Assembly: GCA_012799995.1 (NCBI GenBank)
Contig: JAAZKE010000013.1
Span: forward strand, 1 to 48,835
Length of the DNA: 48,835 bases
From: Chloroflexota bacterium
GTDB taxonomy: Bacteria > Chloroflexota > Anaerolineae > Anaerolineales > Anaerolineaceae
Reading direction: 5' to 3'
The notes beneath the pieces were generated by a model. That model made no database searches. It worked only from the letters and a program-made list of their open reading frames with translations, and was not told where the DNA came from. Each line of letters opens with the position of its first letter. Position 1 is the first letter of the stretch. Both the position numbers and the translations under genes were made by a program. This document shows positions 1 to 48,835 of this stretch, in pieces.

Positions 1-151
1 TACTAATTCCGTTTTGCTCTTTTTGCTCATCATAGGCTTTCCCTGCACTTTCTAATGTCTCGCATGGTGACTTCCTATTATGAGGCAACGTATTCTCAAT
101 AGTGACTTTTAATTTGAGGGAATGCGCCTGTCACAAAGAAATAGAAACCTT

Positions 152-160
152 TGGTATAAT
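152..160 (+). promoter_or_regulatory. extended -10 promoter of rpoB
   Basis: TGGTATAAT is a perfect extended -10 element (TG at 152-153, hexamer TATAAT 155-160). No good -35 hexamer lies 16-18 bases upstream. Transcription would start near 167, giving a leader of about 90 nt before the rpoB start. I see no supported gene in the first 150 bases. Confidence 0.7.
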
Positions 161-257
161 GGGTGTTTGCGTCGGAATGAAGTCCTTTTTTGCGGGTCGT
201 ACTGTTGCGCTCAAAAGATCATCTGGCAGCAAGATGGTTTGATTTAGGAGGCAATGT

Positions 258-3200
258 ATGACTGATAACATGGAATCGAAGTCCTATTCGAGGATTCCGA
301 ACGCCGCTCAGATGCCCGATTTAATTGAAATCCAGCTTGATTCCTTCCGCAGGTTGAAGGATGAAGGAATTGGTGAACTTCTCAGTGAAATTTCACCTAT
401 TGAGTCCTTTAACAAAGGGATGAAGCTATATTTCCCGAGCAATGATGCGATTACGGAAGAATGGGGTCTGAAGTTCTGGTTTGGAGAATCAAAACATTCG
501 GTTGAGGAATGCGTTGAACGTGATTTGACCTACTCTCAACCTTTATACGTTACGGTGTTGCTGGCTGGCTCTGAAGTCTCAGAACCGGTAAAACAGGATA
601 TTTTCCTGGGTGATTTTCCCGAAATGACCGAGAATGGTACCTTCATCGTCAATGGCACCGAACGTGTGGTTGTTTCCCAGCTGATTCGTTCTCCAGGTGT
701 TTATTTCGAAGCGCCGGTGGATCGCACTACCGGCCATCGCCTTGCGATGGCGAAGCTAATCCCCGACCGCGGCGCCTGGATGGAATTTGAAACGCGCAAG
801 AACGATTATTTGATCCTCAAATTCAACCGCAAGCGCACAGTTCCGATCACTATTTTCCTGCGCGCTTTAGTGGAAGTCAATGATGGAATTCAGGCAGAGT
901 CACCGCTGAAAACCGGCAGTGATGAAGAAATCATGGCATTGTTTGCCGACGTCGATAACAATCCGGATCGGATGTTCATTGCGTCAAGTATCAAACAGGA
1001 ACCGGAATGGGAAAAAGAATATCCCAATAAAACAATCTCAGAAGCGGCACTGATCGAATTCTTCAAACGGATGCGCCCTGGAGATCCTGCTACGGTTGAA
1101 AATGCCAAACAGTTTATGGAAGAGCAGCTGTTCGATCAGCGTCATTATGATCTGGAACGCGTTGGCCGCTACAAATTGAATCAGAAGCTTGATCTGACTG
1201 AATTTATCCCCACCAATCATCGCAACGTGACCAAATGGGACATTGTCCGGCTGGTACGCCACCTGATCAAGATCAACAACAATCTGGTGGAAAAGGACGA
1301 TATCGATCACCTCGGCAATCGCCGCGTAAAAACAGTGGGCGAACTGATCTCCAACAAACTGAGAATCGGTTTGCGCCGCATGGAACGTGTGATTAAAGAG
1401 CGTATGTCCATCCGCGATCAGGAACGCGTCTCCCCAGTCAGTCTGGTGAATATTCGACCGGTCGTCGCTGCATTGCGTGAGTTCTTCGGTTCTTCGCAGC
1501 TCTCGCAATTCATGGATCAAACCAATCCGCTGGCTGAACTGCGACATAAACGCACGTTGTCTGCGTTAGGTCCTGGCGGGCTGCGCCGTGAACGCGCAGG
1601 GTTCGACGTTCGTGACGTTCACCACACCCATTACGGTAGAATTTGTCCGATTGAAACACCGGAAGGCCCGAATATCGGGTTGATCGGTCGTCTGGCAAAT
1701 TATGCCAAGGTGAATGAGTATGGCTTTATCGAGACACCTTATCGCCGTGTCTACCGAACCCTCCCCAATAATGATCCAAGGCTGGAACATCGTCAGCTGG
1801 CTGAAACGTTGACTGATGAAAGCGGCAAGGTGATCGCTGAACAGGGCTCCCGCATCACTAAGAAGATGCTTCCGGCAATTAAAAAGCTGGATCATCCGCT
1901 GGTCAGCATTACCCCGTTCGTATCCAATGACGTTGAATATCTTTCAGCCGATGCAGAAGACAAATTCATTATCGCCCAGTCAAACACACACTTGAATGAC
2001 TATGCAGAATTTGATGAAAAATCCATCGCCAGCCGTCACTACTCCGATTTCACCACCTATCCTCCGGAAGTAATCGATTACATGGACGTTTCTCCGCAGC
2101 AAGTGGTTGGTGTAAGTGCTGCGCTGATCCCGTTCCTGGAACACGATGACGCCAACCGCGCGCTGATGGGATCAAACATGCAGGCGCAGGCTGTACCGCT
2201 GATCGACCCCGATATTCCACTGGTTTCCACCGGTATGGAACGCTTTGCAGCGATCGACTCCGGTCAGGTGTTGACTGCGAAAGAGGATTGTGAAGTTGTT
2301 TCGGTGAGCGCGACAGAAATCGTAACCCGTAATAAGAACGGTACTTTGAACCACCAGCAGCTGCGTAAATATCAACGCTCAAATCAGAGCACCTGTATTG
2401 ATCAGCAGCCTTCGGTTAAAAAAGGGCAAAAGGTGAAGCGCAATGAGACACTGGCGGATTCTTCTTCAACCGTTGATGGCAAACTCACACTAGGTCAAAA
2501 CGTCGTAGTTGCTTTTGTGTCCTGGGAGGGCGGCAACTTTGAGGACGCCATCCTGATTTCTGAACGTGTTGTGATGGATGACAAATTTTCATCGGTTCAT
2601 ATTGAGAAATATGAGCTCGAAGCTCGTGACACCAAACTCGGGCCGGAAGAAATCACCCGCGACATCCCGAATGTCGGTGATGACGCTGTTAAAGATCTGG
2701 ATGAAGACGGTATCATCCGCATTGGCGCCGAAGTTGGCCCCAATGACATTCTGGTTGGCAAGATCACCCCGAAAGGCGAGAAAGAACTGACACCGGAAGA
2801 AAGGTTACTACGTGCTATTTTCGGAGAAAAATCACGTGACGTGAAAGACACTTCCCTGAAGATGCCGCATGGCGAGCGTGGAAAAGTTGTTGACGTGAAG
2901 GTTTTCAACCGTGACGATCATAACGATATGTCAGCCGGTGTGGAAACAATGGTACGCGTATCGGTTGCCCAGCGTAGAAAACTCACTGCCGGTGACAAAA
3001 TGGCTGGACGTCATGGTAACAAGGGCGTTGTCTCCCGCGTTGTTCCGATCGAAGATATGCCTTACCTGGAAGACGGAACACCTGTCGACATCATCCTCAA
3101 CCCGCTCGGCGTCCCTGGACGTATGAATATCGGTCAGGTGCTTGAAGTCCACCTCGGTTGGGCTGCAAAACGGCTCGGCTTCCGTGCAATTACCCCGGTT

Positions 3201-4196
3201 TTCGACGGTGCGACGGAATATGAAATCGAATCCGAACTGGCACGTGCCTGGATGCTTGATCATGCCTGGAAGGAAATCAGCGACCGTTCCTGGGAATGGC
3301 TGCACAGCCTGAAAAATGCTCCGGAAAACATAATTGATGACAACGAAGTCCGTATCATGTACATAGCTCAGTGGCTGGCAGGGAAAGATTACGACTTCTT
3401 CCGCATGACGCATGATGAGTTCTATACAAAACATATCGTGTTTGCAGAATGGCTCAACGAACGCGGCTACGACCAGTCGACTATTATCGACTGGGAAAGT
3501 GTTGCTCCAAACGCGCCGACTGTACTGCCGAAGGATAAGAACGCCTTAGTCGCCTGCCTGCGAATCTGGATTGAAGAACATGGTGAAAAACCGGTAAACA
3601 AACAGGAAATGGACCTACGCGAACAGGCAACGGAAATCAGTCTGCGCACCGGTGATCCGCTACCGATGATTGGCAAGCAATTACTGATGAACGGCAAGTC
3701 CGGTGAACCTTTCGATCAACCTGTGACCGTTGGCGTTATGACAATGCTCAAGCTCCATCACCTTGTGGAAGACAAAGTGCATGCGCGTTCAACTGGCCCA
3801 TACAGCCTCGTGACGCAGCAACCGCTGGGTGGTAAAGCGCAATTCGGTGGCCAGCGCTTCGGTGAAATGGAAGTCTGGGCACTGGAAGCTTATGGCGCTG
3901 CCTACACATTGCAGGAAATGCTTACCGTGAAGTCGGATGACATCCAGGGCCGTGTCAGCACCTACGAAGCGATTGTCAAGGGGAAACCGATTCAGGAACC
4001 CGGTCTGCCCGCTTCCTTCCGCGTGCTGGTGAAAGAGCTCCAGAGTCTCGGATTGGCAGTTGAAGCCTTCCTGGATAATGGTGAAACGATCCGTTTCGGC
4101 AAGGAAGAAGAACGGATGCGTACGCCCAAACTCGAAAGCGGTTTGCTGGAGAGTGGGAAAGAGAAGCCGATCAGTCTCGAAGACCTGATATCGTAA
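258..4196 (+). CDS. rpoB: RNA polymerase beta subunit
   Basis: This is the beta subunit of the core RNA polymerase, 1312 residues, close to the usual bacterial length. The ATG at 258 follows an AGGAGG-type ribosome site. The rifampicin region at about residues 411-440 reads [15 protein letters not shown]...[12 protein letters not shown], with the Asp, His and Ser positions commonly changed in resistant strains all in the sensitive form. The catalytic-core blocks [10 protein letters not shown] and [20 protein letters not shown] are intact. Between FDGA (about residue 985) and the NGKSGEPFD block (about 1144) there are roughly 135 more residues than in E. coli, a charged, Trp-rich lineage insert. 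rpoC, which normally follows, is not in this window; a strong terminator comes directly after the stop. Confidence 0.98.
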
Positions 4197-4216
4197 GGGA
4201 ATTTTGTAGAAAGTGC

Positions 4217-4252
4217 TGAAGGAGAGCTTATATGAGCTCTCCTTCATTTTTT
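4217..4252 (+). terminator. intrinsic terminator of rpoB
   Basis: A 12-bp perfect stem (4217-4228 with 4235-4246), a six-base loop TATATG and a run of six T form a Rho-independent terminator 20 bases after the rpoB stop. It makes rpoB a monocistronic unit, or the last gene of its unit. Confidence 0.9.
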
Positions 4253-4556
4253 AAATATATAACCCGCTCGATTTTCGATTACCACATGATGATTATGAAT
4301 CAGTTTATTCAACATCAATTGAAAGTTTTCGCGGTTATCGATATATATCAGAAAACCTGCATCCGAAGCTTCCCAGCGGTCATATATTTTTTGGGGATCA
4401 CTTGTCTTCTAAAATCAGAATGAGGCTGACATAGACAAGGTAAAAATTCATCACTCCAAGTAGAAAAGCGGAAATACTTTCAATCCATCCTCCAAGTTTG
4501 AAAGTAGAAAATCAATCAAGATTTAGCTTTTTTGTCATATTTTTGATTTGGTATTG
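4253..4556. other. AT-rich spacer without a gene
   Basis: This stretch lies between the rpoB terminator and the argG promoter. The only open frame here (from about 4232) starts inside the terminator hairpin, has no ribosome site and resembles nothing I know. I see no RNA gene or repeat. Confidence 0.5.
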
Positions 4557-4584
4557 TTGACAATCATCGTGACACTTTTATAAT
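4557..4584 (+). promoter_or_regulatory. promoter of the argGH unit
   Basis: TTGACA at 4557-4562 and TATAAT at 4579-4584 are separated by 16 bases, an almost ideal housekeeping-sigma promoter. Initiation is expected around 4591, directly at the leader-peptide start codon. The leader RNA to the argG start is about 150 nt. Confidence 0.85.
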
Positions 4585-4591
4585 TGCATCT

Positions 4592-4636
4592 ATGCTTCTT
4601 ATGAATGCTTTTTCATTTCGACGACTGATCTTATAA
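4592..4636 (+). CDS. arginine leader peptide (attenuator peptide) of argGH
   Basis: This short ORF encodes M-L-L-M-N-A-F-S-F-R-R-L-I-L, 14 residues, with two consecutive CGA arginine codons at 4619-4624 and a TAA at 4634-4636. There is no room for a ribosome site, because the ATG sits seven bases after the -10 hexamer, so a leaderless start is likely; an internal ATG at 4601 is an alternative. CGA looks rare in the neighbouring genes (CGC and CGT dominate in rpoB), which would sharpen stalling. The stop codon lies four bases before the antiterminator strand at 4641. Position, Arg codons and downstream hairpins are those of a classical amino-acid operon leader peptide. The role is inferred from layout; the peptide sequence was not recognised from a family. 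Confidence 0.72.
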   Translation: MLLMNAFSFRRLIL

Positions 4637-4640
4637 AAAC

Positions 4641-4713
4641 GCCGGAACCAGCGGTATTTTTCAGATTCGTCTTTCAACATGATAAACACCACTGCTCCGG
4701 CAGCGGTTTTTTT
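4641..4713 (+). promoter_or_regulatory. transcription attenuator (antiterminator/terminator) of argGH
   Basis: Two exclusive folds share one strand. The terminator pairs 4688-4695 with 4700-4707 around a UCCG tetraloop (an extra-stable UNCG type) closed by C-G, with one A-C mismatch, and is followed by seven T (4707-4713). The antiterminator pairs 4641-4646 with 4696-4701 and 4649-4655 with 4688-4694, consuming the 5' arm and loop of the terminator. A ribosome stalled at the Arg codons 4619-4624 would leave 4641 onward free, so the antiterminator forms and argGH is read. A ribosome reaching the stop codon would cover the start of this strand and allow termination. Confidence 0.72.
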
Positions 4714-4742
4714 ATTATATACATTATTTCAGGAGAGTAACC

Positions 4743-5966
4743 ATGGCAGAGAAAATTAATAAAATTGTTTTAGCTTATTCAGGCGGTTTGGACACATCAG
4801 CGATTATCCCCTGGCTGATTGATACATACCATTGTGAAGTCATTTGTGCCTGCGCTGACGTTGGTCAGGAAGAGGAACTGGATGGATTGGAAGAGCGTGC
4901 AAAAGCCAGCGGCGCTTCAAAACTGTACATCAAAGATTTAACGGACGAACTTTGCGAAGAATATATCTGGCCAATGGTTAAATCCGGTGCTATTTATGAA
5001 AAGAAATACTATCTGGGTACATCCATTGCCCGGCCGATTGTTGCCAAATGGGTGGTCGAGATCGCGGAAAAAGAAGGTGCGGACGCCATTTCCCATGGTT
5101 GCACAGGGAAAGGTAACGATCAGGTACGCTTTGAGAACACCGCGGCTGCCTTGAATCCAAATCTGAAAACCATCGCTCCATGGCGGATCTGGGACTTCAC
5201 TTCGCGCGAAGATCTGATCAAATACATGGATTCAAAGAAAATTGCTTATCCGGATTCAGCGAAGAACCCAAAACTGTTCAGCCGTGATCGCAACATCTGG
5301 CACATTTCACATGAAGGCGGCCCAATCGAAGATATCACCATTGAACCGGACGAATCCTTCTGGGTCTTGACTGTCCCGGTTGAAAAAGCGCCTGATCAGG
5401 CTGAATTTGTTGAAATTGAATTCGAAAAGGGCGCTGCTATCGCTGTCAACGGTAAAAAGATGTCTCCAAAGAAGATCGTGCAAACACTCAATAAAATTGG
5501 AGGCAAACACGGCATCGGTCGCTGCGACATGGTAGAAAACCGGCTGGTTGGCATGAAATCTCATGGTCTCTATGAAACCCCGGGCGGTACGATTCTGATG
5601 TATGCTCACGCTGAATTGGAAGCGATTACGCTTGATAAGGAGTCAATGCACTATAAAGAGGTGGTCGCCAACCGCTATGCCGAATTGATTTATAACGGAC
5701 AATGGTTTACCCCACTCTGCCATGCGATGAATGCCTTCTTTGAAGATATCAACCAGAATGTCACTGGCACTGTAAAGCTAAAACTGTATAAGGGCAACAT
5801 CATTCCTGCCGGTAGAACTGCCAGGAACAGCTATTACAGCGAAAAAATTGCCTCATTTGGTGATGTATCCCTCTATGACCATAAGGATGCAACCGGCTTC
5901 ATCCGTTGCTTCACATTGCCCAATCGCGTGCGCGCAATGTCTCATTCGCAAGAGAAAAAAGACTAA
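4743..5966 (+). CDS. argG: argininosuccinate synthase
   Basis: ArgG joins citrulline and aspartate with ATP to give argininosuccinate, the penultimate step of arginine synthesis, in the cytoplasm. It has 407 residues, the usual length. The ATP-binding loop AYSGGLDTS is at residues 11-19, GTSIARP near 94, and the signature HGCTGKGNDQVRFE starts at about residue 118. The ATG at 4743 follows AGGAGAG with good spacing. argH starts 11 bases after the stop, so the two genes form an operon under the leader-peptide attenuator upstream. A dimethylarginine hydrolase elsewhere in the window would also supply its substrate citrulline. Confidence 0.98.
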   Translation: MAEKINKIVLAYSGGLDTSAIIPWLIDTYHCEVICACADVGQEEELDGLEERAKASGASKLYIKDLTDELCEEYIWPMVKSGAIYEKKYYLGTSIARPIVAKWVVEIAEKEGADAISHGCTGKGNDQVRFENTAAALNPNLKTIAPWRIWDFTSREDLIKYMDSKKIAYPDSAKNPKLFSRDRNIWHISHEGGPIEDITIEPDESFWVLTVPVEKAPDQAEFVEIEFEKGAAIAVNGKKMSPKKIVQTLNKIGGKHGIGRCDMVENRLVGMKSHGLYETPGGTILMYAHAELEAITLDKESMHYKEVVANRYAELIYNGQWFTPLCHAMNAFFEDINQNVTGTVKLKLYKGNIIPAGRTARNSYYSEKIASFGDVSLYDHKDATGFIRCFTLPNRVRAMSHSQEKKD

Positions 5967-5977
5967 AAGGGTCCCAA

Positions 5978-7363
5978 ATGGGTGAAAAAACACTCTGGTC
6001 AGGTGGTCGACTGAGCTCCAATATCGACCAGGTTATGGCAAATCTGAACAATTCGCTGCCCATTGATAAAAGAATGGCTGCTGAGGATATCCTCGGCAGC
6101 CTTGCCTGGGCTGAAGCCATTCAGCAGGCAGGCATCTTGAGTATCGAAGAATTGAAGGTAATCCAGGACGGTTTAAAGCAGGTTGCCGACGAAATAGCTT
6201 CCGGCTCGATTCAGTTTTTGCCAACGGATGAAGATATTCATTCGGCAGTCGAGCGACGTCTGACCGAACTTGTCGGAGCAACCGGCGGAAAACTGCACAC
6301 CGGGCGCAGCCGCAACGATCAGGTAGTTACTGATTTTCGTCTATGGGTAAAACACAATTTACCTGTTCTTCAGGATAAAATACGGGATCTGCAGCTGACA
6401 TTGACGAATCGTGCTGCTACGGAAATGGATTGTATTTTGCCAGGGTACACCCACTTTCAACAGGCGCAGCCGATCCTGTTCAGTCATTGGTTTTTGAGCC
6501 ACTTTTGGCCATTAGAGAGGGATCACAGCCGCCTGAATAATCTATTGAATCGGGTTGACGAGTGCCCGCTGGGATGCGGAGCTCTGGCTGGTACCACTTT
6601 GAAAATCGATCGTGAGATTCTGGCGAAGAATCTTGGTTTCAGCCGTGTCAGTGAAAACTCACTCGATGCAGTCTCTGACCGCGATTTTGTTTGTGATTTT
6701 CTCTATGCTGCTTCCATGATTGCCATGCACCTCAGCCGAATGGCTGAAGCGCTGATTCTTTATTCCACGCTTGAGTTTGGCTTTGTAACGCTGTCGGATC
6801 GTTTTTCCACCGGTTCCAGTTTGATGCCACAAAAGAAAAACCCGGACTCGCTTGAATTAATCCGTGGGAAGGCTTCTGTCCACCTCGGACAGATGACAAC
6901 GATGCTGGCGAACCTGAAAGGGCTGCCCTCAGCCTATGACAAAGATTTGCAGGAGGACAAAGCGCTGTTCTTCAGCGCCTTTGATCAGCTCACTATCTCG
7001 CTCGAAGTGATGACCGGAGTGATTGAAACGCTGACCGTCAATCAGGAACGTTGTCGGGATGCAATCAATATGATGGCGCTGGCAACCGACGCTGCTGATT
7101 ATCTGGTCGATCGTGGGATGCCTTTCCGGGAAGCTCATCATTGCATCGGGAAAGCCGTCCTCAAAGCTGAGCAACTCAATCTGCCATTGGAAGCGCTGCC
7201 GCTAACCGAATGGCAGGCAATTTCGCCCATGTTTGATAGTTCGATTTTCGATGTTTTCTCATTGGAAAATGCAATTGAAAAAAGAAATGCCATCGGCGGA
7301 ACATCGAAGCAAATGGTACGCACTCAGTTGGAGAAAGCACAGCAACTTTTGAATAGAAAGTAA
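5978..7363 (+). CDS. argH: argininosuccinate lyase
   Basis: ArgH splits argininosuccinate into arginine and fumarate. I place the start at the ATG 5978, giving 461 residues that begin MGEKTLWSGGR, as ArgH proteins do. The longer frame from 5906 would overlap argG by 61 bases and add an unconserved 24-residue tail. HTGRSRNDQ and the fumarase/aspartase-superfamily signature GSSLMPQKKNPD (about residues 279-290) are present. A weak AAGGG precedes the start. The gene is second in the argGH operon and ends at a long hairpin. Confidence 0.97.
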   Translation: MGEKTLWSGGRLSSNIDQVMANLNNSLPIDKRMAAEDILGSLAWAEAIQQAGILSIEELKVIQDGLKQVADEIASGSIQFLPTDEDIHSAVERRLTELVGATGGKLHTGRSRNDQVVTDFRLWVKHNLPVLQDKIRDLQLTLTNRAATEMDCILPGYTHFQQAQPILFSHWFLSHFWPLERDHSRLNNLLNRVDECPLGCGALAGTTLKIDREILAKNLGFSRVSENSLDAVSDRDFVCDFLYAASMIAMHLSRMAEALILYSTLEFGFVTLSDRFSTGSSLMPQKKNPDSLELIRGKASVHLGQMTTMLANLKGLPSAYDKDLQEDKALFFSAFDQLTISLEVMTGVIETLTVNQERCRDAINMMALATDAADYLVDRGMPFREAHHCIGKAVLKAEQLNLPLEALPLTEWQAISPMFDSSIFDVFSLENAIEKRNAIGGTSKQMVRTQLEKAQQLLNRK

Positions 7364-7373
7364 GGAATTGTCA

Positions 7374-7416
7374 GGAAATAAACAGAACCGCTGTTATAGC
7401 GGTTCTGTTTATTTCC
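7374..7416. terminator. terminator hairpin between argH and rny
   Basis: A perfect 19-bp inverted repeat (7374-7392 with 7398-7416) with a five-base loop lies between the convergent genes argH and rny. The following plus-strand sequence is T-rich but interrupted. It probably ends transcripts from both sides. Confidence 0.8.
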
Positions 7417-7444
7417 AATTTTGTGTTTTTTATAGTTTATCCGT

Positions 7445-9055
7445 TTATTTGGCGTAATCAACCGCACGGGTTTCCCGAATCACTGTCACTTTTATCTGAC
7501 CCGGATACTGCATCGTCTGCTCAATCTGGCTGGCAATATCCTTGGCAAGGTAGGTGGCAGCAAGATCATCAATCTCATCCGGGGTTACGATGATGCGGAT
7601 TTCACGCCCTGCCTGAATTGCATACGAATTCTCAACGCCCTTGAAGGAATTTGCAATTTCTTCCAGTGCCTTGAGCCTTTTGATATACAGTTCCAGATCT
7701 TCACGCCGTGCGCCAGGTCGGGCACCGGAAATAGCATCAGCCGATTCCACGATAATCGCTTCCAGCGATTCCTGATCCACTTCATGGTGGTGCGACTCAA
7801 TTATATTGACCGCTTCCTTGCTGACACCGTATCGTTTGGCAAAATCTGCGCCAATTTTGGCATGTGTTCCTTCCGTATTGTGATCCATGGCTTTGCCAAG
7901 GTCATGCAGAAGCGCTCCTAACCGCGCAACTTCCACATTAGCGCCAAGCTCAGATGCCAATACGGATGCCAGTCGCGCCACTTCCACTGCATGCGAGAGC
8001 TGGTTTTGACCATACGAGGTGCGGAACTTCAGCCGACCCAGCATCTTGATAATTTCCGGGTGCAATCCAACCACGCCAGCGTCAAAAGCCGCCTGTTCGC
8101 CAGCCTCAACAATGGTTTTCTGCATCTCTTTCTCTTCGTCATTCAAGACTTTTTCAATGTTTGCCGGGTGAATTCTGCCATCCAGAACCAGTCGTTCCAA
8201 AGCTCGTCTGGCAATTTCACGGCGAATCGGGTCAAAACAGGAGATCATCACGGCTTCCGGGGTGTCATCGACGATCACATCGACATTGGAAGCCTGCTCA
8301 AACGCACGAATGTTACGACCATTCCGGCCAACGATGCGGCCTTTCATCTCTTCGCTGGGAAGGCTCACTACCGAGGTAGTAATATCACTCACCTGGTCAG
8401 AAGCCACGCGCTGAATCGCGGTAGTGATAATTTCACGCGCTTTTTTGTCGCCTTCCGCTCTGGCTTCCTGCTCAATCTGGCGAATAATTCGCGCCATATC
8501 GTTGCGCGCGTCTTTCTCCACTGTCGAAATCAACTCCTGACGTGCCTCTTCGGTTGTCATCTGAGCAACTTTCTGCAACTCTTCCAGTTGCTTGGTTGAC
8601 ATTTTTTCGATCTCATTTGCCCGTTTATCAAGCGAGCTCTGGCGCTTATTGAGGTTAGATTCACGTTGCTCCAACTTTTCAATTCTGAGATCAAGCTCGG
8701 TCCGACGTTTTTGCAGTCGATCATCTTCCCTGGTAAGCTCACCACGGCGTTTCTTGATCTCAACTTCAGCGTCTTTCAGAATCTGGATCGCTTCACCTTT
8801 GGCATCAGATTCGATCTGTTTGGCTTTCTCCCGGCTGAGAGAAAGGATGTTTTCGCTATCTATCTGCTGGGCTCTTACAAAGCGATTATGCAGAAGATGC
8901 GAAAAAAGATAAGTTGTTCCACCAATAATCAATAAAATGATGATGACAGCCAATACGACCCACAAGATCGTATTGTTATTTCTGGGTGGTGCCTGCTGCG
9001 CCGCAAAAGCTATGCGCAATGCGCCCTCCCCAAAAGAATAAGGTAGTAGTTCCAT
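7445..9055 (-). CDS. rny: ribonuclease Y
   Basis: RNase Y is a membrane-anchored endoribonuclease that starts mRNA decay in many bacteria. The protein of 536 residues has a short N-terminal tail, one membrane helix (about residues 28-52), a long charged coiled coil to about residue 200, a KH domain with GRIVGRNGRNIRAFE, and an HD domain with LLHDLGKA at about residue 383 and a downstream SHHHE. This order is diagnostic. The ATG at 9055 is preferred; an in-frame TTG at 9061 would add two residues. The tail before the membrane helix is longer than in Bacillus. recX ends 37 bases upstream, so the two are probably co-transcribed. Confidence 0.95.
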   Translation of the reverse strand: MELLPYSFGEGALRIAFAAQQAPPRNNNTILWVVLAVIIILLIIGGTTYLFSHLLHNRFVRAQQIDSENILSLSREKAKQIESDAKGEAIQILKDAEVEIKKRRGELTREDDRLQKRRTELDLRIEKLEQRESNLNKRQSSLDKRANEIEKMSTKQLEELQKVAQMTTEEARQELISTVEKDARNDMARIIRQIEQEARAEGDKKAREIITTAIQRVASDQVSDITTSVVSLPSEEMKGRIVGRNGRNIRAFEQASNVDVIVDDTPEAVMISCFDPIRREIARRALERLVLDGRIHPANIEKVLNDEEKEMQKTIVEAGEQAAFDAGVVGLHPEIIKMLGRLKFRTSYGQNQLSHAVEVARLASVLASELGANVEVARLGALLHDLGKAMDHNTEGTHAKIGADFAKRYGVSKEAVNIIESHHHEVDQESLEAIIVESADAISGARPGARREDLELYIKRLKALEEIANSFKGVENSYAIQAGREIRIIVTPDEIDDLAATYLAKDIASQIEQTMQYPGQIKVTVIRETRAVDYAK

Positions 9056-9092
9056 TTTCAAAGTTCCATTCTATAGTTTAAGAAAGCGATCG

Positions 9093-9683
9093 TTAATTAT
9101 GATCATGAAGCGCTTCCCATGCGTAGGCGGCTGCATCTCGTGCGATTTCAGACGGAAAACCATAGGTTCTCAGGTAATTGAGCGTTTTTTGTTGGAACTG
9201 GATTTTCTCAAGTTCCAAATGTTTTCTTCCATACCGCATCGCGCAGCTTTTCGCCGCCTCGGACTCTTCAAACTGATCTAACGACTCACTTATGTTCCGA
9301 TCCGATACCCCTCTCCGTCGCAGTTCATAGACTAACATCCGTTTACTGCGAGGTCGAAAAGAATTCCTGCTTTCGATCCACAACTGAGCAAATTTCTGGT
9401 CATTCACCCAGTTAAGTTCATTCAGTTGAGCAACAACTGAATCAATTGCTTCAGGAGAAAAACTGTTTTTCTCCAATCTATTTCTAATTTCGGTTTCTGT
9501 TTTCGGTTTATTTCGCAGAAAGTTGGAAGCGACTTTGAAAGCTTCGGCTATCTCTTTTTTCTGGTCGTCAGATGGACTGTTTTTGCATAGCTGCTCATGA
9601 TCAAGTGCAGCATCGCTGGTTGCTGCCCGTTGATTTTGATCCTTGTAAGCTGAAACATGTTCCTTTTCTCGACCAGTTATCAT
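9093..9683 (-). CDS. recX: RecX-family regulator of RecA
   Basis: RecX binds RecA filaments and modulates their activity. The 196-residue protein has the three-helix repeat pattern of the family: NFLRNKPKTETEIRNRL, a middle block LNELNWVNDQKFAQLWIESR...RMLVYELRRRGVS, and a C-terminal helical repeat. The N-terminal 45 residues are Ser/Gln/Asp-rich and not conserved. No Shine-Dalgarno precedes the ATG at 9683 (or a TTG at 9686); both lie in the T-tract of a terminator-like hairpin, which is unusual and suggests control by read-through or a wrong start. recA is not in the window. rny follows. Confidence 0.85.
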   Translation of the reverse strand: MITGREKEHVSAYKDQNQRAATSDAALDHEQLCKNSPSDDQKKEIAEAFKVASNFLRNKPKTETEIRNRLEKNSFSPEAIDSVVAQLNELNWVNDQKFAQLWIESRNSFRPRSKRMLVYELRRRGVSDRNISESLDQFEESEAAKSCAMRYGRKHLELEKIQFQQKTLNYLRTYGFPSEIARDAAAYAWEALHDHN

Positions 9684-9684
9684 C

Positions 9685-9721
9685 AAAAAAAACCGTCAAT
9701 ATTGTTCTTTTGACGGTTTTT
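9685..9721 (-). terminator. terminator-like hairpin immediately before recX
   Basis: The stem pairs 9688-9699 with 9710-9721 (12 bp, core AACCGTCAA/TTGACGGTT) around a ten-base loop. On the minus strand it is followed by a run of T that runs into the recX start codon. It would stop transcripts before recX unless an alternative fold or promoter exists. Confidence 0.65.
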
Positions 9722-9933
9722 CTTTAAATGAAAAAATATTTTCCGCTAAAACACAACACACATAAATTGTTGATATAAGATCCAACTGCTAAATCAGTTT
9801 GCTACCGAATCGGTACCGAAGCTCGCTGATGTCAGCGAAAGTATTTTTTTCAGTTTTGTTACTAATTGGCCTGGTCTTTCAGCCAAAACCGTAAAAGAAC
9901 AGATCCCTTTGTTCTCAATTTTGCACCATTATA
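9722..9933 (-). ncRNA. candidate structured leader or small RNA upstream of recX
   Basis: On the minus strand a TATAAT hexamer (9933-9928) without a clear -35 could start an RNA near 9921. The next 200 bases contain several local helices: AGAACA/TGTTCT (9896-9915), TTGGC/GCCAA, CGCTG/CAGCG (9823-9836), AACTG/CAGTT (9785-9800), and finally the terminator before recX. I did not recognise a riboswitch or RNA family. It may be a regulated recX leader or a separate terminated RNA. Confidence 0.3.
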
Positions 9934-9981
9934 CCTTACTTTATCAAGATTTACATAAACTGAGCTTGACTAATCAGTTAA

Positions 9982-11401
9982 CTACTCTGAAAAAGCAGTG
10001 TGAACCAGCGCAATCGCATCCACCGGAAACTCGCCAATCTGATTTTCTGCCAGCTCAATGGTTACCTTGATTTTCCGTTGTCGCTCATAATACCGATCGG
10101 TTGTCCAGCTCCCAATTAAAACCCATTGGGCAGGTTGGTTTTGTGGCGAAGTGTATGTTGACGCTTCTTCACCATTGGTAGTATGTACCAGTGAGTTATC
10201 GGTATAAAACTTAACCGAGGCGTTAATCCCTCCCAGTGTAGTTGGCATCCACGCATACAGTTCATATGTACCAATTGGCCAGGGTTGATCCGCTGGGATC
10301 GTGATCGTAACTTTTCTGTCGGGATTCATAATCAATCGGTAGCTTCCATCCCAGGATCCGTTGTCAGTTTTATCGATCAGGAAGTCTCCGCCGGTGATCT
10401 CCAACCTTTTATCATCCAAAATGTATTTGGTACCATATTGTGGCAACTGATTCAGATGAGTCAGGTCTTCAGACCTTCGCGGCACAATTAATAAGCGGTC
10501 AACCGACACGATTGTGTAATTGTCACGTGGCTGCCAGCTGGTTGTCACCATCAGTGGTTCCTGAGAAGGGGTCACATAATACATTCCAATGCTGCGCCAG
10601 GTGTCCTGTGATTGAACCGGATCATATTGACTGGTCATATATTCGACATGTTGCGAGCCGGCGATCGGGGAAAGAACCTGCCCAGCCAGGGTCACCGAAA
10701 AGTCCAGTGAGCCACCGGAGCTGTACATGGTATCCATCGTATAAATCTCATAAAGACCCTCGCGTAACGGCTGGTCAGTGTACCATCGCACCCAACCTTC
10801 CGAATAGGTTGCGAACCAGTTCTCCTGATAGTTGGTTTTCCCCAAATCGGTGGCTATTTTATCCGCGCTCGTCCAGGAAACACTATCCAGGGGCGGGCTG
10901 ACTTCGGCGTTCCTGTCAACGCTGAGCACTACAACACCATCAGGTGCATCAGGAACAGGGGGACTGATGCTCTCTCCATCCGCTACCCAAAACTCTGAGA
11001 GCGGTTGCGGCGTTTCAGTAGGCAAAGCAGTGGGTGTGTTGGTCGCCAGAGGGGTTACACTGGCAGTTGCCTGAATTGTCGCAGTCAACGTTGCTGGTAT
11101 CGGGGTGGATGTTGGCCAGAAAGTCATCGCATTACGCATGCGAGGTGCAAACAACCAACGCAACCACAAATGCCTTCCCGAATTGATCCTCGAAATTTCT
11201 TTTGGGTTTTTTCTTCTTCGGCGGCTCCGGTTGCGGAGGTCTATTAGGGCTCTGAGCATAGGGATAATTAATTGGATATTGGGATTGAGAAAAGCTCCGC
11301 GGATCTGGATAGAGTGCTCCCCTGCCGGGATCCCCAGGCACAGGCTGGCGATTTGGCGGTCGTTGACCGGAAGTTGGTTGAAATGGATTGTTCATTCCCA
11401 T
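9982..11401 (-). pseudogene. frameshifted membrane-anchored protein with golvesin-like domains
   Basis: The gene starts at ATG 11401 (or 11395, MNNPFQP) with a Pro/Gln-rich cytoplasmic tail, a PPKKKKPK stretch and the start of a membrane helix (AFVVALVVC), then meets TAA at 11134-11132. The next frame continues at once with AMTFWPTSTP, a Thr/Pro-rich linker and two beta-sandwich units. The second unit, with GTYELYAWMP, a QWVLIGSW block and VDAIALVHT, resembles the golvesin/Xly carbohydrate-binding-like domain. Skipping one base at the stop restores about 470 continuous residues. The reading could be a true mutation, a sequencing error or frameshifting; the intact C-terminal 370 residues argue for a recent or artificial break. 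Confidence 0.65.
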
Positions 11402-11469
11402 AAGACTCTTTACAGATTTTACCCGAATCGAATTATATAACAGCTGAAACACTTTTTATCCACTCCCAT

Positions 11470-11475
11470 TATAAT
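11470..11475 (+). promoter_or_regulatory. -10 element placed for a leaderless transcript
   Basis: TATAAT at 11470-11475 is followed by seven bases and then the ATG at 11483, so the transcript would begin at or next to the start codon. The -35 is weak. No ribosome site is present, which agrees with a leaderless mRNA. Confidence 0.55.
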
Positions 11476-11482
11476 TTGAAGC

Positions 11483-13384
11483 ATGAACAAACGATTTCCA
11501 CTCACGATTTATGTCCTGGCAGCAGGATTCGCTTCGGCGCTTGGCCTATATCAACTGATTCCAGTTGAGACAATCACAACGAAAATAGCGCTGGTGATTC
11601 TTTTTGCGGGAATTATTTCGGCAGGATTGTGTGCCCTTCTGCTGAAACAATTCATTAAAACAGACAGGAACTATCGCTGGGGATTGCTGATGGCTGGGAC
11701 CTTTGCAGTCGCGACAGCGCTCGTCTTTTTATTTCACCTCAGTTTGCCCCAAAAAGAACTGCTGTTACAGAATCAAAAGATCACCGTGACGTTGAATGTG
11801 TCTTGGAATCCAGCAAATACGGAGCAGCAACCGATCGAATTTCTATCGCTGAACAATGGATACCGTGGATATGCGTTTAACCATTTCCAATTCAGTGACA
11901 ATTGGGAAAAACGAAAGGATGCGGTAACTCTGGAGAATCCGGAGACACAGGCTATGATTTCTTTTGCTGGAAAAACCGGGAAACAGGTCAGCATGTTTTT
12001 CCGCCCAGGTTCCGCCTTAACTGATTTAACTGTGGATTGGGGCGATGGCTCCAGCGAAAAGATTGCTCTACAAAAAAATAAAGACGAATTCAATCCGCAC
12101 ATGATTACGCACGATTACGGTGAAACAGCATACAGCCTCGAAGTGTTGAATTTCATCTTCAATCTGTTGCCAGTGATTTTCATGATCTGGATTCTTTTGT
12201 CAATCTATCTGCTGATCCTGATTCTGATTCTCAGGAAACGTGACCGAACATTCAGAACCCTGTTTATCCTGATTTCACTTGCAACGATTGTGATCCGTTT
12301 TACCAATTCCTACCATTTTCCTTTGGGTTTTGACGAAGGAACTTATGCCCGGGCAGCAATGCGTTATGGAGAGAAAATTAAATCCTTCCACATTGAGGAA
12401 ATTCCTCAAGTGGATTACAACCTTGAGCATCCCGCCCTTATCAAACTTGCTTTCGCGCTGCCAATTGCATTTGATGGAAGGGAGTATTTCGATCGATTTG
12501 GACTCAATTCTATTAATAATGCCGAGCTGGAGCGGGAAGATTACACAATTTTCACCGCCAGATTAATCAACGCTGTTTTTGCCTTCGCAACCGTACAGGC
12601 ATTGACGGTTTTAATTCATCCGATTACAGGCTCTCTTTTCATGATCCATTCGCTTGCTGCGGAATATGGTGCGCAGGCAAGATTAGAAGCTTTTCCAATG
12701 TTGTTTTCATTTTTAGCGATCTGGTTTTTCCTGCGCTTCCTGAATGCGTACGAGCTGGATCCTAAAACAAAAAAACGTGATTTGTGGGTCGCTGCAATTT
12801 TCCTTGGATTGACAGCAGCCTCAAAAATCATCTATTGTCTGGTTGTTTTTGCCATAGCTGCAACCGTCATCGAGCTGGTAGTCAGCAAACGGATTTCTTT
12901 GCCGGGCCTGATCATTCCGCTGATACAATTTGGCTTTTTTTCGGTACTGATATTCTTCCTCTTCAACCCGATTCTATGGGTTCAACCTTTGGAACGGTTA
13001 AAGAATATGGTGCTTTATCATCAAAGATATCAGGCTAATGCGCGAGACGTTCATCCCTGGTGGCAGCCCATCGTCTGGATCACACGCTCAGTTGTACACC
13101 AGACAGAAGGATACGCCCCCAAAAATCCAATCGCCAAAGATCCAAAACAGTTCTTCTTCTCAGCGGATGAACTTATCTTTTTGTTGGGATGTTATGGATT
13201 CAGCAGATTTTTCAAGAAGTATCGCACATATGCTTACTTATTCTTCATTGCGATTGGATTTCTGCTGGTTTGGGGCACCAAATGGGAACAATACGCCTGC
13301 GTGGTAACGATCCCAATCTGCATTGCTGCCACAATCGGCATTCAGAAACTCGCTTCTCGAATCATACAATACGATTCAAAATGA
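11483..13384 (+). CDS. GT-C type membrane glycosyltransferase-like protein (GT39/ArnT-like)
   Basis: The 633-residue protein has about a dozen membrane helices. After the first helices comes an outside domain (about residues 90-210) containing VDWGDGSSEK, which recalls PKD-type beta-sandwiches. The main helical region starts near residue 220 and its first outer loop has GFDEGTYARAAMRYG, matching the acidic Asp-Glu motif that GT-C enzymes use with polyprenyl-phosphate sugars. A later loop has WWQP and a Tyr-rich stretch. The probable role is transfer of a lipid-linked sugar outside the membrane; donor and acceptor are unknown. It is divergent from the frameshifted gene and is followed after 62 bases by malic enzyme. 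Confidence 0.65.
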   Translation: MNKRFPLTIYVLAAGFASALGLYQLIPVETITTKIALVILFAGIISAGLCALLLKQFIKTDRNYRWGLLMAGTFAVATALVFLFHLSLPQKELLLQNQKITVTLNVSWNPANTEQQPIEFLSLNNGYRGYAFNHFQFSDNWEKRKDAVTLENPETQAMISFAGKTGKQVSMFFRPGSALTDLTVDWGDGSSEKIALQKNKDEFNPHMITHDYGETAYSLEVLNFIFNLLPVIFMIWILLSIYLLILILILRKRDRTFRTLFILISLATIVIRFTNSYHFPLGFDEGTYARAAMRYGEKIKSFHIEEIPQVDYNLEHPALIKLAFALPIAFDGREYFDRFGLNSINNAELEREDYTIFTARLINAVFAFATVQALTVLIHPITGSLFMIHSLAAEYGAQARLEAFPMLFSFLAIWFFLRFLNAYELDPKTKKRDLWVAAIFLGLTAASKIIYCLVVFAIAATVIELVVSKRISLPGLIIPLIQFGFFSVLIFFLFNPILWVQPLERLKNMVLYHQRYQANARDVHPWWQPIVWITRSVVHQTEGYAPKNPIAKDPKQFFFSADELIFLLGCYGFSRFFKKYRTYAYLFFIAIGFLLVWGTKWEQYACVVTIPICIAATIGIQKLASRIIQYDSK

Positions 13385-13388
13385 ATCA

Positions 13389-13397
13389 TGCTACAAT
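13389..13397 (+). promoter_or_regulatory. extended -10 promoter of the malic enzyme gene
   Basis: TGCTACAAT (TG, one base, TACAAT) lies 50 bases before the malic enzyme ATG and matches the extended -10 form seen at rpoB. No -35 is evident. Confidence 0.5.
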
Positions 13398-13446
13398 ATC
13401 AAAGAAATAAAAAAGTATTTTCTTAAGTATTTTTTATGGAGGATGT

Positions 13447-14715
13447 ATGACAAAAATAACCAAAGAAGCCGCATTGGCTTATCACGAGCTGGACGGAATT
13501 CCTGGAAAATTATCGGTCGTTCCAACCAAGCCACTTGAGACTTTTATTGATTTGAGCCTTGCATATTCACCAGGAGTCGCCTTCCCGGTGTTGGAAATCG
13601 CCGATGACCCCGCCACCGCTTACCGTTACACCAATAAGGGCAATCTGGTTGCAGTAATTTCCAACGGCACTGCTATTCTCGGGCTGGGCAACCGGGGGCC
13701 ACTGGCTTCGAAACCGGTGATGGAAGGCAAAGGCGTACTCTTCAAGAAATTCGCGGGCATCGATGTGTTTGATATCGAAGTCGACACCATGGACAAGGAA
13801 CGTTTCATTGATACCGTAGCTGCTATTGGCAACACCTTCGGTGGTATCAATTTGGAAGATATTAAAGCGCCTGAATGTTTTGAGATTGAACAGCGGTTAC
13901 AGGAACTCCTTCCTATCCCAGTTTTTCATGACGACCAGCATGGGACCGCGATTATCGTTGGAGCGGGCTTCCTGAACGCGCTGCAAATCACCAATAAGAA
14001 GCCATCAGAGACCAAAATTGTCCTAAGCGGTGCCGGTGCTGCAGGAATCTCCTGCGCAAGGCATTTGATCCGACTGGGTGCAAATAAAAACAACATCTTC
14101 CTGTGCGATTCAAACGGGTTGGTTTATCATGGCAGAAGTGCCGGAATGACTCCGCAGAAAGAAGAATTCGCCAACGGTGACAAACCGGCGAGTCTGGCAG
14201 AAGTTATCAAGGATGCAGATGTATTTTGCGGATTATCCACAGCGGATATCCTCAGCGAGGAAATGGTGAAAACGATGGCAAAGGATCCGTCCATTTTTGC
14301 CATGGCGAATCCAAATCCGGAAATCCGATATGAACTGGCAAGAAGCGCACGACCCGATGCGATCATAGCTACCGGTCGGTCAGACTATCCCAACCAGATC
14401 AACAATGTTCTGGGCTTCCCCTATATTTTCCGTGGCGCCCTGGACACTCGGGCAACCAGGATCAACGAAGAGATGAAAACGGCTGCTTCATACGCATTGG
14501 CGGAATTGACCCACTCGCAGGTTCCGGACTATGTTTTGAAAGCCTATGAACTCGATTCGCTCGAATTCGGCCGCGATTACATTGTTCCCAAGGCATTCGA
14601 CAAACGCAACATCTGGAAAGTCTCATCAGCCGTGGCAAAAGCTGCCATGGACTCCGGTGTGGCGACTGTCCAACTGGATTTGGAAGAATATCAGAGAAAA
14701 CTGGGGCGGGCGTAA
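13447..14715 (+). CDS. malic enzyme (malate dehydrogenase, decarboxylating)
   Basis: This enzyme converts malate to pyruvate and CO2 with reduction of NAD or NADP. The 422 residues are the short, single-domain bacterial type without the phosphotransacetylase-like tail of MaeB. LAYSPGVAFP, the catalytic region GNRGPLASKPVMEGKGVLFKKFAGIDVFDIEV, the metal-binding INLEDIKAPECFEIE and PVFHDDQHGTA are all present, followed by a Rossmann loop VLSGAGAAGISCARHL. GGAGG sits five bases before the ATG. Whether NAD or NADP is used cannot be told from sequence alone. A small-membrane-protein gene follows 40 bases later. Confidence 0.95.
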   Translation: MTKITKEAALAYHELDGIPGKLSVVPTKPLETFIDLSLAYSPGVAFPVLEIADDPATAYRYTNKGNLVAVISNGTAILGLGNRGPLASKPVMEGKGVLFKKFAGIDVFDIEVDTMDKERFIDTVAAIGNTFGGINLEDIKAPECFEIEQRLQELLPIPVFHDDQHGTAIIVGAGFLNALQITNKKPSETKIVLSGAGAAGISCARHLIRLGANKNNIFLCDSNGLVYHGRSAGMTPQKEEFANGDKPASLAEVIKDADVFCGLSTADILSEEMVKTMAKDPSIFAMANPNPEIRYELARSARPDAIIATGRSDYPNQINNVLGFPYIFRGALDTRATRINEEMKTAASYALAELTHSQVPDYVLKAYELDSLEFGRDYIVPKAFDKRNIWKVSSAVAKAAMDSGVATVQLDLEEYQRKLGRA

Positions 14716-14755
14716 TCAATCCCACCCATTTCAGGCAGGGAGAAAAGGAAGTACA

Positions 14756-15154
14756 GTGAACAGAAAAAGTCTACATGGTCGAGAAAAAGCACGGCAAATT
14801 GTCCTTCCGGGGATCCTGTTGATTCTTTCCATTGTCGGATTTGCTGTCCTGATTGGGTTTCTTGGCAACAAATATCCCATAGCGATGAAAAAAGCTGCGA
14901 ATTACTTTATCGCAGTTCACTTCTTCTTCCTGTGCCTGATAAACATCGGAGTGTTCTTCCTGCTGATTTACCTGGAATCGCTCGTCAATGACTGGACTAG
15001 AATCATACCGGGATACTCTGATCGCGCTAATGATCAGGTTCAGCGCGCAATGCAGAAGGCTGATGAATTTCTTGAAACAATCGTAAAGCCGTTTATCCAA
15101 TCAGAATCAAAGTGGAACGCATTGAAGAGTGTTCTTTCCAGAAAGGATTTATAG
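14756..15154 (+). CDS. small membrane protein of unknown function
   Basis: I place the start at GTG 14756, eight bases after AAAAGGAAG, giving 132 residues; the longer frame from 14546 lies inside malic enzyme. Two membrane helices (about residues 17-38 and 50-78) are followed by a charged amphipathic tail with NDQVQRAMQKADEFLETIV. I do not recognise a family. It is closely linked to the next two genes and may form a small envelope unit with them. Confidence 0.6.
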   Translation: MNRKSLHGREKARQIVLPGILLILSIVGFAVLIGFLGNKYPIAMKKAANYFIAVHFFFLCLINIGVFFLLIYLESLVNDWTRIIPGYSDRANDQVQRAMQKADEFLETIVKPFIQSESKWNALKSVLSRKDL

Positions 15155-15158
15155 TCAA

Positions 15159-15359
15159 ATGGCACGTATTGAGAAATCAAAACAATGGAAATATAACGAG
15201 TTGGCAGCAGGCGCGCTTTTTGGAATGTTGATCGGATTATTGATGGCCTATCTGCAGGTCCGCGATGCTGAAAAGAATCAAAAAGTTGTAACTTATGACA
15301 TGAGGAGCACAGCAAGATTCGGATTAACTTTGTTTGATCTGATCAAAAAAGCCATCTGA
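15159..15359 (+). CDS. small single-helix membrane protein
   Basis: This 66-residue protein begins MARIEKSKQWKYNE and has one Gly-rich helix, AAGALFGMLIGLLMAYLQ, followed by a basic tail ending FDLIKKAI. It resembles the YtxH-like 'GALxGxLxGLLxA' style of helix but lacks the rest of that domain. It starts four bases after the preceding gene and its stop overlaps the next start by one base (TGATG), so the three are translationally linked. Confidence 0.55.
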   Translation: MARIEKSKQWKYNELAAGALFGMLIGLLMAYLQVRDAEKNQKVVTYDMRSTARFGLTLFDLIKKAI

Positions 15360-16381
15360 TGCAGATTCATCCTTTCCTTCCAATCATTCTGGTAGGAACG
15401 CTGCGACAAGATTACATTTTAACCCCCGGTGGAAAAGCAATAAATAATACCCCCGGGGGACATCTTTTTCACACAGCGATGGGATTAATTCACAGCGAAC
15501 GACAATTTGGGTTAGTAAGTCGAACCGGGCTGGATTTCCCGGAAAACTGGCTCGAAGATTTTAGCGTTCTGGGAATGGACATTCGCGGGATAAAGCAAAC
15601 TGGCATCTCAATTGATCAGCGGTTTTTTATCCGTCACGATGACTCCGGCAAAAAGTCCACGCTGAATCCGCTGGCACAATATGCAGAAGAAGGATTGCCC
15701 TTTCCAAAAAGCCTGTTAGGGTATCAAATACCGGTGCGCAATCCTGACAGCTTTACAGAGCGGAATTCTGAAACCATCATCGCGCGCGACATTCCACATG
15801 ACTACCTGGAGTCCCCAACTATCCATTTTTGCCCGATGGATTTTCTGACCCATAACCTGATTACTCAAAAGTTCATGCAGGTGGATGGGAAAAAGATCTC
15901 AATTCGTTCCGGAAAAGGGTACATGTCACCACGTTTTCTGCCGTTGATGGGATCTATGTTGCAGGGATTGAATGTCTTCTTCACCAGCAAAGCGCAGCTT
16001 AAGAATCTCTTCAGCGAGCAAAATGTGGGGAATCTCAGCGATATGGTGTGGAAGGTTGCGGATATGGGCGTTGAATTGATCGTCATTCAGGAGGATGATT
16101 TTTCGAATCTTCTCTACATTGCTGCCGGGAAAGAAATCTATAAACTGGAACCGTATCCGGTTTCATTGAAAAACAGAACCGGGATCAAAGATGCCTTTTG
16201 CGGTGGTTTTATCGGTAATCTCGCCAAAACTTACCAACCATTGAAGGCATTGGTAGCTGGAACCACGGCGGCCTCTTTCACCATGGAGGCAAATCAACCC
16301 TATTACGCCAGCGATACGATCGCAGGGTTGTTTTCTGCACGGGAATCATATATTGCTGATCGGATTGTTCGGTTGAATTGA
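15359..16381 (+). CDS. PfkB/ribokinase-family protein
   Basis: The 340-residue protein has the ribokinase fold pattern: an early GG motif (NNTPGGHLFHTAMGL), a middle lid region, and near residue 275 the C-terminal signature TGIKDAFCGGFIGNLA, equivalent to the usual TGAGDAFxxGF. The catalytic Asp is kept, but the anion-hole Ala-Gly of GAGD is changed to Ile-Lys, which might alter ATP use. The substrate cannot be assigned. It starts one base inside the preceding small gene. Confidence 0.7.
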   Translation: MQIHPFLPIILVGTLRQDYILTPGGKAINNTPGGHLFHTAMGLIHSERQFGLVSRTGLDFPENWLEDFSVLGMDIRGIKQTGISIDQRFFIRHDDSGKKSTLNPLAQYAEEGLPFPKSLLGYQIPVRNPDSFTERNSETIIARDIPHDYLESPTIHFCPMDFLTHNLITQKFMQVDGKKISIRSGKGYMSPRFLPLMGSMLQGLNVFFTSKAQLKNLFSEQNVGNLSDMVWKVADMGVELIVIQEDDFSNLLYIAAGKEIYKLEPYPVSLKNRTGIKDAFCGGFIGNLAKTYQPLKALVAGTTAASFTMEANQPYYASDTIAGLFSARESYIADRIVRLN

Positions 16382-16431
16382 TTGATATCGATTAAAATAG
16401 ACGCTAAGACGGATTACAAAGGAGGAATAGA

Positions 16432-16641
16432 ATGAAGATCATTAACAGATTTTTTCTGGGGGTAGTGCTGGGAGCAGTAGCTGGGATTGGCGCTGTTGTC
16501 CTGTTTGCTCCCGATAAAAGGAATGAGTGGTTTGACGAAATTCATGATAAAACCCAGGATATCCTGGTTGAATTCAATCGTGCTGCAAAAGAATATAAAG
16601 AAGAGCTCGAAAACGATCTGGCTGCCCGACAGGCTGGCTAA
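16432..16641 (+). CDS. YtxH-like small membrane protein
   Basis: This 69-residue protein has the YtxH pattern: one Gly-rich membrane helix (FFLGVVLGAVAGIGAVVLFAP, split by the conserved APDK turn) and then a charged amphipathic helix with a coiled-coil look (DEIHDKTQDILVEFNRAAKEYKEEL). GGAGG precedes the ATG by six bases. Members are small envelope proteins, some of them stress-linked in Bacillus. It ends at a strong terminator. Confidence 0.75.
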   Translation: MKIINRFFLGVVLGAVAGIGAVVLFAPDKRNEWFDEIHDKTQDILVEFNRAAKEYKEELENDLAARQAG

Positions 16642-16661
16642 GCAGGGAAAACCACAACTGA

Positions 16662-18593
16662 CTAATCGATGCGGGATATCGTAATGCGATATCCCGCTTT
16701 TGTTCTTGCATAGCGGTTGATCGGACTGAGTGCAAATTCACAAAGCGCATTATTCTCAGTATTAAAATCACACAGGAAGTTCTGAGCCAGTGGAGGGGCC
16801 GATCGCACAACCTCGGTACGCGGTGAACTCAGACTGCCTGTTATCGTCACAAGTGAAAACGGCTGTGGTATCGTTCCGGATATTCTTGCGAAACCTTCCG
16901 TTCGCCAGCCAGAAGAACCCAATCCGGCGCCATCATAAAATCCAATCGCAGGTATCCTGATCTCATCAATCAAAACACCTTCACCAAGCACTGCCTGATC
17001 AGTGATCATTTCGAAACGCAAAGTAATTTCTTTTCCAGCATAAGCGCTCAAATCCACCCGTTCAACGCGCCAGTTCGGAGATCTGCCAGTATAGCCACAC
17101 CCCAGGTTGAACCCGGAGTCGTTCACCGTGCTGCAACCGGTTGGGGTTAGAACTTCCCAGTGTTGGCTTCCATCGGTTGAAACCAACACGTACAGGTAGT
17201 CGAATTCAGGTTCAATATCCTGCCAGATCGCAAATTCCAGCCAAATCTCTCCGTCGGAGTTCTGCAAATCATAGTCATGTTCCATATATGCGATTGAGTT
17301 ATTGGCTGCAACATTCCACCAGGCGAAATTCCCGCGAAATGGCTTTTCTGAAAGCAGCTGACTGATTGCATCCGCTTCAATTGAAATCTGATATTTGCCG
17401 TCAGGGCAGCGGAGCGAATAACCATCAATGCCAAATTGTTCTGCCTCTGCCAGGATTTCAGTCTCCTGACAGGGAAGCGGTTCGGTCGAAAGCGACGCTT
17501 TGGCAAATATTGGATTTTCACCTTTGAACCCGACTTCTGGCAATATTACACCCACCCTGGACGCAAGGAGCGCCAACATAAAATTGCCAAAAAGCTCATC
17601 ACCATCTGCTGGCATACCAGACGGTACCAGTGCAGAAAGTACGGCGTCAATTCCCTGTAACCCGTTGGCAGGCTCTCTCACCAATGCCATAAGTCCTTCA
17701 ATGCCATACTGATCATAAAAGTACTTCATGAACAGAAACGCACCGCCGTAATGGCCGATTGAAGACCCTTCCAGTGGCCAATATAACAGCGGGATATCAG
17801 GTTTGCTCAGGTATTCCCGCTCATAGGCGTCCGAAAGCCGGTTTTCCATCAGAAGCTCCGCCAGCCCTGAAAGCCCTTCATCGATCAATGAATCTTCGTT
17901 GGCATCATGTGCGTGATGAATCATGTGTTGAAATTCGTGGGTAAGCGTATTGGTGATTTGCGCCGGATTAGATCTGAGCATAGAAGCATTCAGAAAAAAC
18001 ATTTCCTTCTCGTTGGAAAATGGCATCGTCAGGATCGACTCACTGTCACGAGAGGAGAAATATCCAAGAGTGCCCCTTCCAACCGCTCTCGTAAATACCA
18101 CATGGATTTTAGGGTCATTATCAATTCCCGGAGAAGCTTCAGACCCAAAATTTTCCACCATTTTGGGGTAGATAAGCTGATCAAATTCAGTGAACGATGA
18201 CGTGATACTTTGAGAGATCAAACCGGTTTCCCGTGTATCAAGCCAATAAACCACATGATCACCGATAAAAACAATCTTTGCCTGAATTTCCAGCGTTGCC
18301 AGCTCACCGGTATTAATCACGTAGAAATTCGAAATTTCCCCAATCTCCCAGCTGGGAACAGCAGACGGGAGCGTTTCAATAACATCAATGCCGTAATAAC
18401 GTTGCGCGATCTCTTTCCGGTCAGCAATTGCAGGGGAAGCGTTCTCCAAAGATGCTTCGGTGAATTCTGCCAGCACAGATGTGTCCTCCACAGCTTTTAC
18501 CGGAAAGGACGATAGTAACGCCCAAAAAAGGAAAAGCCCCGGAATAATACGACCGCGCCAAATTCGAAGGCGGTCAGCCATTTGCATATTCAT
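16662..18593 (-). CDS. exported zinc metallopeptidase with immune-inhibitor-A-like C-terminus
   Basis: The 643-residue protein has an N-terminal signal helix (about residues 14-34). THEFQHMIHH at about residue 218 is the HExxH zinc site, with a later Glu in LIDEGLSGLAELL, as in M30/M6-type zincins. The C-terminal third has the jelly-roll pattern of M6 peptidases: YLYVLVSTDGSQHWE...WRVERVDLSAYAGKEITLRFEMITD...VLIDEIRIP. It would act outside the cell on proteins. The start overlaps the preceding polymerase/ligase-like gene by 20 bases, so it is the last gene of that operon; alternative in-frame ATGs lie at 18587 and 18581. Confidence 0.85.
   Translation of the reverse strand: MNMQMADRLRIWRGRIIPGLFLFWALLSSFPVKAVEDTSVLAEFTEASLENASPAIADRKEIAQRYYGIDVIETLPSAVPSWEIGEISNFYVINTGELATLEIQAKIVFIGDHVVYWLDTRETGLISQSITSSFTEFDQLIYPKMVENFGSEASPGIDNDPKIHVVFTRAVGRGTLGYFSSRDSESILTMPFSNEKEMFFLNASMLRSNPAQITNTLTHEFQHMIHHAHDANEDSLIDEGLSGLAELLMENRLSDAYEREYLSKPDIPLLYWPLEGSSIGHYGGAFLFMKYFYDQYGIEGLMALVREPANGLQGIDAVLSALVPSGMPADGDELFGNFMLALLASRVGVILPEVGFKGENPIFAKASLSTEPLPCQETEILAEAEQFGIDGYSLRCPDGKYQISIEADAISQLLSEKPFRGNFAWWNVAANNSIAYMEHDYDLQNSDGEIWLEFAIWQDIEPEFDYLYVLVSTDGSQHWEVLTPTGCSTVNDSGFNLGCGYTGRSPNWRVERVDLSAYAGKEITLRFEMITDQAVLGEGVLIDEIRIPAIGFYDGAGLGSSGWRTEGFARISGTIPQPFSLVTITGSLSSPRTEVVRSAPPLAQNFLCDFNTENNALCEFALSPINRYARTKAGYRITISRID
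16671..16702. terminator. terminator between convergent genes
   Basis: An 11-bp perfect stem (16671-16681 with 16687-16697), loop TAATG, then TTTTGTT on the plus strand. The hairpin lies inside the last codons of the convergent metallopeptidase gene, whose stop is at 16662-16664. Confidence 0.8.
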
Positions 18594-20031
18594 CCGGTGC
18601 GTTTTCAGCTACAGAGACAGCTGCGACCATTCCCAATCCGACCCAGAAGTATGGGAGCGCAAAAGTATCGACGCTGAACCCTTCCATCAACATGCCAATC
18701 AGGATTAAAATGCCCATCCGCCCAACCGTCTTTTTCAGGCCGGAACGGATGGAAATCACCCGTTGAGCCGTTCCCCAACTGTTCAGCAGCCAAATTACGA
18801 AGAGCGAAAATCCGGCCACACCTGTCTCCGCCAGCAGACGGACCCACAGACTTTTGATATTAAGAAGTGTATCGGATCGGAACAACAACCTGCGAACCTC
18901 TTCCAACTGCATGGCAAAGGAACTGAGGCGATCCGGAATGTAAAAGCCAGCGTGTCCCAACCCAACCCCAAAGAATGGATAGTCAGTAAATATATCCCAA
19001 CCTGCGTCCCAATACACCATGCGCGATGCCATTCCCAGTTCTTCCGCCATCACCATCAGAGGTTGATCCCTGCCAGCTAACTGAAGTTGAAACAACTTTG
19101 CCATGCGAAAGTCGAGTTTGGTCAGAAACAGCAGGCTCAAAAAAAACAGCAGCATAAAGAATAAGAGTAAAAGAAGGACAATACTTGCCCTTTTCCATGC
19201 TGATTTCCCTGAAAGACCAAACTTTCTGTCAAGAATGCCATATCCCCTGGTCAACAACCAATACAGCACCATCAGCCCAAAAGAAAGCAGTCCTATTCGC
19301 GACAAGGTCAGGAACAAAACCAGCGAACCAACCAGGAGCAGGATATTCTCAATAGAAAACCTTCCGGGTTTCCTTTTATGAACCGTATATTTCTCAAGGG
19401 TAGCGGCGAACCACCAGGGGAGATACAGCAGATTTAATTGATGCGCCAGCCATGACGGCTCGAGGGTGAATCCCACAAATCGTTGGCGGTACAACGATCC
19501 AGCTGAAAGGAAGAACTGTATTGAACGCATCCAATGTGGATAAGAATGGCTGGAGTACCAGAAAAAGGCCTGCAACAGCGTCCACCCAAGTACGATTGCG
19601 CCGCTGACATTAATCAGACGGAGTGCCTGCTTCAGCAGGGTCTGATCACTTGTACGCAACATCACGGCAAAGTAAAAGCCAAAACCTGCCAGCAGCGTGA
19701 TGATCGCAGTCAGGCTTTGATAGAGTGCATTATGACTTTTATAATCTGGAATCTGATAAAAAAAAGAAAACAACGTGCAGAGGACAGCCACTATTCCGAA
19801 AAGCAGGATTGGAAATGCATTCCCAGGGATTTTTGCCCCGCGCAACAGGACAGGGAGACACCACCCGAACAGCACGATCACCAGCAGAATCCCTGACGGA
19901 GCTGCCACCACATCCGATTTGACCAGGCGGACGACCGCAGGCATGGAGGTAATTGGGAGCAGGAGGAAGAACGCTCCCCAAATCCAATCCCAAATTGGAG
20001 AATCAGGAACTTTTTTCAACCAGTTAATCAT
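18574..20031 (-). CDS. O-antigen ligase/polymerase-like membrane protein
   Basis: I choose ATG 20031, which overlaps the upstream Wzz-like gene by eight bases and gives 485 residues; the longer frame lies over that gene. About a dozen hydrophobic segments surround a large loop, and the C-terminal half has the Wzy/WaaL pattern WDAGWDIFTDYPFFGVGLGHAGFY, the 'P.xGxGxG' loop of this family. LEPSWLAHQLNLLYLPWW comes before it. It probably polymerises or transfers a lipid-linked glycan outside the membrane. It sits between a chain-length regulator and an exported peptidase. Confidence 0.8.
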   Translation of the reverse strand: MINWLKKVPDSPIWDWIWGAFFLLLPITSMPAVVRLVKSDVVAAPSGILLVIVLFGWCLPVLLRGAKIPGNAFPILLFGIVAVLCTLFSFFYQIPDYKSHNALYQSLTAIITLLAGFGFYFAVMLRTSDQTLLKQALRLINVSGAIVLGWTLLQAFFWYSSHSYPHWMRSIQFFLSAGSLYRQRFVGFTLEPSWLAHQLNLLYLPWWFAATLEKYTVHKRKPGRFSIENILLLVGSLVLFLTLSRIGLLSFGLMVLYWLLTRGYGILDRKFGLSGKSAWKRASIVLLLLLFFMLLFFLSLLFLTKLDFRMAKLFQLQLAGRDQPLMVMAEELGMASRMVYWDAGWDIFTDYPFFGVGLGHAGFYIPDRLSSFAMQLEEVRRLLFRSDTLLNIKSLWVRLLAETGVAGFSLFVIWLLNSWGTAQRVISIRSGLKKTVGRMGILILIGMLMEGFSVDTFALPYFWVGLGMVAAVSVAENAPDEYANG

Positions 20032-20794
20032 CAGATTCAGGGATGCTTGATTCTTCCAGCTCAGGTTGCGGCAGCACCAGACCTGTCCCCAGGAAGAGCC
20101 CAATCACAACGCCAAGCAGTGCATAAAATCCAGTTGGCCGGTCAGCAGCTTCAACCGAGATCCTGCTGAGATCCGGCGGTGCCACTGACAGCGCCGGCGA
20201 CACTCCCAACGCTCTGGTCTCGGCTTCACTGCGCAATGACACCAGCTCTTCAAATTCAGATTGCAGTTGTTTCGGATCAGTAGGACAGATCGGGTTCGAC
20301 GGGATAGCGACCGATTCTGACAGACAAGAACTCAACCCCTCCAGAGTCCGGTCATATTGGGTCACCATCAGGGAGGCCTGTTTTGCATCCTGCAAGGCGA
20401 CTGAAGAAGCCTTTACCCAGGCTGTCATCAAGTCGAAAATTTCCTGCGGATTCTTCGTCTCATCATAATAGCTGAGTATCCAACGATCATAGCTGCGTCT
20501 CAGTCTGGCACATGATAGAAAGTCCTGCGTTTCACACCTTCCATTCGTTTTGCATACAGCTTCGATCACAGGGATTGATTTGATTACATCTTCCATCACG
20601 CCGCTGATACGATCCGATTCAATATCCGTCAGTGCCCCGGTCATGTGCGTGTCAACAGCAAAGGCGATCTCAGCGCGCCCCTGAACCTTTTCCGGGAGTG
20701 CACGACCAAGTGCCGCTCCCGCGATTCCACAGAGAATCATTAAGACGGCAATCACACGCCACTTTTGAATGAAGGCATCATAAACCCGGTTCAT
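20024..20794 (-). CDS. Wzz-like polysaccharide chain-length/copolymerase protein
   Basis: The 256-residue protein has a membrane helix near each end (about 14-32 and 222-242) with a soluble, mostly helical region between, and a Pro-containing segment before the second helix. This is the topology of Wzz/PCP-type chain-length regulators. No BY-kinase domain is attached. Two or three cysteine pairs in the middle (for example CKTNGRC) are unusual and may form disulphides outside. It is first in a three-gene operon with the ligase-like protein and the metallopeptidase. The assignment rests on topology and context. Confidence 0.65.
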   Translation of the reverse strand: MNRVYDAFIQKWRVIAVLMILCGIAGAALGRALPEKVQGRAEIAFAVDTHMTGALTDIESDRISGVMEDVIKSIPVIEAVCKTNGRCETQDFLSCARLRRSYDRWILSYYDETKNPQEIFDLMTAWVKASSVALQDAKQASLMVTQYDRTLEGLSSCLSESVAIPSNPICPTDPKQLQSEFEELVSLRSEAETRALGVSPALSVAPPDLSRISVEAADRPTGFYALLGVVIGLFLGTGLVLPQPELEESSIPESDD

Positions 20795-20929
20795 TTTCCT
20801 GAATTATAAAGTACGAATGGCCGGTTCGCTATATGCCTTCAGATGCGCCATTGCCAATATCCCTGTTGCGAAATATACAGTAAAAAGCGGGGTAATGTAT
20901 AATTTTCAAAAACAGGCAAAAGGTCGAAA

Positions 20930-23104
20930 ATGAAACAACTGGTTCAAAACATGCGCAATGGGAAAACCGAAATTCGCGAAATTCCGGTGACATCACCTTC
21001 GAAAGGGATGGCATTAATCAGGAATGCCTGTTCCCTGGTATCCGCCGGGACGGAACGGTTGGTTGCTGATTTTGCTGAAAAGAATCTGGTTGAAAAAGCA
21101 GCATCCCGCCCTGATCTGGTAAAACAGGTAGTTGAAAAAGCCCGTCGCGAAGGGATCATTTCCTCATTGGATGCAGCGTTAAATCGGCTGGATCGCCCGA
21201 TGTACCCGGGGTATTCTGCCGCTGGTACAATCGTTGAAGTTGGCAATGGCATGACCGGGTTCAGCGTTGGTGACCGCGTTGCCTGCGGAGGGGGAAACTA
21301 TGCAGTCCACGCTGAATATTGCACTGTTCCCAGGAACCTGATCGTAAAAATCCCTGACAATGTCAGTTTTGAGGAGGCGGGTTTCGCCACGCTCGGTGCC
21401 GTCGCTATCCATGGATTTCGCCTCAGCGCCCCCCAATTGAATGAATCCGTTCTGGTAATTGGCCTGGGGTTACTGGGTCTGATGACTGTTCAGATCGCGA
21501 AGGCAGCCGGCTGCAGAGTAATGGGGATGGATTTGCGTTCTGACCGGCTGGAAGTCGCCAAAGCGCTTGGGGTTGAGACATCGTCCCGCGAAGAGCTGCT
21601 TTCCAAAATACCCGCTTTCACCCGCGGCTATGGTGTAGACCACGTGCTGATTTGCGCTGGCAGCCAGGATAACGACACCATTGAACTGGCAGCGAACGCA
21701 TGCAGGAACCGCGGCAGCATCGTCGCAATCGGTGCGGTAGGATTGGATTTGCCACGCAGACCTTTTTATGACAAAGAAATTCGCTTCGTCGTTTCGCGCT
21801 CTTATGGGCCAGGAAGATATGATCACACCTATGAAGAAGAAGGTGTAGATTATCCGATCGGATACGTGCGTTGGACTGAAAACAGAAATATGGAGAGCTT
21901 CCTGGATTTGATTTCCAGTAGAAAGATCAGTCTTGCGCCTTTAATCACCCATGTATTTCCTGTTGAACAGGCACATCTGGCATACAAGTTGATCAAGGGG
22001 GAATCAGATCAACAATATCTGGGCGTCTTGATCACCTATCCTCAAGTTGAATCCAGCGAACCGATTCATCAGCCCATTCGCCTTCGTCCCCCAAGCCCGC
22101 CACAGCCAATTGTTACAGGTATCATCGGTGCAGGTAATTACGCATCAGCCACTTTCCTGCCGTTGCTCAAACCGAAACCTCAGGATGTCACATTGAAGAG
22201 CATTGCATCAAACCGGGGTGCCAGTGCACGCGAGGCGGCTGAAAAATATGGCTTTGAATTAGCCGAGGTGAATTCAGACGCGATCCTTGAAGATCCCGCC
22301 ATCAACACCGTAGCTATTCTCACCCGTCACGACTTGCATTCCGATCTGGTGATCCGGGCGTTGGGAAACGGCAAACATGTTTATTGTGAAAAACCGATTG
22401 CGCTGTCGCTCAAACAGTTACAGCAGGTTTACGCGGTATATCGGGATCACCTGGACCAGGTTCTGATGGTCGGGTTTAATCGTCGCTTTGCTCCGCTTAC
22501 CACTCAACTGATGGAGCTGCTGGCTGAGGCTGAAGAGCCTGTTGCTATCAACTACACTGTCAATGCCGGCTTCATCCCGGCTTCCCATTGGGTACAGGAT
22601 CCCGAACAGGGAGGCGGCCGCATTTTAGGCGAAGCCTGCCACATGATCGATCTGGTTTCCTTCATCGCCAGGAGCAGGGCAGTGCAGGTGAGCACTGTCG
22701 GGTTGCCGAATTTGGGGGTTTACTCCGACGATAATGTCAACATTCAGCTCAAATTTAAAAACGGCAGCATTGCTTCAATCAATTACCTGGCAAACGGTGA
22801 AAAAGCCTATCCGAAAGAAATCCTGAAAGTATTTTGCGCTGGCAGAACGTTGGTTTTGAATGACTTCCGCACGCTTGAGCAATGGTTCAATGGCAGCAAA
22901 ACCAGCCATCGCAGCGCGATCAAAGCCGATAAGGGTCATCGATTGAGTTGGAATTCGTTTCTCAACGCCATTCGCAAAGGCGGAGAGCTTCCCATCCCGG
23001 CAGAAGAGATATTCCAATCCTCTCTGGCGACCATCGCAGCACTGGAATCCCTGAGCAGCAATGAACCGGTGTCAATTCCGGATATTTCAACCTTATTTCA
23101 ATAA
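20930..23104 (+). CDS. bi-domain oxidoreductase (Zn-ADH-like plus Gfo/Idh/MocA)
   Basis: This 724-residue fusion has an N-terminal medium-chain alcohol-dehydrogenase-like half (residues 1-370, with the Rossmann loop VIGLGLLGLMTVQIAKAAG) and a C-terminal Gfo/Idh/MocA half from about residue 395 (GIIGAGNYASATFLPLL, the EKPIAL motif, and GGGRILGEACHMIDLV). Such fusions are recurrent in bacterial polysaccharide loci beside heparinase-like proteins. The probable task is two-step redox chemistry on a nucleotide sugar or a glycan residue; the substrate is unknown. The heparinase-like gene begins six bases after the stop. Confidence 0.9.
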   Translation: MKQLVQNMRNGKTEIREIPVTSPSKGMALIRNACSLVSAGTERLVADFAEKNLVEKAASRPDLVKQVVEKARREGIISSLDAALNRLDRPMYPGYSAAGTIVEVGNGMTGFSVGDRVACGGGNYAVHAEYCTVPRNLIVKIPDNVSFEEAGFATLGAVAIHGFRLSAPQLNESVLVIGLGLLGLMTVQIAKAAGCRVMGMDLRSDRLEVAKALGVETSSREELLSKIPAFTRGYGVDHVLICAGSQDNDTIELAANACRNRGSIVAIGAVGLDLPRRPFYDKEIRFVVSRSYGPGRYDHTYEEEGVDYPIGYVRWTENRNMESFLDLISSRKISLAPLITHVFPVEQAHLAYKLIKGESDQQYLGVLITYPQVESSEPIHQPIRLRPPSPPQPIVTGIIGAGNYASATFLPLLKPKPQDVTLKSIASNRGASAREAAEKYGFELAEVNSDAILEDPAINTVAILTRHDLHSDLVIRALGNGKHVYCEKPIALSLKQLQQVYAVYRDHLDQVLMVGFNRRFAPLTTQLMELLAEAEEPVAINYTVNAGFIPASHWVQDPEQGGGRILGEACHMIDLVSFIARSRAVQVSTVGLPNLGVYSDDNVNIQLKFKNGSIASINYLANGEKAYPKEILKVFCAGRTLVLNDFRTLEQWFNGSKTSHRSAIKADKGHRLSWNSFLNAIRKGGELPIPAEEIFQSSLATIAALESLSSNEPVSIPDISTLFQ

Positions 23105-23110
23105 TCTCTG

Positions 23111-25039
23111 ATGAAATCGCTGACGCGCGTATTGAAAACTATTCAAACGCTCGGATTCTCTTCAACTGCGGAAGCAGCACGGTACGCCCTGCAGAAGAAG
23201 AATCCGAATTTGGATATTCCGCGAAAGCGAATAGCCGAGACAGCTGAATGGTATCAGTTCAAGCCGCTGCCATTGGCCGATGACCGATTATCTTTGAAAG
23301 AGATTCTTGAACAAAAGCGACAAAAGGTTTTTTCAGATGCAGCCGAAGTTATGGCAGGCCAGTTTAAACCTTTTTATAGAACGGAATCCTGTCCGATTGA
23401 TTTGAGTTGTCCCAGCAAGCAGGTCCCATGGCGGAAAATTGAATATCCCGAACAATTTGATCTGAAAGATATCTGGGAATCAGCGCGTTTCTGCTGGGTT
23501 GCGCCTTTAATTCAAGCTTATATCTTGCAGCCCGACCCATCTTACGTGGGTGCTTTTTATCAACAATTAAGATCATTTATTGAATTAAATCCGCCCTTCT
23601 TTGGAGAAAACTGGCTCTCTGCGCAGGAAGCAGCGATCCGCTTAATCTGGATTTCCATCGGTGCAAGCGTGCTTGCACCGATTCCAGACGATGTGCCAAT
23701 TGGCAGGATCATCGCGCTGCACGCCGAGCGCATCACCCAAACACGTGCCTATGCGAAAGCGCAACGCAACAATCACTGGCTCAGCGAATCCGCCGGCCTG
23801 ATCACCGCTGCTGCTGTACTTCCCAACCACCCCGATTCTCCGCGCTGGTACCAACGAGGGTGGAATGATTTCCAGACTGCCCTGAAAGACCAGATTCTCC
23901 CTGATGGAGCTTATATTCAGCAAAGCGCAAATTATCATCGGCTGATGCTGCAACTCGCATTATGGGTCGATTTTCTGATCAGGTTGCATGGAACCAGCTG
24001 GCCAGAGAAGTTGCGCGAACAGCTGGGTAAATCAGTTGAATGGCTGGCAAAGCTCACCAACGAACAGAATGGACAAGCCTGGAACCTGGGGCACAATGAC
24101 GGCTCTCTTTTATTTCCGTTCTCTGGTGATTATTCGGATTATCGCCCTACGTTGCAAGCTGCCGCCAGCGTTTTTTCCAGGAAACACCTCTATCCTGAAT
24201 TCTCTCGAAATGAGTTGAGCGTGTGGTTAAACATCACGCAATCTTCAATAACGGAACCGCTTGAAGACAAACAGACCACATTTCTGGATCTGACCGTCCC
24301 TACATTGACACAGGGAACTCACAGCGCAACCATGCGGGTCGCGTCCTTCAAGGGCAGACCCGCCCATGCAGATCAACTCCACGTTTCCATTTGGAACAAC
24401 GGGCAGTGCCTGGCGCTGGATCCAGGGACGTATCGCTATTCGGCACAAATCCCCTGGAACAACGGCCTGAAATCAGCCTGGGTGCATAACAGCCCTGTCA
24501 TCAATGGGCAGGAACCGATGGCAGACATCAGCAAATTCCTTTGGGGGGAATGGGATCAGGCGCGCATACTGGACCTCACAGCTGAGTCGGTGACAGCCGA
24601 ACATTTTGGCTATCAAAAGCTGGGGGTTCGTCATTGTAGAACGCTCAAAAAAAGGGTGGAAGGATGGCAGATAATTGATGATCTGAGCCATGTGAATACA
24701 AGCCGGATTACGGAAAATTATTCTGTACAGTTAAACTGGTTGATTCCCAATTTGACGTTTCAAGCCGATTCTGCTTCTTTGTCATTGGAAACCGAACTGT
24801 TCAGTCTCCGCTTTGAATCCAGCGGATCATCAGCTGATCTTCAGGTCATCCGTTGCGGAAATATTGTCTATCCGGAAGATGGGTACCTTGCCAACCCCAA
24901 ATATTCCCTGATGGGCTGGAATTCCCCAACCTATTCGCAGCGAGAACCGGCATTGTCAATCTTGCTGAAAACTGGCAGCACGCTGCCACTGCAGATAATA
25001 ACAAACTGGAAAATCAACCGATTTGGAGAACATTTGTGA
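23111..25039 (+). CDS. heparinase II/III-like polysaccharide lyase-family protein
   Basis: The 642-residue protein has an N-terminal alpha/alpha toroid (about residues 100-360, with RNNHWLSESAGLITAAAVLP, matching the Asn-His active-site region of the family) and a C-terminal beta-sandwich beginning near residue 400 with RPAHADQLHVSIWNNGQCLALDPGTYRYS, which carries the conserved His and Asp-Pro-Gly-Thr. There is no signal peptide, so a cytoplasmic role in glycan synthesis or modification seems more likely than digestion. The start has no strong ribosome site. It overlaps the next gene by four bases (GTGA). Confidence 0.88.
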   Translation: MKSLTRVLKTIQTLGFSSTAEAARYALQKKNPNLDIPRKRIAETAEWYQFKPLPLADDRLSLKEILEQKRQKVFSDAAEVMAGQFKPFYRTESCPIDLSCPSKQVPWRKIEYPEQFDLKDIWESARFCWVAPLIQAYILQPDPSYVGAFYQQLRSFIELNPPFFGENWLSAQEAAIRLIWISIGASVLAPIPDDVPIGRIIALHAERITQTRAYAKAQRNNHWLSESAGLITAAAVLPNHPDSPRWYQRGWNDFQTALKDQILPDGAYIQQSANYHRLMLQLALWVDFLIRLHGTSWPEKLREQLGKSVEWLAKLTNEQNGQAWNLGHNDGSLLFPFSGDYSDYRPTLQAAASVFSRKHLYPEFSRNELSVWLNITQSSITEPLEDKQTTFLDLTVPTLTQGTHSATMRVASFKGRPAHADQLHVSIWNNGQCLALDPGTYRYSAQIPWNNGLKSAWVHNSPVINGQEPMADISKFLWGEWDQARILDLTAESVTAEHFGYQKLGVRHCRTLKKRVEGWQIIDDLSHVNTSRITENYSVQLNWLIPNLTFQADSASLSLETELFSLRFESSGSSADLQVIRCGNIVYPEDGYLANPKYSLMGWNSPTYSQREPALSILLKTGSTLPLQIITNWKINRFGEHL

Positions 25040-26250
25040 ACATCCTTTTGATTCATCAGGCATTTGTGACTACGCAACAAGCTGGCGGAACGAGACATGC
25101 CGAGATCGGCAAACTCCTCGCTGAAAAAGACCACCATCTGACCGTAATCACCGGTTCAGTCAGTTATTTAACCGGAACCGAAAAAGAAACGGGTGGGACT
25201 TCAACCAATCCCGATGGGATGCGAGTGATTGCAGTCAATGCTGGCAAAGGCACTCATCGCAATGCGATAACGCGGGTGCTGGGTTTCTTCCAATTCATGA
25301 TTGGGTCTTATCTCAAAGGAGTCAACCTTCCGGATGTTGACATCGTCTGGGGTACCTCGCCCAACCTGTTCCAGACCTATAGCGCATACCGGGTTGCCAA
25401 AGCCAAACACGTTCCATTCGTGCTGGAAATTCGTGACCTTTGGCCGGATTTTGCAATCGGAATGGGTGTGCTGAAGAACAGTGTTTTAATCTGGTCTTCG
25501 CGGTTATTGGAAAAATTTCTTTACCGAAATGCTGACCGTATCGTAGTCAATTCGCCCGGCTTCATAAAGCACATTCAAAAAGTGAGCGGGAAAACCGCCA
25601 TGCTGATTCCAAATGGCGCGGACACCGCGATGTTTGATCTGCCTGATCAGGCTGGCGCGACGATTCGCAAAGAGATTGGGCTTAAAGCAGATGAGTTCGT
25701 TGTGATGTACACCGGCGCCCACGGACCGGCGAACGATCTTACGACGGTACTGAAAGCAGCTGGGCAGTTGAAATCTCACCCTGAAGTCAAGTTTGTACTG
25801 ATTGGCAGCGGCAAAGAGAAGAAACGGCTGGTCAGGTATGCCGAAAGCAATTCGCTTTCCAACGTGCTCTTTCTGGACCCGGTTGCAAAATCGAAAATTG
25901 GCAACTACATGCAAGCTGCCGATGCCGGGTTGGCGATATTGAAGAATATCCCGATGTTTACCACCACCTATCCAAATAAGGTTTTCGATTTTATGGCTGC
26001 TGGAAAACCGGTTCTGTGTCAGATCAATGGCGTCATTCGCGAAGTTGTCGAAGAACATCAGTGCGGCATGTTTGTCAATCCCGGCAGCCCGGAGGCGCTG
26101 GCAAGCGCTGTCCTCGAACTGGCAGCTGATCCGGAAAGAGGCAAGCTGATGGGGATTAATGGGAAACGGGCAATTCAGGAGGTCTTCTCGCGCGAAAAAG
26201 CCGCTGAGCAGTATGAAGCGCTCTTTCTTGAGCTTCTACACAGTCAGTGA
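25036..26250 (+). CDS. glycosyltransferase family 4 protein
   Basis: I place the start at GTG 25036, overlapping the upstream stop and preceded by GGAGA; it yields 404 residues beginning NILLIHQAF. The N-terminal Rossmann half has VWGTSPNLFQTYSAY and EIRDLWPDFAI; the C-terminal half has VMYTGAHGPANDL, a conserved LFLDPVAKSKI block and the donor-binding region ending with Glu-rich loops. This is the WcaI/WbuB-like branch of GT4 that adds an amino sugar to a growing glycan. It closes the three-gene polysaccharide group. Confidence 0.92.
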   Translation: MNILLIHQAFVTTQQAGGTRHAEIGKLLAEKDHHLTVITGSVSYLTGTEKETGGTSTNPDGMRVIAVNAGKGTHRNAITRVLGFFQFMIGSYLKGVNLPDVDIVWGTSPNLFQTYSAYRVAKAKHVPFVLEIRDLWPDFAIGMGVLKNSVLIWSSRLLEKFLYRNADRIVVNSPGFIKHIQKVSGKTAMLIPNGADTAMFDLPDQAGATIRKEIGLKADEFVVMYTGAHGPANDLTTVLKAAGQLKSHPEVKFVLIGSGKEKKRLVRYAESNSLSNVLFLDPVAKSKIGNYMQAADAGLAILKNIPMFTTTYPNKVFDFMAAGKPVLCQINGVIREVVEEHQCGMFVNPGSPEALASAVLELAADPERGKLMGINGKRAIQEVFSREKAAEQYEALFLELLHSQ

Positions 26251-26273
26251 AAGAGACGAATGAGCCAAATACG

Positions 26274-26282
26274 TGATAGAAT
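26274..26282 (+). promoter_or_regulatory. extended -10 promoter of the amino-acid transporter operon
   Basis: TGATAGAAT (TG, one base, TAGAAT) lies between the GT4 stop and the permease start. No -35 is visible. The expected transcript starts near 26289. Confidence 0.5.
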
Positions 26283-26335
26283 AACCAAATTCTACTATTA
26301 CTTAGAGACCACTTTTTGAAAGATTGAACAACCCA

Positions 26336-27169
26336 ATGGAAGAAAAAGATAACAGACAGGAAAATCCAATCCAATGGTTGGATAAGAACTTACCACAGGC
26401 AGGTGAACTTACCAAGGTCGATGCCTGGTGGTGGCTGGTTTTATTGGTTTTTTTGGCAATCCTGGCATTAGTAGTCTTCAAACCAGACCCGTATGCACGA
26501 ATTTTGAATTTTACCCAGGACGGTATTGTAATCACGATCGTCGTCACCATTTCTTCTTTCGTCCTGACGATGATATTCGGATTGTTCTGCGGATTGGGCA
26601 GGGTTTCCAAAAACCGCATCTTATACGGAATCACATCGATCTATGTCGAGATCATCCGTGGTATCCCCTTGCTTGTTCAATTGCTGGTTTGGTATTTTGC
26701 ATTTCCGGCAATAATCATCCAGTTGGGCACAATTCTGAAAATTGAATCGATGCAGCGTTATCTGGCAAATCCGGTGCTGATGGCAATCATTGGTATATCG
26801 GTCTGTTATGCAGCCTACATGGCAGAAATCGTTCGGGCGGGGATCGAATCACTCCCTGCTGGACAGATGGAAGCAGCCCGGTCGCTGGGGATGACCAAAA
26901 CCCAGACAATGCAGTATGTAATTTTGCCACAGGCTTATCGCATAATCATGCCGGCGATCGGTAATGAATTCATTTCGCTGCTGAAAGATTCCTCACTGGT
27001 TTCTGTCGTGGCAGTATCGGATCTGACACGCCGCGGCAGGGAATTCATGTCCACTACCTTCATGCCAATTGAAACCTGGTTGATGGTATCGCTGCTTTAT
27101 CTGCTGATGACCTTGATCACCACGCGGTTGACAAAAATTATCGAAAACAAAACAAAACTGGTGAAATAA
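26336..27169 (+). CDS. polar amino-acid ABC transporter permease
   Basis: This HisM/GlnP-type permease (277 residues from ATG 26336; an in-frame TTG at 26324 is possible) has an N-terminal helix and then the conserved membrane domain. IYVEIIRGIPLLVQLLVWYF is the family start motif, and EAARSLGMTKTQTMQYVILP is the EAA loop that contacts the ATPase. It moves a polar amino acid across the membrane with the ATPase two bases downstream. The binding protein is most likely the convergent gene at 28818-29585. Confidence 0.94.
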   Translation: MEEKDNRQENPIQWLDKNLPQAGELTKVDAWWWLVLLVFLAILALVVFKPDPYARILNFTQDGIVITIVVTISSFVLTMIFGLFCGLGRVSKNRILYGITSIYVEIIRGIPLLVQLLVWYFAFPAIIIQLGTILKIESMQRYLANPVLMAIIGISVCYAAYMAEIVRAGIESLPAGQMEAARSLGMTKTQTMQYVILPQAYRIIMPAIGNEFISLLKDSSLVSVVAVSDLTRRGREFMSTTFMPIETWLMVSLLYLLMTLITTRLTKIIENKTKLVK

Positions 27170-27171
27170 TT

Positions 27172-27906
27172 ATGACCGAACCTATCATTCAAATTAAAGA
27201 CGTTCATAAATACTTCAAAAACAACATTCATGCCCTGCGTGGAGTCTCGCTTGACATTTATCCGGGCGAGGTGATCGTGATTATCGGCCCATCCGGGTCA
27301 GGAAAATCAACCCTGTTGCGAAGTATCAACAACCTTGAAGAAATTGATTTCGGAGATATCACCGTGGGCGGTTTATCCGTGAAAGATCACCACGATATCA
27401 ACAAGTTGCGAATGGAAGTTGGAATGGTGTTCCAGCAGTTCAACCTGTTTCCCCATTTGACCGTTCTCGAAAATATCACCCTGGCACAGCGGATCGTGCG
27501 CAAACGCAGCAAAAAAGAATCCTACCAAAATGCAATGCTGTTGTTGGAAAAAGTGGGCATTCCCGAGAAGGCTCACGCATATCCGCTGCAGTTATCTGGT
27601 GGTCAGCAACAACGGGTGGCGATAGCGCGTGCACTTGCGATGAACCCGAAAATCATGTTATTCGATGAACCAACCAGCGCGCTTGATCCGGAAATGATCC
27701 AGGAAGTGCTCGAAGTCATGATCCAACTCTCCAAAGAGGGGATAACGATGGTTGTGGTTTCGCACGAGATGGGATTTGCGCGAGCCGCAGCGGACCGCAC
27801 CATCTTAATGGACGAGGGAAAAATCGTTGAAATCGCATCTCATGATGAACTGTTCACCAATCCACAGGAAGAACGCACCAGGCTCTTCCTGAGTAAAATC
27901 CTCTAA
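27172..27906 (+). CDS. polar amino-acid ABC transporter ATP-binding protein
   Basis: The 244-residue ATPase has Walker A GPSGSGKST (about residues 38-46), a Q-loop in FQQFNLFPHLTVLEN, the ABC signature LSGGQQQRVAIARALA and Walker B IMLFDEPTSALDPE, followed by the switch His in VVVSHEMGFAR. It is the GlnQ/HisP type. The start lies two bases after the permease stop. DDAH follows after 44 bases in the same direction. Confidence 0.96.
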   Translation: MTEPIIQIKDVHKYFKNNIHALRGVSLDIYPGEVIVIIGPSGSGKSTLLRSINNLEEIDFGDITVGGLSVKDHHDINKLRMEVGMVFQQFNLFPHLTVLENITLAQRIVRKRSKKESYQNAMLLLEKVGIPEKAHAYPLQLSGGQQQRVAIARALAMNPKIMLFDEPTSALDPEMIQEVLEVMIQLSKEGITMVVVSHEMGFARAAADRTILMDEGKIVEIASHDELFTNPQEERTRLFLSKIL

Positions 27907-27950
27907 GACGAAAATCTGAGAACCCAAAGAAAACTAAAGGAAACCAAAGA

Positions 27951-28745
27951 ATGAGTCAATTTGAACGAGCAATCATCCGGGATCTTCCAGACAGCTATAC
28001 AGAAGGGCTGACTCCCGGAAAATTTGGGATGGCTGATATTGACCTGGCGCGCGAACAGCACCAGAAATACAAAGAAACACTGGAAAAATTAGGGCTCGAA
28101 ATCATCCGATTACCGAAGGAAAATGCTTTTCCGGACTCCTGTTTTGTCGAAGATCCTGCTATTGTAACCGAACGGGTTGCAATCCTCACCAACCTGGGCG
28201 CACCTTCACGAAAAGGCGAAGCGGCGTTGATCCTGCCGATTCTGCAGAAGGTTTACGGCACTCATATCGAGCGCATCGAAGCGCCAGGTACCGTTGAGGG
28301 TGGCGACATATGCGAAGCGGGAAATCATTTTTTCATTGGGCTGTCCAAACGTACCAACGAAGAAGGAGCTTACCAACTCGCTAAAATTTTGGAAAAATAC
28401 GGATATACCAGCAGCATTATCAGCATCCGCAGTTTCCCGAATATTCTCCATCTGAAAACCGGCATTAGCTACCTTGGCAATAAGCTGGTGATTTGTCATT
28501 CCCAGATCGCAAACGACTGTGGGCTGGACGATTATCGCAAACTGATCGTTAAGGACGAAGAAGAGTATGCCTCCAATTGCATTCTGGTGAATGGTACCGT
28601 GATCATGCCTAAAGGATTCGATGACGCAATTCGTCAGGTGAAGGAAGCCGGTTTCGACGTGATTGAATTGGATATGTCAGAATTTATGAAACAGGACGGC
28701 GGTTTAAGCTGTCTGTCGTTGCGCATTCCCAAGCTGGCGTTTTAA
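27951..28745 (+). CDS. dimethylarginine dimethylaminohydrolase (DDAH)
   Basis: DDAH hydrolyses N-omega-methylated arginines to citrulline and a methylamine. The 264-residue protein has the pentein fold motifs FPDSCFVEDPA, EGGDI and HLKTG. The catalytic triad falls at Glu116, His167 and Cys254 (GGLSCLSLRIP), with nearly the same spacing as in the Pseudomonas enzyme (114/162/249). An arginine deiminase is less likely at this length and with LSCLSLR at the Cys. Its place behind an amino-acid ABC transporter suggests uptake and breakdown of methylarginine, or of arginine-like compounds. Citrulline produced could enter ArgG. Confidence 0.88.
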   Translation: MSQFERAIIRDLPDSYTEGLTPGKFGMADIDLAREQHQKYKETLEKLGLEIIRLPKENAFPDSCFVEDPAIVTERVAILTNLGAPSRKGEAALILPILQKVYGTHIERIEAPGTVEGGDICEAGNHFFIGLSKRTNEEGAYQLAKILEKYGYTSSIISIRSFPNILHLKTGISYLGNKLVICHSQIANDCGLDDYRKLIVKDEEEYASNCILVNGTVIMPKGFDDAIRQVKEAGFDVIELDMSEFMKQDGGLSCLSLRIPKLAF

Positions 28746-28765
28746 AACCGTTGAACATCTACAAA

Positions 28766-28794
28766 AAAACGACTGCTTTGATAGCAGTCGTTTT
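28766..28794. terminator. bidirectional terminator between DDAH and the binding protein
   Basis: A 12-bp stem (28766-28777 with 28783-28794), loop TTGAT, with A-run and T-run on the two sides, ends both convergent units. Confidence 0.9.
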
Positions 28795-28817
28795 CTGTTC
28801 AATAAACTTGTCTGTGA

Positions 28818-29585
28818 TTATTCCTCAGGTTCTGCGAAATACTTCTCTACCAGCTTGTCAAATGTGCCGTCTTCTATGATCTTTTCCAGCCCCTCATTAA
28901 GCAGATCAACCAGTTCCGGTTGATTTTTGCAAACTGCAAATCCAAGCTCTTCTGATGAATACATATCACCGACAATTTTCAAGCCGCCCAGTGACTTTAC
29001 CAGACCCTCAGCTAACAGACTGTCAGAGAGAACGCCATCAATCTGACCATTTTTGAGGTCCATGAAAGCCAGATCAACAGAGTCATAACCTTTGTATTTC
29101 GAAACGCCCTCCATCTCCCAATCGAAAGCCATAATTGCACCGGTTGTACCCGTTTGCGCACCGATCACTTTACCTTTGAAATCTTCTTTGTTGACCATGG
29201 TATTGTTGTCTTCTTTGACTGCCATAACCTGACCAACTTTGATGTAAGGATCGCTGAACAACATTTGTTTCAGGCGCTCTTCCGTGATCGTAATCGCAGA
29301 AGCTGCAGCGTCAAACTGGCATTGAGCAATGCCGGGAATCAAGGCATCAAAATTGATGTTGACCATTTCGACTTCAAAGCCCTGGACTTCACCAATAGCC
29401 TTTATCAAATCGATATCAAAACCGATGATTTCTTTTGTTTCTTCGTCAACCATTTCAAAAGGAGGCCAAACCGGGTCAGTACCAATTCGGAGTACTCTCA
29501 CGTCTTCTGCTTTTACTCCACTGTTAAACCACGTGGCTGCAATAATTACCAGAACCAACAATGCGATTATTGTCCATTTTTTCAT
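28818..29585 (-). CDS. polar amino-acid ABC transporter substrate-binding protein
   Basis: This family-3 periplasmic-type binding protein (255 residues from ATG 29585) has a Sec signal (MKKWTIIALLVLVIIAATW) without a lipobox cysteine. The ligand-binding lobes have PVWPPFEMVDEETKEIIGFDIDLIKAIGE and DAAASAITITEERLKQMLFSDPY. AAGGAG precedes the start; the longer frame to 29852 has no such site. It faces the permease/ATPase/DDAH operon convergently and is probably the binding component. The ligand is not readable by eye; methylarginine or arginine is suggested by context only. Confidence 0.9.
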   Translation of the reverse strand: MKKWTIIALLVLVIIAATWFNSGVKAEDVRVLRIGTDPVWPPFEMVDEETKEIIGFDIDLIKAIGEVQGFEVEMVNINFDALIPGIAQCQFDAAASAITITEERLKQMLFSDPYIKVGQVMAVKEDNNTMVNKEDFKGKVIGAQTGTTGAIMAFDWEMEGVSKYKGYDSVDLAFMDLKNGQIDGVLSDSLLAEGLVKSLGGLKIVGDMYSSEELGFAVCKNQPELVDLLNEGLEKIIEDGTFDKLVEKYFAEPEE

Positions 29586-29617
29586 TTCACTACTCCTTAT
29601 GAGGATAAATAAGACAA

Positions 29618-29626
29618 ATTTTAACA
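29618..29626 (-). promoter_or_regulatory. extended -10 promoter of the binding-protein gene
   Basis: On the minus strand TGTTAAAAT (29626-29618) gives a start near 29611 and a 26-nt leader that carries AAGGAG before the ATG at 29585. Confidence 0.55.
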
Positions 29627-29790
29627 TACGATGAATAAACGCTCGATTTGAGCCACGAATATCTGTGACATCATGGCAATCTCGTGCTGGAACTATGTTT
29701 AAGCTTTTTTCGTTTAGTAAAGAACGAATAAGTTCATATGTTAAGATTAAATAAGGACTGGAAGTTGTTTTTGAAAGAAAGGAATAGACG

Positions 29791-30471
29791 ATGAGGAAAT
29801 ACCAAATTGTTTTTATGCTACTTGTCCTTGGCATCGTATTTATCAGTGCCAACCCGGCACCTCAAACACCTCAAGGGTCAACGCCCATGCCAGTGATATC
29901 CGTTGATCTGCAGGCATTAAACCAGTACATTGATGCACGAATCAACGAAATTACCGGTCCGATCATCAGTGCCCTTGAGATCAGGATTACCAATCTGGAA
30001 GCGACTGTAAATGGACTTGAAGCCCGCATAGCTGAGTTGGAGCGACTGGCTAAAATTCCAACCGCCACTCCTTTACCACTGGGAACGCTGGCGCCCACTA
30101 TGGAGCCGACGCGCACCCCAAATCCAACCGGTTATGACTGCACCACTGAAGTGCTTAGCCCATATTTCTATGGCGAATTTACGCCCGGCGCAGAGTTCCT
30201 GTTCCAGGTTCGGGTCACCAATTCGGGCACGAAAACCTGGGATAAAAATGTGACCATTCAATTCGTAGAGGGGCTTCAGGCTGAGCTGGAATCCCATTAT
30301 GCATATGCCTTGCCAGTTGCATCGGTTGAGCCGAAGGAATCGTTTGATTTGAGCATAATGATGAAAGCTCCAGTTGAAAAGAAAAATGAGGGAATGTACT
30401 ATTCAACATATTCCCTGAATGACGGCACCGAAAATTTCTGTGATTTCAGTTACTTTATATACGTTCCGTAA
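29791..30471 (+). CDS. exported coiled-coil protein with NBR1-like Ig domain
   Basis: The 226-residue protein has a signal peptide (to about residue 21), a short leucine-heptad coiled coil (about residues 45-90, with LEIRITNLEATVNGLEARI), a Thr/Pro linker (TPLPLGTLAPTMEPTRTPNP) and a C-terminal domain whose FQVRVTNSGTKTWDKNVTIQF and YYSTYSLNDG blocks match the NBR1-type Ig domain frequent in exported Anaerolineae proteins. The coiled coil suggests trimer or dimer formation outside the cell. GAAAGGA precedes the ATG. The ligand is unknown. Confidence 0.75.
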   Translation: MRKYQIVFMLLVLGIVFISANPAPQTPQGSTPMPVISVDLQALNQYIDARINEITGPIISALEIRITNLEATVNGLEARIAELERLAKIPTATPLPLGTLAPTMEPTRTPNPTGYDCTTEVLSPYFYGEFTPGAEFLFQVRVTNSGTKTWDKNVTIQFVEGLQAELESHYAYALPVASVEPKESFDLSIMMKAPVEKKNEGMYYSTYSLNDGTENFCDFSYFIYVP

Positions 30472-30491
30472 AATTTGAATTAGCGTAAATG

Positions 30492-30518
30492 AAAAAGTCT
30501 CCTGACAGGAGACTTTTT
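30492..30518. terminator. bidirectional terminator
   Basis: A 12-bp perfect stem (30492-30503 with 30507-30518) with a three-base loop and A/T runs on both sides serves the two convergent genes. Confidence 0.9.
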
Positions 30519-30535
30519 TCGTTAACTGTCCTTGA

Positions 30536-32923
30536 TTAAAGAATGGAACCGACGAAAATCATATTCCCGGCTGCCCACACGATTTTGGTAGGATCCAAAA
30601 ATCCAAAGGCAGTGGGAGTTTCCCGATTCCCAACACTGGTAAAACGATCCGGTACCAGATTGCGAACCAGATTCATCTTGACGGTGGCATTTAGAATCGA
30701 TTGTCCGGTAGTGTCCATCATGTACAGCGAATTATCAGGAGACGAATTCATCTGCATCTGAAACAAGTTTCGATTAAGCAGACTGATTGTTTTGGAGCCA
30801 TCCGCCGATTTCAGCTCATCTACATATGAACACATTGCGATATATCCTGTGTAATCACAGACGATCATGCCTCCGGTTTGACGCAGGATATAAGCATAGT
30901 TGGCATACACCATGAAATCTATCGAGTCGTTCAAATTGGGAGAGTTGGATCCAAAGTAGCTTTGAGGAGCGGTTGTAAAGCCTTCTTTGCCGATGTATGC
31001 GAATTTCCAGATGGCATTATTTTTGGAATCGAGCACATATAAAACCCGGTCAATCAGATGAATCGCATCCACTCCCAGCCAGCCGATTGGCGGAGTCTCC
31101 ATTTTATATGCCACTTTGGGATTAATCACCTGACACATCAACACCTGTGCCTGGTTATCGATACCTGCGATCACACGTTCCAGTCCGCTCTCGCTGGGCA
31201 GCAGCACAAAGTCCACCAGCTTACCGACCGTGATTATATCGCTTGAATCGGTACTGTCGCGATTGCGGTAGTTCCCCGGCTTACAAGTAAAGGTAGTATC
31301 CAACGTTAACCCACTCTGGTTAACATTGAACCGTATAATTTCTCCAGCGTTTTCGTCGAGCGCATAAAGGAATTGTCCGGATGATTCCAAGCGCGTGATT
31401 TTCACATTGGATGCCAGCGCTTTTGACAGTGCGAACTGATATTTTATCGGTGTGCCATATTCAAGCTCATCGAGCGAGGTTTGAGCCTGACTGCGCAACT
31501 GCTGCGCAGCATCTGAGACTCCATATTGTTCGGCATCATCCAGATATTCAAGCACTTTTTCCCAGGAGATGCGCACCAAAGACGGTTCGGTTTGCTTGAG
31601 AGCGATTTCTGCAGTATCAACCGCATTTTGAAGTCCTTCCCGATAGACAGCATCCTTGCTGCGATTATTGTAAAAGATGAACAAAGCAAAGACTACTACA
31701 ATCGGAATCAGGATGCCAAAGGTCAACCCCAGCAAAACTCTCTTCCAGGAAACCCTTGCTCCTTCTCTGCGTTTTTTCTCCTTCTTTGATTTCGGCGCTT
31801 TTACAGAATGTTTTTTACTTCGATCAAATTCTTTTTCTGCCGGAATTTCGGTTTCAATACTTATTCCGTCATCGATAGAAGTCACACCAACAGCCTCTTC
31901 CGCTTCGGGAGTCAGTTCAGGTGATTCTCCTTCGATCTCTTCAGACATCGGCTCAATTTGTTCTTCTCCTGCACCCGGTTCCACCAAATCATCCTCTGGT
32001 TGAAGCTCCGAGATTTCTTCATCAATCCTGGGAGTTAACCGTTTTTTCGGTTTTATTCCGACCGGGAACGGTTCGAGTGGCAAGCGAACGCGGAATAAGG
32101 GTCTGGTTTTCTCATCTTCACTCCTCAACAAATAAGATGGGGAGCTAACCGGGCTGATTGATGAGACTGTCTGTCCCATTCCTGAACCCGGGTGAACTGC
32201 CTCGAGACCATCGTTTGTGTCGGATTCCATGTATTCCAGATCGATGGTTGTTGAAATGGGCATTTTATAGCGGTACAGGATTTTCCCCTTGCCTGCTTTG
32301 ACCTGAATCACCGCCCCCTGCAGGTTGCCATGCACCTGATCCAACAGATAGCGCACTACATTGAGGGGTGATTCAGCGGTCGCATCCAAAATTGCCTTGT
32401 TAGTCCACCCTTCCGGCACAAACGGACAAAGCAGGATCAGATCGCCGGCATGAATCTCAACCTGGAAATACCGCACGCCCGAACTCCCCGCTGATACGTC
32501 CTGAGATGTCATATCAGAGAAATTATCCACCCGATCTGCATATACGATGGTGGTATTAACTGCACCGGCGTGGGCAACCAACACCGTATTTTCACGAAAT
32601 ACAATCATATTTAATACAATTTTTGGAAGCGATGTGCCGGGATACTGTTGATTCAGATAGGAAGCAAACACGCGCACCGCTGAGCTGATTCCCATTGTGA
32701 ACGAGCCGCGCGCCTGAAAATATTCGTCAGAAATAATTTTTCCCCAGGTTTCATAATCGGATATCTGAGGATCCCCCTCTACACAGGTCATTAGAATGAT
32801 TAAAGTATCATTCTGTCGCGCCTTATTTCGTTTCTTTGGCGCGGTATAAATCTTTAATCCTGGCAGATCACCGAGATTTCTGCCATTTACCAGAACCATG
32901 GGGAGAATATTTAAATCGTACAC
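30536..32923 (-). CDS. PP2C-like pseudophosphatase membrane protein with propeller-like outer domain
   Basis: The 795-residue protein starts at GTG 32923 (ATG 32899 is possible). Residues about 30-220 follow the PP2C layout (FRENTVLVAHAGAVNTTIVYADR, then VRYFQVEIHAGDLILLCPF) but the metal-binding DGxGG motif is absent, so catalysis is doubtful. An acidic low-complexity region (about 310-385) and a Lys-rich stretch precede one membrane helix near residue 410. The outer part has a short helical region and then repeated beta segments (FLYALDENAGEIIRF, VLYVLDSKNNAIWKF, SLYMMDTTGQSIL) like a beta-propeller. It may pass information between kinase signalling inside and something outside. Confidence 0.65.
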   Translation of the reverse strand: MYDLNILPMVLVNGRNLGDLPGLKIYTAPKKRNKARQNDTLIILMTCVEGDPQISDYETWGKIISDEYFQARGSFTMGISSAVRVFASYLNQQYPGTSLPKIVLNMIVFRENTVLVAHAGAVNTTIVYADRVDNFSDMTSQDVSAGSSGVRYFQVEIHAGDLILLCPFVPEGWTNKAILDATAESPLNVVRYLLDQVHGNLQGAVIQVKAGKGKILYRYKMPISTTIDLEYMESDTNDGLEAVHPGSGMGQTVSSISPVSSPSYLLRSEDEKTRPLFRVRLPLEPFPVGIKPKKRLTPRIDEEISELQPEDDLVEPGAGEEQIEPMSEEIEGESPELTPEAEEAVGVTSIDDGISIETEIPAEKEFDRSKKHSVKAPKSKKEKKRREGARVSWKRVLLGLTFGILIPIVVVFALFIFYNNRSKDAVYREGLQNAVDTAEIALKQTEPSLVRISWEKVLEYLDDAEQYGVSDAAQQLRSQAQTSLDELEYGTPIKYQFALSKALASNVKITRLESSGQFLYALDENAGEIIRFNVNQSGLTLDTTFTCKPGNYRNRDSTDSSDIITVGKLVDFVLLPSESGLERVIAGIDNQAQVLMCQVINPKVAYKMETPPIGWLGVDAIHLIDRVLYVLDSKNNAIWKFAYIGKEGFTTAPQSYFGSNSPNLNDSIDFMVYANYAYILRQTGGMIVCDYTGYIAMCSYVDELKSADGSKTISLLNRNLFQMQMNSSPDNSLYMMDTTGQSILNATVKMNLVRNLVPDRFTSVGNRETPTAFGFLDPTKIVWAAGNMIFVGSIL

Positions 32924-32941
32924 AGGCTTACCGATCTGATA

Positions 32942-32955
32942 CCGTAATCTTACGG
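32942..32955. promoter_or_regulatory. inverted repeat upstream of the PP2C-like gene
   Basis: CCGTAA-TC-TTACGG is a perfect 6-bp inverted repeat with two spacer bases, 19 bases before the GTG start. It may be an operator; no promoter hexamers are clear around it. Confidence 0.25.
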
Positions 32956-33094
32956 AAAACAGTGCAATTTTTAAGCCAGCGTCAGCAAGATTGTATTTTT
33001 CAGACCGACATTCCTCTCAAATTTGGAACCGGTTTAAAGATGGCTTTGAAAACGTGTATAATCAGAAACAACGCTACTTTGGGAGATAAGCTGA

Positions 33095-33835
33095 ATGTTC
33101 TTCGACAATTTTCAATTCCCTATTGAGGGAATCGTCCAAAAACAGGTGCATTTTTCGGACATTAATCATAATTATGCATTTTCCTTCGCCAGCCCTTTTA
33201 TCTATGAAGAACCGAAGAAATATAAGGATATGAACGCTTTCCTGATTGGAAAGTACAACCCATTCAATCAGAACCTTCAGCCACCTGAAGAAATATATGC
33301 TTACTTCATCATCAATCCAAAAAAGCACGATTTCCCAAATAGAAGATTCAACCTCAAACAACAGATGATTGATCTTTACTCTGGAAATGATGAAAAAATC
33401 GGCTCAATCGGTGTGCTCTTCCCGAAACACCGCTTTTTTGGTTTCAGCACAAAAATTCCTCACGTCCTTTATAACAGGATTGGAGACCCGGTTGGATTCA
33501 GCCTTTACCAACCCAAGCTCAGAAGAAAATCGATTTTCTCGTTCCGCGATATTCCGGAATTCCTGAAGACTGAGATCTCCGATGATGCCATTCTTGAATT
33601 GGAACAAAAAGGAGAAATCAAACGACACTTTACTTACGAGTTGATTCAGCGGGAAACGGATTGGCGGAAAAAGCTGGAAACCCTTTTTTCGACAGAGAAA
33701 AAAGCCGAAAGCATACTAAATCAGATCATCATGAACCAGAAACCGGAAAGTGAAGAGCAGTTCCTCTTGATGTTGACAGGAATCATTGCATTTTTCTGGA
33801 CGACAGTAATCGAATATCCGCTCAATGAAAATTGA
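33095..33835 (+). CDS. hypothetical protein
   Basis: The 246-residue protein is not recognised. GGGAGATAA precedes the ATG, which supports a real gene. It is soluble in the N-terminal 200 residues, with many Phe and Pro (FDNFQFPIEGIV, FPKHRFFGFSTKIPHVLYNRIGDPVGFSL), and ends in a short hydrophobic segment (FLLMLTGIIAFFWTTVIEY) that could anchor it. It is divergent from the PP2C-like gene and 67 bases from the MATE gene. A TATAAT at 33056-33061 may be its promoter. Confidence 0.5.
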   Translation: MFFDNFQFPIEGIVQKQVHFSDINHNYAFSFASPFIYEEPKKYKDMNAFLIGKYNPFNQNLQPPEEIYAYFIINPKKHDFPNRRFNLKQQMIDLYSGNDEKIGSIGVLFPKHRFFGFSTKIPHVLYNRIGDPVGFSLYQPKLRRKSIFSFRDIPEFLKTEISDDAILELEQKGEIKRHFTYELIQRETDWRKKLETLFSTEKKAESILNQIIMNQKPESEEQFLLMLTGIIAFFWTTVIEYPLNEN

Positions 33836-33902
33836 GTGATACGAAACGATCATTAGCTGGTTCAGTAAAAAAATAGAATAAGGCGGGTAACGACAATTTA
33901 AC

Positions 33903-35261
33903 ATGCAACGACAAAAAGCAATTCATTTTGATATGACCGAAGGGAATATCATTAAGCAATTGCTTATTTTTTCATGGCCATTGTTGGTCGGAAACATTTT
34001 CCAGCAGCTTTATAACACTGTCAACGCGATCATTCTTGGAAATTACATCGGCAGTGAAGCCCTGGCTTCCGTAGGGGTCTTCAACCCTATCAACAACCTT
34101 TTACTGGGACTGTTCACCGGCATTTCCACTGGCGCCACTGTTATGGTTTCACAGAGTTTTGGCGCCAAAAATAAGCAGCGACTTAATCAGTCCGTTTTGG
34201 TTTCGATCTACTTGAGCATCATTGGCGGTATTCTAATTGGGATTATTGGCGTAATTGTGAGTAAGCCATTGCTGCAACTGATTGGTACGCCGGACGTGAT
34301 CTTCCCGATGGCGCTCAGTTATGCGCAGATGATGTTCGTTGGAATGATCTCGATGTTCTTTTATAACATCCTGGCCGGGGTTCTGCGCGGCATGGGAGAT
34401 TCGGTCGTTCCGTTATTGTTTCTGATCTTTTCCAACCTGGTAAATGGTGCGGCTTTGTATTTTTTTGTTGTCGTGCGGGGCGGTGGCATTCGGAGCGCGG
34501 CATACAGTACGATTATTGCAGAAGCGACCGCCGGCATCCTGACATTCATTTATTTGATGCGAACGCAGGACAAATATGGGATTTCAATCAAGGGATTGAA
34601 GCCTGACTGGTCATACGCAAAAGAATTGTTCCGTATTGGCCTCCCTGCAGGATTACAGACCTCCATCTTTTCCGTTGGATTTATGCTGCAGCAGAATCTG
34701 ATCAATCAGTTCGGTGAAGTGTTGATCGCTGCTTACACCGTTGTAACCCGGGTGGATCCGTTCGTGACGCTACCATTGAACTCATTTTCGATCGCATTAA
34801 CCACCTTCGTCGGTCAGAACATCGGTGCGAATAAACTGGAGAGGACCGAAGAAGGAATCAAGAAAACAGTAATATTAAGTCAGATAATTGCTTTTCTCCT
34901 GTCTTTAGTTTTATTCATTTTTGGAGATAAAATTCTGGCGCTTTTCTCAAAGGATCTTGCGGTAGTAACAACCGGAACAATGATTCTGCGCACCCTCTCG
35001 ATCGGTTATGTGCTGGTCAATAATTATTTTGTCTTAAGCGGCGCAGTCCGCGGTGCGGGCGATTCTGTGGCTCCACTAATGGCGAGCATGATCTGTAATG
35101 TAGTGATAAGAGTTTCGCTGGCGTATCTCCTGGTTTACTTAACAGGGGATTTCCGCATGATCTTCGTTACGATCGTGATTGCCTGGACGCTGGCAACCAT
35201 TTTTATGAGCGTTTATTATCGCAAAGGGATGTGGAAGAAGAAAATCCGCGGGCTGATTTAA
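33903..35261 (+). CDS. MATE-family efflux transporter
   Basis: The 452-residue protein has twelve predicted membrane helices in two homologous halves. Family features are FSWPLLVGNIFQQLYNTVNAIILGNYIGSEAL at the start, GISTGATVMVSQSFGAKN, and AVRGAGDSVAPLMA in the second half. It exports cationic organic compounds or metabolites in exchange for Na+ or H+. The ribosome site is weak. A candidate small RNA is encoded on the opposite strand just behind its stop. Confidence 0.94.
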   Translation: MQRQKAIHFDMTEGNIIKQLLIFSWPLLVGNIFQQLYNTVNAIILGNYIGSEALASVGVFNPINNLLLGLFTGISTGATVMVSQSFGAKNKQRLNQSVLVSIYLSIIGGILIGIIGVIVSKPLLQLIGTPDVIFPMALSYAQMMFVGMISMFFYNILAGVLRGMGDSVVPLLFLIFSNLVNGAALYFFVVVRGGGIRSAAYSTIIAEATAGILTFIYLMRTQDKYGISIKGLKPDWSYAKELFRIGLPAGLQTSIFSVGFMLQQNLINQFGEVLIAAYTVVTRVDPFVTLPLNSFSIALTTFVGQNIGANKLERTEEGIKKTVILSQIIAFLLSLVLFIFGDKILALFSKDLAVVTTGTMILRTLSIGYVLVNNYFVLSGAVRGAGDSVAPLMASMICNVVIRVSLAYLLVYLTGDFRMIFVTIVIAWTLATIFMSVYYRKGMWKKKIRGLI

Positions 35262-35272
35262 ACAGAAACCTA

Positions 35273-35330
35273 TAAAAAATAGGCGGTACCGCACTTATGG
35301 ATGAGGGGGTCACCCATAAGCCGTCCGCCT
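35273..35330 (-). ncRNA. candidate small hairpin RNA antisense to the MATE 3' flank
   Basis: A minus-strand RNA of about 58 nt would begin at 35330 and end in the U-tract 35279-35274. Its first six bases AGGCGG (35330-35325) pair with CCGCCU (35286-35281). An interior region follows, then CUUAUGG/CCAUAAG (35320-35314 with 35300-35294) and a GUGA/UCAU extension, closing a CCCCC loop (35309-35305). The promoter, +1 position, hairpin and U-tract fit together exactly. No protein gene lies downstream on this strand. C-rich loops are typical of small RNAs that pair with G-rich ribosome sites. I did not recognise a family. Confidence 0.5.
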
Positions 35331-35336
35331 GACCTA

Positions 35337-35365
35337 ATTAAAGTACAACCAAAAATCCTTGTCAA
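35337..35365 (-). promoter_or_regulatory. promoter of the candidate small RNA
   Basis: On the minus strand TTGACA (35365-35360), a 17-base spacer and TTTAAT (35342-35337) form a near-consensus promoter. Start of transcription is expected at about 35330, the first base of the hairpin. Confidence 0.65.
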
Positions 35366-35471
35366 GGGCAGCCATGATTAATCTATACGAACCGTTTGTT
35401 GTCCCTCTGAGGAGACTGAAAAAGCATTCATCCCTGAAATATCGCCTCCATAAGCCCTAAGCAGGGAAGTC

Positions 35472-35480
35472 TGGTAAAAT
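35472..35480 (+). promoter_or_regulatory. extended -10 promoter of rnz
   Basis: TGGTAAAAT lies 34 bases before the rnz start. Transcription would begin near 35487, giving a leader of about 27 nt with GAGGAA as ribosome site. Confidence 0.5.
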
Positions 35481-35513
35481 TTTTGGGATTAATATTTGAT
35501 ATAAGAGGAACCT

Positions 35514-36452
35514 TTGTTCGAACTCCTTTTTTTAGGAACATCCGCATCAGCGCCTTCGATTAAACGCAGCTTGCCATCCTTATTGGTACAGTATGAAGAA
35601 TTTCGTTACCTCATCGACTGCGGAGAAGGTACGCAACGGCAAATCCTCAGCTCTGGTTGCGGTTTCAAACGGCTGAATAAGATTCTGTTCACACACAGCC
35701 ATCTTGACCATATTCTCGGGGTAGCCGGACTGCTTTCGACATTGCTGCGCTGGGAAAACCTGGAAGCGATGGATCTGTACGGAGGACGAGATACCATTGC
35801 CCGCATCAAGGCTCTGATTTATACCGTAGTACTGCATCCCAACCACGTTCCGGAATTCTTGAGATTCCATCAAATACAACCGGGGGTTCTTTTTGAGGAA
35901 GAGGATTTTACGGTTCATGCCTTCCCGGTATTTCACCGTGGTTCGGATTCATTTGGCTTTCGTTTCGAGCGAAAAGATCGCAGACCTTTCCTTCCTGAAA
36001 AGGCTGAAGCGTTGGGCATTCCTCCTGGCCCATGGCGTCGTGACCTTTCGAACGGAATGTCAGCCTTGCTCCCCGATGGACGCACCATCTATCCGGATCA
36101 GGTGATGGGCGAATTGGTTAAGGGGGAGAAGCTGGTTGTCATCGGTGACAGCGGAGAAATTGAATCGCTCTATTCCGAAGTGGAGGGAGCAGACGCACTG
36201 GTGATCGAAGCTACTTATCTCGAGGAAGAAAAAGACCTCGCGCGTCAATATTCGCATCTCACGGCGCGCATGGCAGCGCAGCTTGCAGCTGACTGCAACG
36301 TGAAGTCACTCTATTTGACGCATATCTCCCGTCGATATAAAGAGAAAGACATCCTGGCAGAAGCTCAAAGCATCTTTCCAAACACTATAATTGCACGCGA
36401 TCTCGCCAAATATACGATAAAAACAGGGCAACCTCCAGAATCAGGTTCCTAA
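35514..36452 (+). CDS. rnz: ribonuclease Z (tRNA 3' endonuclease)
   Basis: RNase Z cuts the 3' trailer from tRNA precursors. The 312-residue metallo-beta-lactamase-fold protein has FLGTSASAPS near the start, LIDCGEGTQRQIL, the zinc motif THSHLDHILGVAGLL (about residues 60-74), FPVFHRGSDSFGF and a C-terminal LTHISRRY. The inserted flexible-arm region is present (RRPFLPEKAEALGIPPGPW). It starts at TTG 35514 behind AGAGGAACC. It stands alone between an extended -10 promoter and a strong terminator. Confidence 0.93.
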   Translation: MFELLFLGTSASAPSIKRSLPSLLVQYEEFRYLIDCGEGTQRQILSSGCGFKRLNKILFTHSHLDHILGVAGLLSTLLRWENLEAMDLYGGRDTIARIKALIYTVVLHPNHVPEFLRFHQIQPGVLFEEEDFTVHAFPVFHRGSDSFGFRFERKDRRPFLPEKAEALGIPPGPWRRDLSNGMSALLPDGRTIYPDQVMGELVKGEKLVVIGDSGEIESLYSEVEGADALVIEATYLEEEKDLARQYSHLTARMAAQLAADCNVKSLYLTHISRRYKEKDILAEAQSIFPNTIIARDLAKYTIKTGQPPESGS

Positions 36453-36473
36453 TCTCATTGCCTTATCAGGATC

Positions 36474-36510
36474 AAAAAAGGTGCCATTTCTTTGGAATGG
36501 CACCTTTTTT
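36474..36510. terminator. bidirectional terminator between rnz and the binding protein
   Basis: A 15-bp perfect stem (36474-36488 with 36496-36510), seven-base loop and A/T runs on both sides end both convergent transcripts. Confidence 0.92.
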
Positions 36511-36528
36511 ATTCAGCTCTAACCCGAT

Positions 36529-37509
36529 TTATTCACCGATAATTTTTGTAGCTTTATCGAGAATTTCCTGAGGGAATGTGTAACCAATCGCTTTGGCGAA
36601 ATCGAGGTTGACAATTAGATCTGTATCAGTCAGGGATTCAATCGGCATTTCCTCCGGAACAGCTTCGCCCTTTAACACTCTCACTGCCATCTCACCAGTC
36701 TGGCGACCGAGTTTGTAATAGTCGAGGCCAATTGTAGCTAAGCCGCCAGCGCTGATCATTTCTGGTGCGCCACAGATTACCGGGATTTTCTTTTCTTCGG
36801 CAACTTTCGCCAGGTTCGGCATCGCTGAGGCAATAGTGTTGTCAGTTGGCGCATAGAAAGCATCTACTTTACCGGCCATTGAATTGGCAACCTGTTCAAT
36901 ATCGTTCACAGATGTGATCGTTCCGAAGCGGACTTCCCAACCCAGTTCCAGAGCAATCTCTTCTGCCTGTTTGGCTTGCACTTCGGAGTTTACTTCGGAT
37001 GAATTGAAGAGAATTCCGAGCGTTTTCACTTCCGGGAACAGCTCTTTCAGCAAGCCTAACTGCTTGTCTATTGGGCCAGCATCGGTCGTGCCGCTGACAT
37101 TTGTGCCTGGTTTTTCCATAGATTCAGCCAAGCGAGCCATCACGGGATCGGTCACAGCAGTGATCAAAATCGGAATATCGGTTGTGGCAGCAGCGACAGC
37201 CTGAGCAGCCGGAGTTGCGATCGCCAGGATCAAATCCACTTTATCTTTTACAAAGCGCTCACTCATCGTAACCAGGTTAGACTGATCAGCCTGTGCGTTT
37301 TGGTAGTCAATTTTGATGTTTTTCCCATCTTCGTAACCGGCATCTTTGAGCACGTCAACAAACCCGCGATAGGCATCGTCAAGCGACGCATGTTCCACTA
37401 ACTGGAGGACACCAATATTGATTACATCCTCCTGCGCAAAGACAGCCTGAGAAACAAGCAAAACTGATAAGACAACAACGATTACAAGCATTTTAGACAA
37501 ACTTTTCAT
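36529..37509 (-). CDS. ABC transporter substrate-binding protein, TrpX-like family; predicted phenylalanine/aromatic ligand
   Basis: The 326-residue protein has a Sec signal ending AVFAQ and the two-lobed fold of the ABC_sub_bind (TrpX-like) family: INIGVLQLVEHASLDDAYRGF, DYQNAQADQSNL, LILAIATPAAQAV, GILFNSSEVNSEVQ and YAPTDNTIASAMPNL. Members are linked with tryptophan, tyrosine and related uptake. GGAG precedes ATG 37509. The leader upstream has a Phe-rich peptide and an attenuator, which points to phenylalanine as the regulating and probably transported amino acid. No permease or ATPase for it lies in the window. The paralog upstream (37769-38749) is collinear along its whole length. Confidence 0.88.
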   Translation of the reverse strand: MKSLSKMLVIVVVLSVLLVSQAVFAQEDVINIGVLQLVEHASLDDAYRGFVDVLKDAGYEDGKNIKIDYQNAQADQSNLVTMSERFVKDKVDLILAIATPAAQAVAAATTDIPILITAVTDPVMARLAESMEKPGTNVSGTTDAGPIDKQLGLLKELFPEVKTLGILFNSSEVNSEVQAKQAEEIALELGWEVRFGTITSVNDIEQVANSMAGKVDAFYAPTDNTIASAMPNLAKVAEEKKIPVICGAPEMISAGGLATIGLDYYKLGRQTGEMAVRVLKGEAVPEEMPIESLTDTDLIVNLDFAKAIGYTFPQEILDKATKIIGE

Positions 37510-37535
37510 GACAACACTCCTATATTTATTTAATC

Positions 37536-37614
37536 AAAAAGACCTCCCGTTTGCAGGAGGTCTTTTACGTTTCGAGATTCTTACAGTAAAAAATCACACT
37601 CCGGCAAACCGAGG
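37536..37614 (-). promoter_or_regulatory. transcription attenuator of the 36529-37509 gene
   Basis: On the minus strand the terminator pairs 37566-37556 (AAAAGACCTCC) with 37547-37537 around an eight-base loop and ends in T. The antiterminator strand lies in codons 18-21 of the leader peptide: CCTC (37614-37611) pairs with GAGG (37546-37543) and GTTTGC (37609-37604) pairs with GCAAAC (37554-37549), taking the terminator loop and 3' arm. Stalling at Phe codons 7-11 would expose this strand and allow read-through; translation to the stop (37596-37594) would cover it. A further GTTTCGA/TCGAAAC helix (37651-37645 with 37577-37571) can enclose the middle. Confidence 0.7.
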
Positions 37615-37665
37615 TGTTTTGCTAAAGAACCCAAAAAAGAAATCGAAACTTTGTAATTTATACAT
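37594..37665 (-). CDS. phenylalanine leader peptide
   Basis: This 23-residue ORF (ATG 37665-37663, TGA 37596-37594) has Phe at positions 7, 9, 10, 11, 13, 14 and 20; positions 7-14 read FDFFFGFF, closely like the PheA and PheST leader peptides of enterobacteria in style. TTC and TTT codons are mixed. The start codon lies six bases after a TGGTAAAAA extended -10 (37680-37672), so it is probably translated without a leader, as at argG. It overlaps the antiterminator strand. It lies in the gap between the two paralogous binding-protein genes and serves the downstream one. Confidence 0.72.
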   Translation of the reverse strand: MYKLQSFDFFFGFFSKTPRFAGV

Positions 37666-37768
37666 AATTTATTTTTACCATAGCTACAAGATTCCGGTGA
37701 ACCTTTTCCAAATTCAGTGACAAGGAATTTTTCACTCTGAATCTATTAGTTAGAATTTGTTATTTCTA

Positions 37769-38749
37769 TCAGTGCTCAATTACCGTTGTTGCACGATCCA
37801 GCAGATCCTGTGGAACCTCATAACCAATCGCTTTGGCGAAATTGAGATTGATCACAATGTCAGCGTCAGTCAATGATTCGATCGGCATACTTGTAGGCTC
37901 AGCTTCACCCTTCAAGATTTTGACCGCCATTTTACCAGTCTGAAAGCCGAGTTTGTAATAGTCAATACCAATGGAGATCAACCCACCTGCTTCCACCATT
38001 CCCGGTTCGCCGCACATGATCGGAATTTTCTTCTCCTCAGCAACTTTTACCAGGTTCGGCATAGCAGAGGCAATGGTGTTATCTGTCGGTGCGTAAATCG
38101 CCTGAACTCTGCCAACCATCGATAGGGCTACCTGTTCAATATCATTCACGCTGGTGATAGTGCCAAAGCGAACACCCCATCCCATAGTTTTGGCAATTTC
38201 TTCAGCCTGTTTCGCCTGAACTTCAGAGTTGACTTCAGACGAATTGTAGATGACGCCTATTGTTTTAATTTCAGGGAACATTTCCTGTAACAACGCCAGT
38301 TGTTTGTCGATCGGACCGGCATCCGTGGTTCCGGTTACGTTCATCCCAGGCTTCTCCATCGAATCAGCCAGTTTAGCAGCCACCGGATCAGTCACGGCAG
38401 TGATCAGAATCGGAATTTTTGTGGTGGCAGCCGCGATTGCCTGTGCTGCCGGCGTGGCGATTGCCAGAATTAAGTCAACGTCGTCTTTGACAAACCGTTC
38501 ACTCATTGTCATCAGATTAGCCTGATCTGCCTGTGCGTTCTGGTAGTCCACTTCAATATTTTTTCCGTCTACATAACCATCTTCTGCGAGAGAATCAATG
38601 AAACCTTGATAGGCTGCGTCCAATGCTGCGTGTTCAACCAGTTGCAAAATGCCAATTTTGATTACTTTGTCTTGGGCAGCAGTTAAACCTGGGGTGATTG
38701 CCATCGCAACGACTATAACCAACAAAAGCATGGAAATCATTTTTTTCAT
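37769..38749 (-). CDS. ABC transporter substrate-binding protein, TrpX-like family (paralog)
   Basis: I place the start at ATG 38749 behind GAGG, giving 326 residues, the same as the next gene downstream; the 35-residue extension upstream is not conserved. A Sec signal ends near LTAAQ. Nearly every motif of the paralog recurs (IKIGILQLVEHAALDAAYQGF, GTTDAGPIDKQLALLQEMFPE, YAPTDNTIASAMPNLVKVAEEKKIP), so the pair is a tandem duplication. Its leader has small hairpins but no Phe peptide or terminator, so the two copies are regulated differently. The ligand is presumably a similar amino acid. Confidence 0.88.
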   Translation of the reverse strand: MKKMISMLLLVIVVAMAITPGLTAAQDKVIKIGILQLVEHAALDAAYQGFIDSLAEDGYVDGKNIEVDYQNAQADQANLMTMSERFVKDDVDLILAIATPAAQAIAAATTKIPILITAVTDPVAAKLADSMEKPGMNVTGTTDAGPIDKQLALLQEMFPEIKTIGVIYNSSEVNSEVQAKQAEEIAKTMGWGVRFGTITSVNDIEQVALSMVGRVQAIYAPTDNTIASAMPNLVKVAEEKKIPIMCGEPGMVEAGGLISIGIDYYKLGFQTGKMAVKILKGEAEPTSMPIESLTDADIVINLNFAKAIGYEVPQDLLDRATTVIEH

Positions 38750-38962
38750 GGAATTTACCTCGACTTTTCTTTCATCGTGTATTGATCTGTTTACGACCCG
38801 ATGTGCCGGGATGCCAGCTATATTGACAATCACAAACGATTGAATTCCCGCCAACTGGAGTCGAAAAGTTGTTTTTTTATATCATGATTTATTTCGATCC
38901 TCAGGAGAATCGAACTTTTGATGACAAATCGATATTTTGTCTTAAATCTCGCAAATCTTCAG

Positions 38963-39625
38963 TTAAGCAATTGAGCCAAAAAGCCTTGCCAGGTTTTCCA
39001 TTCCTTCACGGTCAGCCAGTGCGATCACTTCGTCATTTTCAAGAAAAACGGTATCACCATGAGGCGGAACTACCTCTCCATTTCGCAGGATGGCAGCGAT
39101 GACACTGGTAAGATTCAGAGTCTTCAATTCTTTACCAATCACGGGCGCTCCAGCCGGGATCACTTCCTTGACCAGCGAAAAATCACCTTTTCCAAGTTTG
39201 AGCAGTACCATCATATGGCCGGTGGAGATTTCTTCTTCGATCATCATTGCGATCAATGTTGCCTGATCAAGCGCGTAATCGACATGGAAGACTTCATTGA
39301 ACATCCAGACATACTTGGAATTGTTCACCCGCGCAATTTTTCTACGGACATCGTAATACTCTCCAGCGATATAGCATAACAGCAGGTTAACCTGATCATC
39401 ATCGCTCATCGCGACCAGCACATCAGCTTCTTTGATGCCAGCGCTTTCCAACACTGCCAAATCCAGCATGTTCCCTTCCACAATTGATTCGGTCTGAATT
39501 TCCTTATGGACAAACTGCAAAACTTCAGGTCTGGATTCGATCAGGGTCACATTATGGTTCTGAACGAGCAGTTTTCGTGCTAATTGAGAGGAGGTTCGAC
39601 CAGCAGATGCAATGATGATATTCAT
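38963..39625 (-). CDS. TrkA/KtrA-like RCK protein (second of pair)
   Basis: The 220-residue protein has an RCK_N Rossmann domain and a C-terminal RCK_C domain (about residues 135-220). The dinucleotide loop reads ASAGRTSSQLA, so two of the usual GxGxxG glycines are missing, although the acidic end of strand 2 (LIESRPE) is kept. GGGAGGAACTC precedes the ATG, which overlaps the stop of the partner gene by four bases. RCK proteins gate K+ uptake systems in response to nucleotides. Here the nearby transporter is a KimA-type importer, not a TrkH/KtrB. Confidence 0.85.
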   Translation of the reverse strand: MNIIIASAGRTSSQLARKLLVQNHNVTLIESRPEVLQFVHKEIQTESIVEGNMLDLAVLESAGIKEADVLVAMSDDDQVNLLLCYIAGEYYDVRRKIARVNNSKYVWMFNEVFHVDYALDQATLIAMMIEEEISTGHMMVLLKLGKGDFSLVKEVIPAGAPVIGKELKTLNLTSVIAAILRNGEVVPPHGDTVFLENDEVIALADREGMENLARLFGSIA

Positions 39626-40284
39626 GAGTTCCTCCCGGCATCTTTGTAAAAAGTTGTCAAGTTTTGCAGTCCCTCGTTGGTGGCACTAATGTGAAGAATA
39701 TCGCCGCCGTAAATCGTCGTCTCATCGGTAAAGTTCACAACCAACCCTTCATGGTTCACTGCAAAGAACAGGCTTTCAGGGATTTGTGCAAGCACGCTGC
39801 CTTGAACCGGCGCAGCATCAACAGGAACCTGATAATTGTAGAACCCGATATTGGTAATTTCTGACGGTTTGTCAACCGCCGCAGTAGATTCTTTCAACCA
39901 CTCTTCAATCCGCAACGCCCCCCAATTGATCAGGGAAATGGTTGGGATATTCATCTGCAAATAGAAAGAGCGATAGGTAGGATCAGTATTTAAAGCGATC
40001 AGTGTCCCAACATGGAATACTTCTTTCAGAATTCTTCCCTGAACGATGTTGTTTACATCATTACGCGAGCTGAGAATAACTGCGGTTACCTCTTCAATTT
40101 TCGCCCGATGCAGGACTTCGCTGGTCATGGCATCGCCGTTGATCCGTTTTCCACGAAACGATTCCGGTAATGACATAAAATTCTGATAATTCTTATCAAT
40201 GATAGTGACATCATAGCCGGACTTATTCAATGCCAGCGCAATGTTTTTTCCAAAACTGCCACATCCAATCACTAAAACAGACAT
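39622..40284 (-). CDS. TrkA/KtrA-like RCK protein (first of pair)
   Basis: This 220-residue RCK protein keeps the canonical loop VIGCGSFGKNIA and an Asp at the end of strand 2 (TIIDKN), as expected for NAD(H) or ATP binding. The C-terminal RCK_C-type domain runs from about residue 140. It lies 21 bases after the KimA-type gene and overlaps its partner, so a hetero-oligomeric ring of one binding and one degenerate subunit is plausible. That is an inference from the operon and the loop sequences. Confidence 0.87.
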   Translation of the reverse strand: MSVLVIGCGSFGKNIALALNKSGYDVTIIDKNYQNFMSLPESFRGKRINGDAMTSEVLHRAKIEEVTAVILSSRNDVNNIVQGRILKEVFHVGTLIALNTDPTYRSFYLQMNIPTISLINWGALRIEEWLKESTAAVDKPSEITNIGFYNYQVPVDAAPVQGSVLAQIPESLFFAVNHEGLVVNFTDETTIYGGDILHISATNEGLQNLTTFYKDAGRNS

Positions 40285-40305
40285 AAGGGGCTCATTTCTC
40301 CACTT

Positions 40306-42264
40306 TTAATTTTCGAGTTCATCCACATCATACGGGACTTCAGTAATTACAACATTCGGGTAAAAAATCAATGCTTTTCGCAGTGTGTTTGCTGCTCTTT
40401 CATGCAGGATCGAAATTGCAGGATCCTTGCTGATAAACTGCGGAACAATAATCGTCAGAGCTTCATTGCTGTTCATTCGTTTCGTGAGCGGGTCAATGTA
40501 ACTGACAAGCGGTGGAATCAGGTTTCGATAGGGCGACTGCAACACCACCAGTCGATAGCCATCTCCCCATTGTTCCCAGGCCTTTTCAATCTTCTCAGCC
40601 TCCTCGGGATCGGTTGCGACATGAACCGCTGTGATGTCGTCAGAAATGGTACGGGCGTAACGGTACCCTTTCATTGTTCCCTGATGAACGCCACTCAATA
40701 GAAGAATTACACGGTTACTGTTGATCTGGAAGTTCCCTTTTTCTCCGTCTTTCAGGGAGAGATGCGAAGCAACTTTTCTATAGTGTCGGTGGATCATAGA
40801 GAACAGCATAACCAACATTGGGGTGAGAATCAAAACAAACCACGCTCCGCTGGTAAATTTTGTTATCCCGAAGATCAACGAAATAATCAGCGTTAAGAAG
40901 GCGCCCAGCCCATTGGTCAACATTTTCGCGAACCAGTGTCGATCATGTTTGAGAACAGAAATATGAGTGTGAATCTGCTCCCCTTCTTTTAACTTTCCGG
41001 ATTTATGCCAGCGTTTCGCCATGCCGAACTGCGATAACGTAAACGACACAAAGACGCCGACTGCATAAAGCGGGATCAAGCGGTTTACGCTTGCCTGAAA
41101 AATAAAAATCAACAGGATCGCCATAGCTGCAAGAAAGACAATACCATTTGAGAAAACCAACCGCGAACCGCGGGCAGAAAACCGGCGTGGCAGAAATCCA
41201 TCTTGAGCCAACAACGCACTTAAGCGCGGGTAATCGGCGAAAGCTGTGTTCGCAGCCATGATCAAAATCACCATTGTTGAAGCCACGGTAACCAAATAGA
41301 TGATGTTTCGTGAGTGGAAAACTGTGCGAGCCACCTGAGAGATATTTGTTTCCAGTTCTGAAGGGATAACGCCCGTTTTATAGGTCAAGAAGGAAACCCC
41401 CAACAACAGCGTCCCCAGGATGAAGGACATGATAATCAGCGTTTGACCGGCATTTTTCGCACGAGGTTCTTTGAACGCCATAATCCCGTTGGAAATCGCT
41501 TCAACGCCTGTCAAAGCGGTTGTACCGCTGGCAAACGCTTTCAAAATCAGGAAAGTAGTAATGGGTGCATACGGTAATTGCGCTTCCAGCTCCGGTGGGT
41601 CAATCACCGTCCCGAGAGTTCCAGTTATGTACTGGAACATTCCATAGACCACCATCAAACCCATCATCACCAGGAAAATATAGGTTGGCACCGCAAAGGT
41701 AATACCGGACTCTTTCACACCCCGCAGATTGATCAACATCACCAATAACACGAATGAGATTGCGAGTATAACCCGATGGGGATACAGTTCCGGGAAAACC
41801 GAGGTAAATTGAGCTACACCGGAAGAGATTGAAACTGCAACTGTCAAAATATAATCAGTCAGCAGCGCTGCTGCAGCAGCCATCGCCGGATACTCACCCA
41901 AATTGTCACGCGAAACAATATACGCGCCGCCACCGGTTGGATAGGCATGAATAGTCTGTTCATAAGAAAGCGTCAGAATGATGAGCAAAATCACAATGCT
42001 GATCGTCAGCGGCATCACATATCTAAATGCAGACGTACCCGCAACTGCCAGGATCAACATCATTTCCTGCGTGCTATATGCCATCGATGACAAAGCATCA
42101 GAGGCAAAAACTGCCAGCCCAATCCCTTTGCCAATGGTCTGATGTGCCATATCCGCTGTTTGAAGTGGTTTCCCAAACAGGATGCTACTGATTGTTCTGC
42201 CCGGTTTGTAATCGGATTTTTTATGAAATACGGTCGTTCTTTCGTTGCCGTCTAAGGATTTCAT
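40306..42264 (-). CDS. KimA-type K+ importer (APC superfamily)
   Basis: The 652-residue protein has twelve membrane helices and a C-terminal cytoplasmic domain from about residue 500. KGIGLAVFASDALSSMAYSTQEM, the YPTGGGAYIVSRDNLG loop and FASGTTALTGVEAISNG match the KUP/KimA group, in which KimA of Bacillus is a high-affinity K+/H+ symporter inhibited by c-di-AMP. Identification as a K+ importer is strengthened by the two RCK genes directly behind it. No long leader for a c-di-AMP riboswitch is present; only 105 bases separate it from the kinase gene, with a TATAAT at 42336-42341 (minus, seen as ATTATA). Confidence 0.82.
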   Translation of the reverse strand: MKSLDGNERTTVFHKKSDYKPGRTISSILFGKPLQTADMAHQTIGKGIGLAVFASDALSSMAYSTQEMMLILAVAGTSAFRYVMPLTISIVILLIILTLSYEQTIHAYPTGGGAYIVSRDNLGEYPAMAAAAALLTDYILTVAVSISSGVAQFTSVFPELYPHRVILAISFVLLVMLINLRGVKESGITFAVPTYIFLVMMGLMVVYGMFQYITGTLGTVIDPPELEAQLPYAPITTFLILKAFASGTTALTGVEAISNGIMAFKEPRAKNAGQTLIIMSFILGTLLLGVSFLTYKTGVIPSELETNISQVARTVFHSRNIIYLVTVASTMVILIMAANTAFADYPRLSALLAQDGFLPRRFSARGSRLVFSNGIVFLAAMAILLIFIFQASVNRLIPLYAVGVFVSFTLSQFGMAKRWHKSGKLKEGEQIHTHISVLKHDRHWFAKMLTNGLGAFLTLIISLIFGITKFTSGAWFVLILTPMLVMLFSMIHRHYRKVASHLSLKDGEKGNFQINSNRVILLLSGVHQGTMKGYRYARTISDDITAVHVATDPEEAEKIEKAWEQWGDGYRLVVLQSPYRNLIPPLVSYIDPLTKRMNSNEALTIIVPQFISKDPAISILHERAANTLRKALIFYPNVVITEVPYDVDELEN

Positions 42265-42369
42265 CTATCTTCTATTCACTCCAAAGGTCCATCTAAACAC
42301 TATTTATATTTCTATTTAACACGATTTCGAATTATACGCTTTTTTTGTCTGGACAGAACATCGCAACCC

Positions 42370-43320
42370 TCAAATGGGGAGTATATCATCGACCATTTCT
42401 TCAAATGATTGATATCGATCTGCTGGCTCCAGTGCCAATGCTTTCATTATCGCTTTATCGACGTGAAGTGGAACTGAGAAACCAATCTCGAGGGGCGAAC
42501 GCAGGGTATCAAACTGAGCGCGAAGGATGGCTTCCTCGGGAAGTTGTCCGGTTAATGCGCGGTAAAAAACTGCACCCATCTGATAAATATCGGTCCAGTT
42601 CCCCTGCACTGAAAAGTCGCGATATTGCTCGATAGGTGCGTAACCTGGTTTAATCGTAAACAATTTGCCAACCATTTCGCTGTTCCAGGCGAAACGTGCC
42701 GACCCAAAGTCCAGAATTACCGGCACGTTATCAGCACTAATAAAAATGTTGTCGGGAGAAATGTCACGATGAAGCAACCCAGCCTGATGCACCAGTCCCA
42801 AAGCGGGCAGCAGTGGCATCAACAAATCCATCAGCTTCTGATAACTGATCCTGCCACCGTTTTGGTGAAGGACCTCTTTGAACGAGCTGCCTGAAATATA
42901 TTCCATCAAGAAATAGGCAGTCTTATTCTCGAAGAAATAATCAAGAATCCTGACGATATTGGGATGAGTGTTGAACTCCATCAGAATTTTCACTTCATCA
43001 AAAAAAGCTTCCAGGCCGCCAATTACAGCATCATGCTTTTGCTCTGAAGCAAGCTCCATATCCTTCTCCACTCGTTGGACATAATATGCCGGGAAGTATT
43101 CCTTAATTGCAACACGGTTTCCGGTATCCTGATCTAAACATAGATATGTGATCCCGAATGCTCCCTGTCCCAGCGTCTTTCCTATCCGATAGCGATTATT
43201 CAGAATCGTTCCCGGCGGCAACTGCTGAGCGAGGAACTGCGTCTTTCCAAACCTGCCACATTCTGGGCAGTTACCGTTCTGGTCAATTGGGCTAAAACAG
43301 GAAGGACAAAAAATGGTCAT
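42370..43320 (-). CDS. serine/threonine protein kinase with N-terminal zinc ribbon
   Basis: The 316-residue protein begins with CPSCFSPIDQNGNCPECG, a four-Cys zinc ribbon, followed by a complete kinase domain: GQGAFGITY, the Lys of VAIKEYF, the catalytic loop LLHRDISPDNI, LDFGSAR, and PGYAPIEQY after the activation segment. All catalytic residues are present. There is no membrane helix, so it is cytoplasmic. It is 25 bases behind its larger paralog and probably in one operon with it. Confidence 0.92.
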   Translation of the reverse strand: MTIFCPSCFSPIDQNGNCPECGRFGKTQFLAQQLPPGTILNNRYRIGKTLGQGAFGITYLCLDQDTGNRVAIKEYFPAYYVQRVEKDMELASEQKHDAVIGGLEAFFDEVKILMEFNTHPNIVRILDYFFENKTAYFLMEYISGSSFKEVLHQNGGRISYQKLMDLLMPLLPALGLVHQAGLLHRDISPDNIFISADNVPVILDFGSARFAWNSEMVGKLFTIKPGYAPIEQYRDFSVQGNWTDIYQMGAVFYRALTGQLPEEAILRAQFDTLRSPLEIGFSVPLHVDKAIMKALALEPADRYQSFEEMVDDILPI

Positions 43321-43345
43321 GAGAGGATTGATTCAAAGAAAACAT

Positions 43346-44524
43346 TCAATTTACGATCGGTCCGGTTGACATTAATAGCCAGATAAACCAGATTACCATC
43401 AAAATCAGCAGTGCTCCAACAACCCACAAAACCCATGAAGGCAAATCCTCTTGTTGATCAGGTTCTGGATCCGCATTCACAGGGGTTGGAGCAAGCGGGA
43501 CTTCGACTGACGTTGGCGTCATCGGAGTATATTGCGGTATTGGCGAAATCGAATCCGGCAACGTCAGCACACAAATGAAATCGGAGACAGTTCGAAAACG
43601 AAACATAATCTGAGGGGACATCGCCCGCATAATGGCATAGTCAGCATTTTTTGGCAGCTGGCAGCCCAATTGCAGTGGGCTTTGCAACTCATCATGAAGT
43701 GAGCGTGTCGGAGCATCCAGCGGCACCCTGCCGGTCAATGTCCGGTAAAAAGTAGCGCCCAGCGCATAAACGTCCGTCCAAGGGCCCTGTGTTGACTGGC
43801 TGGCATATTGCTCCATTGGTGCATAGCCCGGTTTTACAATTGTACGAACGCTTTGCGTTTCCTGGAAAACGTGGAATCGGGCCGCACCAAAATCCATCAG
43901 TTTGGTTTGCCCATTTTGAGTGACAAAGATATTATCCGGTGCAATGTCGCGATGTAACATTCCTTCACGATGCACAGCTTCCAAAGCCTGAGCAACTGGT
44001 AACAGCAGGTTGAGCGTCTCCTGAAAATCCAGTTTACCCCCGCGGGAGGTAAGATAATCCTTCAATGTCTGCCCTTCAACAAATTCCATCACAAAATAAC
44101 CGGTGCCATTCTCAAAGAAAAAAGAATGAACATTAACGATGTTCGGGAGACTGCCAAGCTTCGAGAGAATCTGGGCTTCTTTATTAAAAGAATCCAGCCC
44201 ACGGTTGAAAGATGCCTGATGTTCATTCGAAGTCGCCTGCAGCATTCCATCCTGCCGCACAACCATCCCGGCAGGGAAATACTCTTTTACTGCAACCCTT
44301 CGTTTCCCGACCAGATCATATCCCAGGTAAGTGATTCCAAAACCACCCTGCCCCAGTACGCGCCCGATCATCACCCCTTCATGGAGAATGGTACCGGGCG
44401 GTAATTGCTGCGGTTTGACTTCCATTCCATAATTGTCAAACCCACAATTCGGACAGGGATTTTGTCCATCAATTCCCGCGAAACAATTGAAACAGGTGCC
44501 TGCGTTTAAAGAGACCGCATTCAA
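43346..44524 (-). CDS. membrane serine/threonine protein kinase with zinc ribbon
   Basis: The 392-residue paralog of the next gene starts at TTG 44524 behind GAGG. It has a CFNC...CPNC zinc ribbon, GQGGFGITY, VAVKEYF, MLHRDIAPDNI and MDFGAAR, then PGYAPMEQYA. A Pro/Thr-rich stretch (about residues 330-360) and one C-terminal membrane helix (WVLWVVGALLILMVIWFIWLL) end the protein, with almost nothing outside. Signals would therefore come from inside the cell or the membrane. Confidence 0.92.
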   Translation of the reverse strand: MNAVSLNAGTCFNCFAGIDGQNPCPNCGFDNYGMEVKPQQLPPGTILHEGVMIGRVLGQGGFGITYLGYDLVGKRRVAVKEYFPAGMVVRQDGMLQATSNEHQASFNRGLDSFNKEAQILSKLGSLPNIVNVHSFFFENGTGYFVMEFVEGQTLKDYLTSRGGKLDFQETLNLLLPVAQALEAVHREGMLHRDIAPDNIFVTQNGQTKLMDFGAARFHVFQETQSVRTIVKPGYAPMEQYASQSTQGPWTDVYALGATFYRTLTGRVPLDAPTRSLHDELQSPLQLGCQLPKNADYAIMRAMSPQIMFRFRTVSDFICVLTLPDSISPIPQYTPMTPTSVEVPLAPTPVNADPEPDQQEDLPSWVLWVVGALLILMVIWFIWLLMSTGPIVN

Positions 44525-44581
44525 CGAGAGACCTCGATCAAAGAATTATTTTGAGGAAAAAAGCGCTTCATCGGTGGGTTT

Positions 44582-44590
44582 ATTCTAACA
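44582..44590 (-). promoter_or_regulatory. extended -10 promoter of the kinase pair
   Basis: On the minus strand TGTTAGAAT (44590-44582) lies about 58 bases before the kinase TTG start. No -35 is clear. Confidence 0.45.
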
Positions 44591-44705
44591 TTTCCAAACT
44601 GGAATATGAGGATTCAGTCAAGCAGACCCTGAAAGAAGAGGGGTATTAATTTTTTATACTTAGAAGAGACAATATAAAGTACATCTGTTTTATAATAATA
44701 TATAG

Positions 44706-46040
<1,335 letters not shown>

Positions 46041-46058
46041 TTCTTCTGTAAACTTACC

Positions 46059-46088
46059 AAAACGGGCTGAAATATTCAGCCCGTTTTT
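46059..46088 (+). terminator. intrinsic terminator of eno
   Basis: A 13-bp stem (46059-46071 with 46075-46087), loop ATA and a T-run (46084-46088) lie 19 bases after the stop. Confidence 0.9.
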
Positions 46089-46148
46089 ACTTTAAATCCG
46101 CTTCATAAAGGGATAAAGATCATACAGACCGGTTATGACTCCCGGGTT

Positions 46149-46157
46149 TGGTAGAAT
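46149..46157 (+). promoter_or_regulatory. extended -10 promoter of the murE-type gene
   Basis: TGGTAGAAT lies 50 bases before ATG 46207. Its position argues against the earlier in-frame start at 46135, which would lie upstream of the transcript start. Confidence 0.5.
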
Positions 46158-46206
46158 ATGGGATGATGTGAATGTCAATAACCTGTCTGAAAAGGGAAAA
46201 AACGCA

Positions 46207-47817
46207 ATGATACCCTCTCCTCAAAAACTATCGGAATGTCTGGCAGTCCTCCCAGCCATCCAATCAATTTCCGGCAACGACCAGGAGGTATTTTATTCCG
46301 GAATCAGTTTTGACTCCAGAACCATCAAGCCGGGGGATATCTATGTAGCCTTGAGAGGTATTAATACCGACGGGCACCAATATATCAAGACTGCCATTCA
46401 AAACGGTGCCAGCGCAGTCATCGGAGAGGAGCCGTTTCCCGACCCATTTACCGTTCCCTACATTCGAGTTGCTGATTCCCGTGAGGCGATGGGGTACGCA
46501 GCCGCAGCGCTATATCGCTTTCCCAGCAAGGAACTGGTGATAATCGGCGTCACTGGAACCGATGGAAAAACAACCACCTCCACTCTTATTTACGAGATTC
46601 TTCGCCAGCAGGGTTTAAAAACCGGCTTAATCTCCACCGTTTCCGCGGTAATCGATGAGCAGGAAATTGATACCGGGTTTCATGTGACGACGCCGGAGAG
46701 CCCGGACATCCAGAAATATCTCGCGATGATGAAAGAAGCCGGCGTCACGCATGTGATTTGCGAAACTACCTCGCACGGACTGGCACAGAAACGCGTTGCT
46801 GCGATCCATTTTGACATCGCCGTTTTGACGAATATCACCCATGAGCACATTGATTATCACAAAACGTCAGAGGCATACTTTGCAGCCAAATCCAGCCTGT
46901 TTGAAATGCTTGGAAAAGGAACGCAGACGATCAGCCCGCTGGCAATTCTGAATTACGATAATCCCGAATCCTATAACTTTGTCAGAGAGCGCATCAGCGT
47001 TCCGTATATCAGCTATTCAGCCTCCGGAGAAGACGAGATACCGGTATGCAGCCTGATAAAAATGGAAACCGATTCTCACGGCATGCGAGCGGACGTGAAA
47101 CTAAAGCTGCCTGGAAATCATGAACCTTTCCAGATGATCAGGATTGAGACTTCTCTGATCGGGTCCTATAACCTTTCCAATATCCTTGCAGCGGTAACAG
47201 CCACCGTATTTGGACTGGGAATCTCCCCGCAAGTGGCTGCTCAGGGTGTTCACAACATGAAAAGCATCCCTGGTAGAATGCAGCTGATTGACTGCGGACA
47301 GAATTTCACTGCGATCGTCGATTTCGCGCATACACCGAATGCTCTGTCAGTCGCGCTGGACTCTGCCCGTGAACTGCTACCTGCTAAATCCCAGGGGCGC
47401 GTGATTGCGGTCTACGGATCAGCAGGATTGCGTGACCGCCAAAAACGCAGAATGATGCCTGCGATCTCAGCTGAAAAAGCAGACATCACCATCATCACAG
47501 CCGAAGACCCCCGCACAGAATCGCTGGATGCTATTTTGAAAGAAATGGCGGATGAAGCCATCCTTTATGGTGCACGCATGGGAGAAACGCTTTTCACGAT
47601 TCCCGACCGCGGCGATGCTATTCGCTTTGCCCTTTCGCTGGCAACACCTGACGATCTGGTGATCTCCTGTGGCAAAGGTCACGAGCAATCAATGTGTTTT
47701 GGGGAAAAAGAATATCTCTGGGATGATCGCACTGCCATGAGGGCAGCCCTTTGCGAGTTGTTGCAAATCCCCGGTCCGGAAATGCCTTACCTGCCTACCG
47801 CCAAAAAGAAAAACTGA
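46207..47817 (+). CDS. murE: MurE-type UDP-N-acetylmuramoyl-tripeptide synthetase
   Basis: This Mur ligase (536 residues from ATG 46207) adds the third residue of the peptidoglycan stem peptide. The N-terminal domain has FDSRTIKPGDIYVALRG; the ATP loop is GVTGTDGKTTTST; HVTTPESPDIQKYL and NITHEHIDYHKT follow; the C-terminal domain has DFAHTPNAL and GSAGLRDRQKR. The stem-residue selecting motif, DNPR in diaminopimelate enzymes, reads EDPRTE here. The Arg is kept but Asn is Asp, so meso-diaminopimelate, ornithine or lysine cannot be decided. Ornithine is known in Chloroflexus peptidoglycan. Confidence 0.9.
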   Translation: MIPSPQKLSECLAVLPAIQSISGNDQEVFYSGISFDSRTIKPGDIYVALRGINTDGHQYIKTAIQNGASAVIGEEPFPDPFTVPYIRVADSREAMGYAAAALYRFPSKELVIIGVTGTDGKTTTSTLIYEILRQQGLKTGLISTVSAVIDEQEIDTGFHVTTPESPDIQKYLAMMKEAGVTHVICETTSHGLAQKRVAAIHFDIAVLTNITHEHIDYHKTSEAYFAAKSSLFEMLGKGTQTISPLAILNYDNPESYNFVRERISVPYISYSASGEDEIPVCSLIKMETDSHGMRADVKLKLPGNHEPFQMIRIETSLIGSYNLSNILAAVTATVFGLGISPQVAAQGVHNMKSIPGRMQLIDCGQNFTAIVDFAHTPNALSVALDSARELLPAKSQGRVIAVYGSAGLRDRQKRRMMPAISAEKADITIITAEDPRTESLDAILKEMADEAILYGARMGETLFTIPDRGDAIRFALSLATPDDLVISCGKGHEQSMCFGEKEYLWDDRTAMRAALCELLQIPGPEMPYLPTAKKKN

Positions 47818-47836
47818 ACCCCAAAGGAACGCTCAC

Positions 47837-47868
47837 AAAAGGAATCTGATATCGGATTCCTTTTCTTT
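47837..47868 (+). terminator. intrinsic terminator of murE
   Basis: AAAAGGAATC (47837-47846) pairs with GATTCCTTTT (47855-47864) around an eight-base loop, followed by CTTTTC. Confidence 0.8.
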
Positions 47869-47889
47869 TCTTAATTATGGAAAGCAAGC

Positions 47890-47918
47890 TTGACATTCCA
47901 AGCAATCCGTTATATATT
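47890..47918 (+). promoter_or_regulatory. promoter of the XRE regulator operon
   Basis: TTGACA (47890-47895), a 17-base spacer and TATATT (47913-47918) form a strong promoter with a start near 47925, inside the palindrome that follows. Confidence 0.8.
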
Positions 47919-47920
47919 AA

Positions 47921-47940
47921 ATGTAAAGCGTGCTTTACAT
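47921..47940. promoter_or_regulatory. palindromic operator at the XRE promoter
   Basis: ATGTAAAGC and GCTTTACAT form a perfect 9-bp inverted repeat separated by GT, directly downstream of the -10 and covering the expected start point. This is a natural autorepression site for the HTH protein encoded 18 bases downstream. Confidence 0.7.
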
Positions 47941-47957
47941 TACAGAAAGGAGCTGAT

Positions 47958-48167
47958 TTGAAAAACAACCTGGAACTGTTTAGAAAAAAACGCGGGATGA
48001 GCCAGGAAGAGCTGGCGCAGGCACTGGAAGTATCGCGCCAGACGATTGGGTCGCTGGAAAACGGCAGATACAATCCATCGATCCTGCTGGCCTTCAAAAT
48101 TGCCCGTCTGTTCGGAACGAAAATCGAAGAAATATTTATTTACGAGGAGAACCCTGATGAAAATTAA
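47958..48167 (+). CDS. XRE-family HTH transcriptional regulator
   Basis: The 69-residue protein starts at TTG 47958, behind AAAGGAG, and is a single helix-turn-helix domain: NLELFRKKRGMSQEELAQALEVSRQTIGSLENGRYNPSILLAFKIARLF. This small type, always paired with a membrane protein gene, normally represses its own operon. The palindrome at its promoter fits that. The next gene overlaps it by 11 bases. Confidence 0.92.
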   Translation: MKNNLELFRKKRGMSQEELAQALEVSRQTIGSLENGRYNPSILLAFKIARLFGTKIEEIFIYEENPDEN

Positions 48168-48573
48168 GAAAACAATCCCAACCCTGGGGGTTATTTTGGG
48201 AGTTGTCTTTATCATCGCAGCGCTTTATTTCAGGCAAGATCTGTCACGATCAGTTGGTGGTGTCATATTTGGAATTGGCGGTGCCATCCTCGGCATAAAT
48301 CTAACTGAATTAATTGGACGAATCCTGTTGGAGAGGAATCCGGCCAAAGCTGCACAACAACGAATTGAGCAAAATGATGAGCGGAATGTTGTCATCCGTG
48401 ACAAAGCCCGTGCAAAAACACTGGAAATTGCTAAGTGGTTGGTGTTGGGATTGGCGTTTCTGTCGATCCTGGCAGATTCACCGCTATGGTTCACGCTCTC
48501 AATCACTCTGATTTATCTGCTGATCTATATTATTGAATGGATCTTCCAATCTCAACTGCTGAAAAAGATGTAA
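48157..48573 (+). CDS. small membrane protein co-encoded with XRE regulator (DUF2178-like)
   Basis: The 138-residue protein begins MKIKKTIPTLG behind GAGGAG. It has two membrane helices near the N-terminus, a charged cytoplasmic middle (RNPAKAAQQRIEQNDERNVVIRDKARAKTLEI) with the 'DERN..I...A' pattern typical of DUF2178-type partners of small XRE regulators, and two C-terminal helices. The function is unknown; it may sense membrane state and affect the regulator. The gene overlaps the XRE gene, which suggests coupled translation. Confidence 0.75.
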   Translation: MKIKKTIPTLGVILGVVFIIAALYFRQDLSRSVGGVIFGIGGAILGINLTELIGRILLERNPAKAAQQRIEQNDERNVVIRDKARAKTLEIAKWLVLGLAFLSILADSPLWFTLSITLIYLLIYIIEWIFQSQLLKKM

Positions 48574-48598
48574 CGAGCGAACTCAGGAACCCTTTTTT

Positions 48599-48635
48599 GG
48601 AAGAGGGGAGTCTGATATTGAGACTCCCCTCTTCC
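48599..48635. terminator. hairpin after the XRE operon
   Basis: A 15-bp G+C-rich perfect stem (48599-48613 with 48621-48635) with a seven-base loop follows the stop by 25 bases. It lacks a T-run, so it may act as a weak terminator or a 3' stabiliser. Confidence 0.55.
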
Positions 48636-48835
48636 TCCTATAACATTCAAGCCATTATCGTCTGCGAAATTCAGACGCTCTTAATTCTTAAGCTCCAAGT
48701 TTGAGTCTTGTAGGATTACACTACATATTGGACAGTGACAAAAGAAAAGAACAGCAGGAAGTGGAAACATCCATTATTGTTATTGTGCTGCACAAAACAA
48801 GAGGGAGGAACCACAACCTGCTATGGATAAGATAA
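48636..48835. other. window end without a supported gene
   Basis: The region holds a small hairpin (CGTCTG/CAGACG, 48659-48677) and, at the end, GGAGG followed after some 12 bases by ATGGATAAGATAA. A gene could start there, but it is cut by the window edge and cannot be judged. Confidence 0.3.

Follow-up and report, generated by a model that had tools for sequence, protein, structure and literature searches.

A predicted phenylalanine leader-peptide attenuator before an orphan TrpX-type binding protein in the Anaerolineaceae

We propose that a solute-binding protein gene of a Chloroflexota bacterium is controlled by a ribosome-dependent transcription attenuator that senses charged tRNA-Phe and acts on an orphan Phe-binding subunit, a reading to which we give a probability of about 0.8. 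The window, the whole stretch of 48,835 nucleotides analysed here, is an entire contig of a 2.3 Mb draft genome (G000, 98.8% complete) from a genus of the Anaerolineaceae, Chloroflexota, whose other members are labelled Leptolinea sp. or Anaerolineaceae. The initial annotation of the locus had already described a phenylalanine leader-peptide attenuator before a solute-binding protein, and this description is now supported by 14 aromatic leaders with terminators.

Results

The features of the locus, all on the minus strand, are as follows.

37769 to 38749, minus strand: upstream tandem paralogue, PF04392, predicted Tyr type (Glu and Tyr), no leader found
37677 to 37682, minus strand: candidate -10 element TATGGT, 11 nt before the leader ATG, proposed from its sequence and its conserved position in relatives
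37594 to 37665, minus strand: leader peptide ORF of 23 codons, MYKLQSFDFFFGFFSKTPRFAGV and stop codon, from the ORF read and 13 homologous leaders in the genus
37624 to 37647, minus strand: Phe control codons, six Phe in codons 7-14, from the ORF translation
37604 to 37614, minus strand: antiterminator strand B, CCUCGGUUUGC (CCUC-G-GUUUGC), codons 18-21 of the leader ORF
37536 to 37566, minus strand: intrinsic terminator with a 13-pair stem, CAAA loop and U-run, conserved with compensatory changes
37543 to 37554, minus strand: strand C, GCAAACGGGAGG (GCAAAC-GG-GAGG), terminator loop and 3' arm, the partner of B
36529 to 37509, minus strand: PF04392 (TrpX-type) binding protein placed under the attenuator, predicted Phe type (Ala-248/Tyr-264) from profile and homologue comparison

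The ORF of 23 residues first described at this locus, with Phe at six of positions 7-14, was recovered at its coordinates (37665 to 37594), the Phe codons being numbers 7, 9, 10, 11, 13 and 14. Among the 818 short ORFs of the window (12-45 amino acids), this is the one that reaches six Phe in eight residues; the next best has four. The candidate -10 element would leave a very short 5' UTR. Across the genus, the leader ATGs have promoter-like -10 elements 6-12 nt to their 5' side, and the leader may therefore be translated from an mRNA that is almost leaderless. No Shine-Dalgarno sequence is evident 5' of the leader ATG, which counts against the attenuator reading.

The terminator stem spans 37566 to 37537 and its U-run reaches 37536. 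A terminator does lie before the binding-protein start, as first annotated, but at a spacing of 26 nt rather than 27, counted from its end to the ATG at 37509. The strand overlapping the ORF that had been suggested to pair with the terminator loop and 3' arm was also found: it is strand B, whose pairing with C is equalled by just 3% of shuffles, and folding of the 191-nt leader region is better than in 200 of 200 shuffles (z -2.65). Rfam gave no match in the window, the phenylalanine leader and T-box families at gathering score included.

The same element is present in 9 of the 14 genus genomes, in 14 copies (the window's and 13 others), each combining a short ORF that carries an aromatic run, a B-type strand in the 3' part of that ORF and a terminator a short way upstream of the gene. 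In all leaders strand B falls within ORF nucleotides 39-73, either past the aromatic run or overlapping its end, and the B:C pairing energy lies between -10 and -22 kcal/mol. This pairing beats shuffled controls in most leaders (the weakest is G037, with 9% of shuffles as good), and cognate partners pair better than swapped ones, with 101 of 20,000 permutations as good. Covariance analysis of the leader in relatives, which the initial annotation had proposed as a check, gave a divided answer. Compensatory changes are present in the terminator stem of the leader alignment, but column-by-column covariation of B and C in the MAFFT alignment of the leaders was not significant, and we count this against the proposal.

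The switch was modeled by folding with the ribosome placed either on the aromatic run or at the stop codon, before the terminator 3' arm is made. In each of the 12 distinct leaders, C pairs upstream with a probability of 0.75-1.0 when the ribosome is stalled, against 0-0.17 when it stands at the stop codon. For the window's leader the values are 0.83 and 0.00, and 0 of 100 codon shuffles equal this; if the footprint is set to 8 nt rather than 12 or 16, 0.53 remains at the stop codon. Three other leaders are matched by 11 to 27 of 100 codon shuffles. In the folding, then, a stalled ribosome leaves strand B accessible and one at the stop codon masks it. Equilibrium folding counts against the proposal, as the terminator nearly always wins once its 3' arm exists; the switch would therefore have to be kinetic. 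A protector stem around B was considered as a general feature and rejected, being present in some leaders, with ribosome-free pairing of C spanning 0.05-1.0.

The initial annotation had named relatives that keep the terminator and lose the Phe codons as a finding that would refute it, and the comparison within the genus did not refute it. All 14 leaders keep aromatic runs of Phe or Tyr: MQNIHSFFFFFFFATPHKVVQREFFA and MKQLTCSFFFFSFFMRQLRVQR are examples of Phe leaders and MQKTPFTNAYGYYYYRGPRKIVQRVVFA and MKKIICVNSYYYYSTNAPGAE of Tyr leaders, while two single-copy genomes have mixed leaders (e.g., MKNYNSFFFFGYYFYHTNTPGAE). The existence of Tyr leaders indicates that selection acts on the identity of the amino acid and not on a U-rich tract. 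This bears on a simpler explanation, in which the hairpin is merely the terminator of the upstream paralogue and the Phe-rich ORF a by-product of a U-rich stretch. The paralogue's stop codon is indeed about 200 nt upstream and the terminator is strong. Against this, the leader in relatives stands before whichever copy is first, behind unrelated genes; Tyr leaders are runs of UAU and UAC rather than U tracts; and the short ORF is conserved together with strands B and C. We regard this explanation as largely refuted and as highly improbable.

A pattern scan of the genus for similar terminators led back mostly to the loci already described, with a single additional site close to the arg locus. 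An Arg-rich leader, MNQEQIHHSIRRRIRIQNHPRS, with the same terminator type lies 5' of an argG-like gene (L163 1921-2049, which is G038:C1:2560920-2561048), and attenuation by leader peptides may thus extend to other amino acids in the genus. In a class-wide search only distant homologues were found, with no aromatic leaders in the stretches examined. Elsewhere, streptococcal genomes have a conserved aromatic leader peptide whose last residues are YFSFFR or FYFSYFR, 270-520 nt 5' of a PF04392 gene whose pocket is mostly Ser/Tyr (upstream regions of L180, L183, L184, L186-L188, L201-L204 and L206-L208). In a Halanaerobiales MAG (L038, about 3720-3950), a Glu-type PF04392 gene is preceded by a possible TTG-start leader with five consecutive Tyr and by a terminator.

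Short aromatic peptides can act as nascent-chain arrest sensors in other systems, and the leader could in principle be a TnaC-like arrest peptide that senses a free aromatic metabolite instead of counting Phe-tRNA. The conserved aromatic ending of the separate streptococcal leaders speaks for such a mechanism. In the genus, on the other hand, leaders differ freely in length and in sequence beyond the aromatic run, and their C-terminal residues are those dictated by the RNA pairing (GUGCAG) and not by a fixed peptide motif; we consider arrest very unlikely here.

The window's binding protein scores 304.7 bits against the PF04392 profile (curated cut-off 25.9). With the NCBIfam TrpX equivalog, which denotes tryptophan, it reaches 372.1 bits, under the 390-bit threshold. 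Its full-length solved homologues are 6hni, 3lft and 3lkv, reported with Tyr, Trp and Phe bound, respectively, in PMC6816091. The initial annotation had called the ligands of this transporter family poorly defined, a view that these solved complexes overturn. The same paper names two selecting residues (CD0873 numbering): Glu-263 for Tyr or Ala for Phe and Trp, and Tyr-279 for Tyr and Phe or Gln for Trp (PMC6816091). The window's protein has Ala (Ala-248) at the first position and, at the second, Tyr-264 where the Trp binder has Gln, which is the Phe-type combination. Its pocket is thus predicted to point to Phe independently of the leader, as in VC_1101, whose structure holds Phe. For the upstream paralogue, the internal ATG at 38749 is the likely start. 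A leader was sought in the upstream region of this second paralogue (37769-38749) and not found, so only the Phe copy is leadered in the window's genome; the Glu copy lacks a leader here and in G038. Counterparts of the Tyr-type paralogue in G039, G040, G048 and G049 do carry an attenuator.

Across the genus, leader type and pocket residue agree: Phe leaders occur with Ala in 7/7 cases, Tyr leaders with Glu in all four that are readable and mixed leaders with Glu in 2/2. The fifth Tyr leader (G043b) was left out, its protein being truncated before the specificity position. Both leader types stand side by side in three genomes (G039, G040 and G048) and in a fourth, G049. The Ala proteins do not form one clade (p 0.013), so the match of leader and pocket has either originated repeatedly or persisted through gene conversion. 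Glu is the residue in nearly every close homologue from Clostridia and Treponema; among close relatives, then, Ala appears with the Phe leader. Counting against the match, no more than 2 to 4 of the contrasts behind it are independent. We rejected a universal residue code, since Glu/Tyr pockets occur in one gene with a Trp T-box and in another with a Phe T-box; the counter-cases are the T-box Trp protein of the window's genome and, from the Peptococcaceae, a protein that follows a UUC T-box.

A further possibility is that the attenuator senses Phe while the protein handles several aromatic amino acids, the leader reporting the limiting member and not a specific ligand. It would fit the single-copy genes that combine a mixed Phe/Tyr leader with a Glu pocket, a Glu-pocket relative (L046) whose T-box reads UUC (Phe) and the Glu/Tyr pocket of the Trp T-box gene in the window's genome. 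The leadered duplicates of the genus, in contrast, split strictly into Phe/Ala and Tyr/Glu, and CD0873 was specific for Tyr according to PMC6816091. We therefore judge mixed service unlikely. That tandem copies in this lineage have repeatedly split into Phe and Tyr versions, with leader codons and one pocket residue changing together so that the leader reads out the ligand, is a proposal we hold with even confidence and doubt.

In G000 (98.8% complete), neither chorismate synthase nor dehydroquinate synthase was found. Its single EPSP-synthase-domain match is of the weaker kind, which in other genomes accompanies a stronger match, and is probably MurA. G039, G043 and G049 share this pattern of missing aromatic-pathway genes. 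Import of all three aromatic amino acids is probable in these organisms. A prephenate dehydratase domain is kept in G000 despite the missing chorismate synthase (G000:C76:19321-19860, outside the window), and this is counted against. Leaders are also present in the prototroph-like relatives G038, G040 and G048, which makes auxotrophy a context rather than a condition for the element.

A third binding protein of the genome, on contig C18, lies behind a T-box with the specifier UGG (Trp) and comes with a permease and an ATPase of its own. Contig C43 carries a second permease/ATPase pair, which has no adjacent binding protein and is conserved in relatives. As G037 and G044 each have one binding protein and one permease, the C43 pair is the likely partner of the attenuated binding protein. 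Attenuation of a binding subunit alone had initially been remarked on as unusual; a separate permease/ATPase locus would explain it. Within the window, two TrkA-domain genes adjoin an amino acid permease gene (PF13520) at 38963-42264, and genes with starts like this group flank binding proteins in G039 and G037.

Discussion

In the attenuation mechanism that we favor, RNA polymerase would initiate just upstream of the leader and a ribosome would translate the 23-residue peptide. With ample Phe-tRNA, the ribosome would reach the stop codon and cover B, allowing the terminator to form and stopping transcription before the gene. With scarce Phe-tRNA it would stall in codons 7-14 and leave B free to pair with the terminator loop (C) as soon as this emerges, while the 3' arm is still to be transcribed, giving read-through into the binding-protein gene. 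The product would be a Phe-binding subunit working with a permease and ATPase encoded elsewhere, probably on contig C43, in an organism that, lacking chorismate synthesis, would scavenge aromatic amino acids. In the genus, most tandem copies would be tuned to one amino acid in both leader and pocket.

The enterobacterial pheA and pheST leaders consist of a short Phe-rich ORF, a terminator and an overlapping antiterminator strand. The element described here has the same parts and is predicted to be derepressed likewise on Phe-tRNA shortage. It differs in controlling one transporter subunit, not biosynthesis or a tRNA synthetase; in an antiterminator that pairs with the terminator loop and 3' arm; in having no Rfam match; and in its phylum, Chloroflexota. 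The T-box that controls trpX in Streptococcus suis (PMC9382623) serves the same binding-protein family and also reads charged-tRNA status via termination, but a T-box binds tRNA directly, without a leader peptide. CD0873, VC_1101 and SP1069 (PDB 6hni, 3lkv and 3lft) are full-length homologues with the same two specificity positions; unlike here, their specificity is not linked to leader peptide content in the text available on them.

Among the open-access papers searched, none joins Chloroflexi, leader peptides and transcription attenuation. The attenuation mechanism is already known; its place is new, and leader and pocket show an unusual joint change from one tandem copy to another. The element extends leader-peptide attenuation to Chloroflexota and to a lone transporter subunit, in an organism seemingly unable to make aromatic amino acids. 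Genomes in which leader and pocket are both switched between copies of the same fold offer natural paired tests, and the leader gives an annotation-independent readout of the ligand for a family that automatic tools would put near tryptophan.
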